Shown: positions 1 through 64,000 of the stretch, in pieces
How positions within the stretch are numbered: position 1 is the first letter of the stretch
Layout: every line of letters starts with the position of its first letter
Assembly: GCF_036287215.1 (NCBI RefSeq)
Contig: NZ_CP142860.1
Location: forward strand, 1,736,001-1,800,000
Source: Caproiciproducens sp. CPB-2
GTDB lineage: Bacteria; Bacillota; Clostridia; Oscillospirales; Acutalibacteraceae
Direction of reading: 5' to 3'
Length of the DNA stretch: 64,000 nucleotides
Notes under the pieces: generated by a model
Seen by the model: only the letters and a program-made list of their open reading frames with translations
What the model was told of the DNA's origin: nothing
The model's database searches: none
Program-made: the position numbers and the translations under genes

Positions 1-660
1 GGCGCGGCAAAGGCGCAGCAGGAGCTGAACAATCCGGACTTGGACTCCAACGCGTGCTATCAGTATGTAGCCGCCCGCAACCTTTTATACCGCAAGGGAA
101 AAGAAATTGAAGTCCTTGTCAGCTATGAGCCGTGTTACTCCATGATGTGCGAATGGTGGAAACAGCTGTTCGGCGAGAGCGAAGGCAAAGATCATAAGGG
201 CCTTTTCCCGGCTTCGGTTATTTTCTCGACCGATCTGCATTCCATGGGTCAATACATTCAGGATGGCCGACGTTCCCTGTTTGAGACGGTTGTTTTATTC
301 GATAAAGCGAAAAAAGATTTGTTTATAGAAACAGACCCTGAAAATGTTGACGGCTTGAACTTTCTGCGGGGAAAGAGCATGGCCTATATCAATGAAAAAG
401 CATTTGAGGGAACTGTTCTGGCACACGCTGACGGAGGTGTTCCCAGCGTTGTACTCCGCGCACCCGATTTTTCTGAAGAGACGCTCGGCTACATGGTTTA
501 TTTCTTTGAAAAGGCCTGTGCGATTTCCGGAAGCCTGCTCGGCGTAAACCCCTTCAACCAGCCCGGAGTCGAAAGCTACAAGAAAAACATGTTTGCCCTT
601 CTCGGCAAGCCGGGTTATGAATCGGAAAAAAGTGCTTTGGAGGCGAGATTAAAGAACTAG
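1..660 (+). CDS. pgi: Glucose-6-phosphate isomerase, C-terminal part (5' end outside window)
   Basis: The reading frame is open from the first base of the window, so this is the last 219 residues of a longer protein (clostridial PGI is about 450 aa). It interconverts glucose-6-phosphate and fructose-6-phosphate in cytosolic glycolysis and gluconeogenesis. The C-terminal PGI signature is clear: [16 protein letters not shown] near the end fits the family pattern with its invariant Gln, Gly-Val-Glu and Lys. The internal TTG at base 40 is not a credible start, because homology continues upstream. A hairpin follows the stop, and a small P-loop gene starts 57 bases on. Confidence 0.95.
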
Positions 661-687
661 CAAAAGCAGGAGTTTTCTCCGCTTTTG
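661..687 (+). terminator. Hairpin after pgi, weak terminator or attenuator
   Basis: CAAAAGC and GGAG pair with CTCC and GCTTTTG around a TTTT loop, with one bulged A. No T-run follows, so termination is uncertain. It may instead be an mRNA 3'-end stabiliser or a partial terminator before the next gene. Confidence 0.4.
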
Positions 688-717
688 CGGAAATAATATA
701 ATATAGGAGGAGTTTTC

Positions 718-1134
718 ATGATAACTCTTATCGTTGGCAAAAAAGGTTCAGGAAAAACAAAAAAGCTGATCGAAAGTGCAAACGACGCAGCAAAAAAGTC
801 AAACGGCAATGTTGTAGTCATTGAAAAGGGTCTGAAATTGACCTATGATTTATCCCATCAGGTAAGGCTGATCGACAGCGACGCATACGGAATTCAGGGT
901 GCGGACGCACTCGTTGGTTTTATCAGCGGTATTTGTGCAGGAAACTATGACTTGACGGATATTTTTGTTGATTCCACCTTAAAGATAATTGGGCATGATA
1001 TGAAAGCCCTCGTACAGTTTACTGAAAAGATGAATGCCCTTTCCACGCAGGCCAATACCAGGATCTCACTTCTTGTTTCCGCAAGCAAAGAGGAGCTGCC
1101 GGAGGAAATCCGCTCCTTCTCCGTTCAGAGCTAA
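718..1134 (+). CDS. Small P-loop ATP-binding protein of unknown function
   Basis: This 138-aa soluble protein opens with a Walker A motif, GKKGSGKT, at residues 7-14. A plausible Walker B strand ending in Asp (DIFVDST) lies near residues 81-87. The rest resembles a minimal RecA/ASCE-type P-loop core with no extra domain. Similar short proteins in clostridia are sometimes labelled PilT-like, but nothing here supports a role in twitching motility. The RBS is strong (ATAGGAGGAG, 8 bases before ATG). It lies between pgi and the yceD-rpmF promoter and may be cotranscribed with pgi. Function unknown. Confidence 0.8.
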   Translation: MITLIVGKKGSGKTKKLIESANDAAKKSNGNVVVIEKGLKLTYDLSHQVRLIDSDAYGIQGADALVGFISGICAGNYDLTDIFVDSTLKIIGHDMKALVQFTEKMNALSTQANTRISLLVSASKEELPEEIRSFSVQS

Positions 1135-1156
1135 GGGCAAACCTTTCTTTCATAAT

Positions 1157-1190
1157 GCTGCCGCAGGCGTTTCGTCTTCGGCAGCTTCTT
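1157..1190 (+). terminator. Probable rho-independent terminator after the P-loop gene
   Basis: GCTGCCG (1157-1163) pairs with CGGCAGC (1179-1185) around a 15-base loop that can pair further. A short T-rich tail (TTCTTTAT) follows. It ends the pgi/P-loop transcript before the next promoter. Confidence 0.55.
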
Positions 1191-1219
1191 TATGAATATG
1201 AATATATTGTAATTTTCTA

Positions 1220-1248
1220 TTGACAAAACATAGATAAATCTATATAAT
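1220..1248 (+). promoter_or_regulatory. SigA-type promoter for yceD-rpmF
   Basis: TTGACA (1220-1225), a 17-base spacer and TATAAT (1243-1248): both hexamers match consensus exactly. Transcription would start near 1255, just before the yceD RBS (GAGGTG). One of the strongest promoters in the window, as expected for a ribosomal-protein operon. Confidence 0.85.
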
Positions 1249-1275
1249 AAGCTAATGTAGCGCTGAGGTGTAATT

Positions 1276-1770
1276 ATGCTTCTTGATTTGAAAAAGGTGT
1301 TTTCCGACAGAGAGGAAAGCTGTTCCTTTGACTACCTGCTGGATTTGTCATCTACCGATATCAATGGCTATCATCCTTTTGTTTCACCTGTGAAGGTTCG
1401 GGGGACCGTGAAAGGTCAGGACGGCTTTGCGCAGCTTAACGCCGAGGTTTCGTTTGAATTTTCCATTCCGTGCGACCGATGCATGAAGCAGATCGATAAA
1501 TGCTATCATTATACCTTTTGGCACACCCTGGTGTTGTCTTTGGAAAACGAGGACGATGTCAGCTATGTGGAGGTTCCCGATTACCAGCTGGATTTGGATG
1601 AGCTGATCCGGGCGGATATTTTGCTTGAGCTGCCGTCCAAGTATTTATGCAGCGATGATTGCAAAGGTCTGTGTCCTTCCTGCGGGAAAAATTTGAATGA
1701 TGGAACATGCGATTGTGATTTTCATCAGATTGATCCTCGTTTGGAGGCTCTTAAAAAACTAATAGATTAG
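1276..1770 (+). CDS. yceD: YceD/DUF177 family protein
   Basis: A 164-aa member of the YceD (DUF177) family, which almost always precedes rpmF and in E. coli has been linked to 23S rRNA accumulation. Visible features are a CDRC pair near residue 70 and a C-terminal Cys cluster (CSDDCKGLCPSCG followed by CDC) that looks metal-binding. The stop is 27 bases before the L32 start, and both genes share the consensus promoter at 1220-1248, so this is a yceD-rpmF operon. The precise biochemical role in Gram-positives is not settled. Confidence 0.88.
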   Translation: MLLDLKKVFSDREESCSFDYLLDLSSTDINGYHPFVSPVKVRGTVKGQDGFAQLNAEVSFEFSIPCDRCMKQIDKCYHYTFWHTLVLSLENEDDVSYVEVPDYQLDLDELIRADILLELPSKYLCSDDCKGLCPSCGKNLNDGTCDCDFHQIDPRLEALKKLID

Positions 1771-1797
1771 TCTGAGTTTTATAAGGAGGTGCTGAAG

Positions 1798-1980
1798 ATG
1801 GCGGTACCAAAGAGTAAAGTGTCGAGTGCAAGACAGAATAAAAGACGTTCAAATGTTTGGAAGATGAGTGCTCCTGCTCTGGTGAAATGCCCTAAATGTG
1901 GCGAGTTGAAAACTCCGCACAGAGTTTGTGGCAGTTGTGGTTACTACAACGGCAGGGAAGTAATCAAAAAAGAAGCATAA
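1798..1980 (+). CDS. rpmF: Large ribosomal subunit protein bL32
   Basis: This 60-aa protein begins MAVPKSKVSSARQNKRR, typical of bL32. It carries the zinc-binding pattern C31-x2-C34-x9-C44-x2-C47, so it is the zinc-containing (C+) form. The ATG at 1798 is preferred over an in-frame GTG at 1789, because that GTG overlaps the Shine-Dalgarno AGGAGG (1784-1789). A good terminator follows. Confidence 0.97.
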   Translation: MAVPKSKVSSARQNKRRSNVWKMSAPALVKCPKCGELKTPHRVCGSCGYYNGREVIKKEA

Positions 1981-2005
1981 GCTTTGTTTGATTTTCCAAA
2001 AATGT

Positions 2006-2036
2006 AGAGAAGGAGCGATCCTTCTCTTATTTTTTT
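2006..2036 (+). terminator. Rho-independent terminator of yceD-rpmF
   Basis: AGAGAAGGA (2006-2014) pairs perfectly with TCCTTCTCT (2019-2027) around a GCGA loop, followed by TATTTTTTTA. The next gene starts only 31 bases beyond, so read-through may contribute to its expression. Confidence 0.85.
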
Positions 2037-2066
2037 ATGAAATCTTTGTGCAGCAGAGGAGTTATT

Positions 2067-3371
2067 ATGTCAGTTAAGATTCTATCGGTCGATCAGGACA
2101 GCCCTGCCGAAAAAGGGAAGATATTGCCGGGGGAAACGCTTGTTTCCATCAACGGCAATGAGATTAACGACGTTCTGGACTACCGCTTTTACGAGACGAG
2201 CAAGAACCTGTCCCTCCTGCTGACGGACAGCGGCCAGAATCCGCGTACGGTCTCCATCCGAAAAGGGGAATACGAGTCGATCGGGCTGGAATTCGAGACT
2301 TATTTGATGGATGAGCAGCATTCCTGCCGCAACAAATGTATTTTTTGCTTTATTGACCAGCTGCCGAAGGGAATGCGCAGTACCCTTTACTTCAAAGACG
2401 ATGATTCCCGTCTCTCTTTTTTGTTCGGAAATTATATTACGCTGACCAATATGAGCGATCATGATGTCGACAGAATCATAAAAATGCACATCAGCCCCGT
2501 GAATATATCGGTTCATACCACAAATCCCGAGCTTCGGGTAAAAATGATGGGGAACCGGTTCGCCGGGGAATCGCTTCAAAGTTTGTACCGGTTCGCGCAG
2601 GCGGGCATCAAGATGAATACGCAGCTCGTCGTCTGCAGGGGAATCAACGACGGGGAAGAGTTAAAACGCAGCTTAACCGATCTGGGAAACCTCTATCCCG
2701 CGGTGCAGAGCATTGCCGCCGTGCCGGTCGGCCTGACACGGTTCAGGGAAGGGCTGTTCCCGCTTGAGTCGTTCGACAGGGATTCTGCGGAAGCGGCTGT
2801 ACGGATTCTCGAGGAATTCGGGGACCGCTTTACAGCCAAGTTCGGGGAAAGGATCTGCTATGCCGCGGACGAATTTTACCTGAAGGCGGGACGTCCCATC
2901 CCGCCAGCCGAATTCTACGGCGATTTCGACCAGCTGGAAAACGGGGTGGGCCTGATGGCGAATCTGAAACAGGAATTTGAGAGTGCTCTGGAGGATTTTC
3001 AGGCTCCTTCCAAACCCCGCCGCGTTACGCTGGTGACAGGGACAAGCGTTTATAATTTTCTTAACTCTTTACTTGACGAATTAAGAATAAAATGCAATAA
3101 TTTAGCATGTAATCTGATCCCAATTATGAATCATTATTTTGGGGATACCATAAATGTTACGGGACTGGTAACCGGTACCGATATCATACGGCAGTTAAAG
3201 GGGAAAGATTTAGGCGATGAGCTGATTGTGCCCGCCGTTATGCTTCGCCGCGAAGGGGATATTTTTCTGGATGATCTTTCCCTTGACGATCTGAGCAAAA
3301 CCTTGAATATAAAAGTTACCGTATCTCCCAATGACGGATATGAGCTTTTGAATACAGTATTAGGGAGTTGA
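2067..3371 (+). CDS. PDZ / radical SAM / DUF512 protein
   Basis: A 434-aa protein of a widespread clostridial family. Residues 1-65 form a PDZ-like fold (LPGETLVSINGNEI). C87-x3-C91-x2-C94 in CRNKCIFCF would bind a radical-SAM 4Fe-4S cluster, and the C-terminal half matches the layout of DUF512. The reaction is unknown. The ATG at 2067 follows GAGGAG by six bases and gives the MSVKIL start. The 30-base upstream extension (ATG at 2037) has no RBS and abuts the terminator. It ends five bases before der, and this pairing is common in clostridia. Confidence 0.88.
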   Translation: MSVKILSVDQDSPAEKGKILPGETLVSINGNEINDVLDYRFYETSKNLSLLLTDSGQNPRTVSIRKGEYESIGLEFETYLMDEQHSCRNKCIFCFIDQLPKGMRSTLYFKDDDSRLSFLFGNYITLTNMSDHDVDRIIKMHISPVNISVHTTNPELRVKMMGNRFAGESLQSLYRFAQAGIKMNTQLVVCRGINDGEELKRSLTDLGNLYPAVQSIAAVPVGLTRFREGLFPLESFDRDSAEAAVRILEEFGDRFTAKFGERICYAADEFYLKAGRPIPPAEFYGDFDQLENGVGLMANLKQEFESALEDFQAPSKPRRVTLVTGTSVYNFLNSLLDELRIKCNNLACNLIPIMNHYFGDTINVTGLVTGTDIIRQLKGKDLGDELIVPAVMLRREGDIFLDDLSLDDLSKTLNIKVTVSPNDGYELLNTVLGS

Positions 3372-3376
3372 TGTGA

Positions 3377-4699
3377 TTGGCTAAACCTGTAGTTGCAATT
3401 GTAGGCAGGCCAAATGTCGGAAAATCGACACTTTTTAATAAATTGATCGGTGAACGCCTTTCCATTGTAGACGATACCCCGGGGGTTACCAGGGACAGAA
3501 TCTACGGAGAATGCGAGTGGGGGAACCGAACCTTTTCCATTGTCGATACGGGCGGTATTGAACCCGATTCCGGCGACGTGATTTTAACGCAGATGAGGAT
3601 GCAGGCCCAGCTTGCGATCGACGCGGCGGATGTCATTGTGCTTGTTACGGATATCCGTACGGGCGTTGTGGCCACGGACTCCGATATCGCGGCTATGCTG
3701 CTGAAAAGCGGAAGACCCGTGATCCTCTGCGTCAACAAGTGCGATACGATCGGGGAACCTCCGGCGGAATTTTACGAGTTTTACAATCTGGGGCTCGGCG
3801 ACCCGGTGGCGGTTTCCTCCGTCCACGGCCACGGTACCGGCGATCTGCTCGACAGGATTGTGGAGCATCTTCCCGCAGAGGAAGAAGACGAGACCGACAG
3901 TGAAATCATTAAGGTCGCCATCATCGGCAAGCCGAACGTGGGGAAATCTTCCCTCGTGAACAAAATTTCAGGCGAGGAAAGATGCATCGTTTCCGACATT
4001 GCCGGCACAACGCGGGACGCGATCGATACGACCATTGAAAATCAGCACGGACGTTTTACGCTGATCGATACCGCCGGGCTCCGCAGGAAAAGCAAAGTGG
4101 ACGATTCCATTGAAAAATACAGTGTCATCCGTGCGCAGATGGCGATAGAACGGGCCGACGTCTGTGTGATCATGATAGACGCCTCGGTCGGGTTTACCGA
4201 CCAGGATTCCAAGGTGGCCGGTCTGGCGCACGAAGCGGGGAAGGGCTGCGTCATTGTCGTCAATAAATGGGATATTATAGAAAAAGACGACCGTACCATG
4301 ACAGAATACCGCAAAAAGCTGGAGGACGATTTTTCTTTTATGTCCTATGCCCCTATGATCTTTATTTCAGCAAAAACAGGCCAGAGGCTCGACCGTCTCT
4401 TTGACCTGATCAAGCATGCCGCGAATTCCAACTCCATGCGGATTGCCACAGGCATGCTCAACGATGTCCTGGCGCAGGCTGTGGCCAGAGTCCAGCCGCC
4501 GACGGACAAGGGAAGGAGGTTGAAAATCTATTACATGACACAGGCGACGGTCAAACCGCCTACCTTTGTATGCTTTGTAAATTCCGCACAGCTGTTCCAT
4601 TTTTCGTACCAAAGGTATCTTGAAAACCGAATCCGAGAGACTTTTGGACTGGAAGGCACCCCCATCCGGCTGATTGTGCGCGAGCGAGGAGATAAGTAA
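3377..4699 (+). CDS. der: Ribosome biogenesis GTPase Der (EngA)
   Basis: This 440-aa tandem GTPase acts in late 50S subunit assembly. G-domain 1 has GRPNVGKST at residues 10-18, DTPGVTRD and NKCD. G-domain 2 has GKPNVGKSS near residue 183, DTAGLRRK and NKWD. A KH-like C-terminal domain follows. The start is TTG, five bases after the upstream stop, with GGGAG as RBS. The length is standard and all GTP-binding motifs are intact. plsY follows 13 bases after the stop. Confidence 0.97.
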   Translation: MAKPVVAIVGRPNVGKSTLFNKLIGERLSIVDDTPGVTRDRIYGECEWGNRTFSIVDTGGIEPDSGDVILTQMRMQAQLAIDAADVIVLVTDIRTGVVATDSDIAAMLLKSGRPVILCVNKCDTIGEPPAEFYEFYNLGLGDPVAVSSVHGHGTGDLLDRIVEHLPAEEEDETDSEIIKVAIIGKPNVGKSSLVNKISGEERCIVSDIAGTTRDAIDTTIENQHGRFTLIDTAGLRRKSKVDDSIEKYSVIRAQMAIERADVCVIMIDASVGFTDQDSKVAGLAHEAGKGCVIVVNKWDIIEKDDRTMTEYRKKLEDDFSFMSYAPMIFISAKTGQRLDRLFDLIKHAANSNSMRIATGMLNDVLAQAVARVQPPTDKGRRLKIYYMTQATVKPPTFVCFVNSAQLFHFSYQRYLENRIRETFGLEGTPIRLIVRERGDK

Positions 4700-4712
4700 G
4701 GAGGAGTTACTG

Positions 4713-5444
4713 ATGTTCAGTTATCTTAGAGATTTTGCACTGCCATCGGTTTTAGTAGCGCTTGTTTCATATTTCTTAGGAAGTATCAGTTCTTCTATCA
4801 TTTTTACAAAAGTATTCGATAATAATGTGGATATCCGCACGCTGGGCAGCGGAAACGCGGGAGCGACCAATGTTCTGCGTTCCGTCGGCGTCAAGGCTGC
4901 GATTTTTACCTTTATTTTTGATTTTGCCAAAGGCGCGGTTTCCGTTATGATCGGCAGGGCGGTTTTTCAGTATGTCTGCAGCCAGGCTGCGGTGCCCCTG
5001 ATGATAAACCCGCACGTTGTGGCGCAGTACGGCGCCTATATTGCGGGTGTGGCCTGCGTTTTCGGACATATTTATCCGATTTATTTCGGTTTCAGAGGCG
5101 GAAAGGGCGTACTGACCAGCGCCGCAATGATCGCGTTGATCGACTGGCGTGTGTTCCTGATCGTGATCGGTGTGTTTCTGGCTTTGTTCCTGAGCACCCA
5201 GATTGTCTCGCTGTCCTCCATCTGCGCGGCGGCGGCTTTTCCGGTTGCCACATTCATCATTACCTTTTTTATCGATTTCAGAGGAAATCAGGCGGCCGCC
5301 GGGCCGGTTCCGATTTCTTATGTATGGATAACGACCGCCGTTGCATTTTGTATGGGCTTTGTTCTGATTTATAAGCACAGAACCAATATTGAAAGAATCA
5401 AGAACGGGACCGAAAAGAAAATCACGATTAATCACAAAACATAA
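4713..5444 (+). CDS. plsY: Glycerol-3-phosphate acyltransferase PlsY
   Basis: A 243-aa polytopic membrane enzyme that moves the acyl group from acyl-phosphate to glycerol-3-phosphate, the first acylation of phospholipid synthesis. Family motifs are present: SGNAGATNVLRSVG near residues 45-58, GGKGVLTSA near residue 130, and the C-terminal HRTNIERIKNGTEKK. The ATG at 4713 lies nine bases after AAGGAGGAG. The longer frame from 4674 would overlap der and lacks an RBS. The der-plsY order is conserved in Firmicutes. The protein looks slightly longer than average, from insertions in the periplasmic loops. Confidence 0.95.
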   Translation: MFSYLRDFALPSVLVALVSYFLGSISSSIIFTKVFDNNVDIRTLGSGNAGATNVLRSVGVKAAIFTFIFDFAKGAVSVMIGRAVFQYVCSQAAVPLMINPHVVAQYGAYIAGVACVFGHIYPIYFGFRGGKGVLTSAAMIALIDWRVFLIVIGVFLALFLSTQIVSLSSICAAAAFPVATFIITFFIDFRGNQAAAGPVPISYVWITTAVAFCMGFVLIYKHRTNIERIKNGTEKKITINHKT

Positions 5445-5487
5445 AAGCAGTGCCGCTATGAATTCCGGTCATAGCGGCACTGCTTTT
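5443..5487 (+). terminator. Strong terminator after plsY
   Basis: A perfect 19-bp stem (5443-5461 with 5469-5487) surrounds a 7-base loop. The outer AAAA/TTTT pairs supply the T-tract. It lies back to back with the rpmB terminator on the other strand and insulates the convergent units. Confidence 0.92.
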
Positions 5488-5506
5488 ATATCCACTTTTT
5501 TACGCA

Positions 5507-5532
5507 GAAAAAAGGAGCCCTTCAAGGCTCCT
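5507..5532 (-). terminator. Terminator of rpmB
   Basis: Read on the minus strand, AGGAGCC pairs with GGCTCCT around a 5-6 base loop, followed by TTTTTT. It lies about 20 bases beyond the rpmB stop. Confidence 0.85.
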
Positions 5533-5553
5533 CTAAACATAATGTTTTTTTGA

Positions 5554-5742
5554 TCAGACGGCCCGGGTTACCTTGCCGGAACGCAAGCAACGGGTGCAGG
5601 CGTAAATACGCTTAGGAGTACCGTTCACAACTGCTTTAACACGCTTAATATTGGGCTTCCAAGTTCTGTTCGCACGTCTGTGTGAGTGGGAGACCCTAAT
5701 ACCGAAAGCCATATCCTTGCCACAAACATCACATTTTGCCAT
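5554..5742 (-). CDS. rpmB: Large ribosomal subunit protein bL28
   Basis: This 62-aa protein begins MAKCDVCGKDMAFGIRVSHS, as bL28 does. C4/C7 and C49/C52 form the zinc-ribbon pairs of the C+ form. The RBS is AAAGGAGGTG. It is a single-gene unit with its own promoter and terminator. In Bacillus subtilis rpmB adjoins spoVM at the end of the prkC-rsgA-thiN cluster. Here that cluster ends at spoVM (28.5 kb), and rpmB stands alone 23 kb away on the other strand. Confidence 0.97.
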   Translation of the reverse strand: MAKCDVCGKDMAFGIRVSHSHRRANRTWKPNIKRVKAVVNGTPKRIYACTRCLRSGKVTRAV

Positions 5743-5791
5743 GTGTCTGCACCTCCTTTAAAAGGACTGTTTATAGAATCGCAACAGTAGT

Positions 5792-5820
5792 ATTCTATCA
5801 GATAATAAATGGAATTGCAA
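5792..5820 (-). promoter_or_regulatory. SigA-type promoter for rpmB
   Basis: On the minus strand: TTGCAA (5815-5820), a 17-base spacer, then TAGAAT (5792-5797). The transcript would start near 5785, leaving a leader of about 40 bases before the rpmB start. Confidence 0.75.
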
Positions 5821-5900
5821 GCCTTTTCCTGCCTTTTTTGATTATATTGTGCCAGAAAAATGAATTTCAGCGATAAACCTCCTGGTTTTTACCGCCTTGC

Positions 5901-5929
5901 TTGTTTTTTAGGCCGAAAGGTATTATAAT
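5901..5929 (+). promoter_or_regulatory. SigA-type promoter for the site-2 protease / scpAB unit
   Basis: TTGTTT (5901-5906), a 17-base spacer and TATAAT (5924-5929). Start expected near 5936, just upstream of the AAGGAG RBS of the M50 protease gene. It may drive the closely spaced genes through gerW. Confidence 0.7.
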
Positions 5930-5954
5930 AATATTCCATAAAGGAGACTATGAT

Positions 5955-6647
5955 ATGCTGTTTAACATGATAAGTGATGTTTTTTCAGGACAGCCGTTTG
6001 ACATGGCTTCCGCTTTATCCCAAATACTGGCTACCCTGTTTATCATTTTCTGCATTCTGCCTCTGCATGAATGTGCGCACGGCTGGGTTGCCTACAAGCT
6101 TGGCGACAAAACTGCCAAATACAGCGGCAGACTGACTTTGAATCCGCTCGCCAGCATTGACCCGGTCGGTTCGCTGTTCCTTCTTCTGTTCGGCTTTGGC
6201 TGGGCGAAGCCGGTTCCGGTTGATTCCCGGTATTTTAAAAACCCGAAACGAGATATGGCCATCACGGCTTTGGCGGGACCCTTGTCCAACCTGCTGGCGT
6301 CTCTTGTCGGCGCCATGATTTATCAGGGGCTTTGGATTGCGCTGAAAGCAAATGTCCCTGCGTTTGTGCAGACCTTCTTTATCGCCTATATCACGATCAA
6401 TGTCGCCCTCGCGGTGTTCAATATGATTCCGCTTCCGCCGCTGGACGGTTCCAAAATTCTGGGTGCTTTTCTGTCCAGTAAAGCGCTTTACAATTATTAC
6501 AGGTACCAGAACATTATCATCATGATCGCCTTCGTGGTATTGTTCAGCGGTATGCTCCGTGTTCCCCTTGCCGTCCTGCAGAGCGCCTGCCTGAACGTTG
6601 TACTGTGGCTGGCGGAACTTCCGTTCAAACTGTTCGGCCTGTTATAA
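5955..6647 (+). CDS. Site-2 protease family (M50) membrane metalloprotease
   Basis: A 230-aa polytopic protein with the zinc motif HECAH at residues 38-42, inside a hydrophobic segment, and the second M50 motif NMIPLPPLDG near residue 172. It should cut substrates within the membrane; the substrate is unknown. The ATG at 5955 is eight bases after AAGGAG, and earlier in-frame codons lack an RBS. It sits directly ahead of scpA-scpB, a common clostridial arrangement. It is one of two M50 proteases here and is less SpoIVFB-like than the one at 34.9 kb. Confidence 0.9.
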   Translation: MLFNMISDVFSGQPFDMASALSQILATLFIIFCILPLHECAHGWVAYKLGDKTAKYSGRLTLNPLASIDPVGSLFLLLFGFGWAKPVPVDSRYFKNPKRDMAITALAGPLSNLLASLVGAMIYQGLWIALKANVPAFVQTFFIAYITINVALAVFNMIPLPPLDGSKILGAFLSSKALYNYYRYQNIIIMIAFVVLFSGMLRVPLAVLQSACLNVVLWLAELPFKLFGLL

Positions 6648-6659
6648 AAGGGAAGGATT

Positions 6660-7400
6660 ATGGAAAAACTATCCTATAGGCTGCCTGTTTTTGAAGGGCC
6701 TCTTGACCTGTTGCTTTATCTGATTGCCAAAAACAAACTGAATATCTGTGAGATTCCGATTGCCGAGCTTTTGGACCAGTACACGGAGCACATACAGGCA
6801 ATGAAGGAACAGGACATGGATATCGCGAGCGATTTTCTGGAGATGGCGGCGCGGCTGGTCTATATGAAAACCGTTTATCTGCTCCCGAAGCACGAGGAAG
6901 CGGACGAGCTTCGGCGGGAACTGAGCGGACAGCTTCTGGAATATCAGGAATGCAAGCGCGTCGCGCGGGTTTTAGCCGAACATTTCAGCTTTAACGCTTT
7001 TGTCCGTGAACCTGCTGAAATACAGGTTGACCCCACTTACCGGCGCAATCATACGCCCGCGGAGCTTTTTAACGCTTACCATAACGCGGTGGGGAGGGGA
7101 AGGCGCCTGGTTCCGCCGCCTCCCGAAGCGTTTTCTCACCTTGTTACGCACAAAACCGTAACGGTTTCCTCACGGATCATCTATGTGCTGCGCCGTCTTT
7201 GGCAGAGAGACGGCATCAGATACGAAGAATTGTTTGAGGAAAAACGGGACAAATCCGATCTGGTGGCTACTTTTTTGGCGGTCCTGGAGCTGGTGAAAGG
7301 GAAGCGGGTGCGTATCGAAGGCGGAAGCTGCAGCGCGGTGGTAAAATTAATCAATGGCGGTGTGAAAAATTGGAGATCAAGAAATTTCAGGGAGCAATAG
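6660..7400 (+). CDS. scpA: Segregation and condensation protein A
   Basis: This 246-aa kleisin bridges the SMC heads in the SMC-ScpAB condensin. The N-terminal SMC-neck-binding region is typical (FEGPLDLLLYLI at residues 10-21), and a C-terminal winged helix follows. The RBS is GGGAAGGA. Its 3' end overlaps the scpB start by 31 bases, which suggests translational coupling to hold kleisin and dimer partner in ratio. Confidence 0.95.
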   Translation: MEKLSYRLPVFEGPLDLLLYLIAKNKLNICEIPIAELLDQYTEHIQAMKEQDMDIASDFLEMAARLVYMKTVYLLPKHEEADELRRELSGQLLEYQECKRVARVLAEHFSFNAFVREPAEIQVDPTYRRNHTPAELFNAYHNAVGRGRRLVPPPPEAFSHLVTHKTVTVSSRIIYVLRRLWQRDGIRYEELFEEKRDKSDLVATFLAVLELVKGKRVRIEGGSCSAVVKLINGGVKNWRSRNFREQ

Positions 7401-7930
7401 AAGCGATCCTTTTCTCAAGCGGAGATCCGGTTTCCATTGACAGAATAGCGGACGCGCTGGATCTGGACAAGTCCACCGTCGCGAAAATGCTTCAAAACCT
7501 GATGGACGAGTTCAACCGCGAAGAGGCGGGCGTCCAGATCGTAAAGCTGGAAGATCATTATCAGATGTGCTCCAATCCTCAATATGCCGAATATGTCCGC
7601 CGGATTCTGGATATGCGCCGCAACACCCCCCTGTCCCAGGCGGGCATGGAGGTGCTTGCTATTGTCGCCTATAATCAGCCGGTAACAAAGGCTTTTGTAG
7701 AGCAGGTCCGCGGTGTGGACTGTTCCGGGGTGCTGGGCAGTCTGACTGCAAAGGGACTGATCGAAGAGCGGGGCCGGCTGGAGCTTCCGGGAAGGCCGCT
7801 GCTTTACGGCACCACGCCTAATTTTTTGCGGTGCCTGAATATTTCTTCTCTCAGCGAGCTTCCGCCTCTTGAAAAATCACGGCAGGAGGAAAACGCGGCA
7901 GAGAAAATGGCGGACGTTTCCGCCGGATGA
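7370..7930 (+). CDS. scpB: Segregation and condensation protein B
   Basis: A 186-aa protein of two winged-helix domains that dimerises and binds ScpA. The core GMEVLAIVAYNQPVTKAFVEQVRGVD is typical of the family. The TTG start at 7370 gives MEIKKFQGAIEAILF, which matches known ScpB starts; no in-frame ATG or GTG lies nearby. The overlap with scpA supports coupled translation. Confidence 0.94.
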   Translation: MEIKKFQGAIEAILFSSGDPVSIDRIADALDLDKSTVAKMLQNLMDEFNREEAGVQIVKLEDHYQMCSNPQYAEYVRRILDMRRNTPLSQAGMEVLAIVAYNQPVTKAFVEQVRGVDCSGVLGSLTAKGLIEERGRLELPGRPLLYGTTPNFLRCLNISSLSELPPLEKSRQEENAAEKMADVSAG

Positions 7931-7961
7931 CCGGATAAATGGATGAACTGCAGGAGGCATT

Positions 7962-8609
7962 ATGACAGCTTTATTGATTGTTTTGGGAATCGCCCTGTTC
8001 CTTTTTGTCCTTTTGCTCTTTCCCGTTTCTGTTTCCGCCTGTTTTGAACAGGAGTTTTCCGCGAAAATCAAGTATTTGTTTTTCAGCTATCAAATTCCTT
8101 CGGAACCCCGGGAAACCGGGGAACCGGAAAAAACTGGAAAGGAAGAAACAGGAGAAAAAAGTGACGCATATTCAAAATTTAGGGACATAATAAAGCGTAA
8201 GGGTTTATCCGGTTTTTTGGACATCATCAGTGAATTTGCCTCCATTGCCACAGGAGCGGCTAAAAACCTTTTTTCTCACGTTGTCATTCAGCGTATTTTT
8301 GTTGATATTGCAGTTGCGGATGAAGACGCCGCGCAGGCTGCCATTTCCTACGGATGCACCTGTTCCGTGGTTTATCCCGCAATGGCGGTGCTTGTTACCC
8401 GGGTGAAATGCAGGGACTATCATATCCATATCGCTCCCGACTTCAATGAGAAGGAGAGCCGGATTTTCTTTACCTGCGAAATAAAAACAAAACTGCTTTT
8501 TATCCTTTCGTCCATGCTGCCCGCGCTATTAAAATCATTGATGCTGCTGAAAAAAATAAAAATAAACCCAACGAAAATCAAAAAAACGACAGATAAGGCG
8601 GTGCATTAA
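7962..8609 (+). CDS. DUF2953 family membrane-anchored protein
   Basis: A 215-aa protein with one strong N-terminal membrane segment (residues 2-25), a Lys/Glu-rich linker around residues 50-70 and a C-terminal part rich in beta-strands and hydrophobics. It is the DUF2953 (YtfI-like) protein that precedes ytfJ/gerW in many endospore formers. Two bases separate it from gerW, so it is probably part of the same function, but its biochemical role is unknown. The RBS is GCAGGAGG. The last 20 residues are unusually Lys/Thr-rich. Confidence 0.85.
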   Translation: MTALLIVLGIALFLFVLLLFPVSVSACFEQEFSAKIKYLFFSYQIPSEPRETGEPEKTGKEETGEKSDAYSKFRDIIKRKGLSGFLDIISEFASIATGAAKNLFSHVVIQRIFVDIAVADEDAAQAAISYGCTCSVVYPAMAVLVTRVKCRDYHIHIAPDFNEKESRIFFTCEIKTKLLFILSSMLPALLKSLMLLKKIKINPTKIKKTTDKAVH

Positions 8610-8611
8610 AA

Positions 8612-9073
8612 ATGAGCGATCATCCTATTGAAGGCATGATGAATACAACTCTGGAAAAAATCAAGCAAATGGTTGACATCAATTCCATTGTCGGTGACCC
8701 GATTACCGCACCGGATGGATCCATTATTATTCCGATCTCCAAAATCAGCTATGGGTTCGCTTCCGGCGGTTCTGACTTCCCAAGTAAAGTCCAGTCGGAA
8801 AAGAACTTTTTCGGCGGAGGTACCGGAGCCGGTGTTTCCATCAATCCGGTGGCTTTCATTACGATTTGCAACGGATCGGTGAAAATGCTGCAGATTGACC
8901 CTTACAACAATACCGTGGACAGAGTGATCGGCATGTTCCCCGATGTGGTCGATAAAATCAGCGGCCTTTTTAACAAAAAGGACGAAGGAAAAAAATCAAA
9001 GAACCCTGAAAACAAAAACGGGGATGATGTTTCACAGACAAAAGGCGTGAAACTGGACGACCCGCAAATATAA
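8612..9073 (+). CDS. gerW: GerW/YtfJ family sporulation protein
   Basis: A 153-aa cytosolic protein. The GerW core is recognisable: VDINSIVGDPITAPDGS, then IIPISKISYGFASGGSDF and a Gly-rich GGGTGAGVSINPVAF stretch. In Bacillus subtilis GerW (YtfJ) is made in the forespore and is needed for normal germination with some germinants. A disordered, Lys/Asn-rich tail of about 30 residues ends the protein. It is coupled to the DUF2953 gene upstream and precedes the D,D-carboxypeptidase. Confidence 0.93.
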   Translation: MSDHPIEGMMNTTLEKIKQMVDINSIVGDPITAPDGSIIIPISKISYGFASGGSDFPSKVQSEKNFFGGGTGAGVSINPVAFITICNGSVKMLQIDPYNNTVDRVIGMFPDVVDKISGLFNKKDEGKKSKNPENKNGDDVSQTKGVKLDDPQI

Positions 9074-9127
9074 TTTTTCAATATTGAAGCAACCGCTTGC
9101 ATATAAATTGATAGGCAGGTGGTTGTT

Positions 9128-10267
9128 TTGTTAAAAAAGAAAATATCTTTATGGCTATGTCTGTTATTTTTTTCTCTTTCCTTTCCGGTTTCCGTGTGGG
9201 CGGATGGCCAGCCGCAGGTTTCCGCAAAATCAGCGGTGTTGATGAACGCGGACAATGGGCAGGTACTATACGCGAAGAACGAAGATGACAAACGGCCCAT
9301 GGCAAGCACGACAAAAATCATGACGGCTCTGATTACGCTGGAAACCGCCGCGGTGGATAATAAAATCGTTACCATAACGGACAGCATGGTTCGGGTAGAG
9401 GGTTCCTCCATGGGCCTGAAGCCCGGCAACAAGCTCAGCCTGAAGTCTCTGGCGGAAGGGATGCTGGTCGTTTCGGGAAATGACGCGGCCAACTCCGCGG
9501 CCATCGCCATAGGCGGTTCCTTAGATGCCTTTGCGGAGCTGATGAATCAACGGGCGCAGCAGTTGGGCATGAAGGATACCCATTTTGTCACGCCCTCCGG
9601 CCTGGACAATTCGGAGCATTATACAACAGCCAGCGATCTGGCTAAATTGGCCATGGCGGCGATGCAGAACCCCGATTTTGCGGCAATCGCCTCCCAAAAG
9701 GCAGTCACCGTGCAATATGTGAATCCGGTTCAGACCATCCGCTTTACCAATCACAACAAGCTGCTGAGCATGTATGAGGGCTGTATCGGGGTAAAAACGG
9801 GCTTTACCAAAAAATCCGGAAGATGTCTGGTCTCTTCGGCGGAGCGGAATGGGGTCTGTCTGGTCGCGGTTACGCTGGATGCGCCCGACGACTGGAACGA
9901 TCATCAGAAAATACTGAATTACGGGTTTGCGCAATTGTCCTCGTATCCCGTTGACGACTCCTCTTTCACTGTGCAGATCCCGGTTGTGGGCGGTTCGTCA
10001 AACCGGATTATGGTGAAGGGCAGCACGGGGAAAGAAATCGTTGTAACCGCTGATGAAATACCGAACATAAAAAGGACTGTTGAACTGCCCTCTTTTTTTT
10101 ATGCGCCCGTACAGGAGGGGCAGACGCTCGGCGTTGTCAGGTACACGCTGAATGGGAAAACGCTTGCCACCACGGACCTGATTGCCGACGGGCAGGTCCC
10201 GAGAGCTGCGATCCACAAAAACAGGTTCCAGATATTTTGGGACTGGGTAAAAAATCTGTTTTTATAA
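9128..10267 (+). CDS. D-alanyl-D-alanine carboxypeptidase (DacF-like, PBP5 family)
   Basis: A 379-aa secreted S11 serine peptidase that trims the terminal D-Ala of peptidoglycan stem peptides. It has a signal peptide (residues 1-25, ending VSVWA). Catalytic motifs are S60-T-T-K63, S116-G-N118 and K223-T-G225. A C-terminal beta-rich PBP5_C domain and an amphipathic tail anchor (FWDWVKNLF) follow. The TTG at 9128 is chosen because GGCAGGTGG ends six bases before it; the GTG at 9119 lies inside that RBS. Its place after gerW makes a sporulation DacF/DacB role plausible but unproven. Confidence 0.92.
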   Translation: MLKKKISLWLCLLFFSLSFPVSVWADGQPQVSAKSAVLMNADNGQVLYAKNEDDKRPMASTTKIMTALITLETAAVDNKIVTITDSMVRVEGSSMGLKPGNKLSLKSLAEGMLVVSGNDAANSAAIAIGGSLDAFAELMNQRAQQLGMKDTHFVTPSGLDNSEHYTTASDLAKLAMAAMQNPDFAAIASQKAVTVQYVNPVQTIRFTNHNKLLSMYEGCIGVKTGFTKKSGRCLVSSAERNGVCLVAVTLDAPDDWNDHQKILNYGFAQLSSYPVDDSSFTVQIPVVGGSSNRIMVKGSTGKEIVVTADEIPNIKRTVELPSFFYAPVQEGQTLGVVRYTLNGKTLATTDLIADGQVPRAAIHKNRFQIFWDWVKNLFL

Positions 10268-10293
10268 ATGAAATATAAAGGATGTATTATACG

Positions 10294-11127
10294 ATGGCAA
10301 AAGATGTTAGGCTGCAAAAAATGCTTGCGGACTGCGGGGTTGCTTCCAGAAGAAAGGCGGAAGAAATGATTTCCGCCGGGGAAGTAAAGGTAAATGGCAT
10401 TACAGCAAAAATCGGCGATAAGGCAGATCCGAAAAAGGATAAGGTCAGCGTGAACGGCAGGCTGCTGGACACTCATGTGAAGCCAATCTATATCATGCTG
10501 AACAAGCCGCGCGGCTTTATCACCACCATGAGTGATGAGATGGACCGGAAATGTGTGGCAGAGCTCATTAAGGATGTGCCGGAGCGTATTTATCCGGTGG
10601 GCCGTCTGGATCGGGAGTCCGAAGGGCTTCTGCTGATGACGAACGACGGGGAATTTGCCAACGCGATGACCCACCCGTCGCTGCATATTCCCAAAACCTA
10701 TCGCGTAACGGTGCATCCTTCCATTTCGGAAGACCAGCTGACCCAGATAGCGGTGGGCATCGTAATCGACGGCAGGAAAACCGCGCCGGCCAAGGTCAAT
10801 GTTCTTTCCCAGGAAACCGGGCGCGTGGTGCTGGAAATCGTGCTGTACGAAGGCAGAAACCGCCAGATCCGCAAAATGTGCGAACAGCTCGGTCTGGAAG
10901 TAGCGCGGTTAAAGCGGATTGCGGTCGGTCCTGTAAAGCTTGGAATGCTCCAGCCCGGAACGTGGCGGCCCCTTACCGCTGAGGAAGTCAAAAAGCTTGC
11001 TGCCGGAGCAAAAGCGGACAAGCAGCATAAAGAAGCGGGGAGTGAAGCGGATGATTTCCATTCTGACATTAAACGACCGAGACAGAGCCGCCCAAATCAT
11101 ACGGCCCCTTCCCGCCGCAGAAAATAA
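10294..11127 (+). CDS. rluB: RluB/RsuA-family pseudouridine synthase
   Basis: A 277-aa enzyme with an N-terminal S4 RNA-binding domain (RLQKMLADCGVASRRKAEEMI, residues about 6-26). The catalytic region holds the active Asp in GRLDRESEGLLLMTNDG. It most likely makes pseudouridine in 23S rRNA near position 2605. The ATG at 10294 is 11 bases after AAAGGA; an ATG at 10282 overlaps the RBS. The C-terminus is a basic, disordered tail. The last 77 bases overlap the next gene in another frame. Confidence 0.92.
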   Translation: MAKDVRLQKMLADCGVASRRKAEEMISAGEVKVNGITAKIGDKADPKKDKVSVNGRLLDTHVKPIYIMLNKPRGFITTMSDEMDRKCVAELIKDVPERIYPVGRLDRESEGLLLMTNDGEFANAMTHPSLHIPKTYRVTVHPSISEDQLTQIAVGIVIDGRKTAPAKVNVLSQETGRVVLEIVLYEGRNRQIRKMCEQLGLEVARLKRIAVGPVKLGMLQPGTWRPLTAEEVKKLAAGAKADKQHKEAGSEADDFHSDIKRPRQSRPNHTAPSRRRK

Positions 11128-11443
11128 TGCGCGGGTTCTCGTGATGAGGGAAGGGGAGCGGGAGCTGGGATATGTGGTCGTCGACATGCAGTCTTCGGTG
11201 ATCCGGATGCTGAAAATGGAAATCGCCGGGTGCGAAAGCCTGAAAGAGCTGGATGCGCATGGCCTTTTGTGCGCGGACAGCATGCTCCGGGCCGCCGCCT
11301 CCTACGGAGCGGCGATCGGCGCCTATCGGATGGAATCCCGGATAGACGAACTTCAGGAGTTCCTTTCCGGATGCGGTTTTCTATGGTCAAATGATAAATT
11401 CACAAGTCCTCTGTCGAATTTTATAAAGATATGTCAAAAATAA
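11051..11443 (+). CDS. Unknown 130-aa protein overlapping rluB, possible GNAT-like fold
   Basis: The ATG at 11051 follows GGGGAG by eight bases, and the frame runs 316 bases past the end of rluB, so it is a real coding region. The alternation ARVLVMREGERELGYVVVDMQSSVIRMLKME, a later helix and a C-terminal GFLWSNDKF resemble the strands of a GNAT acetyltransferase, but I see no acetyl-CoA-binding signature (Q/RxxGxG/A). The 77-base overlap with rluB suggests coupled translation. Function not assigned. Confidence 0.65.
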   Translation: MISILTLNDRDRAAQIIRPLPAAENNARVLVMREGERELGYVVVDMQSSVIRMLKMEIAGCESLKELDAHGLLCADSMLRAAASYGAAIGAYRMESRIDELQEFLSGCGFLWSNDKFTSPLSNFIKICQK

Positions 11444-11463
11444 ACAAAATTTTTCGGAAATAC

Positions 11464-11492
11464 TTGCTAACTTCTTTGTAATATATTATACT
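11464..11492 (+). promoter_or_regulatory. SigA-type promoter for the carboxyl-transfer operon
   Basis: TTGCTA (11464-11469), a 17-base spacer and TATACT (11487-11492) in an AT-rich gap. Start near 11499, giving a leader of about 50 bases before the RBS ACGGAGGAA. Confidence 0.6.
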
Positions 11493-11551
11493 TAATTTGA
11501 TTTCGTTAATTTTTTTACATGAAAATTCAATATAAAACGGAGGAATGGAAA

Positions 11552-12910
11552 ATGAGTAAGGTCGATTGTGCGGAACGGCTGCATACCGCCCGTGACACGG
11601 CGAAAAATGCGACAGGCTATCGACGTATCAGCACTTTATTTGACGTAGGCAGCTTCAATGAAATCGACAGCTTGTCCAGGTCAGGGGAAGACTATACGGA
11701 AGTTGTTGCGGGTTATGGCACAATTGAAGGCGTACCCGCTTACGCTTTTGCCCAGAACAGCGACGTTGCGGGCGGTGCCATGTCGAGCGCACAGGCTGCA
11801 AAAATCAAAAAGCTATACAATCTCGCCCTTAAAACAGGACTTCCCGTCGTTGGGATCTACGATTCTATCGGCGGCCGGCTGAAAGAGGGCGGCAATATGC
11901 TGGCGGCTTACGGCGACATTCTGTTGACCGCCAATAATCTTTCGGGCGTTGTTCCTCAGATTTCACTCGTGCTGGGTCCCTGCATCGGTACATCCGCTAT
12001 GATCGCCGCCAGCGCCGATATTGTGGTGATGTCGGATAAGGGCGAGCTGACCATCGATACAAACGGGGAACACGGTTCCGCAGATGAGGCCGCGGAGCTG
12101 GGCGTTTGCCATCTTGTTGCCGGTGGCGAGCAGGACGCGATTTCTTCCGTACGCAAGCTGATTACCCTTTTGCCTTCCAATAATCTTTCCGGGGCCCCGG
12201 TCTTGGATATGCAGGGCTCCGCCGACACGGCCGACCTGACCGATGACTCCGACATCCATTCCATTCTTTCGGCGGTTTGCGATGACGACAGCTTCCTGGA
12301 GCTCAGTGAAAAATACGGCAAAGCCGCTGTTACGGGACTGTCCGAGATTGACGGCTCAACCACGGGCGTCGTTGCCCTGACCGGCGTGCTAAATGCGGAT
12401 GCCTGCGCAAAGGCGGCGCGCTTTGTAAGATTCTGCGATGCGTTTTCGCTGCCGGTCGTCACCTTTGTAAACGCTGAAAAATTCACTTCCCTGCCGGAGG
12501 CTTCCAAGCTGTCCAGCTGCTATTCGGAAGCAACGACCGGAAAAGTCACCGTCATTACCGGCTCGGCTTACGGTCCGGTTTACGTTGCGGCGGCCGGACG
12601 CGGAGCCAATGCCGATTACACCATGGCGTGGCCGAACGCGGTAGTTTCTCCTCTTGCACCGGAAACTGCGGCCGTATTTCTTTGGAATGACCGTCTGGCG
12701 GGTTCCGCCGATCCTGTTGAGGACCGTAAGCGGTTGATTGAAGAATACAAAACGACGGAAGCGTCTCCGTTTGGCGCCGCCGCCCACGGATTTGTGGAAG
12801 ACATTATTCTTCCGGAAGAAACAAGAATCCGCGTGATTGCCGCCCTGCAGATGATATCGGGCAAAAGAGTTTCCGGTCTTCCCAAGAAACACAGCAACAT
12901 TCAAATATAG
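11552..12910 (+). CDS. Carboxyl transferase family protein (12S / MmdA-like, divergent)
   Basis: This 452-aa protein has the two crotonase-like halves of acyl-CoA carboxyltransferases (PccB, MmdA, transcarboxylase 12S). The N-half has VVAGYGTIEGVPAYAFAQN, DSIGGRLKEG (family DSGGARIQEG) and GPCIGTSAM (oxyanion region). The C-half has the Ala-Trp-Pro element AWPNAVVSPLAPE. It is some 60 residues shorter than usual MmdA and diverged at several conserved sites, so the acyl-CoA substrate cannot be read off. The ATG at 11552 follows ACGGAGGAA. The next two genes encode a biotin carrier and a 5S-type carboxyltransferase. It could instead be a subunit of a decarboxylase whose membrane parts are elsewhere. 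Confidence 0.85.
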   Translation: MSKVDCAERLHTARDTAKNATGYRRISTLFDVGSFNEIDSLSRSGEDYTEVVAGYGTIEGVPAYAFAQNSDVAGGAMSSAQAAKIKKLYNLALKTGLPVVGIYDSIGGRLKEGGNMLAAYGDILLTANNLSGVVPQISLVLGPCIGTSAMIAASADIVVMSDKGELTIDTNGEHGSADEAAELGVCHLVAGGEQDAISSVRKLITLLPSNNLSGAPVLDMQGSADTADLTDDSDIHSILSAVCDDDSFLELSEKYGKAAVTGLSEIDGSTTGVVALTGVLNADACAKAARFVRFCDAFSLPVVTFVNAEKFTSLPEASKLSSCYSEATTGKVTVITGSAYGPVYVAAAGRGANADYTMAWPNAVVSPLAPETAAVFLWNDRLAGSADPVEDRKRLIEEYKTTEASPFGAAAHGFVEDIILPEETRIRVIAALQMISGKRVSGLPKKHSNIQI

Positions 12911-12950
12911 TCACCGCAGATCCATTTGAATTATTTAGGAGGTCAAACAT

Positions 12951-13367
12951 ATGAAAAACCTTAAAATAACCGTCAACGGCACTGTTTATGATGTTCAGGT
13001 TGAAGAAGTAAGCGGTTCTGCTCCTGGAGCTGCGGCTTCCGCGCCCGCCGCACCGGCTGCCAAGGCCGCGGCCCCCGCTCCTGCTCCGGCAAGTGCGCCC
13101 GCTGCACCTGTGCCGGCGCCGGCTCTCGCTCCGAAGGCGGCTGTTCCGGCCGATGCGGAACTGATTTCCTCCCCGATGCCGGGCACGATCGTTTCCGTTA
13201 ACGTAACTGCGGGCCAGACTGTGAAAAAGGGCGATGTCCTGCTTGTTTTAGAAGCGATGAAGATGGAGAATGAGATTATGGCTCCGCACGACGCTGCTGT
13301 CGCGGCGGTTCATGTAAACAAAGGGGACAGTGTTGATTCCGGCACTCCTCTTGTTTCCCTCCAGTAA
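12951..13367 (+). CDS. Biotin carboxyl carrier protein (1.3S-type)
   Basis: A 138-aa protein: an N-terminal segment (residues 1-18), an Ala/Pro-rich flexible linker (about residues 20-68), then a biotinyl domain with the biotin-lysine motif EAMKMEN near residue 104 and the upstream SSPMPGTIVSV. It carries the carboxyl group between the two carboxyltransferases coded on either side. The RBS is AGGAGG, eight bases before ATG. The linker is coded by very GC-rich GCC/GCG/CCG codons. Confidence 0.95.
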   Translation: MKNLKITVNGTVYDVQVEEVSGSAPGAAASAPAAPAAKAAAPAPAPASAPAAPVPAPALAPKAAVPADAELISSPMPGTIVSVNVTAGQTVKKGDVLLVLEAMKMENEIMAPHDAAVAAVHVNKGDSVDSGTPLVSLQ

Positions 13368-13379
13368 GGGGGCATTATC

Positions 13380-14780
13380 ATGGCTAAAAAAATTGGAATT
13401 ACCGAAACGATTCTGCGCGATGCTCACCAGTCTTTGATTGCAACCAGAATGCCCATTGAAGACATGCTGCCCATCCTCGATAAGCTCGACAAGGTCGGGT
13501 ACCATTCCCTGGAATGCTGGGGCGGCGCCACCTTCGACGCCTGTCTCCGCTTCCTGAATGAGGATCCGTGGGAAAGATTGAGGACCCTGCGCAAAAATTG
13601 CCCGAACACAAAGCTGCAGATGCTTTTCAGAGGACAGAATATGCTTGGCTACCGTCATTACGCCGACGATGTACTGGAATATTTTGTCCAGCGTTCCGTA
13701 GCGAACGGCATTGATATTATCAGAATTTTTGACGCCCTGAATGATATCAAGAATTTGAATGTCGCCATCAAGGCTGCCAAAAAAGAGGGCGCTCACGCAC
13801 AGGTCGCTATTTCCTATACGACCGGCCCGGTTTTTACGCATGAATATTATATTGACTATGCGAAGAGGATCGAGGAAACCGGAGCGGATTCCATCTGCAT
13901 TAAAGATATGGCCGCTCTTTTAACGCCTTACGAGACCTACGACCTTGTCAAAGCCATCAAATCCGTGGTCAAAATCCCGGTTCAGCTGCATACGCATTAT
14001 ACCTCCGGCCTTGCTTCCATGTGTGAGCTGAAGGCCGTGGAAGCCGGCGCCGATCTGCTTGACACGGCCATGTCTCCTATGGCGCTGGGAACCTCTCACA
14101 CTCCGACGGAGTCCATGGTGGCGGCGCTCAAGGGAACGGAATACGATACCGGCCTGGATTTGGTTCTGCTCAACGAAATCAGGGAATATTTCATGACCCT
14201 GAGGGCAAAGTACATCAAGAGCGGTCTGCTTGACCCCAGCATGCTGGCGACAAACACGAAGGCCCTGATTTATCAGGTGCCGGGCGGAATGCTGTCCAAC
14301 CTGCTTTCACAGCTGAAGCAGGCCGGCAAGGCAGACAAACTGGAGGAGGTTCTTCAGGAAGTCCCGCGTGTCCGCAAGGATTCCGGCTATCCGCCGCTGG
14401 TTACGCCTACGTCCCAGATCGTCGGTACGCAGGCTGTGTACAATATCATTACCGGCGAGCGTTACAAAATGTGTACGAATGAATTCAAGGATCTGGTGGC
14501 CGGAAAATACGGCTCCACTCCTTTGCCGGTCGACGACGAGTTTGCGAAGAAGATTATCGGCGACACGCCGAGAGTTACATGCCGCCCGGCCGACCTGTTG
14601 CAGCCCGAACTCGAATCCCTCCGCAAAGAGTGCGCCCAGTGGACGGAGCAGGAGGAAGACGTCCTTTCCTATGCCCAGTTCCCGAAGGTCGCTACCGACT
14701 TCTTCAAGAAACGCGCGGAGAAAAAATACGGTATTGACGGAAAGCACGCGGATGCCGAAAAAATGGTTCACCCAGTCTAA
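13380..14780 (+). CDS. oadA: Oxaloacetate/pyruvate carboxyltransferase subunit (OadA / 5S-type)
   Basis: A 466-aa TIM-barrel carboxyltransferase plus the PYC/OADA conserved domain. It starts with ITETILRDAHQSLIATRM and has the metal-ligand motif LHTHYTSG and the family block DTAMSPMALGTSHTPTES. It moves CO2 between oxaloacetate/pyruvate and biotin. It lacks the C-terminal biotinyl domain of fused OadA proteins, consistent with the separate carrier gene 12 bases upstream. No OadB-type sodium-pump or OadG gene adjoins it. With the upstream 12S-like gene the set resembles a transcarboxylase. Confidence 0.92.
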   Translation: MAKKIGITETILRDAHQSLIATRMPIEDMLPILDKLDKVGYHSLECWGGATFDACLRFLNEDPWERLRTLRKNCPNTKLQMLFRGQNMLGYRHYADDVLEYFVQRSVANGIDIIRIFDALNDIKNLNVAIKAAKKEGAHAQVAISYTTGPVFTHEYYIDYAKRIEETGADSICIKDMAALLTPYETYDLVKAIKSVVKIPVQLHTHYTSGLASMCELKAVEAGADLLDTAMSPMALGTSHTPTESMVAALKGTEYDTGLDLVLLNEIREYFMTLRAKYIKSGLLDPSMLATNTKALIYQVPGGMLSNLLSQLKQAGKADKLEEVLQEVPRVRKDSGYPPLVTPTSQIVGTQAVYNIITGERYKMCTNEFKDLVAGKYGSTPLPVDDEFAKKIIGDTPRVTCRPADLLQPELESLRKECAQWTEQEEDVLSYAQFPKVATDFFKKRAEKKYGIDGKHADAEKMVHPV

Positions 14781-14796
14781 TATCCATTTCCCGATC

Positions 14797-14829
14797 AATT
14801 CAGCCCCAGAATTGGGGCTGAATTGTTTT
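14797..14829 (+). terminator. Terminator of the carboxyl-transfer operon
   Basis: AATTCAGCCCC (14797-14807) and GGGGCTGAATT (14814-14824) form a perfect 11-bp stem with a 6-base loop. Only a short T-run (GTTTTG) follows. Confidence 0.7.
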
Positions 14830-14836
14830 GCTATAG

Positions 14837-14866
14837 TTGACAATTCCTATGGAAAACTGATATTAT
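14837..14866 (+). promoter_or_regulatory. SigA-type promoter for yicC and the long downstream run
   Basis: TTGACA (14837-14842), an 18-base spacer and TATTAT (14861-14866). The transcript would have a leader of about 70 bases. It probably drives yicC-remA-gmk-rpoZ-priA and perhaps far beyond, because no terminator is evident until past thiN. Confidence 0.7.
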
Positions 14867-14941
14867 TATTAATAATGCTCTTTGTTCAAAATGGAAGAGA
14901 GCCCTGCACGATAAATTGAAAGTGAATTGAGATGATACTGC

Positions 14942-15820
14942 GTGATTAAAAGCATGACGGGCTTTGGAAGATGCGAAGAGATGATCAGCGGAAGGGACAT
15001 TATCGTTGAGATTAAATCCGTGAATCACAGATATTTTGAATTTTCATCCCGAATCACCCGCGGATACGGCTTTTTGGATGAGAAATTGAAATCATACCTG
15101 CAAAGCAAAATTTCCAGAGGAAAAATCGACGTTTATGCTTCCATTGAGACCATGGAGAATACGGATGCCCAGGTGCTGGTCAACCATTCTTTGGCAGCGG
15201 GATATGTGAATGCGCTGCGGGAGCTTGCGCAGCGGTACAATCTGCGGGACGATATTTCCGTGGGGACCGTTTCAAGATATTCCGATATCTTCACCGTTCA
15301 TAAAGCGCCCGAAGACGAGCAGATCATTTGGGATTCCGTCCGGCAGGTTACCGACCGGGCGTTAACTGCGTTTCTGAAAATGAGGGAAATAGAGGGGGAA
15401 CGCTTAAAGGCGGATGTTTTGCAGCGTGCGGAAACGATTTTGCAGACGGTCGGGAAAATTGAGGAGCGCTCTCCGCAGACCGTAAGCGAATATCAGCAGA
15501 AGCTGACCCAGAAGCTGACCGAGCTGTTGAGCGACAGCAATATCGACGAACAGAGAATCCTGACCGAAACTGCTATTTTTGCCGATAAGATCGCTGTCTC
15601 TGAAGAAACCGTACGGCTTCGCAGCCATTTTGAACAGTTCTCCAATATGCTGAATTCCAATGAGGCGATCGGCCGTAAGCTGGATTTTATCGTACAGGAA
15701 ATGAACCGTGAGGCGAATACCATCGGTTCCAAATGCATTGATTCCCAAATCGCGTACATGGTTGTGGACATCAAAGCGGAGGTTGAAAAAATCCGCGAAC
15801 AGATACAAAATATAGAGTAA
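14942..15820 (+). CDS. yicC: YicC/YloC family endoribonuclease
   Basis: This 292-aa protein starts with the hallmark [10 protein letters not shown]. The C-terminal DUF1732 part has [24 protein letters not shown] and ends with [22 protein letters not shown], typical of the family. YicC is an endoribonuclease in E. coli and its Bacillus counterpart YloC behaves similarly. The start codon is GTG at 14942. It heads the conserved yicC-remA-gmk-rpoZ-priA-def-fmt order. Confidence 0.94.
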
Positions 15821-15852
15821 TCATTGCCAAGGCAATGGAGGGGGATATCTTT

Positions 15853-16131
15853 ATGAAGCTTATTAATATCGGATTTGGCAACATGGTTTCCGCCAACCGG
15901 CTTGTTGCGATTGTCAGTCCGGAGTCCGCTCCGATCAAACGCGTGATACAGGACGCGAAGGAGCGCGGCACTTTGATCGACGCAACCTATGGCCGCCGGA
16001 CCAGAGCGGTGATTATCACGGACAGCGACCATGTGATTCTGTCCGCCGTGCAGCCGGAAACCGTCGCCAACAGGCTGAATGACCGCGAAGAGGACCTGAC
16101 CGATGAGGAGCTTGAAGACGATGAAGAATAA
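15853..16131 (+). CDS. remA: RemA/DUF370 regulatory protein
   Basis: A 92-aa DUF370 protein with the core [29 protein letters not shown]. In Bacillus subtilis RemA is a DNA-binding activator of matrix and osmoprotection genes. Family members outside bacilli are conserved next to gmk, but their targets are mostly unknown. The ATG at 15853 follows GGAGGGGG. The 3' end overlaps gmk by 11 bases. The tail is acidic. Confidence 0.93.
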
Positions 16132-16732
16132 GGGGCTTCTGATTGTATTTTCCGGTCCGTCAGGTGCGGGGAAAGATACTATCCTGAAAAAGCTGCTGGA
16201 AAAGAATCCGAATATCCGCTTATCCGTATCGGCCACAACCCGTCAGCCCCGTGAGGGAGAAGTCCACGGCAGAGATTATTTTTTTGTGGACAGAGATGAA
16301 TTTATCAGAATGACGCAACAGGACGAAATGATTGAAAGCGCGGAATACTGCGAAAATTTTTACGGTACTCCGCGCAAACCGATTGATAATTGGCTTGCAA
16401 ATGGGGATGATGTCATTTTGGAAATCGAAGTGCAGGGCGGGTCCCAGATCAAAAAGAAGTGTCCCGACAGCGTCAGCGTTTTTATCCTTCCTCCATCGCT
16501 CGCGGCGCTTGAGCAGCGGCTGAAGAACCGCAGAACGGAAAGCGAAGAAGCGGTACAAAAAAGGCTTGCCGCCGCCAGAAATGAAATCCTGGAAGCAGTC
16601 CACTACGATTACGCTGTGATTAACGATACGGTCGATCATGCGGTCGACGAAATTATTCATATTATTTGTGCCGAAAAGCATAAGGTAAAGAGAGATAATC
16701 TTTTAATTGAAAGGATACTGAATCATGCTTAA
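16121..16732 (+). CDS. gmk: Guanylate kinase
   Basis: A 203-aa enzyme phosphorylating GMP to GDP with ATP. The P-loop is GPSGAGKDT near residues 11-19, followed by [20 protein letters not shown] and the GMP-binding Glu/Tyr region [12 protein letters not shown]. The ATG at 16121 lies inside the remA 3' end, and the stop overlaps the rpoZ start by eight bases, so three genes are translationally chained. Confidence 0.96.
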
Positions 16733-16934
16733 ACCATCCGCAGATTTGATTGTAAAACCAAATCAAAGCCGTTATTCCCTTGTGATCGCTGTTTCAAAAA
16801 GAGCGAGAGAAATTGCGGCCGATGCTGAAAACAGGGGAGAAATCCTGATTGAAAAGCCGGTTGATATGGCCGTTCATGAATTGATGGAAAATAAATACAG
16901 GATTGTCGAGCCCGACAGCCGTTCCAAAGAATAA
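16725..16934 (+). CDS. rpoZ: RNA polymerase subunit omega
   Basis: This 69-aa protein has the omega core (SRYSLVIAVSKRAREIA, then KPVDMAVHELMENKYRI). It aids RNA polymerase assembly by binding the beta-prime C-terminus. It follows gmk as in most bacteria; the ATG at 16725 overlaps the gmk stop. priA starts 16 bases downstream. Confidence 0.94.
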   Translation: MLKPSADLIVKPNQSRYSLVIAVSKRAREIAADAENRGEILIEKPVDMAVHELMENKYRIVEPDSRSKE

Positions 16935-16950
16935 TCCGGCGAGGTATAAA

Positions 16951-19404
16951 ATGTCCGATTTTACCATTGCGAAAGTAGCGGTAGATAAAACCGTTTATCA
17001 TTTTGATAAAGCTTTTGACTACACGGTTCCCTCCGGGCTTCTCGCAGCGGTGAAACCGGGATGCCGTGTAATGGTGCCTTTTGGCGGGGCCGACAGCAAG
17101 CGGCAGGGAATGGTCCTCGCTCTGACCCATCGGGACAGCGCGGAAAAACTGAAGCCGGTTTTGGAGCTTCTGGACCCGGCTCCGCTCCTTTCCCGGGAGG
17201 CGCTTCGCCTTGTTGTCTGGCTGAAGGAGCATTATTTCTGTACGCTTTATGATGCCGTCAAACTGCTTTTGCCAACGGGAATCAACTTTAAAATCAGAAC
17301 GGAGTATTCGCTTGCCGTTCCCATTCCTTCTTTGGATATGGACGGCTTGGACGAAGTTGAAAGACAGATCGTTCTCTATCTTTCCCATGCCGGCGCCGGC
17401 GTCGGCCGTGATAAGCTTTTAAAGGAGCTGGGGCTTTCCGGTGATTCCAATGTCCCCGAAAAGCTCTGTAAGGCAAACGTACTGGTCAAGAGCAGCGGAA
17501 CAGTCCGGCAGGTGGGAGACGCTTCGCAGAAAATGGTGCGGTTAACCGAAAATCAGGAACCGCATAAACTGACGTTGAAGCAGAAAAGCGTTTACAATCT
17601 TCTCAGCGACGTCGGCAGCGCTTCTTTAAAGGAGCTCTGTTATTTTGCGGGTGTTACCCCTGTGGTTGTGAACGCGCTGGTCAAAAAGGAACTCGCGCAA
17701 TACTACGAGATTGAAATTTATCGGAATCCCTACGATCATATTCAGAACGGCGGGCCCGCGGAAGATATCGTCCTTTCTGCGGAGCAGCAGCAGGCATACA
17801 CGAATTTATACCGGCAATACGCTTCCGGCAGCGGCGGCGTTTCTTTGCTGTACGGTGTTACCGGCAGCGGAAAAACGTCCGTTTTTATGAAGCTGATCGA
17901 TGCGGTCAGATCGGACGGCCGCGGCGTGATTGTGATGGTACCGGAGATTTCGCTCACCCCTCAGACGATCTCTTTGTTTCACCAGCGCTACGGAAGGGAC
18001 GTTGCCGTCTTTCACAGCGGACTGAGCCTTGGGGAGCGCATGGACGAATGGAAAAGAGTCAGGAACGGAGAAGCGCTGATCGCGGTTGGGACGCGTTCGG
18101 CGGTTTTTGCTCCGTTTGAAAATCTGGGACTCGTTATTTTGGATGAGGAACAGGAATACACCTATAAATCGGAATCTTCTCCGCGCTATCATGCGCGGGA
18201 TGTGGCAAAATTTCGCTGCGCTTACCATAAGGCGCTGCTTGTACTGTCCTCGGCCACTCCGTCCATTGAAAGCTATTATCTTGCACAGAATGGGCACTAC
18301 AGCTTCAATGTGCTTTCCACCCGCTACGGCAATGCCGTCCTTCCGGAAGTAACGGTGGTGGATATGAATGCGGAGGTGGAAAGCGGAAACAATACGATTT
18401 TGAGTTCGGTTCTGCATCAGGCATTGGATGAGAACCTGAAGAACGGTCGTCAGTCGATTATCCTGCTGAACCGCAGGGGATATAACACGTTCGTTTCCTG
18501 CAAGGCCTGCGGCCATGTAATGACGTGTCCGAACTGCAGCATTTCGCTGACATACCACTCCGCCAATCACCGCCTGATGTGCCATTACTGCGGCTATTCC
18601 ATGCCGCTGATCAAAGAGTGCCCCCAGTGCCATGAAAATAAGGTCCACTTCACCGGTTACGGCACGCAGCGGGCCGAACAGCAGCTGCAGGAGCTCTTGC
18701 CCGATGCGCGTATACTGAGGCTGGACACCGACTCAACGATGACGCGGTTTGCCTATGAGAAAAAGCTCCGGCAGTTTGCCGAAGGAGAATACGACATTAT
18801 CATCGGGACGCAGATGGTCGCAAAAGGGCTTGATTTTGAAAATGTTACGCTTGTCGGTGTGCTTTCGGCCGATCAGACGCTTTACAGCGACGATTTCAGA
18901 AGCTATGAGCGCGCGTTCGACCTTCTGACACAGGTAGTCGGCCGTTCGGGCCGCGGTCAGTTTGCGGGGAAAGCGATTATTCAGACCTTTACCCCGGAAA
19001 ACGATATTATCAAGCTTGCCGCCAGGCAGGATTATCAGGAATACTATGAAGGGGAAATTGCAATCCGAAAAGCGATGCTCTATCCTCCTTTTTCAGATAT
19101 TTGTGTTGTCGGTTTTGTGGGCGGTACGGAAGCGAAAGTGCGGGAAGCCAGCAAAACCTTTTTAAATATGCTGACAACTCTTGCGCAAAGCGAGTATTCC
19201 GGGCAGCCGATGAGGGTGCTGAACCCCTCTCCGGCATTAATTGGGAAAGTAAGTAATAAATATAGATATAAATTGATCATTAAATGCCGCAATCGTACAA
19301 AATTCAGGGAAATGATCTCCCGCCTGCTGATTCAGTTTGCGGGAGTACGTGAATTTTCCTCGGTATCGGTATTTGCGGATATGAACCCTGACAGTATTAT
19401 GTAA
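16951..19404 (+). CDS. priA: Primosomal replication restart helicase PriA
   Basis: An 817-aa superfamily 2 3'-to-5' helicase that reloads the replisome at stalled forks. It has an N-terminal 3'-DNA-binding domain, Walker A GVTGSGKTS, the DEEQ box followed by YKSESSPRYHARDVA, and a zinc-binding insert with four CxxC pairs (CKACG, CPNC, CHYC, CPQC). Helicase motifs V-VI end in QVVGRSGRG. The ATG at 16951 is seven bases after GGCGAGG; the longer frame from 16903 overlaps rpoZ. Confidence 0.96.
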   Translation: MSDFTIAKVAVDKTVYHFDKAFDYTVPSGLLAAVKPGCRVMVPFGGADSKRQGMVLALTHRDSAEKLKPVLELLDPAPLLSREALRLVVWLKEHYFCTLYDAVKLLLPTGINFKIRTEYSLAVPIPSLDMDGLDEVERQIVLYLSHAGAGVGRDKLLKELGLSGDSNVPEKLCKANVLVKSSGTVRQVGDASQKMVRLTENQEPHKLTLKQKSVYNLLSDVGSASLKELCYFAGVTPVVVNALVKKELAQYYEIEIYRNPYDHIQNGGPAEDIVLSAEQQQAYTNLYRQYASGSGGVSLLYGVTGSGKTSVFMKLIDAVRSDGRGVIVMVPEISLTPQTISLFHQRYGRDVAVFHSGLSLGERMDEWKRVRNGEALIAVGTRSAVFAPFENLGLVILDEEQEYTYKSESSPRYHARDVAKFRCAYHKALLVLSSATPSIESYYLAQNGHYSFNVLSTRYGNAVLPEVTVVDMNAEVESGNNTILSSVLHQALDENLKNGRQSIILLNRRGYNTFVSCKACGHVMTCPNCSISLTYHSANHRLMCHYCGYSMPLIKECPQCHENKVHFTGYGTQRAEQQLQELLPDARILRLDTDSTMTRFAYEKKLRQFAEGEYDIIIGTQMVAKGLDFENVTLVGVLSADQTLYSDDFRSYERAFDLLTQVVGRSGRGQFAGKAIIQTFTPENDIIKLAARQDYQEYYEGEIAIRKAMLYPPFSDICVVGFVGGTEAKVREASKTFLNMLTTLAQSEYSGQPMRVLNPSPALIGKVSNKYRYKLIIKCRNRTKFREMISRLLIQFAGVREFSSVSVFADMNPDSIM

Positions 19405-19419
19405 CTTGGAGGTATAATT

Positions 19420-19893
19420 ATGGCGATACGAAACATTATAAAAGAGGGAGACCCGTTCCTGAATAAAGTCTCCCATCCGGTAGATAAATTTGATAAAAAG
19501 CTCGCGACCCTGCTGGACGATATGCAGGAAACCATGCACAGCGCCGACGGAGTCGGCCTTGCCGCGCCGCAGGTGGGAATTTTAAGAAGGGCCGTTGTTA
19601 TCGACATCGGCGAAGGTCCAATTGAGCTGATCAATCCTGTTTTTCTGGAACAGAGCGGGGAGCAGGAATGTCTGGAAGGCTGTTTGTCCGCCCCGGGGCA
19701 ATACGGCATTACGAAACGCCCGATGCATGTGAAGGTTCGCGCGCAGAACCGTAAAGGGGAATTCTTTGAAATAGAAGGGGAAGAACTGCTTGCCACGGTG
19801 ATGTGTCATGAGATCGACCATCTGGACGGTATTCTGTTTAAATCGCATGTAATTCATATGCTGAGTGATGAAGAGCTGGCGAAGTTAAAATAA
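19420..19893 (+). CDS. def: Peptide deformylase
   Basis: A 157-aa metalloenzyme that removes the N-formyl group from new proteins. The three family motifs are present: GVGLAAPQVG (motif 1), EGCLSAPG (motif 2, metal-binding Cys) and HEIDHLDG (motif 3, HExxH metal ligands). It ends 17 bases before fmt, the enzyme that adds the formyl group to initiator tRNA; the def-fmt pair is widely conserved. Confidence 0.96.
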   Translation: MAIRNIIKEGDPFLNKVSHPVDKFDKKLATLLDDMQETMHSADGVGLAAPQVGILRRAVVIDIGEGPIELINPVFLEQSGEQECLEGCLSAPGQYGITKRPMHVKVRAQNRKGEFFEIEGEELLATVMCHEIDHLDGILFKSHVIHMLSDEELAKLK

Positions 19894-19910
19894 GAAAAGC
19901 GGGTGATTCA

Positions 19911-20837
19911 ATGCGCATTGTATTTATGGGAACGCCGGAATTTGCCGTTCCGTGCCTGAAAAGCCTGATTGACGCGGGGCATGACGTCTGCGCTGTTTTT
20001 ACGCAGCCCGATAAACCGAAGGGGAGAGGCTATACGCTTACGCCGCCTCCGGTCAAGATGCTGGCCGCCGGGAAAAATATTGAGGTCTTCCAGCCGAAAA
20101 CGCTTCGCACCGCCGAAGCCGCCGAAACGATCCGGAATCTGAACCCCGACGTGATCGTTGTCGTCGCCTATGGGAAAATACTGCCGAAAGAGGTTCTGGA
20201 GATTCCTCCTTACGGCTGCATCAATATTCACGCGTCCCTTTTGCCGAAATACCGCGGAGCCGCCCCGATTCAATGGTCCGTGATCAACGGTGAAAAGATG
20301 ACCGGCGTTACCACAATGTATATGTCGGAGGGGCTGGATACCGGAGACATGCTGCTGACCGCCCGGACGGAGATCGGTCCGGAGGAAACCTCCGGCGAAC
20401 TGCATGACAGGCTTTCGCTGATGGGCGCGGATCTGATCGTCAAAACCCTTCAAAAAGTAGAGGACGGAACGATTCAGCGCATTCCGCAGAGCGAGGAAAA
20501 CACCTGCTATGCTTCCATGCTGACAAAAGAGCTTTCCCGTATTGACTGGAATCAGCCGGCCGGTACGATCCACAATCTGGTCCGGGGGCTTTCCCCGTGG
20601 CCTGTGGCCAATACGACCTATCACGGGAAGCTTTTAAAAATTCACAGGACCGGACCGGCGGGCCAATACAAAGGCAAGCCCGGCGAAATTCTGACGGAGG
20701 GCGGCTCGTTTGTCGTTTGCTGTGGGGAAAAGACCGCCCTTGAACTTCTGGAAGTTCAATACGAAGGCGGGAAAAAAATGAATGGAAAAGATTTTCTTCG
20801 CGGGCATCCAACCGGCGAAGATTTTATGGTAAAATAA
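19911..20837 (+). CDS. fmt: Methionyl-tRNA formyltransferase
   Basis: A 308-aa enzyme that formylates Met-tRNA(fMet) from 10-formyl-THF. The start MRIVFMGTPEFAVPCL, the catalytic NIHASLLPKYRGAAPIQW and the C-terminal OB-like domain are standard. It lies between def and the metallopeptidase gene in a head-to-tail run with short spacers. Confidence 0.96.
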   Translation: MRIVFMGTPEFAVPCLKSLIDAGHDVCAVFTQPDKPKGRGYTLTPPPVKMLAAGKNIEVFQPKTLRTAEAAETIRNLNPDVIVVVAYGKILPKEVLEIPPYGCINIHASLLPKYRGAAPIQWSVINGEKMTGVTTMYMSEGLDTGDMLLTARTEIGPEETSGELHDRLSLMGADLIVKTLQKVEDGTIQRIPQSEENTCYASMLTKELSRIDWNQPAGTIHNLVRGLSPWPVANTTYHGKLLKIHRTGPAGQYKGKPGEILTEGGSFVVCCGEKTALELLEVQYEGGKKMNGKDFLRGHPTGEDFMVK

Positions 20838-20860
20838 AGGAAATAACGGAGGGATTGATC

Positions 20861-21571
20861 ATGGGTATGGGATTTTATTATTTTGACTATACATATTTCG
20901 TATATATTGTGCCCGCGCTGATTGTGACAATGATTGCACAGTTTCGGGTAAAGTCGACTTTTGAAAAATATTCCCGTATCTCAACGGCAAGAAACATGAC
21001 GGGAGCACAGGCGGCTTCCAGTGTCGCGCAGTTCGGCGGCGCCTCCGGCGTACAGGTGCAGCGCATTTCCGGCAGCCTGACCGACCATTTTGATCCCCGG
21101 GACAATACGATCAGCCTTTCGGACCAGGTTTATGCTTCAACTTCTATTGCGGCGCTTGGTGTGGCCGCTCACGAAGCGGGTCATGCGATTCAGCACGCGC
21201 AGGGATACCTGCCGAACAAAATCCGCACCGTTCTGGTCCCCATCACGAATTTCGGGTCCCGGCTCGCGGTTCCGCTGATTATTGTCGGACTGGTTTTGCC
21301 CGTTCAGTACGACTTTGTTGTGAATCTGGGGATTGCGCTTTACAGCTTTGCTGTATTGTTCCAGCTCGCAACGCTTCCCGTCGAGTTCAACGCCAGCTTC
21401 CGGGCAATCCGCGCGCTGGACGAAGCCGGTATTTTGTATCCCGATGAACTGGAGGGCGCAAAAAAAGTTCTGCGGGCGGCGGCGATGACGTATCTGGCTG
21501 CAAGCTTTACCGCCATTATGTCCCTGCTGAGACTGCTTGTACTTGCCGGAAACAGAAGGGGCAGAGATTGA
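20861..21571 (+). CDS. Zinc metallopeptidase, YugP family
   Basis: A 236-aa membrane protein with an N-terminal hydrophobic segment (YTYFVYIVPALIVTMIA), a zinc motif HEAGHAIQH near residue 101 and two or three further membrane segments in the C-half. It belongs to the YugP/DUF2268-like membrane zinc peptidases common in Firmicutes; the substrate is unknown. ATG 20861 is chosen because ACGGAGGG ends seven bases before it. The stop TGA overlaps the rsmB ATG by one base. Confidence 0.88.
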   Translation: MGMGFYYFDYTYFVYIVPALIVTMIAQFRVKSTFEKYSRISTARNMTGAQAASSVAQFGGASGVQVQRISGSLTDHFDPRDNTISLSDQVYASTSIAALGVAAHEAGHAIQHAQGYLPNKIRTVLVPITNFGSRLAVPLIIVGLVLPVQYDFVVNLGIALYSFAVLFQLATLPVEFNASFRAIRALDEAGILYPDELEGAKKVLRAAAMTYLAASFTAIMSLLRLLVLAGNRRGRD

Positions 21572-22923
21572 TGGACGATGCAAGAGCCGCAGCACTGGCC
21601 GCTCTTTTGCATGTCGATGTGAACGAAGGCTATTCCAATATTGTTCTGGACAAAACGCTGGCTTCCTTTTCTTTGGAACCGCGCGACAAAGCGCTTGCTT
21701 CTGCGATCTTTTACGGAGTGCTGGAACGCCGGATCACCCTGGACTATTTCATCAGCCGGTTTTCCAAAATGCCGCTTAAAAAGCTTTCTCCGCAGGTGCT
21801 GGAGATCCTGCGCATGGGCGCCTACCAGATTCTGTATCTTGAAAAAATTCCAAAATCGGCAGCGGTTAACGAATCCGTTATTCTTGCAAAAGAAAGCAAT
21901 GCTGTAAAGGCATCTGGCTTTATTAACGCGGTTCTTCGGTCTCTGGTCCGAAATCTTGAAAATTTAGAGATTCCGGATGCCGAAAAGGATTCGTTGTTCT
22001 CTCTAAGCATTCAATATTCGTGCCCGCAATGGCTGATTTCTCTGTGGCAGAAATCGTATGGGGAAGAATGTACGCTCCGTCTGCTGGAGAGTACTTTTTC
22101 AAAGCCGCCCGTATTTGCCAGAACGAATAATATTTGTATTTCTGAGGAAAACTTAATTGAAAAGCTGAATGCGGAAGGTATAAAGGCCATCCCCATTACA
22201 TGGCTGGATCAGGCTGTCGAGTTGCAGCAGACGGGCGCAATCAGTCAATCCGAAGGTTACCGGGAGGGCCTGTTTCACATACAGGATCTTTCTTCTCAGC
22301 TCTGTTGCTTCCTACTTCGTCCGCTTCCCGGGGAGAGGGTCATCGACGTGTGCTCCGCGCCCGGAGGCAAAGCCTTTACCATGGCCGAACTCATGGAAAA
22401 CAAGGGCGAGCTTCTCGCTTTTGACAAATATAAAGGAAAGGTGAACCTGATCCGGCAGGGGGCTCAGCGTTTAAAGCTCTCTGTGATCAGCGCCGCCGTA
22501 CGGGACGCTTCTGTTGCGGAAGACGATCTGGCCCCGGCGGATAAAGTCCTTTGTGACGTACCGTGTTCCGGTCTCGGAATCATTCGCAGAAAACCGGAAA
22601 TTAAGTATAAATTACCATCAGCTATTGACAGTTTGCCTGATTTGCAGTACCTTATTCTGTGTAAATCATCAAAACTGGTCAAGACGAATGGGACTTTATT
22701 TTATTCAACCTGCACTTTGAACCCAAAAGAGAACGGCGAGGTGTCGGAAAAATTCCTTCGGAACAACCATGACTTTGAGCCTTTGCCTCTCAATCTGCCC
22801 GATCAGGTTTGCCATGCCGTCGAAGGGGAACCGGGGAACCAGCTGACGCTGATGCCTCACGTTCACGGGACGGACGGCTTCTTTATCGCGGCTTTTCGAA
22901 GAAAACAGGAGTGGATGTCTTGA
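21571..22923 (+). CDS. rsmB: 16S rRNA (cytosine-967-C5)-methyltransferase
   Basis: A 450-aa protein with an N-terminal NusB-like RNA-binding domain and a C-terminal SAM methyltransferase. SAM-binding VCSAPGGKAFTMAE, motif IV DVPCSGLGIIRRKPE and motif VI STCTLNPKENGE (catalytic Cys) identify the RsmB/Sun family. It overlaps the upstream stop by one base and the rlmN TTG start by four bases. Confidence 0.95.
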   Translation: MDDARAAALAALLHVDVNEGYSNIVLDKTLASFSLEPRDKALASAIFYGVLERRITLDYFISRFSKMPLKKLSPQVLEILRMGAYQILYLEKIPKSAAVNESVILAKESNAVKASGFINAVLRSLVRNLENLEIPDAEKDSLFSLSIQYSCPQWLISLWQKSYGEECTLRLLESTFSKPPVFARTNNICISEENLIEKLNAEGIKAIPITWLDQAVELQQTGAISQSEGYREGLFHIQDLSSQLCCFLLRPLPGERVIDVCSAPGGKAFTMAELMENKGELLAFDKYKGKVNLIRQGAQRLKLSVISAAVRDASVAEDDLAPADKVLCDVPCSGLGIIRRKPEIKYKLPSAIDSLPDLQYLILCKSSKLVKTNGTLFYSTCTLNPKENGEVSEKFLRNNHDFEPLPLNLPDQVCHAVEGEPGNQLTLMPHVHGTDGFFIAAFRRKQEWMS

Positions 22924-23975
22924 GCTTGCAGGATCTGAAATCAATGACTCTCGAAGAAATCAAAGCCGATTTTGCCGCTGACGGCCAACCGGCTTTTCGT
23001 GCTTTGCAGGTTTATAGATGGCTGCATCGCGGAGCAGAAGATTTTGAACAAATGTCCGATCAGTCGAAAGCCTTTCGGCAGGTACTGTCGGAAAAATATT
23101 ACATAGCGAATGCTGTGATAGAAAAAAAACTGGAATCCCGTTTGGATGAAACCGTAAAATATCTGTTTCGCCTGAATGACGGAGAATATGTGGAAAGCGT
23201 TCTGATGGACTATCATCACGGTCATACGATCTGTATTTCCACACAGGTCGGCTGCAAAATGAACTGCGCGTTCTGCGCAACGGGGAAAAGCGGTTTTTCA
23301 CGGAACCTGACGGCTTCCGAAATGCTTGCGCAGATTCAGTCGGCCCAGAAGGATGCCGGTATCCGGATATCCAATGTTGTGATGATGGGGATGGGAGAAC
23401 CGCTGGATAACTATCAGAATGTGCTTCGTTTCCTTGAGCTGGTTTCTTCCGATGAGGGAATGAACATCGGGATGAGGCACATTTCTCTTTCCACCTGCGG
23501 CGTTGTGGATAAGATTTATGATCTTGCGGAAAAGAAGCTTCAGCTTACCCTGTCTGTCTCCCTGCACGCGCCAAACGACGAAATCCGTTCCAGGACCATG
23601 CCGGTCAACCGGAAATGGGGAATAGAGGAACTGATGAAAGCGTGCCGGTACTATGTCGATATGACGGGCCGCCGGATTTCTTTTGAGTATGCCATGATTC
23701 ACGGGGTGAACGACAGCGACGCCTGCGCAAGGGAGCTTGCGGGAAGGCTCAGCGGGATACTCAGCCATGTCAATCTGATTCCTGTCAATGACGTCAGCGG
23801 AGCCGGATTTAAAAAAAGCTCTGCCGACCGACTGCAAAAATTCAGCCGTATCCTTTCGGATAAAGGAATTACCGTTACCGTCCGGAGGACGCTCGGCTCG
23901 GATATCAATGCTTCCTGCGGACAGCTCAGACGCAGGTACAAAGAGGAGGTGGCCAATGTTGAGAGTATTCAGTAA
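22920..23975 (+). CDS. rlmN: Dual-specificity rRNA/tRNA adenine-C2 methyltransferase RlmN
   Basis: A 351-aa radical-SAM enzyme that methylates A2503 of 23S rRNA and A37 of some tRNAs. The cluster motif is in GCKMNCAFCATG (CxxxCxxC); the GMGEPLDNYQNV block and the conserved C-terminal Cys in SDINASCGQLR are present. The TTG at 22920 (TTGA overlap with the rsmB stop) lies eight bases after AGGAG. Its 3' end overlaps prpC by 20 bases. Confidence 0.95.
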   Translation: MSLQDLKSMTLEEIKADFAADGQPAFRALQVYRWLHRGAEDFEQMSDQSKAFRQVLSEKYYIANAVIEKKLESRLDETVKYLFRLNDGEYVESVLMDYHHGHTICISTQVGCKMNCAFCATGKSGFSRNLTASEMLAQIQSAQKDAGIRISNVVMMGMGEPLDNYQNVLRFLELVSSDEGMNIGMRHISLSTCGVVDKIYDLAEKKLQLTLSVSLHAPNDEIRSRTMPVNRKWGIEELMKACRYYVDMTGRRISFEYAMIHGVNDSDACARELAGRLSGILSHVNLIPVNDVSGAGFKKSSADRLQKFSRILSDKGITVTVRRTLGSDINASCGQLRRRYKEEVANVESIQ

Positions 23976-24693
23976 AAGTGATATTGGCCTTGTCAGACAA
24001 ACCAATCAGGACGCCTGCAAAAGCGGCACCTTTTCCGAACATTCCGCGTGGGCTGTTGTCTGTGACGGAATGGGCGGTGTCAACGGAGGCAATATTGCGA
24101 GTGAAATTGCGGTAGAAAAAATTTCCGAAAGCATTGCCGCATCCTATCATGAAGGTATGACTGACAGTTCCGTAAAGAATCTGATAATGGCGGCGATACA
24201 CAACGCCAATCTCGCTATCCATGACGAAGCAATGAACCATATCCAGCTTGCCGGTATGGGAACAACCGTAGTTGCGGTGATTGTTTCGGGCGGGGTTGCC
24301 CATATTGCCCATGCGGGGGACAGCAGGGCGTATTTAATAACGGAAAATAACATTCGGCAGCTGACTACGGATCACTCCATGGTACAGGAAATGGTTAATA
24401 ATGGAGATATTACGGAACAGCAGGCAAAAATACATCCCCAGAAAAACATTATTACCCGTGCACTGGGTGTCGAACCTTCCATTCAAATTGATTACTGCGA
24501 AAATGAGTTTCGTTCCGGCAGCATGCTTCTGATCTGTACGGACGGTCTTACGAATTATATCGATGCCAAACAGATTTTTGCGCTGTCCAAAACCATGGAT
24601 GCCGACAGCCTGACAGACAAGCTTGTAACGCTCGCGAAAGACTGTGGGGGCGGTGACAACATTACGGTTGTCATCATTGAAAACTACTGCTGA
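23956..24693 (+). CDS. prpC: PP2C-family serine/threonine phosphatase
   Basis: A 245-aa phosphatase that opposes the PASTA kinase coded next. Metal-binding motifs are SDIGLVRQTNQD, VCDGMGGVNGGNIAS, HAGDSRAYL and GGGDNITVV. The start MLRVFSKSDIG sits inside the rlmN 3' end with AGGAGGT upstream. The rlmN-prpC-prkC-rsgA order is the standard Firmicute cluster. Confidence 0.95.
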   Translation: MLRVFSKSDIGLVRQTNQDACKSGTFSEHSAWAVVCDGMGGVNGGNIASEIAVEKISESIAASYHEGMTDSSVKNLIMAAIHNANLAIHDEAMNHIQLAGMGTTVVAVIVSGGVAHIAHAGDSRAYLITENNIRQLTTDHSMVQEMVNNGDITEQQAKIHPQKNIITRALGVEPSIQIDYCENEFRSGSMLLICTDGLTNYIDAKQIFALSKTMDADSLTDKLVTLAKDCGGGDNITVVIIENYC

Positions 24694-24707
24694 CAGGAGT
24701 TGATTTT

Positions 24708-26741
24708 ATGGATAAGTACACAGGAAAACGGCTCGACGGACGCTATGAAATACATGAACTGATCGGTACCGGCGGAATGGCTCTGGTTTACCGCGCGTAT
24801 GATACGATTGACGACCGTACGGTCGCAATCAAAATACTCAAGGACGAGTTTTTGGGAAACGACGAGTTTATCCGCCGCTTCAAAAATGAGTCCAAGGCAA
24901 TTGCGGTGCTTTCCCACCCAAACATTGTCAAAGTTTACGACGTCAGCTTTGGTGACAGAATCCAGTATATTGTCGAAGAATTTATCGATGGAATTACGTT
25001 AAAGGAATATTTGGATCAGCAGAAGGAAATCAAATGGAAAGAAGCCATCCATTTTACCGTCCAGATTCTGCGCGCGCTTCAGCACGCTCATGAAAAGGGC
25101 ATTGTCCACCGCGACATAAAGCCCCAGAACATTATGCTGCTGCAGGACGGCACGATTAAAGTGACCGATTTCGGCATTGCCCGTTTTTCACGCAGTGAAA
25201 CGCGGACGATGACGGACAAAGCGATCGGCTCGGTCCATTACATCGCGCCGGAGCAGGCAAGGGGAGATCTGACCGACGAAAAGGCGGACATTTACTCCGT
25301 AGGGGTCATGCTTTACGAAATGATTACGGGCCGTCTTCCGTTTGAAGCCGACAGCGCTGTCTCCGTCGCCATTATGCAGCTGCAGGCAGACCCCAAGCCT
25401 CCGAAGGAAATCAATCCCTCCGTGCCGGAAGGTTTGGAGGAAATTACATTAAAGGCGATGCAGAAAAATCCTACGCAAAGGTATCAGTCCGCCGCCGAAA
25501 TGCTCAGGGATATCGAAGCTTTCCGGAGGAATCCCAGCATCAGCTTTCAGTACAAATATTTTATCGATGAAAAGCCTACCAAATATATCGACGCGATCAA
25601 CACGGTAAAGGGAGCGGAGCCTTCCGCGTACAATGATAATTATGAATATGAGGAAGAACCGTCCAGAGCGCCCAAAAAGAAGAAGAAAAGGTCGGCTGCC
25701 TCTTTAGTGATCGCAGGGATTGCCTCTGCGTTTCTGATTGTCGTCATCGGCTTTGGCATCGCCGCGCTGTTTCACAGCTGCAACAGCGGAGTCGGCAACA
25801 TTGTTCTACCGGATTTCAGAGGAAAAACCTACGATGAAGTAAAAGAAGAAGTAAAGAGCAACGACCAGTATAAAAATCTGACCTTTGTTACCGAAACAAA
25901 AAATGATTCCACTCAGAAAACGGGAATTATTTTGAGCCAAAGCCCCAAGGAGGGAACGACCGTAAAAGCCAACGCGGAAATCACCCTTACCATTAACGCG
26001 GGCGGCAAGCCGGTCTCTGTTCCCGACGTTTCCAACAAGACGCAGGAGGAAGCGATTACCGATCTGGAAAAAGTAAATCTGCTGTACGAGGTCCTGCCCG
26101 TAGTGGATAACCAAACCGAGAAGGGCCATGTAAAAAATACCGATCCCCCCGCGGGGACGCAGGTCACGGAAGGAACCAAGGTGAAGATTTATGTCAGCAC
26201 CGGCGGAGAGGAAGAAAAAACGGCCGTTCCTGCCGTGATCGACAAAACTATAGAGGATGCAAAAACGGAAATTATCGCGGCGGGTCTGACAGTCGGGGAT
26301 ATTACCGCACAGGATGACAGCGATAAAGCGAAAGACGTGGTCATTGAAACTTCCCCGCTGCCCGGCGTGCAGGTTGTGAAAGGCAGCGCGGTATCCATTG
26401 TCGTCAGTTCGGGTAAGAAATCGGAGAAATCCATCGATGTCTTTGTCAAGCTCCCGAAAGAAGTGACGCACGACATCAACCTGAAAGCGTATTTGGGCAA
26501 TGAGCTCCAGACGGAAAAGACCGTGAACCCGTCCTACAATGACGTATGCCAGCTTACTTTTAAAGGCAGCAGCGGCAAAAAGCAGCTGATTATTCAGCTG
26601 GACGGAAACAAGTACCAGGAGTTTACGCTTGACTTTGACGCGGGCACTTCCACGGCAGGGGAAAGCTATCCGTATAACAATGCCAGCAGTACGGGGGGAA
26701 ACAGCGAGATCCCGAGCGGCGTCATCACTCCTTCGGACTGA
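24708..26741 (+). CDS. prkC: PASTA-domain serine/threonine kinase PrkC
   Basis: A 677-aa membrane kinase. The cytosolic kinase domain covers residues about 11-270 (GTGGMALVYRA, HRDIKPQN, DFG, APEQARG). A basic patch KKKKKR precedes one membrane segment (about 331-355). Three extracellular PASTA repeats follow (about 362-570), then a C-terminal beta-domain and a Ser/Gly-rich tail. PASTA kinases sense muropeptides or lipid II and control growth, cell wall and, in Bacillus subtilis, germination. It shares an overlapping TGATG with rsgA. Confidence 0.96.
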   Translation: MDKYTGKRLDGRYEIHELIGTGGMALVYRAYDTIDDRTVAIKILKDEFLGNDEFIRRFKNESKAIAVLSHPNIVKVYDVSFGDRIQYIVEEFIDGITLKEYLDQQKEIKWKEAIHFTVQILRALQHAHEKGIVHRDIKPQNIMLLQDGTIKVTDFGIARFSRSETRTMTDKAIGSVHYIAPEQARGDLTDEKADIYSVGVMLYEMITGRLPFEADSAVSVAIMQLQADPKPPKEINPSVPEGLEEITLKAMQKNPTQRYQSAAEMLRDIEAFRRNPSISFQYKYFIDEKPTKYIDAINTVKGAEPSAYNDNYEYEEEPSRAPKKKKKRSAASLVIAGIASAFLIVVIGFGIAALFHSCNSGVGNIVLPDFRGKTYDEVKEEVKSNDQYKNLTFVTETKNDSTQKTGIILSQSPKEGTTVKANAEITLTINAGGKPVSVPDVSNKTQEEAITDLEKVNLLYEVLPVVDNQTEKGHVKNTDPPAGTQVTEGTKVKIYVSTGGEEEKTAVPAVIDKTIEDAKTEIIAAGLTVGDITAQDDSDKAKDVVIETSPLPGVQVVKGSAVSIVVSSGKKSEKSIDVFVKLPKEVTHDINLKAYLGNELQTEKTVNPSYNDVCQLTFKGSSGKKQLIIQLDGNKYQEFTLDFDAGTSTAGESYPYNNASSTGGNSEIPSGVITPSD

Positions 26742-27634
26742 TGCTTATGGATAAGATAAACGGTACCATTATAAAAGGTATCGGCGGTTTCTACTATGTG
26801 GAGGCCGCCGATACGCTGTATGAATGCAAAGCAAGGGGCGTGTTCCGGAAAAACAAGGTGACTCCTTTCGTCGGCGACCATGTAACCGTTAGTCTGGAGA
26901 AAGACGGGACAGGCACGATTGAGGAAATACTCCCGCGAAAGAATTCTTTGGTGCGCCCGCCGGTTGCAAACATCGATCAGCTGGTGATCGTCGTGTCGAT
27001 CTGCGATCCGTCCCCCAGCACGCTGGTGATTGACAAAATCATTGCTGCGGCGGAGGACAGGGGGATTGAGCCTGTTATCGTGATCTCCAAAAGCGATTTG
27101 AAAGACTGTCAGTGGCTGAACGACATTTATCAGACGACCGGGATTCCGCTGCTTACGGTTTCTTCGGCTACGGGTGAGGGAATTGAAGAAGTGGAGGAGC
27201 TCCTGAAGGGCAAAATATCCGCTTTTACGGGGAATTCCGGGGTCGGAAAATCCTCTCTTCTGAACAGGATCGATTCGCGTTTCCATCTTCAGACCGGAGA
27301 AATCAGCCAGAAGCTTGGACGCGGCCGCCACACCACAAGACAGGTTGCCTTTTTAAAGCTGGGGGAAAATACCTATGTCGCGGATACGCCGGGCTTTTCT
27401 TCCATCAGTGTGGAACGCTATGATCTGGTGAAAAAGGAAAACCTTCAGTATTGCTTCCGGGAATTTGAACCCTATCTGAATCAGTGCAAATTTGTCTCCT
27501 GTTCCCACACCTGCGAAAAGGGCTGCGCGGTTTTGAAAGCGGTGGAAGAGGGGGCTATCAGTAAATCCCGTCATGAAAGCTATGTCGCCATGTACAATGA
27601 AGTGAAAGATCTGAAAGAATGGAATATGAAATGA
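26741..27634 (+). CDS. rsgA: Ribosome small subunit-dependent GTPase A
   Basis: A 297-aa circularly permuted GTPase for 30S maturation. An OB fold is followed by VISKSDLKD (G4), then GNSGVGKSSLLN (G1) and DTPGFSS (G3), with a C-terminal zinc motif in CKFVSCSHTCEKGC. The start may be ATG 26741, overlapping the prkC stop, or ATG 26747. rpe, which often follows rsgA in Firmicutes, is absent; thiN starts directly in an ATGA overlap. Confidence 0.95.
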   Translation: MLMDKINGTIIKGIGGFYYVEAADTLYECKARGVFRKNKVTPFVGDHVTVSLEKDGTGTIEEILPRKNSLVRPPVANIDQLVIVVSICDPSPSTLVIDKIIAAAEDRGIEPVIVISKSDLKDCQWLNDIYQTTGIPLLTVSSATGEGIEEVEELLKGKISAFTGNSGVGKSSLLNRIDSRFHLQTGEISQKLGRGRHTTRQVAFLKLGENTYVADTPGFSSISVERYDLVKKENLQYCFREFEPYLNQCKFVSCSHTCEKGCAVLKAVEEGAISKSRHESYVAMYNEVKDLKEWNMK

Positions 27635-28254
27635 AAAAATGCGTGATTATCGGTTCGTCGCCCTGCGAATACGGCGGGATTCTGAATGAAATCGATCCTG
27701 ATCATTCTTTTATTATTTGCGCCGACGGCGGTCTGGACGTTGCGCTGGAACATCATCTTACGCCCGATCTGCTCATCGGTGATTTCGACTCTGTAAAAAA
27801 TGAATTGCCGAAGAACATTGAAACCATCCGTCTGAACAAGGAAAAAGACGATACCGACATGATGGCGGCGATCAAGGAAGCGATCAAAAGGGGATACCGT
27901 GATTTTACTCTTTTCGGCGCTCTGGGCGGCAGGATCGACCATTCCTTCTCCAATTTCTGCGCGCTGCAGTATCTGGCTTCCCAGGGCTGTAAAGCGGTGA
28001 TTGCGGACAGGGACTGCCGGGTATTCCTGCTTTCCGGCGGCAGACTGACGCTGAGCGGGCTGAAAGGCCGGACGGTTTCCGTTTTTCCTTTTGGCGTCGG
28101 TTTCTGTACGGTAAGCTACGAGGGAATGAAATATCCGCTCAGGGAAGCGTCTATTTCTTCCGCCTATCCGCTCGGCGTCAGCAATGAGATCACGGAGGAT
28201 CAGGCGCAGATTTTTGTTCACAGCGGAAACGCCCTGATTTTTTTACTGTCATAA
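27631..28254 (+). CDS. thiN: Thiamine pyrophosphokinase
   Basis: A 207-aa enzyme that pyrophosphorylates thiamine to TPP. It has CADGGLDVALEHHLTPDLLIGDFDSV, then the EKDDTDMMAAI substrate motif, and GALGGRIDHSFSN. The ATG at 27631 overlaps the rsgA stop (ATGA). It is the last large gene of the prpC-prkC-rsgA-thiN cluster and lies 5' of spoVM, as in Bacillus subtilis. Confidence 0.94.
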   Translation: MKKCVIIGSSPCEYGGILNEIDPDHSFIICADGGLDVALEHHLTPDLLIGDFDSVKNELPKNIETIRLNKEKDDTDMMAAIKEAIKRGYRDFTLFGALGGRIDHSFSNFCALQYLASQGCKAVIADRDCRVFLLSGGRLTLSGLKGRTVSVFPFGVGFCTVSYEGMKYPLREASISSAYPLGVSNEITEDQAQIFVHSGNALIFLLS

Positions 28255-28289
28255 GCGAACCAAAATCTTTGCCGCTGAATATAATGAGG

Positions 28290-28315
28290 ATAAGACAAAA
28301 GAAATATCGTCTTAT
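28290..28315. repeat. Imperfect inverted repeat between thiN and the 51-aa gene
   Basis: ATAAGAC (28290-28296) and GTCTTAT (28309-28315) are separated by 12 bases; extending outward gives nine matches in ten. There is no T-run. It could be an operator or a weak attenuator for the small-gene pair downstream. Confidence 0.35.
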
Positions 28316-28338
28316 TCTTTATAATGGCGGTGAGCTGG

Positions 28339-28494
28339 ATGTGGCAACGAAATAATTGCTTAATTGCAAAATGCGCGGTTGCTTTTGGGCTCGGGCTGGC
28401 TGCCTCTTGTTTTTGCCCAACGGGATTAATCCTGTTTATAGTAGCGATCATCATGGTCATATTGGGAATCACACTTTTAAGGTGTGGAACATAA
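28339..28494 (+). CDS. Small hydrophobic Cys-containing membrane protein (51 aa)
   Basis: The frame codes for 51 residues: a polar start (MWQRNNCLIAKC), an Ala/Gly/Cys-rich hydrophobic stretch, then a clear membrane segment (TGLILFIVAIIMVILGITLL) and a short RCGT end. Cys residues lie at 7, 12, 24, 26 and 49. The stop is 15 bases before the spoVM ATG, with the spoVM RBS between, so the two are very probably one transcript. Start choice is uncertain: ATG 28339 has a weak GGTGAG, and in-frame ATG 28324 and GTG 28330 are possible. No family is assigned with confidence. Position suggests a sporulation-stage membrane peptide (inference). Confidence 0.65.
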   Translation: MWQRNNCLIAKCAVAFGLGLAASCFCPTGLILFIVAIIMVILGITLLRCGT

Positions 28495-28509
28495 TGGGAG
28501 GTTTGTGAG

Positions 28510-28590
28510 ATGAAAGTAGTCGTTTTGAAGAGCTCGAAATTTTTAGGATTTGTATTACGAAAGTTTTTTAACATAAAAAAAGAAAATTAA
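28510..28590 (+). CDS. spoVM: Stage V sporulation protein M (26 aa)
   Basis: A 26-residue amphipathic peptide, exactly the length of Bacillus subtilis SpoVM. Ungapped comparison from memory shows identity at M1, K2, K7, K10, F11, L12, G13 and R17, with the KFLG core intact. SpoVM inserts into the outer forespore membrane by recognising positive curvature and recruits SpoIVA. The RBS is strong (GGGAGG, seven bases before ATG). Its place after thiN is that of Bacillus subtilis spoVM, and the SipL-like and spoIVA genes follow directly. Oddities: the functionally important Pro9 is Ser here and Gly14 is Phe. Confidence 0.9.
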   Translation: MKVVVLKSSKFLGFVLRKFFNIKKEN

Positions 28591-28600
28591 AAAATGGATG

Positions 28601-28629
28601 CCGGCTGCTGATGCAGCCGGTAATTTTTT
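28601..28629 (+). terminator. Terminator after spoVM
   Basis: CCGGCTGC (28601-28608), loop TGAT, GCAGCCGG (28613-28620), then TAATTTTTTA. It separates the thiN-spoVM transcript from the sipL-like gene, which needs its own promoter. Confidence 0.9.
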
Positions 28630-28639
28630 ATGCGAATGC

Positions 28640-28669
28640 GCATAAACCGTACAAGATTAGAATAACAAT
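28640..28669 (+). promoter_or_regulatory. Candidate SigE-type promoter for the sipL-like gene
   Basis: GCATAAA (28640-28646), 15 bases, then ATAACAAT (28662-28669). This loosely fits the SigE pattern (ATA-containing -35, spacing 14-15, -10 CATACAAT; five of eight -10 bases match). No good SigA promoter is visible in the gap. SigE control is expected from the known regulon of sipL and spoIVA but is not shown by this match alone. Confidence 0.35.
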
Positions 28670-28700
28670 TAGGTAGAAACAGGAAAAGGAGAGAACCTTT

Positions 28701-30236
28701 ATGGATTATATGCTTAACCGTGAGGCATTGGCCACCAGCGAAGTGATTTATGATGGCTGCCAGGAGCAGCCGGTGGATCTCGACATCAGCCTGCCTGACT
28801 ACTGCCCCGATATACAGCGCATTTTAAAATGTCAGGTTTATCCGCACATTACCTCCAGAAGCATTACAGGGGACAGACTGGAACTGGAAGGCAGTTACAC
28901 CGTGAAAATACTCTATCTTGATCCCGGCGGTACGGCTGTTCACTGCTATGAAACCAGTCAGTCGTTTTCCGCCGCCATCCAGTTGAAGCAGGCTGCCGAC
29001 AACGCGCAGATTTTTGCGTTTACCAGGGTGGAATATATTAACTGCCGTGCGACCAGTCCCCGGCGCCTGGACATACACGGTTCTTTTTCCGCATGCGCAA
29101 AAGTAATTGTGCAGGGGGAGAACGAGGTGGTCTCCAACATAGACGGCGAAGGAGTGGAAGAGCAGAAAAGCACACTGTCGATCAACAAGATGGCCGGGTT
29201 CGCTCAGCAGCAGTTTACGGTGGAAGAGGTGCTGGAGCTCGGGCAGGGCAAGCCGCCCGCGGATAGTCTGGTCCGTTCCGACGCGTTTGCGGTGCTTCAG
29301 GACTATACCCCTGTCGCAAACAAGCTGATGATCAAGGGAGAAGTATGTGTAAAATTCCTGTATTCCACAGCGGATAACGAAGCTGCTCTGGAAGTGATGG
29401 AGTACGCACTTCCGTTCAATGAAATGGTTGACTGTGAGGGAGCCTCAGAAAACTGTATCTTCAATATCCAGCTGAATGTTGCCGGGCTGGAAGCACAGAT
29501 CAAAAATGATTATTCCGGTGATCAGACTTACTTTGACGTTCAGGCCAGGGTGTTTGTAAATGCGTCCGCCTATCAGAATTCCGACGTTACTATGGTAACG
29601 GACGCCTATTCCAAGCAGTACGAGCTGAACATCAGCTCCAAACAGAAAAACATCGACAATGCTGTTGAATTCATCAACGATACCGATATTCACAAGGGTT
29701 CTCTGGCACTGGAGGATGTACCGATTTCAAAGATTATCGATATCTGGAATGAAATGAACACTGTTTCCGCCGACTATGCAAACGGACAAATCAATTACAA
29801 GGGGAAATTCAATATCTGTGTGCTTGCCCTGAATCCGGACAATAAGGCGGTCTATTTTGAACGGCTGATGGATTTTGAATATGCCCGCCCCTACCAGGCG
29901 AAAGAGGATCATATCAAATGCAGCGCCTCGATGCTGGTAGCGGGGATCAGCTACCGGATTACGGGCGGCGGAATTGATCTGAAGGTTGAATTAAGGCTCA
30001 GCGCCGGAATTTACAGCCAATACAACCTGAAGCTGATCACGGATGTCGCAGCTGACGAAACCAAACCCAGGGCACAGGACAAATCCGCGGCATTAAGTAT
30101 TTATTACGCCGACGCGGGTGAAAGCTTATGGAATATCGCCCGTGAATACTGCACCTCGGTCAATGCGATTAAACTGGAAAACGACCTTACCGGTGATTTC
30201 GTTGAGAACAGGGGGATGCTGCTGATTCCTATGTAA
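28701..30236 (+). CDS. sipL: SPOCS/DUF3794 and LysM protein, SipL-like coat morphogenesis factor
   Basis: A 511-aa protein with SPOCS (DUF3794) regions (residues about 30-140, beginning VDLDISLPDYCPDIQRILKCQ, with further repeats to about 450) and a C-terminal LysM domain (residues 462-511, DAGESLWNIAREY to LLIPM). This is the architecture of Clostridioides difficile SipL, whose LysM domain binds SpoIVA. spoIVA is the next gene here, 60 bases downstream. No signal peptide is present, which fits a mother-cell cytosolic coat protein. Other DUF3794/LysM paralogs exist in clostridia, so the SipL assignment rests partly on context. Confidence 0.85.
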   Translation: MDYMLNREALATSEVIYDGCQEQPVDLDISLPDYCPDIQRILKCQVYPHITSRSITGDRLELEGSYTVKILYLDPGGTAVHCYETSQSFSAAIQLKQAADNAQIFAFTRVEYINCRATSPRRLDIHGSFSACAKVIVQGENEVVSNIDGEGVEEQKSTLSINKMAGFAQQQFTVEEVLELGQGKPPADSLVRSDAFAVLQDYTPVANKLMIKGEVCVKFLYSTADNEAALEVMEYALPFNEMVDCEGASENCIFNIQLNVAGLEAQIKNDYSGDQTYFDVQARVFVNASAYQNSDVTMVTDAYSKQYELNISSKQKNIDNAVEFINDTDIHKGSLALEDVPISKIIDIWNEMNTVSADYANGQINYKGKFNICVLALNPDNKAVYFERLMDFEYARPYQAKEDHIKCSASMLVAGISYRITGGGIDLKVELRLSAGIYSQYNLKLITDVAADETKPRAQDKSAALSIYYADAGESLWNIAREYCTSVNAIKLENDLTGDFVENRGMLLIPM

Positions 30237-30296
30237 GGATTCCTTGAGAGACATTCGCAATAAAAATTAAATTTCTCTGCCTGAGGGGGAGGTAAA

Positions 30297-31775
30297 ATGG
30301 AAGAACGCAATATTTACAGTGATATTTCCCAGCGCACGAACGGTGATATTTATATTGGGGTGGTAGGTCCGGTAAGAACCGGAAAATCCACTTTTATTAA
30401 GAAATTCATGGATACCATCGTCGTTCCGAACATGGATTCCAACTACAGGCGCGACCGCGCGATCGATGAAATGCCGCAGTCCGCCGCAGGACGTACCATT
30501 ATGACGACGGAACCGAAATTTATTCCGGAACAGGCCGTCAAAGTAAAAGTGGATGACAGCGCCACCTTCTCGGTGCGTATGATCGACTGCGTCGGCTACA
30601 TCGTTCCAAGCGCGCTCGGATACATAGAGAACGATCAGCCGCGCATGGTGATGACCCCGTGGTACGACGAGCCGATTCCGTTCAACATGGCTGCGGAAAT
30701 CGGGACCAAGAAGGTCATTACGGAGCACTCGACTATCGGGCTGGTCGTCACGACCGACGGCAGCATCAGCGATATTCCCCGGGAGGAATACGAGGAAGCG
30801 GAAGAGAGGGTCGTGAAAGAGCTGAAGGAAATCAACAAACCCTTTATTGTCCTTCTGAACTGTACCGACCCGAATTCAAGTCCTGCGGTTTCCATGGCTT
30901 CGCAGATGCAGGAGAAATACAAGGTACCCGTGGCGCCCGTCAACTGCCTTGAAATGGAAGAGGGACAAATCAGGGATATTCTTTCCAAAGTGCTGTTTGA
31001 ATTCCCGGTGAAGGCGATTAAGGTCGACATGCCGCGCTGGCTTTCCAGCCTTGAAAAAAATCATTGGCTGCGTTCCGCTGTCTACGGCACCATCCAGAAT
31101 TCGGCTTCGAAAATCTCCCGGATACGGGAAGTCGGGTCGATTATCAACGATATCAATCAATGCGAATATGTCAGCGGCGCAAAAACCGAATCCATCGATC
31201 TGGGAACCGGCAACGCGCGGGTTGCCGTCAATCTGCAGCCGAATCTGTTCTATAAAATCCTGGGTGAAAAAACCGGTATCGATATTGAGGATGAGGGTGG
31301 GCTCCTCGACAGCATCCTCGGACTTGCAAAAATCCGGGATCAATATAACAAGATCAAAGACGCCTATCAGGATGTGCAGGACACCGGCTATGGAATTGTG
31401 ATGCCGGATATTGAGGAGCTTACGCTCGACGAGCCCGAGATTATCAAACAGGGCGGCAAATACGGGGTGCGTCTGAAAGCGGCGGCGCCTTCCATCCACA
31501 TGATGAAGACGAAAATTACGACGGAGCTGACGCCGATTGTGGGTTCCGAGCAGCAGTCGCAGGATCTGATCATGTATCTGCTGAAGGAATTTGAGGAAAG
31601 CCCCTCCAAAATCTGGGAATCCAATATCTTCGGCAAGAGCCTGCACGAGCTTGTGAACGAGGGCCTGCACAACAAGCTGTACAGAATGCCTACGGACGCA
31701 CGGGATAAGGTGCGCGAGACGATAGAACGGATCATCAATGAAGGCTGCAACGGCCTGATATGCATTATCCTGTAA
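30297..31775 (+). CDS. spoIVA: Stage IV sporulation protein A, coat basal-layer ATPase
   Basis: A 492-aa protein, the same length as Bacillus subtilis SpoIVA. The Walker A motif GPVRTGKST lies at residues 24-32, with Lys at 30 as in Bacillus. The TRAFAC-type NTPase domain occupies the first half, and the middle and C-terminal regions end at the typical CNGLICIIL. SpoIVA hydrolyses ATP to polymerise on the forespore surface, anchored by SpoVM. The RBS is GGGGGAGG. A strong terminator follows. Cotranscription with the sipL-like gene is likely. Confidence 0.97.
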   Translation: MEERNIYSDISQRTNGDIYIGVVGPVRTGKSTFIKKFMDTIVVPNMDSNYRRDRAIDEMPQSAAGRTIMTTEPKFIPEQAVKVKVDDSATFSVRMIDCVGYIVPSALGYIENDQPRMVMTPWYDEPIPFNMAAEIGTKKVITEHSTIGLVVTTDGSISDIPREEYEEAEERVVKELKEINKPFIVLLNCTDPNSSPAVSMASQMQEKYKVPVAPVNCLEMEEGQIRDILSKVLFEFPVKAIKVDMPRWLSSLEKNHWLRSAVYGTIQNSASKISRIREVGSIINDINQCEYVSGAKTESIDLGTGNARVAVNLQPNLFYKILGEKTGIDIEDEGGLLDSILGLAKIRDQYNKIKDAYQDVQDTGYGIVMPDIEELTLDEPEIIKQGGKYGVRLKAAAPSIHMMKTKITTELTPIVGSEQQSQDLIMYLLKEFEESPSKIWESNIFGKSLHELVNEGLHNKLYRMPTDARDKVRETIERIINEGCNGLICIIL

Positions 31776-31797
31776 AATTCATAAAATAAACCGCAAA

Positions 31798-31833
31798 TGT
31801 GATTCGGCAAAATTAGCCGAATCACATTTTTTT
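31798..31833 (+). terminator. Strong terminator after spoIVA
   Basis: TGTGATTCGGC (31798-31808) pairs perfectly with GCCGAATCACA (31816-31826) around a 7-base loop, followed by seven T. Confidence 0.95.
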
Positions 31834-31834
31834 A

Positions 31835-31863
31835 TTGATAAATCTGCTACAAACCTTTATAAT
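31835..31863 (+). promoter_or_regulatory. SigA-type promoter for nfnAB
   Basis: TTGATA (31835-31840), a 17-base spacer and TATAAT (31858-31863) directly after the spoIVA terminator. Start near 31870; the first codon is at 31912. Confidence 0.85.
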
Positions 31864-31911
31864 AAAAAAAGACTATGTTTTACTACTCGTTAAAGAAAAG
31901 GGAGTGTACCG

Positions 31912-32760
31912 ATGTTTACGATTGTGGAGAAGCGGATATTGAATGATTCGATGACATTGATGGCGGTAGAAGCGCCATATATTGCGAAAAAGGCGAAAGC
32001 CGGCCAGTTCATTATTCTGCGTGTCAATGAATTCGGGGAAAGGATTCCTCTGACGGTAGCGGACTACGACCGCGAGAAGGGAACCATCACCATTATTTAT
32101 CAGAAGGTCGGAAAGACGACCCTGATGCTGGATCAGTTGAACGTCGGCGACGCGATTCTGGATTTCATCGGGCCTTTGGGAAAAGCGACCGAGCTGGGGG
32201 GCTACAAAAACGTAGCGGTGATTGGCGGCGGCGCCGGCTGTGCGATCGCGTACCCGCAGGCGAAGGCCCTGCACGGCATGGGCGCGAAGGTGGACATGAT
32301 CGCGGGATTCCGGAATCAGGACATCATCATCCTGGAAGACGAGATGAAAGCGGTCAGCGATCATCTGATCCTGACAACGGACGACGGCTCCAACGGAAAC
32401 AAGGGCTTTGTGACCGACGCCCTGCGTAAAAATATTGAGGACGGGGCAAATTACGACCTGGTCATCGCCATCGGGCCGCTCGTCATGATGCGCGCCGTCT
32501 GCAACCTGACCAAAGAGTACAACATCAAAACGCTCATCAGCATGAACCCCATTATGATCGACGGGACCGGCATGTGCGGCGGATGCAGGCTGACGGTCGG
32601 CGGAAAAACCAAATTCGCCTGTGTGGACGGTCCGGATTTCGACGGCCACGAAGTGGACTTCGACGAGGCCATCAAAAGATCGAGAACCTATTCTGAGTCG
32701 GAAAAAGAAGCGACGCGCGAATACAACTGCCGCTTGATGGAGGGTGCGAAAAATGCCTAA
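31912..32760 (+). CDS. nfnA: NADH-dependent ferredoxin:NADP+ oxidoreductase, subunit A
   Basis: A 282-aa member of the PyrK/ferredoxin-NADP reductase-like family. It has an FAD-binding beta-barrel (RVNEFGERIPLTVADYD), an NAD-binding domain (VIGGGAGCAIAYPQAKAL) and a C-terminal 2Fe-2S site (GTGMCGGCRLTVGGKTKFACVDGP). With NfnB it forms the cytosolic electron-bifurcating transhydrogenase coupling NADH and reduced ferredoxin oxidation to NADP+ reduction. Its end overlaps nfnB by eight bases. PyrK-like or sulfide dehydrogenase labels are less likely, given the glutamate-synthase-like partner. Confidence 0.92.
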   Translation: MFTIVEKRILNDSMTLMAVEAPYIAKKAKAGQFIILRVNEFGERIPLTVADYDREKGTITIIYQKVGKTTLMLDQLNVGDAILDFIGPLGKATELGGYKNVAVIGGGAGCAIAYPQAKALHGMGAKVDMIAGFRNQDIIILEDEMKAVSDHLILTTDDGSNGNKGFVTDALRKNIEDGANYDLVIAIGPLVMMRAVCNLTKEYNIKTLISMNPIMIDGTGMCGGCRLTVGGKTKFACVDGPDFDGHEVDFDEAIKRSRTYSESEKEATREYNCRLMEGAKNA

Positions 32761-34156
32761 TATGTCCAAAGTAAAAACGCCGATGCCGGAGCAGGACCCC
32801 AATGTGCGCAACAAGAACTTTGAAGAAGTCTCGCTTGGTTACACGGAAGAAATGGCCGCGGAAGAGGCCAAACGGTGCCTGAACTGCAAAAACAAGCCGT
32901 GTGTCAGCGGATGCCCGGTCGGCGTGCGCATTCCCGAGTTTATCAGCTGCGTCGCTTCCGGCGATATGGAAAACGCGTACAGGATCATTAAGACGACGAA
33001 CTCCCTTCCCGCCGTCTGCGGAAGGGTCTGCCCGCAGGAATCCCAGTGCGAGCAAAAATGTGTGCGCGGCATCAAAGGGGAGCCGGTGGGGATCGGCCGT
33101 CTGGAACGCTATGTGGCCGACTGGCACATGAAGCACGGCGGGGCCGAGACGTTTGAGGGGAAACCGAACGGACACAAGGTCGCCGTGATCGGGGCGGGGC
33201 CCGCGGGCCTGACCTGCGCCGGGGACCTGGCGGCCCTGGGGTACTCCGTTACCGTGTTTGAGGCACTGCATACCGCGGGCGGCGTACTGATGTACGGCAT
33301 CCCGCAGTTCAGACTGCCGAAGGAGATCGTGCAGAAGGAAATCGACGGTCTGAGGGACAAGGGCGTCGACATTCAGACCGATATGGTCATGGGCAAGGTG
33401 CTGTCGGTAGACGAGCTGTTTGAAATGGGCTATGAAGCCGTATTCATCGGCACCGGCGCCGGACTGCCCAGCTTTATGAATATTCCCGGCGAAGAACTGG
33501 TCGGGACTTACTCGGCCAATGAATTCCTGACCAGGGTGAACCTGATGAAAGCCTATCTGGACGAATACGACACCCCGATTATCCGGCCGAAGAACGTCGC
33601 CGTTGTGGGTGGCGGCAACGTGGCGATGGACGCCGCGAGGACCGCCAAACGTCTGGGCGCGGAGAATGTGTATATTGTGTACCGCCGCGCCGAAGAGCAG
33701 ATGCCCGCGCGGAAAGAGGAAATTCACCACGCGAAGGAAGAGGGTATTCTCTTCAATCTTTTACGCAATCCCGTTGCCATCCACGGCGACGAAAACGGCA
33801 GGGTCAGGTCGATCGAGTGCATCGAGATGGAGCTTGGCGAACCGGATGCTTCCGGCAGGCGCAAGCCGGTGCCCAAAGAAGGCTCCAACTTTGAAATCCC
33901 GGTGGACTGTGTGGTCATGGCGATCGGCAACTCGCCGAACCCGCTGATCCGCTCCACGACAGAGGGCCTGGAAGCAAACAGGAAGGGCTGCATCGTTGTG
34001 GATGAAGCGACCATGGCGACGACCCGGGAGGGCGTTTACGCCGCGGGGGACGCCGTCAGCGGTGCCGCAACCGTGATTTTGGCCATGGGCGGCGGCAAGG
34101 AAGCCGCCCGCTCCATCGATCAGTATATCCGGTCCAAAGCAGACAAAGCAAAATAA
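32753..34156 (+). CDS. nfnB: NADH-dependent ferredoxin:NADP+ oxidoreductase, subunit B (GltA-like)
   Basis: A 467-aa protein of the glutamate synthase small-subunit family. N-terminal Cys clusters (CLNCKNKPCVSGCPV and CGRVCPQESQCEQKC) should hold two 4Fe-4S centres. Two dinucleotide-binding folds follow: VIGAGPAGLTCAGDLA near residue 143 for FAD and VVGGGNVAMDAARTA near residue 283 for NADPH. Start ATG 32753 follows GGAGGG by eight bases. The pairing with nfnA distinguishes it from a true glutamate synthase subunit. A terminator follows. Confidence 0.94.
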   Translation: MPNMSKVKTPMPEQDPNVRNKNFEEVSLGYTEEMAAEEAKRCLNCKNKPCVSGCPVGVRIPEFISCVASGDMENAYRIIKTTNSLPAVCGRVCPQESQCEQKCVRGIKGEPVGIGRLERYVADWHMKHGGAETFEGKPNGHKVAVIGAGPAGLTCAGDLAALGYSVTVFEALHTAGGVLMYGIPQFRLPKEIVQKEIDGLRDKGVDIQTDMVMGKVLSVDELFEMGYEAVFIGTGAGLPSFMNIPGEELVGTYSANEFLTRVNLMKAYLDEYDTPIIRPKNVAVVGGGNVAMDAARTAKRLGAENVYIVYRRAEEQMPARKEEIHHAKEEGILFNLLRNPVAIHGDENGRVRSIECIEMELGEPDASGRRKPVPKEGSNFEIPVDCVVMAIGNSPNPLIRSTTEGLEANRKGCIVVDEATMATTREGVYAAGDAVSGAATVILAMGGGKEAARSIDQYIRSKADKAK

Positions 34157-34171
34157 GGACAAAACCGACTG

Positions 34172-34198
34172 AACCGCCGTAAAATACGGCGGTTTTTT
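34172..34198 (+). terminator. Terminator after nfnAB
   Basis: AACCGCCGTA (34172-34181), an AAA loop, and TACGGCGGTT (34185-34194), followed by TTTT. A perfect GC-rich stem. Confidence 0.93.
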
Positions 34199-34269
34199 CA
34201 TATCAGGGCATCTTCCACCTGCATCGGACATATTATTATTAGGATTATAATGATGCAGGAGGAATAACA

Positions 34270-34926
34270 ATGGACGATCGGTATGAAGATAATCGGTATG
34301 ATAAAGATTATGAAGATGACTACGAAGACGATGACGACGGTTATGTAGAAGATCATTACGAGGATGTCTACAGCAGAAATGACAACAGGAATTACAGGAA
34401 TCACGAAAAAGATGATCAGCGGGACTACGAAAGGAATTATGAAAAGGACTACGACGGACAGCAATACAGGAGGAACAAAAAAGCGAAAACCCTCAGCACA
34501 AGACTGCTGACCACAATTCAAATAACGGTATGTTCGATCATTTTAGCCACGGCGGTCTTTCTCCGGGTCTTTGGGGGCAATGCATATCTGATCATCAAAA
34601 ACTGGTATCTGCAGAACATCAATAATTCCATTGTTCCAACCGAGGATATCGACCATGTAAAACATACCGTTGTAGAGATATTGCCGTCGGTTACCGATTT
34701 TTTTACAAAGCCGCGCGCTCAGGATAATTCCTCCCAGTCAGAAAGCACCGCCTCCCAGCCCGGTGTGACTTCCCGGACAAGTGAGAATCCGCAAAGCGGC
34801 GTCAATTCACAGGCAAATCCCGGGTCTCAGGCCGGAACCGTTTCCCAGTCTGACGCAGGTTCCGCAACAAATTCACAGCAGCCGGAGAACCAGCAGGCGG
34901 CACCCTCCCAGCAGGTCAGCGGCTGA
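34270..34926 (+). CDS. Acidic single-pass membrane protein with disordered Ser/Gln-rich tail
   Basis: A 218-aa protein that matches no family I know. Residues 1-75 are dominated by Asp, Glu, Tyr, Asn and Arg, with near-repeats of DxYE/DxxY units. A basic KKAKTLSTR precedes one membrane segment (about 80-103). A short extracytoplasmic part follows, then a Ser/Gln/Pro/Asn-rich tail (about 150-218). The RBS is strong (CAGGAGGA). A TATAAT lies at 34246-34251 with a poor -35. It overlaps the M50 protease start by one base, the position spoIVFA takes before spoIVFB in Bacillus, but no LytM domain is visible. Confidence 0.75.
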   Translation: MDDRYEDNRYDKDYEDDYEDDDDGYVEDHYEDVYSRNDNRNYRNHEKDDQRDYERNYEKDYDGQQYRRNKKAKTLSTRLLTTIQITVCSIILATAVFLRVFGGNAYLIIKNWYLQNINNSIVPTEDIDHVKHTVVEILPSVTDFFTKPRAQDNSSQSESTASQPGVTSRTSENPQSGVNSQANPGSQAGTVSQSDAGSATNSQQPENQQAAPSQQVSG

Positions 34927-35525
34927 TGTCTTTTTCCATCAAAAACTGCCGTGTGACCGTCGATTTTTTATTTGTAGCCGTACTGGCAGTTTTTTTTCTG
35001 TTCGACAGGAGCGGAATGGCCGTTCTGGGCCTTTCCTGTGCGGCGCTGCATGAACTGGGTCATTTAGCGGTCATGGCCGCGTTCGGAGCGGCGCCGTCGC
35101 AGATTCGGTTTACCCCCTTCGGAATCGATATGATCAAATCTGCGGGTATCGACCGGTCCTACTGGCGCGACGCCGCCATTTCCGTCGCGGGACCGGGAAC
35201 CAACCTTGCTGCCGCGCTGATCTGTTTCCTCGCCGATGAGCGTTATTTTCACTCTTTTATCCTTGCCAACCTGGTGCTGGCAGGGTTTAATCTACTGCCT
35301 GTGGAGCCGCTTGACGGAGGGCAGGCGCTGTATTCCGTCCTTTGTACCCGCCTGAACGCCACTTTGTCCGCAAGGATTGTATCCGTCGCTTCATTCGCGG
35401 TTTTAACGCCGCTGGCAGCGATTGGTTTCCTTTTTCTGTTCCGTGCCAACGGCAATTTTTATCTTCTTGCCGTATCCGTTTATTTAATCTTTCTGCTCCT
35501 TTACAAGAACGGAAGGTATTATTGA
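34926..35525 (+). CDS. Site-2 protease family (M50), SpoIVFB-like
   Basis: A 199-aa polytopic membrane metalloprotease with HELGH at residues 42-46 and NLLPVEPLDGGQ near residue 121. It is short, without PDZ or CBS domains, like SpoIVFB, which releases SigK from its pro-form in the mother cell. The following radical-SAM genes are the usual neighbours of clostridial SpoIVFB-like genes, which strengthens the idea. The start overlaps the upstream stop (ATG at 34926). The true substrate is unproven. Confidence 0.82.
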   Translation: MSFSIKNCRVTVDFLFVAVLAVFFLFDRSGMAVLGLSCAALHELGHLAVMAAFGAAPSQIRFTPFGIDMIKSAGIDRSYWRDAAISVAGPGTNLAAALICFLADERYFHSFILANLVLAGFNLLPVEPLDGGQALYSVLCTRLNATLSARIVSVASFAVLTPLAAIGFLFLFRANGNFYLLAVSVYLIFLLLYKNGRYY

Positions 35526-35584
35526 TTTGCATTCTCCGCACGCGGGCAGTATAATATAAAACATATATTGTGCGGAGGATACGA

Positions 35585-37441
35585 ATGGTCAATAAAAAGA
35601 TAGAAAAACTGCTTGCAAACGTGCAAAAACCGGGCAGATACGTCGGCGGCGAGCTCAACTGCGTGAGGAAGCACGCGGATGAAGTGGATGTGCGGTTTGC
35701 ATTTTGTTTTCCCGATATATACGAAGTGGGCATGTCGCACCTCGGGCTGAAAATTCTGTACAGCCAGCTGAATACCGTACCCTATGTCTGGTGTGAGCGT
35801 GTATTCGCCCCTTGGGTGGATATGGAAGAGGAAATGCGTAAAAACGGCCTGCCGCTCTATGCGCTGGAAAGCGGGGACAGCATCCGCGACTTCGATATCA
35901 TCGGTTTTACCCTTCAATACGAGCTCAGCTATACCAATATCTTAAATATGCTCGATCTGGCGGGAATCCCGCTGAAAGCCGAAGACCGGCATTCCCTTTC
36001 CCAGCTTGTGGTGGCCGGCGGACCCTGCGCCTGCAACCCGGAGCCTTTGGCGGACTTTTTTGATCTGTTCTTTATCGGCGAGGGGGAAGAAGTAGATCTG
36101 GAGGTAGTCGCCCTTTACCGGGAATACAAAAAGCAGGACCGTTCCAAAGAGGAATTTTTAAAGGCGGCTTCTCAGATTCAGGGAGTCTACGTGCCGTCTC
36201 TGTATCATATTTCTTATCATGAAGATCATACGGTAAAGGCGATCGTTCCGAAAGAGGGAGCGCCCCTTCCCGTAAAAAAACGCATTATGATGGACGTGGA
36301 CAAGTCCTATTTCCCGGATAAATTTGTGGTGCCCTACATTGAAATCGTGCACGACAGGACAGTGGCGGAGGTCCTGCGCGGCTGTATCCGCGGCTGCCGC
36401 TTCTGCCAGGCGGGCTTCCTGTACCGCCCGTTCCGTGAAAAATCAGTGGACGTCATTGACCGGCAGTGCCACGATCTGTGCGACAGCACGGGCTATGATG
36501 AGATTTCGCTTTCCTCGCTCAGCACGAGCGACCACTCCAGGCTGAACGAGCTGATCGACCGGCTCCATACATGGACGGAAAAGGAGAACACCGGTATTTC
36601 GCTGCCGTCCCTTCGGGTCGATAATTTTTCCCCGGAGCTGATGTCCAAAATCAAATCCGTCCGCCGCAGCGGTCTTACCTTTGCGCCGGAGGCGGGAACG
36701 CAGCGTCTGAGGGACGTTATCAATAAAAACGTCACGGAAGAAGAGCTGATGAAAACCGTCAATACCGCGTTCAAGGGCGGCTGGACGACCATCAAGCTCT
36801 ATTTTATGATCGGGCTACCGACGGAAACGTTGGATGATGTTGCCGGGATCGCGGAGCTGGGGCAGAAGGTGGTCGACGCCTTTTACGCAAATCCTGACAA
36901 ACCGAAGGGGAAAGGCGTAAAAGTCACCGTCAGCGCGTCCTCCTTTGTTCCGAAACCGTTCACGCCTTTTCAGTGGGAACCGCAGGATACCATGGAGACG
37001 CTCCGCAAAAAGCAGCGCCACCTGGTCGCTTCGGTCAAAACCAGAAAGGTGGAACCCAATTGGCACGAAGCGGACACCAGCTTTCTGGAGGCTGTTTTTG
37101 CGCGCGGGGACAGGCGCTTATGCGGCGTCCTGCTGGAAGCGCATCGAAGCGGATGCAAAATGGACGGCTGGCAGAACTTTTTCTCGTTTCCGAAATGGAT
37201 GGAAATTTTCGAGAGGTGCGGAATCGACCCGGCCTTTTACGCGAACCGCAGGAGAAGCTTCGACGAAGTGCTGCCATGGGACCACATTGATTACGGGATC
37301 AAAAAATCCTTCCTGATTGACGAATGCAAAAAGGCTTACGCAAACGTCACCACCCCCAACTGCCGGGAACAGTGCTCTTCCTGCGGCGCGTCCTGCTTCA
37401 AAGGAGGAATCTGCTATGAAAAACGTCAGGGTCTGGTTTAA
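35585..37441 (+). CDS. TIGR03960 family B12-binding-type radical SAM protein
   Basis: A 618-aa protein: an N-terminal cobalamin-binding-like Rossmann domain (residues about 1-200), then a radical-SAM core with the cluster motif in GCIRGCRFCQAGFLYRP, and a C-terminal Cys-rich end (CREQCSSCGASCFKGGIC). The family always pairs with the DUF2344/TIGR03936 protein coded next; its reaction is not established. The ATG at 35585 follows GCGGAGGA. The 26-base overlap with the next gene suggests coupled synthesis. Confidence 0.92.
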   Translation: MVNKKIEKLLANVQKPGRYVGGELNCVRKHADEVDVRFAFCFPDIYEVGMSHLGLKILYSQLNTVPYVWCERVFAPWVDMEEEMRKNGLPLYALESGDSIRDFDIIGFTLQYELSYTNILNMLDLAGIPLKAEDRHSLSQLVVAGGPCACNPEPLADFFDLFFIGEGEEVDLEVVALYREYKKQDRSKEEFLKAASQIQGVYVPSLYHISYHEDHTVKAIVPKEGAPLPVKKRIMMDVDKSYFPDKFVVPYIEIVHDRTVAEVLRGCIRGCRFCQAGFLYRPFREKSVDVIDRQCHDLCDSTGYDEISLSSLSTSDHSRLNELIDRLHTWTEKENTGISLPSLRVDNFSPELMSKIKSVRRSGLTFAPEAGTQRLRDVINKNVTEEELMKTVNTAFKGGWTTIKLYFMIGLPTETLDDVAGIAELGQKVVDAFYANPDKPKGKGVKVTVSASSFVPKPFTPFQWEPQDTMETLRKKQRHLVASVKTRKVEPNWHEADTSFLEAVFARGDRRLCGVLLEAHRSGCKMDGWQNFFSFPKWMEIFERCGIDPAFYANRRRSFDEVLPWDHIDYGIKKSFLIDECKKAYANVTTPNCREQCSSCGASCFKGGICYEKRQGLV

Positions 37442-38075
37442 AAAGATCGGAACGGCGCGGTATATTTCGCATCTTGATTTAAACCGCTGCATGCTGCGTG
37501 CGATTCACAAGGCGAAGCTTCCTCTTTGGTATACCCAGGGCTATAATCCCCACGCGTTCATTACGTTTGCGCTTCCGCTGTCGCTCGGTATCGGGGGAGA
37601 GCGGGAAAGCATGGATATCCGGTTGGACGACGACGGTATTACGCGCGAAGAGCTCATCGGGAAGCTGAACGCGGCTCTGCCGGACGACATCCCCGTGTTT
37701 GACGTTACCGAGCCGGTGATGAAGCCGGGGCAGATCGCCTACGCCTCTTACCTGATGAAGCTGGAGACGCAGGGACACCCTCCCGAAGAAACAGCCGCCG
37801 CCATCCGGGAACTGTTCAGCCGGGAAACGGTGGTCGTTCCCAAGCATACAAAAAACGGGATGATCGATCTGGATCTGAGACCGTACCTTGACAGGACGGA
37901 AGTCGTTGCCCGGGACGACGGAGTGGAAATCAGCGCGATGCTCCCCGCGGGAAGCACCATGAACGTAAACCCTTCGCTTTTATGCGACGCGATGAAAAAA
38001 TACCTGTTGCTGGATTTATTCAGCGATATCCGAAGGATCAACCTTTACGACGCGGATTTTAAAATATTTGAGTAA
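37416..38075 (+). CDS. TIGR03936 family radical-SAM-associated protein (DUF2344)
   Basis: A 219-aa protein with the family start VRVWFKKIGTARYISHLDLNR and the block LPLWYTQGYNPHAFITFALPLSLGIG. In some bacteria this domain is fused to the upstream radical-SAM protein, so a complex is likely. RNase G (rng) and rplU often follow in clostridia; here rplS follows, so the synteny breaks at this point. The RBS AAGGAGGA lies inside the upstream gene. Confidence 0.9.
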   Translation: MKNVRVWFKKIGTARYISHLDLNRCMLRAIHKAKLPLWYTQGYNPHAFITFALPLSLGIGGERESMDIRLDDDGITREELIGKLNAALPDDIPVFDVTEPVMKPGQIAYASYLMKLETQGHPPEETAAAIRELFSRETVVVPKHTKNGMIDLDLRPYLDRTEVVARDDGVEISAMLPAGSTMNVNPSLLCDAMKKYLLLDLFSDIRRINLYDADFKIFE

Positions 38076-38089
38076 AATAAAAATAAATA

Positions 38090-38118
38090 TTGCACCTTTT
38101 TCAGGATTATGGTATGAT
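38090..38118 (+). promoter_or_regulatory. SigA-type promoter for rplS
   Basis: TTGCAC (38090-38095), a 17-base spacer and TATGAT (38113-38118). Start near 38124, giving a leader of about 120 bases. Confidence 0.75.
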
Positions 38119-38123
38119 ATATA

Positions 38124-38246
38124 GGCATTTGGAATCCGCTGATTGATTTTGGTGGGGTTTAATGCCCGGTTGTACCGTGACATTGAAGCGGACAGTCCTC
38201 TGCCACTGCGGCATGAATGTCTGAATTTTAAGGAGGAAATATATCC
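38124..38246 (+). promoter_or_regulatory. Structured 5' leader of rplS, possible L19 autoregulatory RNA
   Basis: The leader can form GGCAT (38124-38128) with ATGCC (38162-38166), TCCGCT (38135-38140) with AGCGGA (38187-38192), GACATT (38179-38184) with AATGTC (38216-38221), and TGCC/GGCA (38201-38213). The second and third helices cross and so should be alternatives. The third ends eight bases before the RBS AAGGAGG. Ribosomal-protein leaders, including one for L19, are known in Firmicutes; I did not match a consensus. Confidence 0.5.
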
Positions 38247-38591
38247 ATGGATGCGTTAAAACTGATTGCGCAAGATTCCGTAAAAACAGAAGTTCCCGTA
38301 TTTGAAGTTGGCGACACCGTAAGGGTGAGCGTAAATATCAGAGAAGGCGAAAGAGAAAGAATTCAGGTTTTCGAGGGTACCGTTACCGCTCGTAAGGGCA
38401 GCGGCATTTCCGAAACTTTCACCGTCAGGCGCCTTTCCTACGGCGTAGGCGTAGAAAGAGTTTTCCCGATTCACTCTCCAAATGTAAAGAGTGTTGAAAT
38501 TGTCCGCAAGGGCCGTGTGCGCAGAGCGAAGCTCTACTATCTGCGTGACAGAGTCGGTAAGGCGGCAAAGGTAAAGGAACAGCTCAGATAA
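38247..38591 (+). CDS. rplS: Large ribosomal subunit protein bL19
   Basis: A 114-aa protein at the 30S-50S interface. The family block [34 protein letters not shown] is unmistakable in the centre, and the C-terminus [19 protein letters not shown] is typical. The RBS is AAGGAGGA. It is followed by its own terminator and then the signal peptidase run. Confidence 0.97.
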
Positions 38592-38609
38592 GGAATCAGA
38601 TAGCGATTG

Positions 38610-38636
38610 AAAGGGACATGTAGGTGTCCCTTTTTT
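38610..38636 (+). terminator. Terminator after rplS
   Basis: AAAGGGACA (38610-38618), loop TGTAGG, TGTCCCTTT (38625-38633), continuing as a six-T run. The lepB run begins 43 bases later, so it depends on read-through or an unseen promoter. Confidence 0.93.
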
Positions 38637-38678
38637 GCTACTGCAATATTTTTCAGGTCCCGAAAGAGGTGTCCGTTC

Positions 38679-39257
38679 TTGAAAAGTTGCCCTTCTGCGG
38701 AATCCCTGGCTGACAGCAAAACGCCGGAACGTGTTGTTTTGAGCTGTTATGAGTGGATGGAAGCCCTGATCCCCGCGCTGCTTGTAATTATGGCGGTATT
38801 TGTTTTTCTGTTCCGGATCATAACGGTCAACGGGCCCTCCATGCAGCCCAATTTTACGGACGGCTATAAAGTGCTTGTATCATGTTTTGACCGGACATTT
38901 TCTCTGGGAGACGTCGTTGTGGTCGACGCAAAGGCCACCGCGCTTCACGAGGTGATTATCAAAAGGGTCATTGCAACCCAGGGCCAGACGGTGGATATCG
39001 ATTTTCAGACGGGAACCGTCTCTGTCAACGGCGTTGCGCTGGACGAATCGACTTATATTAAAAACGGTATTACCCAAAATCAGTACGACCTCCGTTTTCC
39101 GCAGACTGTCCCAAAAGGGCATGTGTTCCTGCTTGGCGACAACCGCAGGCTCTCGGACGACAGCCGTTCAAGCGACGTCGGTATGGTCGATCAGCGCTAT
39201 ATTATCGGCAAAGTCGAAACCGTTCTCATACCTTACGAAAAATTCGGAACCATATAA
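38679..39257 (+). CDS. lepB: Signal peptidase I, first of three tandem copies
   Basis: A 192-aa type I signal peptidase that cleaves signal peptides of secreted proteins at the outer face of the membrane. One N-terminal membrane segment (about residues 27-48) is followed by the catalytic Ser in NGPSMQPN, the catalytic Lys in IIKRVIA and the GDNRRLSDDSR box. The TTG start at 38679 follows AAGAGGTG and matches the TTG starts of the two copies downstream; the longer frame runs into the rplS terminator. Most similar to copy 2. Confidence 0.93.
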   Translation: MKSCPSAESLADSKTPERVVLSCYEWMEALIPALLVIMAVFVFLFRIITVNGPSMQPNFTDGYKVLVSCFDRTFSLGDVVVVDAKATALHEVIIKRVIATQGQTVDIDFQTGTVSVNGVALDESTYIKNGITQNQYDLRFPQTVPKGHVFLLGDNRRLSDDSRSSDVGMVDQRYIIGKVETVLIPYEKFGTI

Positions 39258-39291
39258 ACACAGCAATTTGAAAAAAGGAGTTGTATTCCTC

Positions 39292-39882
39292 TTGAACGCA
39301 AATGAAATTCAGGCGGATATGGAACCAGCGTCCCCGGAAAAAGAAAAAAACAGTGTCGTCCGCGCCTGCTTCGAGTGGATGGAGGCTCTGATTCCCGCAC
39401 TGATCATTATCATGATTTTTTTCACATTCCTGTTCAGGGTAAATATCGTTGTAAACGGGCCTTCCATGGAACCCAATTTAGTGGACGGATATAAGCTGTT
39501 TACAGCCTGTGCTGAGCCGGGCCTCGTCCGCGGGGACATTGTCGTGATCGACGCCAAAGGAACGTCTTTGGAGAAGCGCATCGTAAAAAGAGTGATCGCT
39601 ACGGAAGGGCAGACGGTCGATATCGATTTTCACACCGGAATCGTTTCCGTTGACGGCGTTGCGCTCGACGAGTCCGCTTATATCGAGAATGGGATTACCA
39701 AGGACGAGTATGACGTTACTTTCCCGCAGAAGGTCCCCGCCGGCCATGTTTTTGTTTTGGGTGATAACCGCACGGTTTCGGAGGACAGCCGTTTCAGTGA
39801 GGTCGGCATGATCGACCAGCGCTATATTATCGGCAAGGTCAAATTTATTATTATGCCGTTTGAGAAATTTGGTCAATTATAA
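39292..39882 (+). CDS. lepB: Signal peptidase I, second tandem copy
   Basis: A 196-aa signal peptidase with all catalytic features: membrane segment about residues 32-54, Ser in NGPSMEPN, Lys in IVKRVIA and GDNRTVSEDSR. Start TTG at 39292 with AAAGGAG upstream (11 bases). It shares long identical stretches with copy 1 (DGYK, GQTVDIDF, DQRYIIGK), so the pair looks like a fairly recent duplication. The cytosolic N-tail is acidic. Substrate differences from its neighbours cannot be told from sequence. Confidence 0.93.
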   Translation: MNANEIQADMEPASPEKEKNSVVRACFEWMEALIPALIIIMIFFTFLFRVNIVVNGPSMEPNLVDGYKLFTACAEPGLVRGDIVVIDAKGTSLEKRIVKRVIATEGQTVDIDFHTGIVSVDGVALDESAYIENGITKDEYDVTFPQKVPAGHVFVLGDNRTVSEDSRFSEVGMIDQRYIIGKVKFIIMPFEKFGQL

Positions 39883-39919
39883 GGCGTTGCCTTTTTCTTA
39901 TAAAGGAGTTGTTCCTTCA

Positions 39920-40501
39920 TTGGATCACGAAAACAGCGTTTCCCAGCAAGAAACGCTAACTGAGAAAAAAAGAAATTTTATCATCAACAGTTACGAATGG
40001 GTGGAAGCCCTGATCTCTTCTTTAATTGCCGTGATCGTGGTATTCATGTTTCTGTTCAGGGTGGTCAATGTGAGCGGCCCCTCCATGCTGCCGACTCTGC
40101 GATCCAATGACCGCGTGATCTTGTCCAGCTTTTTTTACAAACCGCACCGGGGGGACGTGATTGTAATCACCCACACTACCAAGTTGAAGGAACCGATTAT
40201 CAAAAGGGTCGTCGCGCTGGAAAATCAGGTTGTGGATATTGATTTTGAAACCGGCGTCGTTTCTGTGGACGGGGTTGCGCTGGATGAGTCCGCCTATATT
40301 GAAAACGGTATTACCACACAGCCTTCGGACTTCCATTATCCGCTTCAGGTTCCTCCGAGACATGTCTTTGTTCTCGGGGACAACCGTTCCGTGTCCAACG
40401 ACAGCCGGTTTATTGACGTGGGTATGGTGGACGAGAGATATATTCTTGGAAAAGCGGAAATGATTGTCTTTCCGTTTAACAGACTTGGGACAATCAAATA
40501 A
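39920..40501 (+). CDS. lepB: Signal peptidase I, third tandem copy
   Basis: A 193-aa signal peptidase with Ser in SGPSMLPT, Lys in IIKRVVA and GDNRSVSNDSR. It differs more from copies 1 and 2 (NDRVILSSFFYKPHRGD in place of the DGYK region), closer to a standard LepB. It is therefore the likeliest ancestral copy beside rbgA. TTG start at 39920 after AAAGGAG. The stop lies 26 bases before rbgA. Confidence 0.94.
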   Translation: MDHENSVSQQETLTEKKRNFIINSYEWVEALISSLIAVIVVFMFLFRVVNVSGPSMLPTLRSNDRVILSSFFYKPHRGDVIVITHTTKLKEPIIKRVVALENQVVDIDFETGVVSVDGVALDESAYIENGITTQPSDFHYPLQVPPRHVFVLGDNRSVSNDSRFIDVGMVDERYILGKAEMIVFPFNRLGTIK

Positions 40502-40527
40502 CAATAAAGATACAGGGACGAACGAAA

Positions 40528-41394
40528 ATGAGCGAAGCACAAACGATACAATGGTTCCCCGGTCATATGACCAAAACCAAAAGGCAGATTGAAAAAAGCT
40601 TAAAGCTTGTCGATGTTGCCGCTGAGATTATCGATGCCCGGATTCCGGTCAGCAGCCGGAACCCGGTTCTAAACGGACTGATCCAACAGAAGCCCCGCGT
40701 TATTTTAATGAATAAATGCGATATGGCCGATCCGGTTCAGACGGGCAGATGGATCGATTATTATCAAACACAGGGCATTCCCGCCATCGCGATCGACTGC
40801 CGCACCGGAAAAGGGCTGAACGGCTTTATTCCCCTCGTGAAAGAGGTTCTGAGCGACAAGATTGCCTCCTGGGAAGCAAAAGGGATGGTCGGACGGCAGA
40901 TTCGCGTCATGATCGTCGGGATTCCCAATGTGGGCAAATCCTCGCTGATTAACCGTCTTGCCAAAAACGGCAAGGCAAATGTTGAGGACAGGCCGGGCGT
41001 AACGCGGTCCAACCAATGGTTTACCATTGGAAAGGGATTTGAGCTTTTGGATACGCCGGGGGTACTGTGGCCTAAATTTGAAGATAAAGCCGTAGGGGAA
41101 AGGCTGGCGTTTACCGGAGCGGTCAAAGACGAAGTGGTTGACACGGAGCATCTGGCTTCCCGTCTGCTGGAGGTTCTCCGCGACAGCTATCCCAGGGAGC
41201 TGAAAGCAAGATATAAGCTGGAGGGCGCCGACATAGCCGATCTGAAAGGCTATGAAATGCTGGAGCTGATTGGCAGGAAACGCGGGATGCTGATTTCCGG
41301 CGGGGAAATCGATCTGGAACGCGCGTCGATTATGATACTGGATGAATTCCGAAGTGCGAAATTAGGCAGAATTACTCTGGAACAGGTTGGTTGA
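40528..41394 (+). CDS. rbgA: Ribosome biogenesis GTPase RbgA (YlqF)
   Basis: A 288-aa circularly permuted GTPase essential for late 50S assembly in Bacillus. It starts IQWFPGHMTKTKRQI. The order of motifs is NKCD (G4), then GIPNVGKSSLINRLA (G1) and DTPGVLWPK (G3), with a C-terminal helical domain. It lies in the conserved rplS-lepB-rbgA-rnhB-yraN order. Confidence 0.96.
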   Translation: MSEAQTIQWFPGHMTKTKRQIEKSLKLVDVAAEIIDARIPVSSRNPVLNGLIQQKPRVILMNKCDMADPVQTGRWIDYYQTQGIPAIAIDCRTGKGLNGFIPLVKEVLSDKIASWEAKGMVGRQIRVMIVGIPNVGKSSLINRLAKNGKANVEDRPGVTRSNQWFTIGKGFELLDTPGVLWPKFEDKAVGERLAFTGAVKDEVVDTEHLASRLLEVLRDSYPRELKARYKLEGADIADLKGYEMLELIGRKRGMLISGGEIDLERASIMILDEFRSAKLGRITLEQVG

Positions 41395-41399
41395 TAAGT

Positions 41400-42008
41400 A
41401 TGGATTGGTTTGCCTATGAAAATATGGCGCTGAAAAAAAGATACCGGATGATCTGCGGCATCGATGAAGCCGGACGCGGCCCGCTGGCCGGCCCGGTGTT
41501 CGCTGCCGCCGTTATTTTGCCCCCCGGTCAGATGATCGAGGGGCTGAACGACTCCAAAAAGCTCAGTGAAAAAAAACGCGAAGCATTGTTTGATGTAATC
41601 AGGAAGACTGCAATCGTCTACGCCGTCGGATTCGCAACGGAGCAGGAAATCGATAAGATCAACATATTGCAGGCGACCTTTTTGGCGATGAAGCGCGCGT
41701 GCGACGGGCTTTCCGTCAGGCCGGACCTGGCGCTGGTGGACGGAAACCGGATGCCGCGGCTCGGGGTGGATACGCAGACCATTATCAAAGGCGATGCGCT
41801 TTCCGCAAGCATCGCGGCCGCCTCCATCCTTGCGAAGGTCAGCCGTGACCGGCTGATGACCGAGATCGACCGGATTTATCCCGAGTACCAGTTCGCGAAA
41901 CATAAGGGCTACGGCACCGCTTTACATAGGGAATTGCTGAAACAGTACGGGCCCAGCCCGGTTCACAGAAAAACGTTTTTAAAAAAAATACTGGGGGAGA
42001 CCCCATGA
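41400..42008 (+). CDS. rnhB: Ribonuclease HII
   Basis: A 202-aa nuclease removing RNA from RNA-DNA hybrids and single ribonucleotides. The catalytic DEAGRGPLAGPVFAAAV and the later LVDGNRMP and HKGYGTALHRE blocks are intact. The ATG at 41400 is preferred, though a TTG at 41391 overlapping the rbgA stop is possible. Its end overlaps yraN in an ATGA. Confidence 0.95.
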   Translation: MDWFAYENMALKKRYRMICGIDEAGRGPLAGPVFAAAVILPPGQMIEGLNDSKKLSEKKREALFDVIRKTAIVYAVGFATEQEIDKINILQATFLAMKRACDGLSVRPDLALVDGNRMPRLGVDTQTIIKGDALSASIAAASILAKVSRDRLMTEIDRIYPEYQFAKHKGYGTALHRELLKQYGPSPVHRKTFLKKILGETP

Positions 42009-42364
42009 ACAATTCATCCGGAAAAATCGGGGAGGACCGCGCGGCCCGGCTGTTGGAACAGAAGGGGTACCGGATTGTTGCGCGCAACTACCATTCCCGT
42101 TTTGGGGAAATCGACCTGATTGCCGAAAACAAGGACTATATTGTCTTTGCAGAAGTCAAAACACGCGACGAGCATTACTGCGTCAGTCCTTTGGAGGCGG
42201 TCACGGCGGGAAAGCAGAAGAAAATTATCAAGACCGCCCTTAACTATCTGCAGTCGCATGAAACAGGGCTGCAGCCGCGGTTTGACGTCATCGGCATTGT
42301 TACCAGGCCGGACCCTTTCTCCATCCTTTCTGTGGAACACATCGAAAACGCATTTTCTATTTGA
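42005..42364 (+). CDS. yraN: UPF0102 (YraN) family endonuclease-like protein
   Basis: A 119-aa protein of the YraN family with a restriction-endonuclease-like core: GEDRAARLLEQKGYRIVARN, then GEIDLIAE and VFAEVKTR (Asp and Glu-x-Lys, the PD-(D/E)xK-type site). It always sits near rnhB in Firmicutes; its cellular role is not well defined. Translationally coupled to rnhB by an ATGA overlap. Confidence 0.93.
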   Translation: MNNSSGKIGEDRAARLLEQKGYRIVARNYHSRFGEIDLIAENKDYIVFAEVKTRDEHYCVSPLEAVTAGKQKKIIKTALNYLQSHETGLQPRFDVIGIVTRPDPFSILSVEHIENAFSI

Positions 42365-42460
42365 TTCGATATTATTTAGGAATGCCTATCATTTTTTTGT
42401 TTCTCTTTCCTGGAAAGTATGATATGATTAAAAAACAGACAACGCGAAGGGGGAAAAAAC

Positions 42461-43984
42461 TTGAACTATCACTCCACAAGAAACAGCAGCGTCAGCGTAT
42501 CCTCTGCTCAGGCAATTTCGCAGGGCATCAGCGGCGAAGGCGGGCTTTTTGTTCCTGAAAAGCTGCCCTGTTTTTCATATTCGGATTTGCTGGAACTGCA
42601 GCACTGCGGCTATACGGAGCGCGCAGTCCGCATTTTATCGGCTTTTCTTTCCGATTTTACCGCGGAAGAAATTGAGGAATGCGTCGGGAACGCTTACACC
42701 GGCGGAAAATTTGAGCAGGACAGGCCGGCTCCGCTCTCTTATCTTCAGAACGGGAAAATGAAGATGTACCTGCTTGAGCTGTGGCACGGTCCGACATGCG
42801 CGTTCAAAGATATGGCGCTGCAGCTTTTGCCGCACCTTCTTACCAAATCGCTGAAAAAGATTCAGTCCTCCAAGACCGCTCTGATTCTGGTCGCTACTTC
42901 CGGCGACACGGGAAAAGCGGCTCTGGAAGGTTTTAAAGATGTGGACGGAACCCGCATTCAGGTGTTTTATCCGGAAAACGGCGTCAGCCCCATGCAGAAG
43001 CGCCAGATGAACACCCAGGAAGGGAACAATGTGGCGGTCTGTGCGATCGAAGGCAATTTCGACGATGCCCAGACCGGCGTGAAAAAGATTTTTACCGATC
43101 CCGAAATCAACCGTCTGCTTGAACAGAACGATATTATGTTTTCCAGCGCGAACTCCATCAACTGGGGCAGGCTGCTGCCGCAGATCGTCTATTATTTCTC
43201 CGCGTACTGCGACCTGATGGCAAACGGGAAAATTTCCCATGAAGGCGAAAAGGTCAATATCGTTGTCCCGACGGGCAATTTTGGAAATATTCTGGCCGCT
43301 TATTACGCCAAAAAGATGGGCCTGCCGGTGAAAAAGCTGATCTGCGCGTCCAACGCCAACAATGTGCTGACCGATTTCCTGAACACGGGCGTTTATGACC
43401 GCAACAGGGATTTTCACACCACCATTTCCCCGTCCATGGATATTCTGGTATCCAGCAATCTGGAGCGCCTGCTGTATGACCTGACCGGAAACTCCAGCGC
43501 AAAAGTAGCCGGGTGGATGAGCGAACTCGCGTCAGGCGGCAGGTATCAGGTCGACGGCGATCTCCTGAACCGGCTTCACGAGCTGTTCTGGGCGGGGTTC
43601 TGCGGCGACGACGCGACAAAGGAAACCATCCGGGAAATCTACCGGGCGGAAAATTACCTTTGCGACACCCACACGGCGGTGGCGGTCAACGTCTATCGGC
43701 AGTACGTCGAAGCGGAAAACGATACGGAAACGCCGGCGATCGTCGTATCTACGGCCAGCCCGTATAAATTCGCCGACAGTGTGTTGAGCGCCGTTTCGGC
43801 CGATTACCGCGCGGATGCCTCTGAGTTTGAAAAGGTTCAGGCGCTTTCCGCTGTCACAGGCACCCCGATTCCGACGCCGATTGCACAGCTGGAATCAAGA
43901 AAAGTCAGATTTACTGAAATTTGCCCGAAAGATAAAATGGGCGAAGCTGTGCTGAAAACAGCCGGAATAAAGTATACTGTCTAA
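42461..43984 (+). CDS. thrC: Threonine synthase
   Basis: A 507-aa PLP enzyme converting O-phosphohomoserine to threonine. The PLP-lysine motif is in TCAFKDMALQLLP, the phosphate-binding loop is SGDTGKAALEG, and PTGNFGNILAAYYAKKMG is conserved. It is the long (fungal/E. coli-like) type. The TTG start at 42461 lies six bases after GAAGGGGG. No other threonine genes adjoin it. I see no T-box or obvious leader in the 96-base gap upstream, only AT-rich sequence with two TATGAT elements. Confidence 0.95.
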   Translation: MNYHSTRNSSVSVSSAQAISQGISGEGGLFVPEKLPCFSYSDLLELQHCGYTERAVRILSAFLSDFTAEEIEECVGNAYTGGKFEQDRPAPLSYLQNGKMKMYLLELWHGPTCAFKDMALQLLPHLLTKSLKKIQSSKTALILVATSGDTGKAALEGFKDVDGTRIQVFYPENGVSPMQKRQMNTQEGNNVAVCAIEGNFDDAQTGVKKIFTDPEINRLLEQNDIMFSSANSINWGRLLPQIVYYFSAYCDLMANGKISHEGEKVNIVVPTGNFGNILAAYYAKKMGLPVKKLICASNANNVLTDFLNTGVYDRNRDFHTTISPSMDILVSSNLERLLYDLTGNSSAKVAGWMSELASGGRYQVDGDLLNRLHELFWAGFCGDDATKETIREIYRAENYLCDTHTAVAVNVYRQYVEAENDTETPAIVVSTASPYKFADSVLSAVSADYRADASEFEKVQALSAVTGTPIPTPIAQLESRKVRFTEICPKDKMGEAVLKTAGIKYTV

Positions 43985-43995
43985 GAGAGGATCAC

Positions 43996-44685
43996 ATGTC
44001 ACTATTTGCTATTGCAGACCTGCATCTGTCTCTCGGCTGTGACAAGCCGATGGATGTATTTGAAGGTTGGCGGGACTATACCGTCCGTCTTGAAAAAAAC
44101 TGGCGCGCCGTGGTCGGCGAAGACGACACCGTCGTCGTCGCCGGGGATATTTCATGGGCGATGAAGCTTGAGGAAACGGTGAAGGATTTCGGGTTTATCC
44201 ACTCCCTGCCCGGACGTAAGCTGTTTTTGAAGGGTAACCATGATTACTGGTGGACCACAAAAAAGAAGATCGACGATTTTCTGAAGCTGCACGGGCTGGA
44301 TTCCATCGGCATCATTCACAACAACGCGGTGGCCGTCGGGGATATTGCGGTCTGCGGTACGCGCGGGTGGCTGTACAATTCCGAAACCGCGGAGGATATC
44401 AAGATTGTCAACCGCGAGGCCGGCCGCCTCAATACCTCGATTAACGAGGCGGAAAAGATGGGAGTAAAGCCGGTCGTGTTTCTGCACTACCCGCCCGTCT
44501 ACGACGGGGCGGAGTGCAAAGAGATCCTCAGCGTGTTAAAGTCGCACGGCATCACGGAATGCTACTTCGGACACATTCACGGGAATCAGGCAGCCCGGCG
44601 GGCGATCACCGGGGTTTATGACGGCATCAAAATGCATTTGATTTCCTGTGACTATCTGAAATTCATGCCTGTTCTGGTGAAGTGA
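43996..44685 (+). CDS. Calcineurin-like metallophosphoesterase
   Basis: A 229-aa protein with the complete metallophosphoesterase motif set: ADLHLS (residues 6-11), AGDISW, GNHDYWW and a final GHIHGNQ. It belongs to a group often called predicted phosphohydrolase (YkuE/MPPED-like) in clostridia; the substrate is unknown. It starts 11 bases after thrC with AGAGAGGA as RBS, so it is probably cotranscribed. Confidence 0.9.
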   Translation: MSLFAIADLHLSLGCDKPMDVFEGWRDYTVRLEKNWRAVVGEDDTVVVAGDISWAMKLEETVKDFGFIHSLPGRKLFLKGNHDYWWTTKKKIDDFLKLHGLDSIGIIHNNAVAVGDIAVCGTRGWLYNSETAEDIKIVNREAGRLNTSINEAEKMGVKPVVFLHYPPVYDGAECKEILSVLKSHGITECYFGHIHGNQAARRAITGVYDGIKMHLISCDYLKFMPVLVK

Positions 44686-44733
44686 ACAATTTTTGAATAT
44701 TTTATCTAATATATAGAATATTTATTTTCCATG

Positions 44734-44742
44734 TGCTATAAT
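44734..44742 (+). promoter_or_regulatory. Extended -10 promoter for tig
   Basis: TGC then TATAAT (44737-44742) is an extended -10 element; no good -35 is visible 17 bases upstream. Start near 44749, with ATG at 44781. It probably serves tig-clpP-clpX. Confidence 0.55.
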
Positions 44743-44780
44743 AATTTAGATAATTTGCATTTTGCAGGAGGAAGTTAATA

Positions 44781-46100
44781 ATGAGCTTACAATCGTCCAA
44801 TAAGGTTGATACGAACCGTTACCAGCTTGAGGTTGCAGTAGACGCTGCTATATTTGAAAAAGCGCTTGATCAGGCATATCATAAAGAAAACAAAAAGATT
44901 GCGATTCCCGGCTTCCGGAAGGGAAAGGCTCCCCGTGCTTTCGTTGAGAAGTATTACGGCGAGCAGGTGTTTTATGAGGATGCGATCAATACGGTTTACC
45001 CTGATGCGCTGGATGCGGCGATCAACGAGGCGAAACTCGAAATGATCGAGGATAAAATTGATTTTGATCTGGTTTCCGCCGGCAAGGAAGGCGTTGTTTT
45101 TAAGGCGACCATCACAACAAAGCCGGAAGTGGAAATTGATGAATATAAAGGCTTGGCCGCAACCAAAAAGCCGGTTAAGGTAACCGATGAGGACATTGAC
45201 GCGGAGATCAAAAAGGTTCAGGAGCGCAATTCCAGAATGGTGACCGTAGAAGACAGAGCGGCTCAGAACGGCGACATCACCGTCATTGATTTTGACGGTT
45301 CCGTGGACGGCGTTGCTTTTGACGGCGGCAAAGCGGAAAACTACAGCCTGACTCTCGGTGCGGGCCAGTTTATCCCGGGCTTTGAAGAGCAGGTTGTGGG
45401 CCATAAAACAGGCGACGAATTTGATGTAAACGTAAAGTTCCCGGAGGATTACCACTCGAAGGATTTGGCCGGTAAGGACGCCGTTTTCAAAATCAAGCTG
45501 CATGAAATCAAAATGAAGGAGCTGCCGGAAGTTGACGACGACTTTGTCAAGGATGTCAGCGATTTCGATACGCTCGATAAATACAGGGAAGACATGAAAG
45601 CAAAGCTGACCGAAGCCGAGGAAAAAAAGGCGAAAGACGATGTGGAAAACCAGCTGATCGATAAGCTGGTGGAAAATCTCAAAGCCGAAATTCCGCAGGC
45701 AATGTATGAAAACAAAATCAACGAGGATATCCGCGAATTCGGGTACCGTCTTCAGTCCCAGGGCCTGAACCTCGATACCTACCTGCAGTACACGGGTATG
45801 GACAAGGATTCTATCCGCAAGCAGTTCCAGCCGCAGGCGGAACGCGCGGTAAAGGTCCGTCTGGCGCTCGAAAAGATCGCCCAGCTGGAAGACATTCATC
45901 CGACCGAGGAAGAAATTGAGGCAGAGTTTGAAAAGCTTGCCAAGGGCTATGAAATCGACGCTGAAAAGGTGAAGACCTTTATTCCCAAAGAGGAACTGGC
46001 AAAAGACATCTCTGTTGAAAAAGCAATCAACCTCGTTCGTGACAGCGCGGTCGTAACGGAAAAAGAAGATCCTTCCGAAACTGCAAAAGCTGCTGAATAA
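44781..46100 (+). CDS. tig: Trigger factor chaperone
   Basis: A 439-aa ribosome-bound chaperone. The N-terminal ribosome-binding signature GFRKGKAPR is near residue 44; the FKBP-type prolyl isomerase domain covers about 150-245, and a long alpha-helical C-domain follows. The RBS is AGGAGG. Order tig-clpP-clpX-lon-engB is conserved in Firmicutes and joins nascent-chain folding to proteolysis. Confidence 0.97.
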   Translation: MSLQSSNKVDTNRYQLEVAVDAAIFEKALDQAYHKENKKIAIPGFRKGKAPRAFVEKYYGEQVFYEDAINTVYPDALDAAINEAKLEMIEDKIDFDLVSAGKEGVVFKATITTKPEVEIDEYKGLAATKKPVKVTDEDIDAEIKKVQERNSRMVTVEDRAAQNGDITVIDFDGSVDGVAFDGGKAENYSLTLGAGQFIPGFEEQVVGHKTGDEFDVNVKFPEDYHSKDLAGKDAVFKIKLHEIKMKELPEVDDDFVKDVSDFDTLDKYREDMKAKLTEAEEKKAKDDVENQLIDKLVENLKAEIPQAMYENKINEDIREFGYRLQSQGLNLDTYLQYTGMDKDSIRKQFQPQAERAVKVRLALEKIAQLEDIHPTEEEIEAEFEKLAKGYEIDAEKVKTFIPKEELAKDISVEKAINLVRDSAVVTEKEDPSETAKAAE

Positions 46101-46159
46101 GAAAAGTCCTTCCTGCCAATTATTAATTTATTGTTTAGTTTTATTGGAGGTACGCAATA

Positions 46160-46747
46160 ATGAGTTTAGTCCCATATGTTATTGAGCAGACAAACAGGGG
46201 AGAACGTTCCTATGATATCTTTTCACGCCTGCTGAATGACAGAATCGTAATGCTTACGGAAGAGGTAAACGATACCACTTCCAGTCTGGTGGTTGCTCAG
46301 CTTTTATATCTGGAGGGCCAAGATCCGTCGAAGGATATCAGTCTTTATATCAACAGCCCGGGAGGGTCCGTAACCGCGGGATTGGCAATTTACGATACGA
46401 TGCAGTATATTAAATGCGACGTTTCCACTATTTGCATGGGCATGGCTGCCAGCATGGGCGCGTTCCTGCTTGCGGCGGGTACCAAAGGCAAACGGTACGC
46501 CCTTCCCAACAGCGATATTATGATTCATCAGCCGAGCGGCGGCGCACAGGGTCAGGCGACTGATGTGATGATCCACGCCGACCACATTATTGCTACCAAA
46601 AAGAAGCTGAACGAAATCCTTGCTGAGAGAACGGGGCAGCCGATTGAAGTGATTGCGAAAGATACCGAGCGCGATAACTTTATGACGGCGGAGGCTGCCG
46701 TGAAATATGGCCTGATCGACAAGGTCATCTACAATTCGATGAGTTGA
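46160..46747 (+). CDS. clpP: ATP-dependent Clp protease proteolytic subunit
   Basis: A 195-aa serine peptidase forming the 14-mer chamber. The catalytic triad is readable: S98 in [11 protein letters not shown]123 in MIHQPSGG and D172 in ERDNFMTA. The length is normal. clpX starts 17 bases after the stop. Classes III-type control (CtsR box) is not evident in the upstream gap. Confidence 0.97.
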
Positions 46748-46764
46748 GGTTGGTGATTAATTAG

Positions 46765-48075
46765 ATGCCAAATAATGACGATATCAAGGACAGGGGAATC
46801 TGCTGTTCGTTCTGCGGAAAGCCGCAGAACGAAGCTCGCCGTCTGATTGCAGGCCCCGGTGTTTATATCTGCGATGAATGCATAGAGCTGTGCATGTCGA
46901 TCCTTGACGACGAAAAAAACCTGTCCAACCGAAAATCCAGCTACAGTGAAGCTTCGGCCGAACTTCCCAAACCGCACGAGATCAAAAAGCAGCTGGATGA
47001 ATACGTCATTGGACAGGAAAAAGCAAAGGTTGCGCTTTCTGTTGCGGTCTATAACCACTATAAAAGAATCTATTACGGTAAAGACGACGTAGAACTGACA
47101 AAGAGCAACGTGCTGCTGCTCGGTCCGACCGGTGTGGGAAAAACCCTGCTGGCACAGACGCTGGCAAAGATACTGGATGTTCCGTTTGCGATTGCAGACG
47201 CCACCACACTGACGGAAGCCGGCTATGTCGGTGAGGATGTTGAAAATATCCTGCTGCGCCTGATCCAGGCCGCGGATTTCGATATTGAAAAAGCCGAACG
47301 CGGCATTATCTATATCGATGAAATCGACAAGATCGCCAGAAAGTCCGAAAATCCCTCCATTACACGTGACGTCAGCGGAGAGGGAGTACAGCAGGCTCTT
47401 CTGAAGATTCTGGAAGGAACTGTTTCCAACGTTCCCCCGCAGGGCGGCAGAAAACATCCCCAGCAGGAATTTTTGCAGATTGATACCTCCAATATCCTGT
47501 TTATCTGCGGCGGAGCTTTCGACGGCCTGAATAAAATTGTCCAGAAGCGCACGGCGTCCTCCGCTATGGGCTTCGGCGCACAGGTCAAAAGCAAGGTGGA
47601 GCTTGACTCCACAGCCTGGATGCAGGATGTCGTGCCGCATGATCTGGTGAAATACGGATTGATTCCTGAGCTGGTCGGCCGTTTGCCTGTCATTGCCGCG
47701 CTCGACGGACTGGATGAGGATGCTCTTGTAAGGATTTTGACTGAGCCGAAAAACTGCTTAATCAATCAGTACAAGAAGCTGTTTCAGCTGGATAAGGTTG
47801 AGTTGGAATTCAAACCCGAAGCACTGACAGCAATTGCCAAAAGGACCATTGACCGCCGCACGGGCGCAAGAGGGCTGAGATCCATCATGGAGGATTTGTT
47901 GACCAATCTCATGTATAAGGTCCCGTCTGACTACACCGTTGAAAAGGTCACCATTACCGCGGATACGGTGAATCAGGGCACGGAACCGGAGATCGTGTAT
48001 AATCAGGACCGTAAACCGGTCAGGATTAAAATAACAACTCCCAGGAAGCGCGGCCGTAAGGATACAGCGTCATAA
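46765..48075 (+). CDS. clpX: ATP-dependent Clp protease ATPase subunit ClpX
   Basis: A 436-aa AAA+ unfoldase that feeds ClpP. The N-terminal zinc-binding domain has C14-x2-C17 and C36-x2-C39. Walker A is GPTGVGKT, Walker B is YIDEIDKI, and the pore and sensor motifs follow. A hairpin with a short T-run separates it from lon. Confidence 0.97.
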
Positions 48076-48088
48076 CGATAGAAATCTT

Positions 48089-48137
48089 GGCTGTTGCACG
48101 TGGCAGACTTTTTGTTGTCCACTTGCAACAGCCTTTT
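48089..48137 (+). terminator. Hairpin between clpX and lon, probable terminator
   Basis: GGCTGTTGCA (48089-48098) pairs with TGCAACAGCC (48124-48133); GTGG/CCAC extends the stem after one mismatch, with a 15-base loop, then TTTT. It lies only 18 bases before the lon start, so it could also attenuate lon. Confidence 0.65.
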
Positions 48138-48154
48138 CTGCCAAGGAGCAAACT

Positions 48155-50584
48155 ATGAGTACAAATCAAGAACTGAAGAAAATTGAAAATAGTTCCATCC
48201 CTGTGCTTGCGCTCAGGGGACTGGTTATTTTTCCGGGCATGCTTCTGCAATTTGATGTGGGAAGAAAAAAGTCCATACTGGCTCTTTCCCAGGCGATGGA
48301 AGAAAACCAGCAGATTTTCCTGGTTGCCCAAAAGGATTTAAATACAAACGAACCGGGCGGCGAGGATCTTTATAAAATGGGGATCGTGGCGAAAATCAAA
48401 CAGGTGATTCGCCATACCGACGAAGGTGTGCGGCTTTTCGCGGAAGGAATGTACCGCGCTGAAATTTCCTCCGTTGTCAGCGAAAACCCTTTTATTCTCG
48501 CCGACATCATTCCATGCGAAACCAAACCATACCGGACCAGCCATAAGACCGAGGCATTGATCCGTTACACGCAGACGCTTTTTGAAGAATATATTCAGAA
48601 TTACAGCCGTATCCCTCCGGATATTATCATTGGCGTGGTGCAAAAGAAAAACTGCGGAGAGCTTGCGGATTATATCACCTCCAACATCATGCTCGACTAT
48701 GAGCAGAAACAGGCGATTCTGGAAGAGCTCCATCCGGTAAAAAGGCTGGAAAAGCTGAATGAGATTTTAAAGAATGAAATTCAGGTGCTCTCCATTGAGA
48801 GCCAGATCAGCGAAAAGGCAAAGGAACAGATTGACGAAAATCAGCGCGAATATTTCCTGCGTGAGCAAATGAAAGCCATCTCCAACGAGCTTGGAGACGA
48901 CGACAGCCCCTTGAGCGAGGCCGACGATCTGCGGGAACGCATCATGAAGATGAAGCTTCCCAAGCTGCAGGATGAGAAGCTGCTGAAGGAATGTGACCGG
49001 CTCTCCAAAATGCCCTACGGTTCCCACGAAGCAAGTGTGATCGTCAGCTATGTGGAAACCTGTCTGGAACTGCCGTGGAACGCCGCAAGCCGTGAGCATA
49101 TCGACCTTGCAAAAGCACAAAAGGTGCTTGACCGCGACCATTTCGGTCTGACAAAGGTAAAGGAACGGATTATTGAGATTCTGGCTGTCAAAAAGCTTGC
49201 CCCCGATATCAAAGGACAGATTATCTGCTTGGTGGGTCCTCCGGGCGTCGGCAAAACATCCATCGCGCGTTCGATCGCCAAAGCCATCGGGCGAAATTAT
49301 GTGCGCGTATCGCTCGGCGGCGTGAGGGATGAGTCCGATATCATGGGACACAGGAAGACGTACGTGGGTTCCATGCCGGGGCGGATTATCTCCGCCATGA
49401 AACAGGCCGGCACAAACAATCCGCTGATCCTGCTGGATGAAATCGATAAATTGGGAAACGATTTCCGCGGCGATCCCGCTTCCGCTTTACTGGAAGTGCT
49501 GGATTCGGAGCAGAATTCCTCCTTCTTCGATCACTATATCGATATGCCGTTTGACCTGAGCAAGGTGATGTTCATTACCACCGCCAACGATTACAGCGCC
49601 ATTCCGGAGCCCCTTTTGGACAGAATGGACGTGATTACCCTTGGAAGCTATACCCATGAGGAAAAATACAACATTGCCCTGAAGCATCTGATTCCGAAGC
49701 AGTTCAAGAAACACGGGATCAATTCTAAAATGCTGAAAGTGACTCCGGCCGCCGTTCACGAGCTGATTGACGGCTATACCAGAGAGGCCGGCGTGCGTAA
49801 TCTGGAACGTCAGATCGCTTCCATCTGCAGAAAATGCGCGAAAAAGATCGTGGGAGACAACCAGACGAAAATCGTTGTCAAGCCGGAGAATCTGGAGGAC
49901 CTTTTAGGTCCGAAGAGGTTCAAAAAAGACGAACTTGTGAAGTCCGATATGGTCGGCCTGGTCAACGGTCTTGCGTGGACCAGCGTCGGCGGCGAGCTTC
50001 TGCCAATTGAAGTGGCGGTCATGGACGGCACGGGAAAAATCGAGCTGACCGGTTCGCTGGGCGACGTGATGAAGGAATCCGCCCGAACCGCGATCAGCTG
50101 TATCCGGACCAGAGCCGATTCGTTCGGCATCTGCCATGATTTCTACAGCAAATACGATATTCACATCCACGCGCCGGAGGGGGCCATTCCCAAGGACGGA
50201 CCGTCCGCCGGAACCGCAATGGCGACCGCGATTACCTCCGCGCTGACCAACATCCCGATCCGGCACGACGTCGCAATGACAGGGGAAATCACTTTACTGG
50301 GCAGGGTGCTTCCTATCGGCGGGTTAAAGGAAAAGACGATGGCCGCTTACCGCTCGGGAATCAAGACGGTCATTATTCCGGCCGACAACGTTTCCGATTT
50401 AGCTGAAATTGACGCTGCGGTAAAAAACGCGGTGGATTTTCTGCCGGTTGAGAAAATCGACCAGGTGCTTGAAGCGGCTTTAACCAAGATGCCGGAAAAT
50501 AAAAAGGAAGAGAACACGGATTCGCTTGTTCCGATGAATGCTTCCAGCCAGCCGGCGATTCTGACGCCCGGCATTCCGCAGTAA
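48155..50584 (+). CDS. lon: ATP-dependent protease Lon (LonA)
   Basis: An 809-aa protease: an N-terminal substrate-binding domain (starting [15 protein letters not shown]), a coiled-coil, an AAA+ module (GPPGVGKTS; Walker [12 protein letters not shown]) and a C-terminal peptidase with the catalytic Ser in [11 protein letters not shown] and a Lys in GLKEKTMAA. It degrades misfolded and regulatory proteins. A short disordered tail follows the peptidase. The RBS is AAGGAG. engB follows after 12 bases. Confidence 0.97.
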
Positions 50585-50596
50585 CGGGGTGAAGCA

Positions 50597-51184
50597 TTGA
50601 ATTTTGATAAAGCTTTATTTGAATTCGCGGCGGGGAGACCGGATCAGCTGCCAGAATCCACCGTCCCGGAAATCGTATTTTCCGGACGGTCCAATGTGGG
50701 AAAATCTTCTCTGATCAATAAACTGGTCAACCGTAAATCCCTTGCCAGGGTCAGCGCGAAACCCGGGAAAACAGGAACCATCAACTTTTACGATTTGCAG
50801 GCTTGCAGATTGGTGGATCTGCCGGGTTATGGCTACGCAAGAGTCTCTCAGTCGGAAAAACTGCGCTGGTCTGAACTGGTCGAAGGCTATTTCAGCGCAC
50901 AGCGCAATGTCGGGCTTGTCATCCAGATTATCGACATGAGGCACAGTCCTTCCGCCGACGATCTGGAGATGATCGAATATCTGATCAATTCGGGCACGCG
51001 TTTTCTGATTGCCGCTACAAAAAGCGACAAGCTGAACAAGATGGAACGAATGAATCAGCTTCGGCTGTTCCAGGAGATGTTCAGTCGGGCCGAAGGGCTG
51101 AAGCTGATTCCTTTTTCATCGGTCAACGGGGAAGGAGTAGAGGAAATTCGGAATATGATTTCAGAGATTTGCGATCATTCTTAA
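50597..51184 (+). CDS. engB: Ribosome biogenesis GTP-binding protein EngB (YsxC)
   Basis: A 195-aa single-domain GTPase for 50S assembly. It has GRSNVGKSSLINKL (G1), GKTGTINFY (G2), DLPGYGYARVS (G3) and TKSDKL (G4). The TTG start at 50597 follows GGGGTGA. The lon-engB pairing is conserved in Firmicutes. lysA starts 15 bases downstream. Confidence 0.96.
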   Translation: MNFDKALFEFAAGRPDQLPESTVPEIVFSGRSNVGKSSLINKLVNRKSLARVSAKPGKTGTINFYDLQACRLVDLPGYGYARVSQSEKLRWSELVEGYFSAQRNVGLVIQIIDMRHSPSADDLEMIEYLINSGTRFLIAATKSDKLNKMERMNQLRLFQEMFSRAEGLKLIPFSSVNGEGVEEIRNMISEICDHS

Positions 51185-51199
51185 AAATGGAGTAATAAA

Positions 51200-52498
51200 A
51201 TGCTGAATGAAGAGAGTTTAAACACGAATACGCTTGGACATCTGACTATCGGCGGATGCGATACGGTAGAGCTTGCTCAGGAATACGGGACACCTCTGTA
51301 TATGATGGATGAGGACAGTATCAGAAGGAACTGCAGAATGTACCGTTCCTCGTTTGACAGGTACTACAACGGGCACGGAATGCCGCTTTACGCGAGCAAG
51401 GCCTTCAGCTGTAAGGAAATTTGCCGGATTGTCAACGAAGAGAAGCTGGGGTTGGACGTTGTTTCGGGCGGAGAGCTTTACACCGCCCTCAGCGCCGGAT
51501 TTCCCGCGGAAAGGATTCATTTTCACGGAAATAATAAGACCACCGATGAAATTGCCTTTGCTTTACGGTCCGGTGTGGGACATATCGTCGTAGATAATTT
51601 GACGGAGCTTCATACCCTGAATGAAATGGCGTTGGCAATGGGGAAGACCGCTGACATTACCATTCGGGTCAAGCCCGGAATCGACGCCCACACCCATGAA
51701 TTCATACGCACAGGGCAAATCGACTCGAAATTCGGCTTCGCGCTGGAAACAGGGGAGGCGATGGAAGCCGTGAAAGCGGCGATTCGGTGCAAAAATATCA
51801 ATCTTACCGGTCTGCATTGTCATATCGGTTCCCAGATTTTCGACATTCAGCCGTTTGTGCTTGCCGCAGAAGTGATGCTTTCCTTTATTGACCGGATCAA
51901 ACGGGAAACCGGAATCATTGTAAGGGAACTGAACCTCGGCGGCGGTTTCGGGATTCAATACACCGATTCCGACACCCCTGTTGCGTACGATCAATATATG
52001 GAAACCATATCGGAAGAGGTTCGTTCCTGCTGTAAAGCGCTTGGCCTTGATATCCCGTTTCTCTATCTTGAGCCGGGCCGTTCCATCGTCGGCGAAGCCG
52101 GGATCACTCTCTATACGATCGGAGCGGTCAAAAAAATTCCCGATGTGCGCACCTATGTTTCGGTCGACGGGGGAATGACCGACAATCCCCGCTATGCCCT
52201 TTATCGGGCGGGCTATACCGCTCTGGTAGCGAACAAAGCGTCCCTTGCGGCGGCGGAAGAAGTCACGATTGCCGGAAAATGCTGTGAGAGCGGCGACCTG
52301 ATTCAGGAAAATACAATGATCCAGCCCGCGCAGCCGGGCGACACGCTTGCCGTGCTTTCCACCGGCGCGTATAATTACTCTATGGCGTCAAACTACAACC
52401 GCATTCCAATGCCTGCCGTCGTAATGGTACATAACGGAATGGCCCGTGTGATCGTAAAACGCGAAACGTATGAAGATTTGATCCGGAATGATATTTAA
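51200..52498 (+). CDS. lysA: Diaminopimelate decarboxylase
   Basis: A 432-aa PLP enzyme making lysine from meso-diaminopimelate, the last step of lysine synthesis. The PLP-lysine motif is in YASKAFSCKEI, the HCHIGSQIFD and GGGFGIQY glycine-rich blocks bind PLP phosphate, and the CCESGDLI Cys-Glu pair completes the site. The fold-type III architecture and length are standard. It appears as a passenger gene after engB. Confidence 0.96.
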   Translation: MLNEESLNTNTLGHLTIGGCDTVELAQEYGTPLYMMDEDSIRRNCRMYRSSFDRYYNGHGMPLYASKAFSCKEICRIVNEEKLGLDVVSGGELYTALSAGFPAERIHFHGNNKTTDEIAFALRSGVGHIVVDNLTELHTLNEMALAMGKTADITIRVKPGIDAHTHEFIRTGQIDSKFGFALETGEAMEAVKAAIRCKNINLTGLHCHIGSQIFDIQPFVLAAEVMLSFIDRIKRETGIIVRELNLGGGFGIQYTDSDTPVAYDQYMETISEEVRSCCKALGLDIPFLYLEPGRSIVGEAGITLYTIGAVKKIPDVRTYVSVDGGMTDNPRYALYRAGYTALVANKASLAAAEEVTIAGKCCESGDLIQENTMIQPAQPGDTLAVLSTGAYNYSMASNYNRIPMPAVVMVHNGMARVIVKRETYEDLIRNDI

Positions 52499-52594
52499 AG
52501 GGTTCCTGTCCTAATGTCCGCCCCGATTCGCTTTACTTTTGGACTTTTGTGTGTTAGAATTTTATCCTATTAAATGAATGAGGAGTGAAACCGT

Positions 52595-52897
52595 TTGAAT
52601 TCAAAAATTAAAGATGAGAGTGTGGACTTTTTGTTCAAAGCGATTCTTTCTTTAAAGACGGTTGACGAATGTTATAATTTTTTTGAGGACCTATGCACAG
52701 TACCAGAGATCAAAGCAATGTCGCAGCGTCTGCTTGTGGCCCATATGCTGAGCACCAAACGGGTCTACAGCGACATCGTTGCCAAAACCGGCGCTTCCAC
52801 AGCCACCATCAGCAGAGTCAACCGCTCGCTGAACTACGGCTGCGACGGCTATGAGCTGGTATTTAACAGGATCGACAAAGACGAAAAGAGCAAATGA
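52595..52897 (+). CDS. yerC: YerC/YecD family TrpR-related DNA-binding protein
   Basis: A 100-aa protein of the TrpR/YerC family: a helical N-half (FEDLCTVPEIKAMSQRLLVAHML) and a helix-turn-helix (YSDIVAKTGASTATISRVNRSL). It is probably a repressor; the effector and targets are unknown. The TTG start at 52595 has GAGGAGTGA upstream. A possible promoter is TTGGAC (52539-52544), 18 bases, TATCCT (52563-52568). Its stop overlaps the methyltransferase start (ATGA). Confidence 0.9.
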   Translation: MNSKIKDESVDFLFKAILSLKTVDECYNFFEDLCTVPEIKAMSQRLLVAHMLSTKRVYSDIVAKTGASTATISRVNRSLNYGCDGYELVFNRIDKDEKSK

Positions 52898-53637
52898 GCT
52901 ATTCGTCTTTTGCCCTCTATTATGACAGCCTTACACAAAATGTCAGTTATCCGGAACGGGCGGAGTATCTGATCGGTTTGCTGGACAGGCTGAACCATAA
53001 GGCCGGACTGACGCTCGATTTGGCCTGCGGCACAGGCAGCTTTACCATTGAACTGGCTGAGCGCGGAATCGATATTTACGGAATAGACGGCTCCGAGTCC
53101 ATGCTTTCCGTTGCAAAGCAAAAAGCGGCGGACCGTGGGCTGGATATCCTTTTTCTGCGTCAGCAGATGCAGAGTATCGACCTGTACGGCACGGTCGATA
53201 CGGTGATTTGTATGCTGGACAGCATCAACCACCTGACCCGTGAAAGCGATGTGATGAAGACGTTTTCACGCGTTTCGCTTTTTCTGAATCCGGGCGGATA
53301 TTTTGTTTTTGACATGAATACACTGTATAAGCACCGGTATGTTCTCGGAAATCAGACATACGTTTATGACACGGACGATGTTTACTGTGTCTGGCAGAAC
53401 CGTTTTGAAGAAAAGACCGGCCGGGTCGGAATCACTCTGGACTTTTTCGGCCGGGAGGGCGAAGCCTACCACAGAAGTTCAGAGCACTTCTATGAGCGCG
53501 CTTACGATACGGAGCGGATTGTTTCCATGCTGTCCAAAGCGGGACTGGAAACCGTGGGTTTGTTTCGCGAACTCAGTTTTGAAGAACCGGACGATCAAAC
53601 GGAACGAATTGTCGTTGCAGCAAGAAAGATAAAATAA
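52894..53637 (+). CDS. Class I SAM-dependent methyltransferase
   Basis: A 247-aa protein with the SAM-binding motif LDLACGTGSFTIEL (residues about 36-49) and the following acidic strand YGIDGSESML. The C-half has beta-rich YVYDTDDVYCVWQNRF elements like small-molecule methyltransferases of the YjhP type. The substrate is unknown. It is translationally coupled to yerC, so it may be under the same control. Confidence 0.88.
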   Translation: MSYSSFALYYDSLTQNVSYPERAEYLIGLLDRLNHKAGLTLDLACGTGSFTIELAERGIDIYGIDGSESMLSVAKQKAADRGLDILFLRQQMQSIDLYGTVDTVICMLDSINHLTRESDVMKTFSRVSLFLNPGGYFVFDMNTLYKHRYVLGNQTYVYDTDDVYCVWQNRFEEKTGRVGITLDFFGREGEAYHRSSEHFYERAYDTERIVSMLSKAGLETVGLFRELSFEEPDDQTERIVVAARKIK

Positions 53638-53650
53638 AAGGATTTTTAAT

Positions 53651-54538
53651 ATGGATAGAATGATCAGATGCATTACCTCCGACGGCAGCATCATGGCCGC
53701 CGCCGCCGATTCCACCTATCTGGTTGCCACGGCCCAGCAGATTCACGGCACCAGCCCGGTCGCAACCGCGGCGCTCGGCAGGCTGCTCACGGGCGCTTCG
53801 CTGATGGGCTCGATGCTGAAAAAGGAAAACGCTTCCCTTACGCTGAAAATCAACGGGGGCGGACCTTTGGGCACAGTGGTCGCCATTGCGGACAGCCACG
53901 GCAACTGCCGGGGCTGCGTTGACAACCCCGCAGTTGAGTTGCCGCTCAAGCCAAACGGAAAACTCGATGTCGGCACGGCGGTAGGTGCGAACGGTATTCT
54001 GGGTGTGCTACGCGATTTTGGCGAGGGAAGCCCTTATATGGGCCATGTGGAAATTAAATCAGGAGAAATCGCGGAGGACCTTACCAATTATTATGCCGTC
54101 AGCGAACAGATTCCCACCGTTTGCGCGCTGGGGGTGCTGCTCGACAAAGGGGACAGCCGCCGGCTCCTTGCGGGCGGGATGCTGATACAGGTTTTGCCCG
54201 GGGCGGATCAGGCGGCAATAGACAGGCTGGAACGAAATGCAGGCGGATTAAAACCGGTCACGACCATGCTGGCCGCGGGAATGTCGATAGAAGAGATGTG
54301 TAAAACCGCGCTGGAAGGCTTTGAAATGGAAATTCTGGACGAGTTTCAAATCGGTTATGTCTGCAATTGCAGCAAGGAACGTGTGCTCCGTGCGATTTCA
54401 ACACTGAAACCGGAGGATATTCTGTCGCTGGCGGATGAGAAGGGCTTTGCCGAGGCGAAGTGTCAGTACTGCGGTCATACCTATCAGCTGTCGGAACAGG
54501 AATTGAAAGAGCTGGCGGAAAAAAAGCAGGCAAAATAA
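53651..54538 (+). CDS. hslO: Redox-regulated chaperone Hsp33
   Basis: A 295-aa holdase activated by oxidation. The N-domain starts with MDRMIRCITSDGSIMAAAADST. The C-terminal redox switch has the CNCSKERV (CxC) and CQYCGH (CxxC) zinc ligands. It releases zinc and binds unfolding proteins under oxidative stress, a useful trait for an anaerobe. It ends just before the tRNA promoter. Confidence 0.96.
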   Translation: MDRMIRCITSDGSIMAAAADSTYLVATAQQIHGTSPVATAALGRLLTGASLMGSMLKKENASLTLKINGGGPLGTVVAIADSHGNCRGCVDNPAVELPLKPNGKLDVGTAVGANGILGVLRDFGEGSPYMGHVEIKSGEIAEDLTNYYAVSEQIPTVCALGVLLDKGDSRRLLAGGMLIQVLPGADQAAIDRLERNAGGLKPVTTMLAAGMSIEEMCKTALEGFEMEILDEFQIGYVCNCSKERVLRAISTLKPEDILSLADEKGFAEAKCQYCGHTYQLSEQELKELAEKKQAK

Positions 54539-54571
54539 TCCGGGGAAAATGAAAAAAATGTAATTTTAGTG

Positions 54572-54600
54572 TTGACAACTGGCACAATATATAGTATTAT
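54572..54600 (+). promoter_or_regulatory. SigA-type promoter for the tRNA operon
   Basis: TTGACA (54572-54577), a 17-base spacer and TATTAT (54595-54600). Start near 54607, about 30 bases before the first tRNA. Confidence 0.85.
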
Positions 54601-54635
54601 ATAACACGTCGCTGATGAACGCGGCACACGCGAAT

Positions 54636-54712
54636 GGGAGCATAGCTCAGCTGGTTAGAGCACCTGCCTTACAAGCAGGGGGTCATAGGTTCGAGTCCTA
54701 TTGTTCCCACCA
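54636..54712 (+). tRNA. tRNA-Val (anticodon TAC)
   Basis: A 77-nt cloverleaf: acceptor GGGAGCA/TGTTCCC, anticodon loop CTTACAA giving TAC, T-arm GGTTCGAGTCC and encoded CCA. First of five tRNAs under one promoter. Confidence 0.97.
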
Positions 54713-54721
54713 CTTAAAGTT

Positions 54722-54798
54722 GGCTCGGTAGTTCAGCTGGTTAGAACGCTAGCCTGTCACGCTAGAGGTCGTCGGTTCGATCCCGATCCGAGTCGCCA
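54722..54798 (+). tRNA. tRNA-Asp (anticodon GTC)
   Basis: A 77-nt cloverleaf: acceptor GGCTCGG/CCGAGTC (one G-T pair), anticodon stem CTAGC/GCTAG with loop CTGTCAC, discriminator G and encoded CCA. Confidence 0.97.
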
Positions 54799-54801
54799 TT
54801 T

Positions 54802-54877
54802 GCCTCTGTAGCTCAGTTGGTAGAGCAGGGGACTGAAAATCCCCGTGTCGGTGGTTCGATTCCGCCCGGAGGCACCA
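54802..54877 (+). tRNA. tRNA-Phe (anticodon GAA)
   Basis: A 76-nt cloverleaf: acceptor GCCTCTG/CGGAGGC, anticodon stem GGGGA/TCCCC with loop CTGAAAA, encoded CCA. Only three bases separate it from tRNA-Asp. Confidence 0.97.
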
Positions 54878-54882
54878 AGCAT

Positions 54883-54958
54883 GCGAACGTAGCTCATCTG
54901 GTAGAGCGCCACCTTGCCAAGGTGGAGGTAGCGAGTTCGAGCCTCGTCGTTCGCTCCA
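54883..54958 (+). tRNA. tRNA-Gly (anticodon GCC)
   Basis: A 76-nt cloverleaf: acceptor GCGAACG/CGTTCGC, anticodon stem CCACC/GGTGG with loop TTGCCAA, encoded CCA. Confidence 0.97.
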
Positions 54959-54963
54959 TTTTT

Positions 54964-55038
54964 GGCGTCATAGCCAAGTGGTAAGGCATGGGTCTGCAAA
55001 ACCCTGATTCCCCAGTTCAAATCTGGGTGACGCCTCCA
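54964..55038 (+). tRNA. tRNA-Cys (anticodon GCA)
   Basis: A 75-nt cloverleaf: acceptor GGCGTCA/TGACGCC, anticodon stem GGGT/ACCC with loop CTGCAAA, encoded CCA. Last tRNA of the run, ten bases before the terminator. Confidence 0.97.
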
Positions 55039-55047
55039 AGCAAAGGG

Positions 55048-55087
55048 AAAAGTCCGTAAAACAGGTTTTTGTTTTACGGACTTTTTT
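55048..55087 (+). terminator. Terminator of the tRNA operon
   Basis: AAAAGTCCGTAAAAC (55048-55062) pairs perfectly with GTTTTACGGACTTTT (55071-55085), followed by more T. Confidence 0.95.
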
Positions 55088-55094
55088 AATATCA

Positions 55095-55131
55095 CAATCA
55101 CCCCATGCATATAGATTGCATGGGGTGATTG
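55095..55131 (+). promoter_or_regulatory. Perfect 15-bp hairpin covering the cwlD ribosome-binding site
   Basis: CAATCACCCCATGCA (55095-55109) and TGCATGGGGTGATTG (55117-55131) pair perfectly around a 7-base loop. The right arm contains the cwlD Shine-Dalgarno GGGGTGA (55122-55128) and ends three bases before the TTG start. There is no T-run, and a good terminator lies just upstream. It may block translation of read-through tRNA-operon transcripts, or be a protein-binding palindrome. Confidence 0.7.
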
Positions 55132-55133
55132 CG

Positions 55134-55862
55134 TTGAACGAGAAAGAAGCCAAAACCTATTTTATACCGATAGCCGTCCTGGTTTTATGCTGTCTTGCTT
55201 TTTTGCTGCTGTCCTACATCTCCTATCATAAAATCGATAAAATGGCTTTGGCCTTGGCGGAAAAACGCAATCCCGTCATTGTGCTCGACCCCGGTCACGG
55301 CGGGGAAGACGGGGGAGCCGCGGGGAAAAACTCCGCGCCTGAAAAGGACATTAACCTGGCAATTGCCCTGCAGCTGGAAAAACTTTTGAAAAGCTCCGGA
55401 ATGCGTGTCGTGATGACAAGGACCACGGATGCTTCCATTTGTGACGATCACCTTGACACCGTGAGGGAACGAAAGGTCAGCGACCTCCATAACCGCCTGA
55501 AAATCATTGAGGAGCAGGGTGACTGCATCTTTATCAGCATTCATCAAAACCATTTCACGGAAAGCCGCTACAGCGGAGCGCAGATCTTCTACTCAAAAAA
55601 TACCGACGGAAGTAAAATTCTGGCCGAAAATATCAAAAGCCGGATTGTAGAGCTGATTCAGCCGGAAAACAAGCGGGAGACAAAGCCGGCCACCAGTTCC
55701 ATTTATCTCCTGTGGAATACAAAAGTTACCGCTGTGCTGGTCGAGTGCGGTTTCCTTTCCAACGATTCCGAGGCTGCGAAACTGAATGATAAAACTTATC
55801 AGCAGCAAATGGCGTTTTGCGTCTACAGCGGACTGCTGGATTACCTTCATTCCGTGGAGTAG
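55134..55862 (+). CDS. cwlD: N-acetylmuramoyl-L-alanine amidase CwlD
   Basis: A 242-aa zinc amidase (Amidase_3) with an N-terminal membrane anchor (residues about 9-32). Zinc and catalytic motifs are VLDPGHGGEDGG (His), SIHQNHF (His) and VLVECGFLSN (Glu). CwlD works with PdaA to make muramic-delta-lactam in spore cortex, needed for germination. The TTG at 55134 is chosen for its GGGGTGA; upstream in-frame TTG 55116 and GTG 55125 lie inside the hairpin. The short length fits CwlD rather than vegetative amidases. Confidence 0.9.
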   Translation: MNEKEAKTYFIPIAVLVLCCLAFLLLSYISYHKIDKMALALAEKRNPVIVLDPGHGGEDGGAAGKNSAPEKDINLAIALQLEKLLKSSGMRVVMTRTTDASICDDHLDTVRERKVSDLHNRLKIIEEQGDCIFISIHQNHFTESRYSGAQIFYSKNTDGSKILAENIKSRIVELIQPENKRETKPATSSIYLLWNTKVTAVLVECGFLSNDSEAAKLNDKTYQQQMAFCVYSGLLDYLHSVE

Positions 55863-55866
55863 TGTC

Positions 55867-55895
55867 TTGTATTCGTCCACAGGTTGGGCTATAAT
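55867..55895 (+). promoter_or_regulatory. SigA-type promoter for radA
   Basis: TTGTAT (55867-55872), a 17-base spacer and TATAAT (55890-55895). Start near 55902; radA ATG at 55928. Confidence 0.75.
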
Positions 55896-55927
55896 TTAAA
55901 AAACAGAGGAAATAAGAGGAACAAAAA

Positions 55928-57298
55928 ATGGCTTCCAAATCAAAAAGTATTTATATCTGCTCCGAGTGCGGGTTTGAATCTGCAAAATGGTTCGGAAAAT
56001 GTCCCGGCTGCGGGCAGTGGAACACGATGACAGAAGAAATCAGGGAATCGACCGCCCAAAAGAATTCGGCGGGTGCGGCGCGCAAAAATACCGTCCCCGT
56101 TTCCATCAATGAAATCAGTACCGCGGAGGAAGCCCGTTATCATACCGGTTTAACGGAACTGGACAGAGTGCTCGGCGGCGGGATTGTAAAAGGCTCCCTG
56201 ATTTTGATCAGCGGAGAGCCGGGAATCGGCAAATCGACGATCCTTTTGCAGATCTGCGAATATCTCGGGCAATCCCTGAAGATCCTATATGTATCGGGAG
56301 AAGAATCAAACCGGCAAATAAAGCTCCGTGCGGCCCGTCTGGGCGTTCAAAGCGATAATCTCTATATTCTGACCGAAACGGACATTCAATGCGTTATAGA
56401 GCAAATGAGAGCCCAAAAACCCGATCTGGTGATGATCGATTCCATCCAGACGATGAATGATACCGATCTGAATTCGTCGCCCGGCAGCGTCACACAGGTG
56501 CGGGAATGCACCAACGCCGTGATGCACACCGCAAAAGCGCTGGAAATCCCAACCATTCTCGTCGGCCATGTCAATAAGGACGGGGCCATCGCGGGACCGA
56601 AGGTGCTGGAGCATATCGTCGACGCGGTGCTTTATTTTGAGGGGGACCGCCAAATGTCCTACCGGATTCTGCGGGCCGCAAAGAACAGATACGGTTCCAC
56701 CAATGAAATCGGCGTGTTTGACATGGGCGACAATGGGCTTCATCAGGTGGACAACCCTTCGCTCGCTCTGCTGGACGGAAGGCCGAAAAATGTATCGGGC
56801 ACCTGCGTCACCTGCGTAATAGAAGGTTCCCGCCCGATTCTGGCCGAAATACAGGGACTTGCAACGACGACCGGCTTTGGAAATCCCAGAAGGATGTCGA
56901 CCGGTTTTGATTACAACCGAATGTCTCTGCTGCTTGCCGTACTTGAAAAACGGGCGGGATACTATTTTTCCAATCTGGACGCTTATGTCAATGTTGTAGG
57001 AGGATTAAGACTGGACGAGCCCGCGGCCGACCTTGCGGTAGCCATGTCGCTCGTGTCCAGTCTGAAGGATATCCCCGTCAGCGATGACGCCATTGTATTC
57101 GGCGAGATCGGCCTTGCCGGGGAAATACGCGCCGTTACCCATGTCGACGCCAGAATCAGCGAGGCTGCCCGGCTGGGCTTTACAAAATGCATTTTACCCT
57201 TTCACAGCCTGAAGCAGGCCAACGTCAAAGGGAACGGCATTCAATTGATCGGGGTCAAAGGCGTGAGGGAGGCGTTTGAGGCTTTATCTGGTTGCTGA
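55928..57298 (+). CDS. radA: DNA repair protein RadA
   Basis: A 456-aa RecA-related helicase for branch migration in recombination. The N-terminal zinc finger is CSECGFESAKWFGKCPGCG. Walker A is GEPGIGKST, and the RadA-specific KNRFG motif is present as KNRYG, a conservative Phe-to-Tyr change. The C-terminal Lon-like domain ends the protein. Its last 44 bases overlap an antisense mini-gene. Confidence 0.96.
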   Translation: MASKSKSIYICSECGFESAKWFGKCPGCGQWNTMTEEIRESTAQKNSAGAARKNTVPVSINEISTAEEARYHTGLTELDRVLGGGIVKGSLILISGEPGIGKSTILLQICEYLGQSLKILYVSGEESNRQIKLRAARLGVQSDNLYILTETDIQCVIEQMRAQKPDLVMIDSIQTMNDTDLNSSPGSVTQVRECTNAVMHTAKALEIPTILVGHVNKDGAIAGPKVLEHIVDAVLYFEGDRQMSYRILRAAKNRYGSTNEIGVFDMGDNGLHQVDNPSLALLDGRPKNVSGTCVTCVIEGSRPILAEIQGLATTTGFGNPRRMSTGFDYNRMSLLLAVLEKRAGYYFSNLDAYVNVVGGLRLDEPAADLAVAMSLVSSLKDIPVSDDAIVFGEIGLAGEIRAVTHVDARISEAARLGFTKCILPFHSLKQANVKGNGIQLIGVKGVREAFEALSGC

Positions 57299-57434
57299 CA
57301 GGAGCCCGGGGAGTGACTTTGATGCAGTGCACACAGCCGTCTCCGGTATAATTGGTAATCGCAGAGGGCATTTCCAGACTGCAGTAGCCGTCATGCTGAT
57401 AAATACAGTCTTCATCACATTGAATGATGCTCAT
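57255..57434 (-). CDS. Small Cys-rich protein (59 aa), antisense to the end of radA
   Basis: A 59-aa protein starting MSIIQCDEDCIYQHDGYCSL. Cys residues at 6, 10, 18, 34 and 37 form a CxxxC-x7-C-x15-CxxC pattern that could bind zinc or an Fe-S cluster. Short clostridial proteins with the same CxxxCIYQxxGxC start exist, often unannotated. The RBS is strong (GAGGTGA, six bases before ATG). A TATAAT lies just upstream on this strand. The C-terminal 20 residues are Pro-rich and overlap radA. No function is assigned. Confidence 0.75.
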   Translation of the reverse strand: MSIIQCDEDCIYQHDGYCSLEMPSAITNYTGDGCVHCIKVTPRAPVSNQIKPQTPPSRL

Positions 57435-57554
57435 TTATGTTCACCTCAATTATATTTTGGGGGATAAGCGTGAAAATTATTCATTGATTTGCTTAAAATT
57501 GAGCTAATATTTTCCCTCTTCCATCACAGAATAAACAGGAATGGGGGAATGAGA

Positions 57555-58535
57555 ATGAAGAAGTATGCAATGCTATTATCCTTTACATCTATGATGGTCG
57601 TAGGAATCCTCACATGGGGTGTTTTTTCGCGAAATTCGGTCGTTCCTGTCAGTATTGTAAAGGTGAACCCAGTTACAGTCGAAAATTCTGTGACGTGCAG
57701 CGGCAGGGTAGAGCGGGTTTCGACGCACAACGTCTACTCGCCGTCCGCGGCTTTTGTCAGCCAGGTTTATGTTCAGCTGGGGGACAAAGTTACCCAGGGA
57801 CAGCGCTTAATGGACATTCAGGTGCCTTCCTCCGCTTCCGATTCTTCCAGTTCTTCCGATTCCGAATTGGATGGAACGTACGAAAGCCTTCTCAATCAAT
57901 ACAGCGGACAGAGCCAGATTACGACCAGGACGATTACTTCTCCGTACGAAGGAAAAATCACGTCGCTCTCGGTTGCCAACCAGGGCTACGTCCAGGCCGG
58001 CACTCCGGTCGCGGTCATATCGGACAACTCCGATATGCTTCAGGTAAGGCTTTCGGTCAATGAATCGCAGATTTCCGACATAAAGAAAGGGCAAAAGGCG
58101 ATTATTACCGGCGTAGGATTTAAAAACACGGCGTATACCGGCACTGTCAAAAGCATTTCCGCCGAAGCGAAACAGATGGTTTCCACAACGGGGCAGGAAA
58201 CGGTGGTAGAGGTAATCGTCAGCGTCGAAAAACCGGGGAGCGATATCAAGCCCGGTTATACCGCGAAGGCAAAAATTATTACATCTGAAAACCCCAATGT
58301 CCTTATTGCGCCCTATAACGCTGTCAGAGCCGATAAAAATGGAAATGAGTATGTGTTCAAGTTAAAAGAAAAGAAGGCCGTCAAAACTCCTGTGGTGACC
58401 GACAGAGAATTTGACGACGGTTTTGAAATAACCAGCGGTCTGTCCGAAAACGATGAAGTCATCGCCAACCCGGATTCCGTGTCAAACGGGGCTCACGTCA
58501 TCCCCAAAGAAAGTTCGGTGAGCTCCGATGAGTGA
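57555..58535 (+). CDS. HlyD/MacA-type efflux periplasmic adaptor-like protein
   Basis: A 326-aa membrane-fusion protein. It has an N-terminal membrane anchor (residues about 4-25), a lipoyl-like half (VYVQLGDKVTQGQRLMDIQVP), a short Ser/Asp-rich linker in place of a long hairpin, a second lipoyl half (TSPYEGKITSLSVANQGYVQAGTPVAVI) and a beta-barrel domain. In Gram-positives such proteins work with MacB-type permeases. ATG 57555 lies six bases after GGGGGA. Its end overlaps the permease start by eight bases. Confidence 0.9.
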   Translation: MKKYAMLLSFTSMMVVGILTWGVFSRNSVVPVSIVKVNPVTVENSVTCSGRVERVSTHNVYSPSAAFVSQVYVQLGDKVTQGQRLMDIQVPSSASDSSSSSDSELDGTYESLLNQYSGQSQITTRTITSPYEGKITSLSVANQGYVQAGTPVAVISDNSDMLQVRLSVNESQISDIKKGQKAIITGVGFKNTAYTGTVKSISAEAKQMVSTTGQETVVEVIVSVEKPGSDIKPGYTAKAKIITSENPNVLIAPYNAVRADKNGNEYVFKLKEKKAVKTPVVTDREFDDGFEITSGLSENDEVIANPDSVSNGAHVIPKESSVSSDE

Positions 58536-59718
58536 CTATGTGAAATCTGCATTTCAGAATTTGGGCAGAAAGCGTGTCAGGACGGTGCTTACCATACTGG
58601 GAATCGCGATCGGTGTGGCCTCCGTCGTGATGATCGGCAATATCAGCCAGTGCGGAACCAACGCGCTCAGCAACGAGCTGGAAAGCCTCGGTCTGAGCGG
58701 TCTTACCATTTCCTCTTCGTCGGATACCGCCGCCCCGGTTTCTCTCAATGAAGACGACCTGAGTATTATCAAGCGGTGCGATCAGGTGGAACAGGCAGCT
58801 CCCGTGATGGTGGAAAGCACGGATATCTCGGCCAGAAAATTGAGTTCCAAAGCTCTGGTGTGGGGGATAGACACCAACGCAAGCCAGATTATTTCCATTA
58901 ATCTGCTATACGGCCGGCTGTTCAATTCGGAGGATATCAGCACAGGCGCAAACGTATGTTTGGTAGATGAAGCCTTTTCAAAAAGCACCTATATGAGAAG
59001 CAATATCATTGGGAAAACAGTGTCCATTATGAGCGGCGGAGTCGAAGAAAATTATAAGGTGATCGGGATTATTAAAACGGGCAGCGGCCTTTTGCAGAAC
59101 ATGATCGGGAACTATATCCCCACCTTCGTCTATGTTCCTTACACCACTGTTCAGGCCACGTCCGGAAGAAACGATTTCGACCAGATCGTGGTCAAAGTGA
59201 AATCCGGCGGCAATGTAGAGAGCATCGGAAAAACAATCGTAGACACGCTCAACCGCGACAACGGGACAGCGGACGCGTTCGTATCCAATAATCTTGCCAA
59301 GCAGAAGGACAGCCTTACCAATATGCTGGGAATTGTTACTCTGATTCTTTCCGCGGTAGGCTCCGTTTCCTTATTGGTGGCAAGCCTGAGCATCATGACC
59401 GTCATGCTGGTTTCGGTTAACGAACGGACCCGGGAAATCGGAATCAAGAAAGCGATCGGGGCAAAGCAAAGCTCCATCATGCTGGAATTTATGTTCGAGG
59501 CCGTTCTGATCTCCCTGATCGGCTGCGTCTGCGGTATCGCGGCGGGATATGTCATTTCCTTCGCCGGCGCTGAATATTTTGGCGTGGAGCTGAGTACAAG
59601 GGCGGATATCATGATGATCGCGGTAGAATTCTCCCTTGCATCCGGCACTGTTTTCGGGGTTTATCCGGCTTATAAAGCGTCAAGGCTGAAGCCCGTCGAC
59701 GCGCTCAGACAGGAGTAA
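58528..59718 (+). CDS. MacB/FtsX-type ABC transporter permease
   Basis: A 396-aa protein with a first membrane segment at about 20-42 (VRTVLTILGIAIGVASVVMIG), a large extracytoplasmic MacB_PCD domain and three membrane segments near the C-terminus, ending GVYPAYKASRLKPVDALRQE as this family does. It is overlapped by the HlyD-like gene, so the two form one exporter. The expected ATPase gene is not adjacent on either side, so it must be supplied elsewhere or be lost. Confidence 0.92.
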   Translation: MSDYVKSAFQNLGRKRVRTVLTILGIAIGVASVVMIGNISQCGTNALSNELESLGLSGLTISSSSDTAAPVSLNEDDLSIIKRCDQVEQAAPVMVESTDISARKLSSKALVWGIDTNASQIISINLLYGRLFNSEDISTGANVCLVDEAFSKSTYMRSNIIGKTVSIMSGGVEENYKVIGIIKTGSGLLQNMIGNYIPTFVYVPYTTVQATSGRNDFDQIVVKVKSGGNVESIGKTIVDTLNRDNGTADAFVSNNLAKQKDSLTNMLGIVTLILSAVGSVSLLVASLSIMTVMLVSVNERTREIGIKKAIGAKQSSIMLEFMFEAVLISLIGCVCGIAAGYVISFAGAEYFGVELSTRADIMMIAVEFSLASGTVFGVYPAYKASRLKPVDALRQE

Positions 59719-59722
59719 AAAT

Positions 59723-60511
59723 ATGGGTTTTATCCAAACTCCGAACCTTCCGGAGTCGGACGTGGCCGCAGCGGCCATGTCCGGTACATATCCCGCAGTT
59801 GCGGACGCGCTCAGAGCGCGGAATATAGAAGTTCTTCCGATAAAGCCGTGTAAGGCTTTGAGCGTGCCGGTATGCTGTCACGCCGATATGCTGCTGCACC
59901 ACCTGGGCGGCAATCGAATCGTTGCGGCAAATGGGGAAGAGGATCTGAAAATAAGACTGGAACAATTAGGGTTCGAGGTATCCTATTCGAACAAATGTAT
60001 TTCCAATTCTTATCCGCAGGATGTCATTTTAAATTGCGCCCGTATCGGAAACCGGTTATTGGCCAACTGGAAGGCCATCGACAGCACGATTTATGAGTAC
60101 TGCAGCGCGAACCGGATAGAAATAACGGACGTAAGGCAAGGATACGCGAAATGCTCCACAATCATTGTCGATAGCCGGTCTGTAATCACGGCGGACCCGT
60201 CCATAGCGGAAGCGGCGGAAAGAATGAGGATGGATGTTCTGAAAATTACGCCGGGCTATGTAAATTTAGAGGGATACGAATATGGGTTTCTTGGAGGCGC
60301 CTGCGGAATGATTGGAAAAGGAAAACTGGCTTTTACAGGCAGCATCAAAAATCATCCTGATTATTCTGGTATGAAAAGCTTCTGTGATCAGAAAAAGGTG
60401 GAATTGATTTCTCTGACGGACGGTCCGCTGCTGGACATTGGGGGAATTCTTCCGTTAAAAGCCGTAAACCGTATCGAAAAAGAAACCTTAGAAAGAAATA
60501 GAAATCCTTGA
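59723..60511 (+). CDS. DUF6873-like protein, possible guanidino-modifying-enzyme fold
   Basis: A 262-aa cytosolic protein found across clostridia. Features are repeated small domains with KCISNSYPQDVILNCARIG, CSTIIVDSRSVITADPSI and the Gly-rich GYEYGFLGGACGMIGKGKLAFTG. This layout recalls the beta/alpha-propeller of arginine-deiminase-like proteins; I recall the family as DUF6873 (GME fold), but no catalytic Cys-His-Glu set can be assigned. It starts five bases after the permease stop, with AGGAGT as RBS, so it is likely cotranscribed. Function unknown. Confidence 0.75.
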   Translation: MGFIQTPNLPESDVAAAAMSGTYPAVADALRARNIEVLPIKPCKALSVPVCCHADMLLHHLGGNRIVAANGEEDLKIRLEQLGFEVSYSNKCISNSYPQDVILNCARIGNRLLANWKAIDSTIYEYCSANRIEITDVRQGYAKCSTIIVDSRSVITADPSIAEAAERMRMDVLKITPGYVNLEGYEYGFLGGACGMIGKGKLAFTGSIKNHPDYSGMKSFCDQKKVELISLTDGPLLDIGGILPLKAVNRIEKETLERNRNP

Positions 60512-60536
60512 CTGTCCCTCTAAAAAATGATACAAT
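60508..60536 (+). promoter_or_regulatory. SigA-type promoter of the plus-strand recombinase
   Basis: TTGACT (60508-60513), a 17-base spacer and TACAAT (60531-60536). The -35 overlaps the end of the preceding gene, and the -10 lies at the edge of a 13-bp palindrome that covers the start site. Confidence 0.7.
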
Positions 60537-60563
60537 TATACAAAATAAAAATTTTGTATAATT
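60534..60563. repeat. Perfect 13-bp inverted repeat over the recombinase promoter start
   Basis: AATTATACAAAAT (60534-60546), AAAA, ATTTTGTATAATT (60551-60563). The arms are perfect. It overlaps the -10 and start region and itself contains TATAAT on both strands. Flanking GTCCC (60514-60518) and GGGAC (60567-60571) also pair. Without a T-run an operator is more likely than a terminator. Confidence 0.75.
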
Positions 60564-60603
60564 AAGGGGACTGGAAAACCAAAGAAAGGATTTGAATTGG
60601 CTC

Positions 60604-61629
60604 ATGAAATCAGAAATAAAATCCGAATGGATGTCTGAAGCGCCGCCGGTCATCAAAGAATTTCTGGGATACGTCGGGACGATTAAAGGAAAATCTCCAA
60701 AAACCGTTGATGAATACTATCTTGACTTACGTACGTTCTTCAGGTATATTAAAAAATCCCGGGACCTTGTGCCACCGGAAACCGATTTCGAGAAAATCAG
60801 TATTTCCGACATTGATCTCGATCTCATTAAAACCATTACTCTGACGCATGTTTTTGAGTACATGAATTATCTGTCCACAGAACGCCAGAACAAAGCTTCG
60901 ACCCGGTCCAGAAAGGTTTCCAGTTTACGGACTTTTTTTAAATATCTGACGAATAAGACCGGAAAACTGGCTGTAAACCCGGTTCAGGAGCTGGAAACGC
61001 CCAAGCAAAGGAAAGCTTTGCCGAAATATCTGACTTTGGAGCAAAGTCTGGAGCTTTTGTCCAAAGTGGACGGCCCTGCCAAAGAACGGGACTACTGTAT
61101 CCTTACACTGTTTTTAAACTGCGGCATGCGGTTGTCCGAACTGGTCGGCCTGAATCTGAGCGATGTCCGCCACGGCACGTCGACGGTCAGGATCGTCGGC
61201 AAAGGCAACAAGGAACGGATCGTTTATCTGAACGACGCCTGTCTTGACGCGATCGACCGGTATGTCGCGGTGCGGCCCAACGATGCCCTGACAGACAAAA
61301 ACGCACTGTTCATCAGTAAGCAGAAGAAACGCATCAGCCCGAAAACCGTACAGTATCTCGTCAAAAAGTACCTTTCGGAAATTGAACTCGGCAACCTTTC
61401 CGTACATAAGCTCCGCCACACGGCGGCGACCCTGATGTATCAGCACGGACATGTCGACATCCGGGTCTTAAAGGATATTTTAGGCCACGAAAATCTGGGT
61501 ACCACAGAGATTTACACCCATTTGTCCGACGAACAGATGGCCAACGCGGCAAAGGCGAATCCTCTGTCACAGGTAAGGCGGCGAGATTCCGCTGATTTAA
61601 AAAAGACGATAAAAAAAGAACCGGAATGA
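60604..61629 (+). CDS. Tyrosine recombinase (XerC/XerA-like)
   Basis: A 341-aa site-specific recombinase with an N-terminal core-binding SAM-like domain (residues about 18-120) and a catalytic domain. The active-site set is readable: Arg in GMRLSELVGL, Lys in GKGNKERIV, His-x-x-Arg in HKLRHTAATL, His in LGHENLGTTEIYTH and the Tyr in the same block. The ATG at 60604 or a TTG at 60592 may start it; the RBS AAAGGA fits the ATG loosely. No phage or integron genes adjoin it, so a chromosomal Xer-type role is more likely. Confidence 0.88.
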   Translation: MKSEIKSEWMSEAPPVIKEFLGYVGTIKGKSPKTVDEYYLDLRTFFRYIKKSRDLVPPETDFEKISISDIDLDLIKTITLTHVFEYMNYLSTERQNKASTRSRKVSSLRTFFKYLTNKTGKLAVNPVQELETPKQRKALPKYLTLEQSLELLSKVDGPAKERDYCILTLFLNCGMRLSELVGLNLSDVRHGTSTVRIVGKGNKERIVYLNDACLDAIDRYVAVRPNDALTDKNALFISKQKKRISPKTVQYLVKKYLSEIELGNLSVHKLRHTAATLMYQHGHVDIRVLKDILGHENLGTTEIYTHLSDEQMANAAKANPLSQVRRRDSADLKKTIKKEPE

Positions 61630-61643
61630 CCGGTTCTTTTTTT
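61611..61643. terminator. Bidirectional terminator between convergent recombinases
   Basis: AAAAAAAGAACCGG (61611-61624), a 5-base loop holding the stop codon, and CCGGTTCTTTTTTT (61630-61643). The A and T runs make it work on both strands. Confidence 0.95.
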
Positions 61644-61647
61644 GTAT

Positions 61648-62541
61648 TTAACCCAGCTTTGCACGCGGATGGCAGTTGTTGTACACTTTTTTAAAATGAT
61701 CGTTTAATAAGTGTACGTAAACCTGTGTGGAGGAAATATCCGCGTGGCCGAGCATCATCTGTATATCTTTCAGCTCCGCGCCGTTTTCCAGCAGATGCAG
61801 TGCAAAGGAATGGCGGAGCGTATGGGGAGTAATTTCTTTGACGATTCCCGCCTTTTCCGCATATCCTTTTACAATTTTCCAGAAGCCCTGACGGGTAAGC
61901 CTGCGGCCGTTCAGATTCGTAAAGAGTGCCTGTCCCCCATCCGGCGTGATGATCAGGCTCCTGACTCTGATAATATATTCCGATATGGCGTTTACCGCCG
62001 TGGGATAAACCGGAATCAACCGCTCGCTTTTGTCATTTTTGCAGCTCAGCATCCCCGTGTGGATGTTAATATCCTGAATATTCAAATCAACCAGCTCCGA
62101 AGCCCTGATTCCGGTTGCATACAGAAGCTCCAGCATGGCTTTGTCGCGGCAGCCCTTCGATTCCTGAGTATCCGGCTGGGACAGCAAAAGCTCAATTTCC
62201 TTGCCGGACAGGATCTGTGGGAGTTTTTTTACCGTCTTTTCCAGTTTAACGGCCTTTGCGGGATTGCTGTCCGCCTGGCCGGTAATAATCAGGTACTGAT
62301 AAAAACACCGGATGGAAGCGACATTTCTCGTAATCGTAGCGTTTGACTTTTTTAATTCTGTCAGATTTGCAACATATGTATTGATAAAGTCGGAATCCGC
62401 CTGAGCTGGATCGCCCGGCCCGTTCTCATCCAGAAATGATAAGAAATGCCCGACGTCGCGAATATACGAATCCAGTGTGTTTGCAGACACAGCTTTTTTA
62501 TTGACCAGATAATTGCTGAAATCCGAACAGTAGTCCTTCAT
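61648..62541 (-). CDS. xerD: Tyrosine recombinase XerD
   Basis: A 297-aa recombinase of standard XerD length. Catalytic residues lie in TGIRASELVDL (Arg), KNDKSERLIPV (Lys), HTLRHSFALHLL (His, Arg), LGHADISSTQVYVHL (His, Tyr). It resolves chromosome dimers at dif. Its place directly after spoIIM on the same strand recalls the spoIIM...ripX/xerD neighbourhood of Bacillus subtilis, which favours XerD over a mobile integrase. Confidence 0.9.
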   Translation of the reverse strand: MKDYCSDFSNYLVNKKAVSANTLDSYIRDVGHFLSFLDENGPGDPAQADSDFINTYVANLTELKKSNATITRNVASIRCFYQYLIITGQADSNPAKAVKLEKTVKKLPQILSGKEIELLLSQPDTQESKGCRDKAMLELLYATGIRASELVDLNIQDINIHTGMLSCKNDKSERLIPVYPTAVNAISEYIIRVRSLIITPDGGQALFTNLNGRRLTRQGFWKIVKGYAEKAGIVKEITPHTLRHSFALHLLENGAELKDIQMMLGHADISSTQVYVHLLNDHFKKVYNNCHPRAKLG

Positions 62542-62561
62542 TTTGTCCTATCCCCTCTATT

Positions 62562-63209
62562 TTAAAAAGAAAACATACCCGCAAAACATCCTGAAAATAT
62601 AACGTCAATCACCGCCGCCAGAAAAGCAACCATCAGAATGGCACCGAAATTCAGTAAATACGGTTTCATTTTTGGCGGGCTGATTGTCCCTCTTTGAGAC
62701 ACGACACTGCATGACGCAATCATTCGGGAAAATCGTGTCCCCTCCCTTGCCGCAAGCAGAATTGCAAGGCAGCACACAAATGCCCCGGGCAAAATAACCA
62801 CCAGATTAAATAATACGCCCATAAAGCCATACGCCGCATACAGATATCCGGATGTCAGCCCCAAGCCGAAACCCCGGAAAAACAGAACCGCAGGGATGAT
62901 AAACATCCCCCACACGGAAAGCCCGCAAAGAAAACAGGCCAGTATAAAAAGAAAGGAGGAAGCAAAGGAAGCGGAGAAAATGGAGATAATCGGCTGTACA
63001 GCCCTGGCTTTATAATTGCTGTAAAATAGAAAATCCAGTTTATTTAACGCTGTGAAATCCGCATTTCTGGCGAAAACCGCTCCAAAAATCATGCCGATGA
63101 TTAAAGAAAGCGAGAACAGCACCAGAACATAATTTTCACGCAGTGCTTTTAAAAGAATCCTGCTGTTGATAACAGGCCTGTGCCGAAAGCTGTGTTTTAC
63201 AACAATCAT
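62562..63209 (-). CDS. spoIIM: Stage II sporulation protein M
   Basis: A 215-aa polytopic membrane protein with about five hydrophobic segments: a first at about residues 31-50, then VRPIISIF-type helices, FFRGFGLGLTSGYLYAAYG and a final AILMVAFLAAVID. It belongs to the DUF95/SpoIIM family; in Bacillus it assembles with SpoIID and SpoIIP for septal wall remodelling and engulfment. Start at 63209 (minus) follows AAGGGGATG; a longer frame to 63248 lacks a clear RBS. It lies between proC and xerD on the same strand. Confidence 0.92.
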   Translation of the reverse strand: MIVVKHSFRHRPVINSRILLKALRENYVLVLFSLSLIIGMIFGAVFARNADFTALNKLDFLFYSNYKARAVQPIISIFSASFASSFLFILACFLCGLSVWGMFIIPAVLFFRGFGLGLTSGYLYAAYGFMGVLFNLVVILPGAFVCCLAILLAAREGTRFSRMIASCSVVSQRGTISPPKMKPYLLNFGAILMVAFLAAVIDVIFSGCFAGMFSF

Positions 63210-63278
63210 ACTCAAACATCCCCTTAACAGATATAAGGAACCATTCATAAATGTATGAGAATGATTTGTGTTATATGA

Positions 63279-64000
63279 TTACTTGCCCAGCTCTTCCGCT
63301 CTTTTTGTACAGGCCCTCATCGCCTCGTCCACGATTTGCTCAAAATGATGCTCATAAAAAACATCCAGTGCTTTTAAGGTGGTTCCACCGGGTGAAGAGA
63401 CCATTTTAATCAGCATTTCCGGGGTCAGTTCCGGCTGGCGCAGCATCCCCGCGCTGCCCTCCAGCGTCTGGCAGATCAGCTGCAAAGCCGTGTCGGCGGC
63501 GATCCCCTGTTTAACGGCGCTGTCCAGCATCGCTTTGGCGAACAGATAAATATACGCCGGGCTGCTGCTGTTTACGGAAATGACGGCGTTCATCCGACTT
63601 TCATCCAAAACCGTTACCGTTCCGCAGGCTCCGAATAATGACAGAACCAGCTGAAAATCTTCGTCCGTTACATTTTCCGTCCTGCTTAATGCGGTTGCGC
63701 CCTTGCCGATCAAAAGGGGCGTGTTGGGCATGGTCCTGATAACTGGACACCGGCAGCCAAGAGCACTGTTGATATAGTGGGTCGAAATGCCCGCCGCAAT
63801 AGAAACAAACAGAATTTTTTGATTTACAACAGGTTTTATCGAAGCCAATACTTCAGCAAAATTCTGCGGTTTGACCGCCAGAAAAACGATATCGCATTTT
63901 TCAATTAGCTGTTCAATCGAGTCAACGGTCCGTACTCCCGCCTTTTGCCGCAGCGCTTCCCGTTTCTCCCGGTTGATATCATAAACAAAAACCTGCTGTG
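63279..64000 (-). CDS. proC: Pyrroline-5-carboxylate reductase, N-terminus outside window
   Basis: The frame is open to the right edge, so the first 25-30 residues (including most of the NADP-binding GxGxxG) are missing; 240 residues are visible. ProC makes proline from pyrroline-5-carboxylate with NAD(P)H. Family blocks are DIVFLAVKPQNF, RTMPNTPLLIGKGATAL, and the C-terminal signature around VSSPGGTTLKALDVF. The Asn-Ser-Ser-Ser-Pro-Ala-Tyr stretch replaces the more usual SGSGPAY. It may form an operon with spoIIM and xerD. Confidence 0.93.
   Translation of the reverse strand, partial: QQVFVYDINREKREALRQKAGVRTVDSIEQLIEKCDIVFLAVKPQNFAEVLASIKPVVNQKILFVSIAAGISTHYINSALGCRCPVIRTMPNTPLLIGKGATALSRTENVTDEDFQLVLSLFGACGTVTVLDESRMNAVISVNSSSPAYIYLFAKAMLDSAVKQGIAADTALQLICQTLEGSAGMLRQPELTPEMLIKMVSSPGGTTLKALDVFYEHHFEQIVDEAMRACTKRAEELGK

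What the first reader, a model, noticed from the sequence alone, without database searches (positions are those of the whole stretch)
28510..28590. Unannotated 26-aa SpoVM with a substituted proline 9
Seen: a 26-codon frame with a strong RBS, after thiN and before the sipL-like and spoIVA genes. It matches Bacillus subtilis SpoVM without gaps at M1, K2, K7, K10, F11, L12, G13 and R17. Known: SpoVM binds curved forespore membrane and recruits SpoIVA; in Bacillus, Pro9 is important for its shallow insertion and correct placing. Here residue 9 is Ser and residue 14 is Phe instead of Gly. Inference: membrane recognition may work differently in this lineage, perhaps with help from the sipL-like protein or the 51-aa peptide upstream.
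Basis: partly seen in the sequence, partly recalled or inferred. Interest (0 to 1): 0.72.

Follow-up and report, generated by a model that had tools for sequence, protein, structure and literature searches.

The report
Spore-coat anchor peptide lacking invariant proline
This bacterium makes a real version of the tiny SpoVM peptide that anchors the spore coat, but a proline described as invariant is a serine here; relatives have changed that proline many times while the gene stays under selection, which offers natural tests of how the peptide finds curved membranes.

Summary
Window 28510-28590 encodes a 26-aa SpoVM (NF033436, residues 1-26, E 5e-7; 29.6 bits, just under NCBI's cut-off of 31). 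The genus is that of Caproiciproducens. All 11 genomes held of it carry the frame, with pN/pS 0-0.33 in 54 definable pairs. Ser9 is neither unique nor fixed: in the genus residue 9 is Ser in 7, Pro in 3, Gly in 1. Of 243 SpoVMs read, 196 have Pro9 and 47 do not (39 S, 3 T, 2 K, 1 G, 1 H, 1 N). On a SpoIVA tree of 58 genomes residue 9 changed between Pro and non-Pro at least 10 times, all inside one clade in which residue 14 became Phe once. Another family has Ser9 with Lys14, so Phe14 is not required. SpoIVA, SASP and SpoIIID are mostly kept, so decay is not the simplest reading. My model: Ser9 still starts the amphipathic helix, as an N-cap. The 51-aa frame upstream is a predicted two-helix peptide found before spoVM in 182 of 208 loci, mostly beside Pro9 SpoVMs, so it looks like a general companion, not a substitute.

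The parts
28510..28590 (+). spoVM, 26 aa, Ser9 and Phe14
   Evidence: pN/pS 0-0.33
28496..28501 (+). ribosome-binding site GGGAGG of spoVM
   Evidence: a G-rich site stands there in all 11 genomes of the genus, not identical
28339..28494 (+). 51-aa companion gene directly upstream, ends 15 nt before spoVM; hydrophobic, predicted two-helix hairpin (helices 5-23 and 27-50)
   Evidence: AlphaFold2 mean pLDDT 78.4, pTM 0.49
28277..28286 (+). GAATATAATG block; GAATAT is identical in 11 of 11 genomes of the genus; candidate promoter element of the companion-spoVM pair (sigma-E suspected, not shown)
   Evidence: assignment to sigma-E is inference
28599..28631 (+). intrinsic terminator after spoVM
   Evidence: -23.6 kcal/mol, z -5.66; hairpin and T-run in all 11
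28640..28669 (+). GCATAAA-14 nt-AATAACAAT, sigma-E-like promoter candidate of sipL
   Evidence: AATAACAAT identical in 10 of 11, GCATAAA in 9 of 11 (GTATAAA in G001; G003 has other DNA there); consensus recalled
28701..30236 (+). sipL-like gene (two SPOCS stretches, weak LysM)
   Evidence: PF12673 E 1.1e-33
30297..31775 (+). spoIVA, expected partner of SpoVM; Gly at the place of residue 486
   Evidence: TIGR02836 E 4.8e-219
27619..28254 (+). thiN
   Evidence: TIGR01378 E 3.1e-46

Best explanation
This is the functional spoVM ortholog of a Caproiciproducens-group bacterium. Its product is inferred to lie as a short amphipathic helix in the mother-cell membrane around the forespore and to tether SpoIVA. 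Shown: the frame, its descent, its selection, its retained partner genes, and the repeated replacement of Pro9 by Ser, Thr, Gly, Asn, His or Lys in relatives. Inferred: Pro9 matters in SpoVM mainly because it stops the helix from running back into residues 1-8. Here Ser9 (with Ser8) marks the helix start as an N-cap instead, so the mobile N-terminus survives without proline. In the Phe14 clade that swap became nearly neutral, and position 9 drifts among mostly weak helix formers but was never seen as the disruptive Ala. The peptide is probably made from a two-gene transcript with the 51-aa hairpin peptide.
For: Family hit and position next to thiN, sipL and spoIVA. Present in 11 of 11 genomes of the genus; pN/pS 0-0.33 in 54 definable pairs of 55, and 0-0.25 in the 20 definable pairs in which both have Ser9. 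SpoIVA found in 30 of 30 and 29 of 30 genomes asked, no stops inside; Gly at the seventh place from the end, taken as the Gly486 that PMC5607322 links to SpoVM binding (passage), in 56 of 56 long rows. Of 54 genomes asked, 44 of them without Pro9: SASP in 49 (40 of the 44) and SpoIIID over its cut-off in 42. Residue 9 in 47 non-Pro9 SpoVMs: S 39, T 3, K 2, G 1, H 1, N 1; both Lys and the His are followed by Gly10; no Ala, no Leu. All 36 Ser9 codons examined, of 39 Ser9 SpoVMs, are TCN, one step from CCN; Pro to Leu is also a single C-to-T step, yet Leu is absent. G266 lacks Pro9 but has Pro10, while four sisters have Pro9-Pro10 (two of them on the tree). [quoted passage not shown]
Against: No experiment. 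11 of the 47 have neither Gly nor Pro in residues 3-22, so if a rigid break is needed they would fail. Lys9 is not an N-cap residue. Helix moments do not separate the groups in a helpful way: 0.69 for Pro9/other, 0.63 for Pro9/Phe14, 0.51 for non-Pro9/Phe14 and 0.78 for the four non-Pro9/other. Four of the five genomes without a SASP match lack Pro9, though non-Pro9 genomes were 44 of the 54 asked. Spores were reported as not observed in C. galactitolivorans, which has Ser9 (PMC7873966, table passage).
Confidence: 0.5

Rival explanations
1. Relaxed constraint: in this lineage SpoVM is largely dispensable because SipL carries SpoIVA to the forespore, so Pro9 is simply no longer needed and curvature sensing is lost or weak.
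For: In C. difficile SpoVM is largely dispensable and SpoIVA encases the forespore without it (PMC5607322, abstract and passages). sipL is next door here. Residue 9 changed at least 10 times on the tree. Spores not observed in C. galactitolivorans and C. fermentans (PMC7873966). SASP was not found in 4 of 44 genomes without Pro9, and spoIIID is interrupted in G001.
Against: pN/pS 0-0.33. Replacements are confined to S, T, G, N, H and K, with no Ala, Leu, Gln or Arg in 47. SipL is described as a clostridial protein (PMC5607322 abstract), yet Pro9 is kept by 47 of the 50 SpoVMs read outside the family.
Confidence: 0.3
2. Compensation by Phe14: the single Gly14-to-Phe change gave the helix a new membrane or SpoIVA contact that replaces the work of Pro9.
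For: Phe14 against other residues changes once on the SpoIVA tree, and the Pro9 changes counted there lie inside that clade (52 Phe14 rows, only 6 others). In the window's family 43 of 44 non-Pro9 SpoVMs read have Phe14. None of 110 Gly14 SpoVMs read lacks Pro9.
Against: One origin of Phe14 means the link is a single event, so any other trait of the clade would fit as well. Three SpoVMs of another family have Ser9 with Lys14 and G144 has Asn9 with Cys14. 45 Phe14 SpoVMs keep Pro9.
Confidence: 0.3
3. The 51-aa upstream peptide replaces Pro9 in membrane recognition.
For: It lies directly upstream in 43 of 43 Phe14/non-Pro9 loci. In family f42 a frame of this kind is seen before the three Ser9 genes and not before the two Pro9 genes read.
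Against: It is also there in 41 of 44 Phe14/Pro9 and 93 of 120 other Pro9 loci, and was not found in the single non-Pro9 locus without Phe14 in that set. It is found in other families with Pro9.
Confidence: 0.1
4. The frame is a chance match or a dead gene.
For: It scores under the curated cut-off.
Against: Conserved in 11 of 11 genomes of the genus with synonymous changes in excess; a terminator follows it in all 11.
Confidence: 0.01

Closest known systems
SpoVM of Bacillus subtilis (NF033436)
   Same: 26 residues, basic amphipathic peptide, downstream of thiN (B. subtilis order recalled), expected partner SpoIVA
   Different: Ser9 for Pro9, Phe14 for Gly14; a companion peptide gene upstream; sipL and spoIVA next door (that the companion is missing in B. 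subtilis is recalled, not tested)
SpoVM and CD25622 of Clostridioides difficile (PMC5607322)
   Same: spoVM directly downstream of a 50-aa gene; a SipL and SpoIVA pathway exists
   Different: By the Fig. 1 legend Pro9 is conserved there; CD25622 was reported as primarily conserved among Peptostreptococcaceae.
SpoVM P9A of B. subtilis (PMC12004969 and PMC4307972, passages)
   Same: loss of the same proline
   Different: made in the laboratory and mislocalised; the natural replacements read here are S, T, G, N, H and K, never Ala, in genes that, where tested (the genus), are under selection
DUF6249 (PF19762)
   Same: weak matches of 6 of 42 companion peptides, best E 7e-6
   Different: the window's peptide does not match; probably shared hydrophobicity

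Membership tests
SpoVM (NF033436) | full-length match to the family profile | tested here: met
   1-26 of 26, E 5.1e-7
SpoVM (NF033436) | curated score cut-off of 31 bits | tested here: not met
   29.6 bits. Eight of the 11 genomes of the genus are over it, with Pro9, Gly9 and Ser9 among them, so membership rests on descent. It is filed as a variant.
[quoted passage not shown] 1 legend) | tested here: not met
   Ser9. 47 of 243 SpoVMs read lack it, so I do not treat it as a defining feature.
SpoVM (NF033436) | position after thiN | tested here: met
   the B. subtilis order is recalled
SpoVM (NF033436) | SpoIVA partner present, with Gly at residue 486 | tested here: met
   the residue number is taken from the length (492), not from an alignment with B. 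subtilis
SpoVM (NF033436) | mother-cell expression under sigma-E | not testable with these tools
   a conserved promoter-like block only
SpoVM (NF033436) | preference for convex membrane; binding of SpoIVA | not testable with these tools
   needs an experiment
CD25622-like companion of spoVM | ~50-aa gene directly upstream of spoVM | tested here: met
   28339-28494; 182 of 208 loci
CD25622-like companion of spoVM | sequence homology to CD25622 | not tested

The most novel reading that the evidence does not exclude
The proline break of SpoVM is not needed for its work. In Acutalibacteraceae, and separately in one other clostridial family, a Ser, Thr or Asn N-cap, or a Gly or Pro one residue on, sets the helix start. 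In Clostridia SpoVM is moreover one half of a two-peptide membrane unit with an unnamed hairpin protein encoded just upstream, which moves with it into new gene neighbourhoods (after thiN here, after holA in another family).
Probability: 0.35. Interest if true: 0.66.

Novelty: new variant of a known kind. Interest (0 to 1): 0.5.

Why it matters
SpoVM is a textbook case of a very small protein that finds micron-scale membrane curvature, and Pro9 is the residue on which the structural explanation leans. A published alignment calls it the only fully conserved residue. Here it has changed at least ten times on the tree of one family, while in the genus tested the gene stays under selection; one species has proline at position 10 instead. 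Sister species with and without Pro9 give matched peptides for vesicle and bead assays. The companion peptide, found in most loci read across the order and without an NCBIfam model, may be a missing part of the clostridial coat basement layer.

Tried and rejected
Phe14 as a strict requirement: rejected by Ser9/Lys14 in family f42 (G475, G597, G617) and by Asn9/Cys14 in G144.

The companion peptide as a special Pro9 substitute: not favoured because most Pro9 genomes have it too; the f42 loci are an exception.

'Ser9 unique to this genus': rejected once the SipL-based loci were read.

Decay of sporulation as the whole explanation: not favoured, though not excluded.

Solved structures: no relevant match. 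Rfam: none at gathering score in 27000-32000. Helical moment: no useful difference. Literature: no paper with 'SpoVM' plus 'proline 9'; only PMC5607322 with 'SpoVM' plus 'Pro9' and with 'CD25622'. A search for phrases on what lies upstream of spoVM matched 4 papers; two of them (PMC3533761, PMC5607322) were read in passages for other points, none was checked for this. A wider search (646 papers matched, 20 listed) gave nothing new on Pro9 by title and abstract. The primary papers on P9A (PMC6311346, PMC4403194, PMC2652684) are not held, so P9A is cited from passages of PMC12004969 and PMC4307972.

Full report
What is there. Window 28510-28590 holds a 26-codon frame, MKVVVLKSSKFLGFVLRKFFNIKKEN, with GGGAGG 8 nt before the ATG. 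The NCBI family SpoVM_broad (NF033436) matches it from end to end with E 5.1e-7 and 29.6 bits; the curated cut-off is 31, so an automatic pipeline would probably not name it (the last point is inference). Upstream lie genes that I read from their sequences as priA, def, fmt, a zinc-peptidase-like gene, rsmB, rlmN and prpC (no family search), then a PASTA kinase gene and rsgA, thiN and a 51-aa frame. Downstream lie a SipL-domain gene and spoIVA. Most of this order, down to thiN and spoVM, is the one I recall from B. subtilis.

Which organism. The genome itself is unnamed. Loci fetched with the SipL-like protein name its neighbours: 'Amazonia massiliensis' MS4 (96% identity), Caproiciproducens faecalis (90%), C. 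galactitolivorans (74-75%) and others. Caproiciproducens is in Acutalibacteraceae; that the family code f1 of the genome search is this family is inference.

Is it a gene. All 11 genomes held of the genus have it. Pairwise pN/pS is 0-0.33 in 54 of 55 pairs (0-0.25 in the 20 definable Ser9-Ser9 pairs); the last pair, G000-G010, has no synonymous change. A terminator hairpin (-23.6 kcal/mol, z -5.66 for the window) follows it in all 11, and the GAATAT block before the companion gene is identical in all 11; the spoVM RBS is G-rich in all 11, though not identical.

Residue 9 in relatives. I read SpoVM from 243 genomes: 178, G147 from the same call, 30 low-scoring ones chosen as a check against bias (the 30 that came with loci of the 49 genomes searched), 27 from the class search and 7 more. 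By my count 193 are in the window's family and 50 outside. Not all family hits were read: one search found a match at E <= 0.01 in 295 of 398 family genomes. Dropped before the count: the weak hits of G020, G026, G051 and G057, which do not look like SpoVM, three further weak hits of the window's own genome, and repeats of genomes already read. Result: Pro 196, Ser 39, Thr 3, Lys 2, Gly 1, His 1, Asn 1. Family: 44 of 193 without Pro9; outside: 3 of 50. In the genus: Ser 7, Pro 3, Gly 1. [quoted passage not shown] 1 legend, section 6 read).

Residue 14. Of 110 Gly14 SpoVMs none lacks Pro9. Of 88 with Phe14, 43 lack it. Of the other 45, four lack it: G144 (Asn9/Cys14) and three of family f42 (Ser9/Lys14). 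The A1 profile that supplied most of the Phe14 set favours Phe14, so these are not population frequencies. The 30 low-scoring family genomes, picked without regard to residue 9, are all Pro9. A search of 391 class genomes with A1 gave 21 with a match; outside the family it brought the f42 Ser9 cases and no Phe14 among the rows that I read.

Tree. SpoIVA from 58 of the 60 genomes asked (G142 had none; G144's gene is split over two contigs) gives one change to Phe14 and at least 10 changes between Pro9 and other residues, 15 if all residues are told apart. Only 6 of the 58 rows are not Phe14, and f42 is not in the tree. Supported sister pairs that differ: G224/G296, G060/G067, G073/G078, G003/G006, G008/G004, and G266 in one clade with G062 and G185. 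Direction is not settled by the counts: with Pro9 ancestral there are many losses, otherwise fewer losses and some regains. The tree warns of a long-branch join (G109 with G166), which matters for those two.

What replaces proline. Never Ala in 47, the laboratory change that mislocalises SpoVM (PMC12004969 and PMC4307972, passages), and never Leu, although Pro to Leu and Pro to Ser are both single C-to-T steps. Ser, Thr, Gly and Asn (44 of 47) are residues that cap helices (recalled); the two Lys and the His are each followed by Gly10. One species has Pro10 without Pro9 (G266), which resembles the re-introduction of proline at positions 7-13 described in the review. 11 of 47 have no Gly or Pro in residues 3-22, so if a break is needed there it must come from Ser.

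Is sporulation still running. SpoIVA was found in 30 of 30 genomes (G005's match covers residues 1-453) and in 29 of 30 (partial in G148 and G144), with no stops inside. For SASP and SpoIIID 54 genomes were asked, 44 of them without Pro9. SASP: 49 of 54; missing in G005, G009, G304, G110 and G224, four of which lack Pro9. SpoIIID: a match in 53 of 54; 42 are over the cut-off, 4 more are nearly full length (G073, G107, G224, G418), 6 are partial (G001, G008, G009, G022, G302, G359), G005's hit is too weak to count and G267 has none. Against: spores were not observed in C. galactitolivorans, C. fermentans and strain 7D4C2, although sporulation genes were noted (PMC7873966, table passage).

The companion gene. 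A hydrophobic frame (46-69 aa, median 49) ends a median of 17 nt before spoVM in 182 of 208 loci. With a stricter rule it is 169 of 206, against 0 of 206 on the reverse strand and a mean of 0.4 (maximum 3) in shuffles. With the rule it is in 43 of 43 Phe14/non-Pro9, 41 of 44 Phe14/Pro9, 93 of 120 other Pro9 and 0 of 1 other loci. In the class set a frame of this kind is in 17 of 27. A profile of 42 members scores 12 of 19 frames from other families at 20 bits or more; the other 7 score under 13, some no better than shuffles, whose best of 379 scored is 8.4. In family f42 the three Ser9 loci have such a frame (profile scores 20.4, 12.7 and 5.0), in two of them scanned just after holA, so it seems to move with spoVM; the two f42 loci with Pro9 that I read (G502, G574) show none. 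Its pN/pS in the genus is 0.23-0.65 in the nine definable pairs with G000, weaker than for spoVM. No NCBIfam model fits any of the 42; Pfam gives DUF6249 weakly for 6 of 42. The prediction is a two-helix hairpin, mean pLDDT 78.4, pTM 0.49. In C. difficile a 50-aa gene of unknown function, CD25622, is co-transcribed with spoVM (PMC5607322, passages); homology could not be tested.

Reading. The peptide is a SpoVM variant under selection. The claim that membrane recognition differs is open. The helper role of the 51-aa peptide is not supported as a special substitute, but the peptide deserves attention as a general partner of SpoVM.

Noticed in passing
It resembles the skin element of sigK; G007 and the window's genome have intact spoIIID. 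Of 24 papers matched, the 12 listed (titles and starts of abstracts seen) name sigK, spsM, gerE, yabG or hlyII as targets where they name one, not spoIIID.
   Followed up: partly
window 28339-28494 and 182 of 208 loci read: An unnamed hydrophobic two-helix peptide is encoded just upstream of spoVM across the order, and by profile in some other clostridial families, with no NCBIfam model.
   Followed up: partly
L337, L338, L339 (family f42): A separate clostridial family has SpoVM with Ser9 and Lys14 and with a companion-like frame, placed after holA in the two loci scanned with families; two f42 loci with Pro9 lack the frame.
   Followed up: partly
L198 (G266), L143 (G185), L166 (G062), L156 (G327), L157 (G376): One genus carries Pro9-Pro10 in SpoVM in four genomes read; a fifth, G266, has Ser9-Pro10, a natural one-residue shift of the proline.
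   Followed up: no
G008:C3:830-1903 and G008:C3:3-107: G008 has a second, distant SpoIVA-like piece (43% identity, residues 135-492) and a partial SASP on one contig; contamination of that assembly is possible.
   Followed up: no
L022 (G003): G003, the only Gly9 member of the genus, has other DNA after its spoVM where the others have sipL, and its spoIVA lies on another contig.
   Followed up: no
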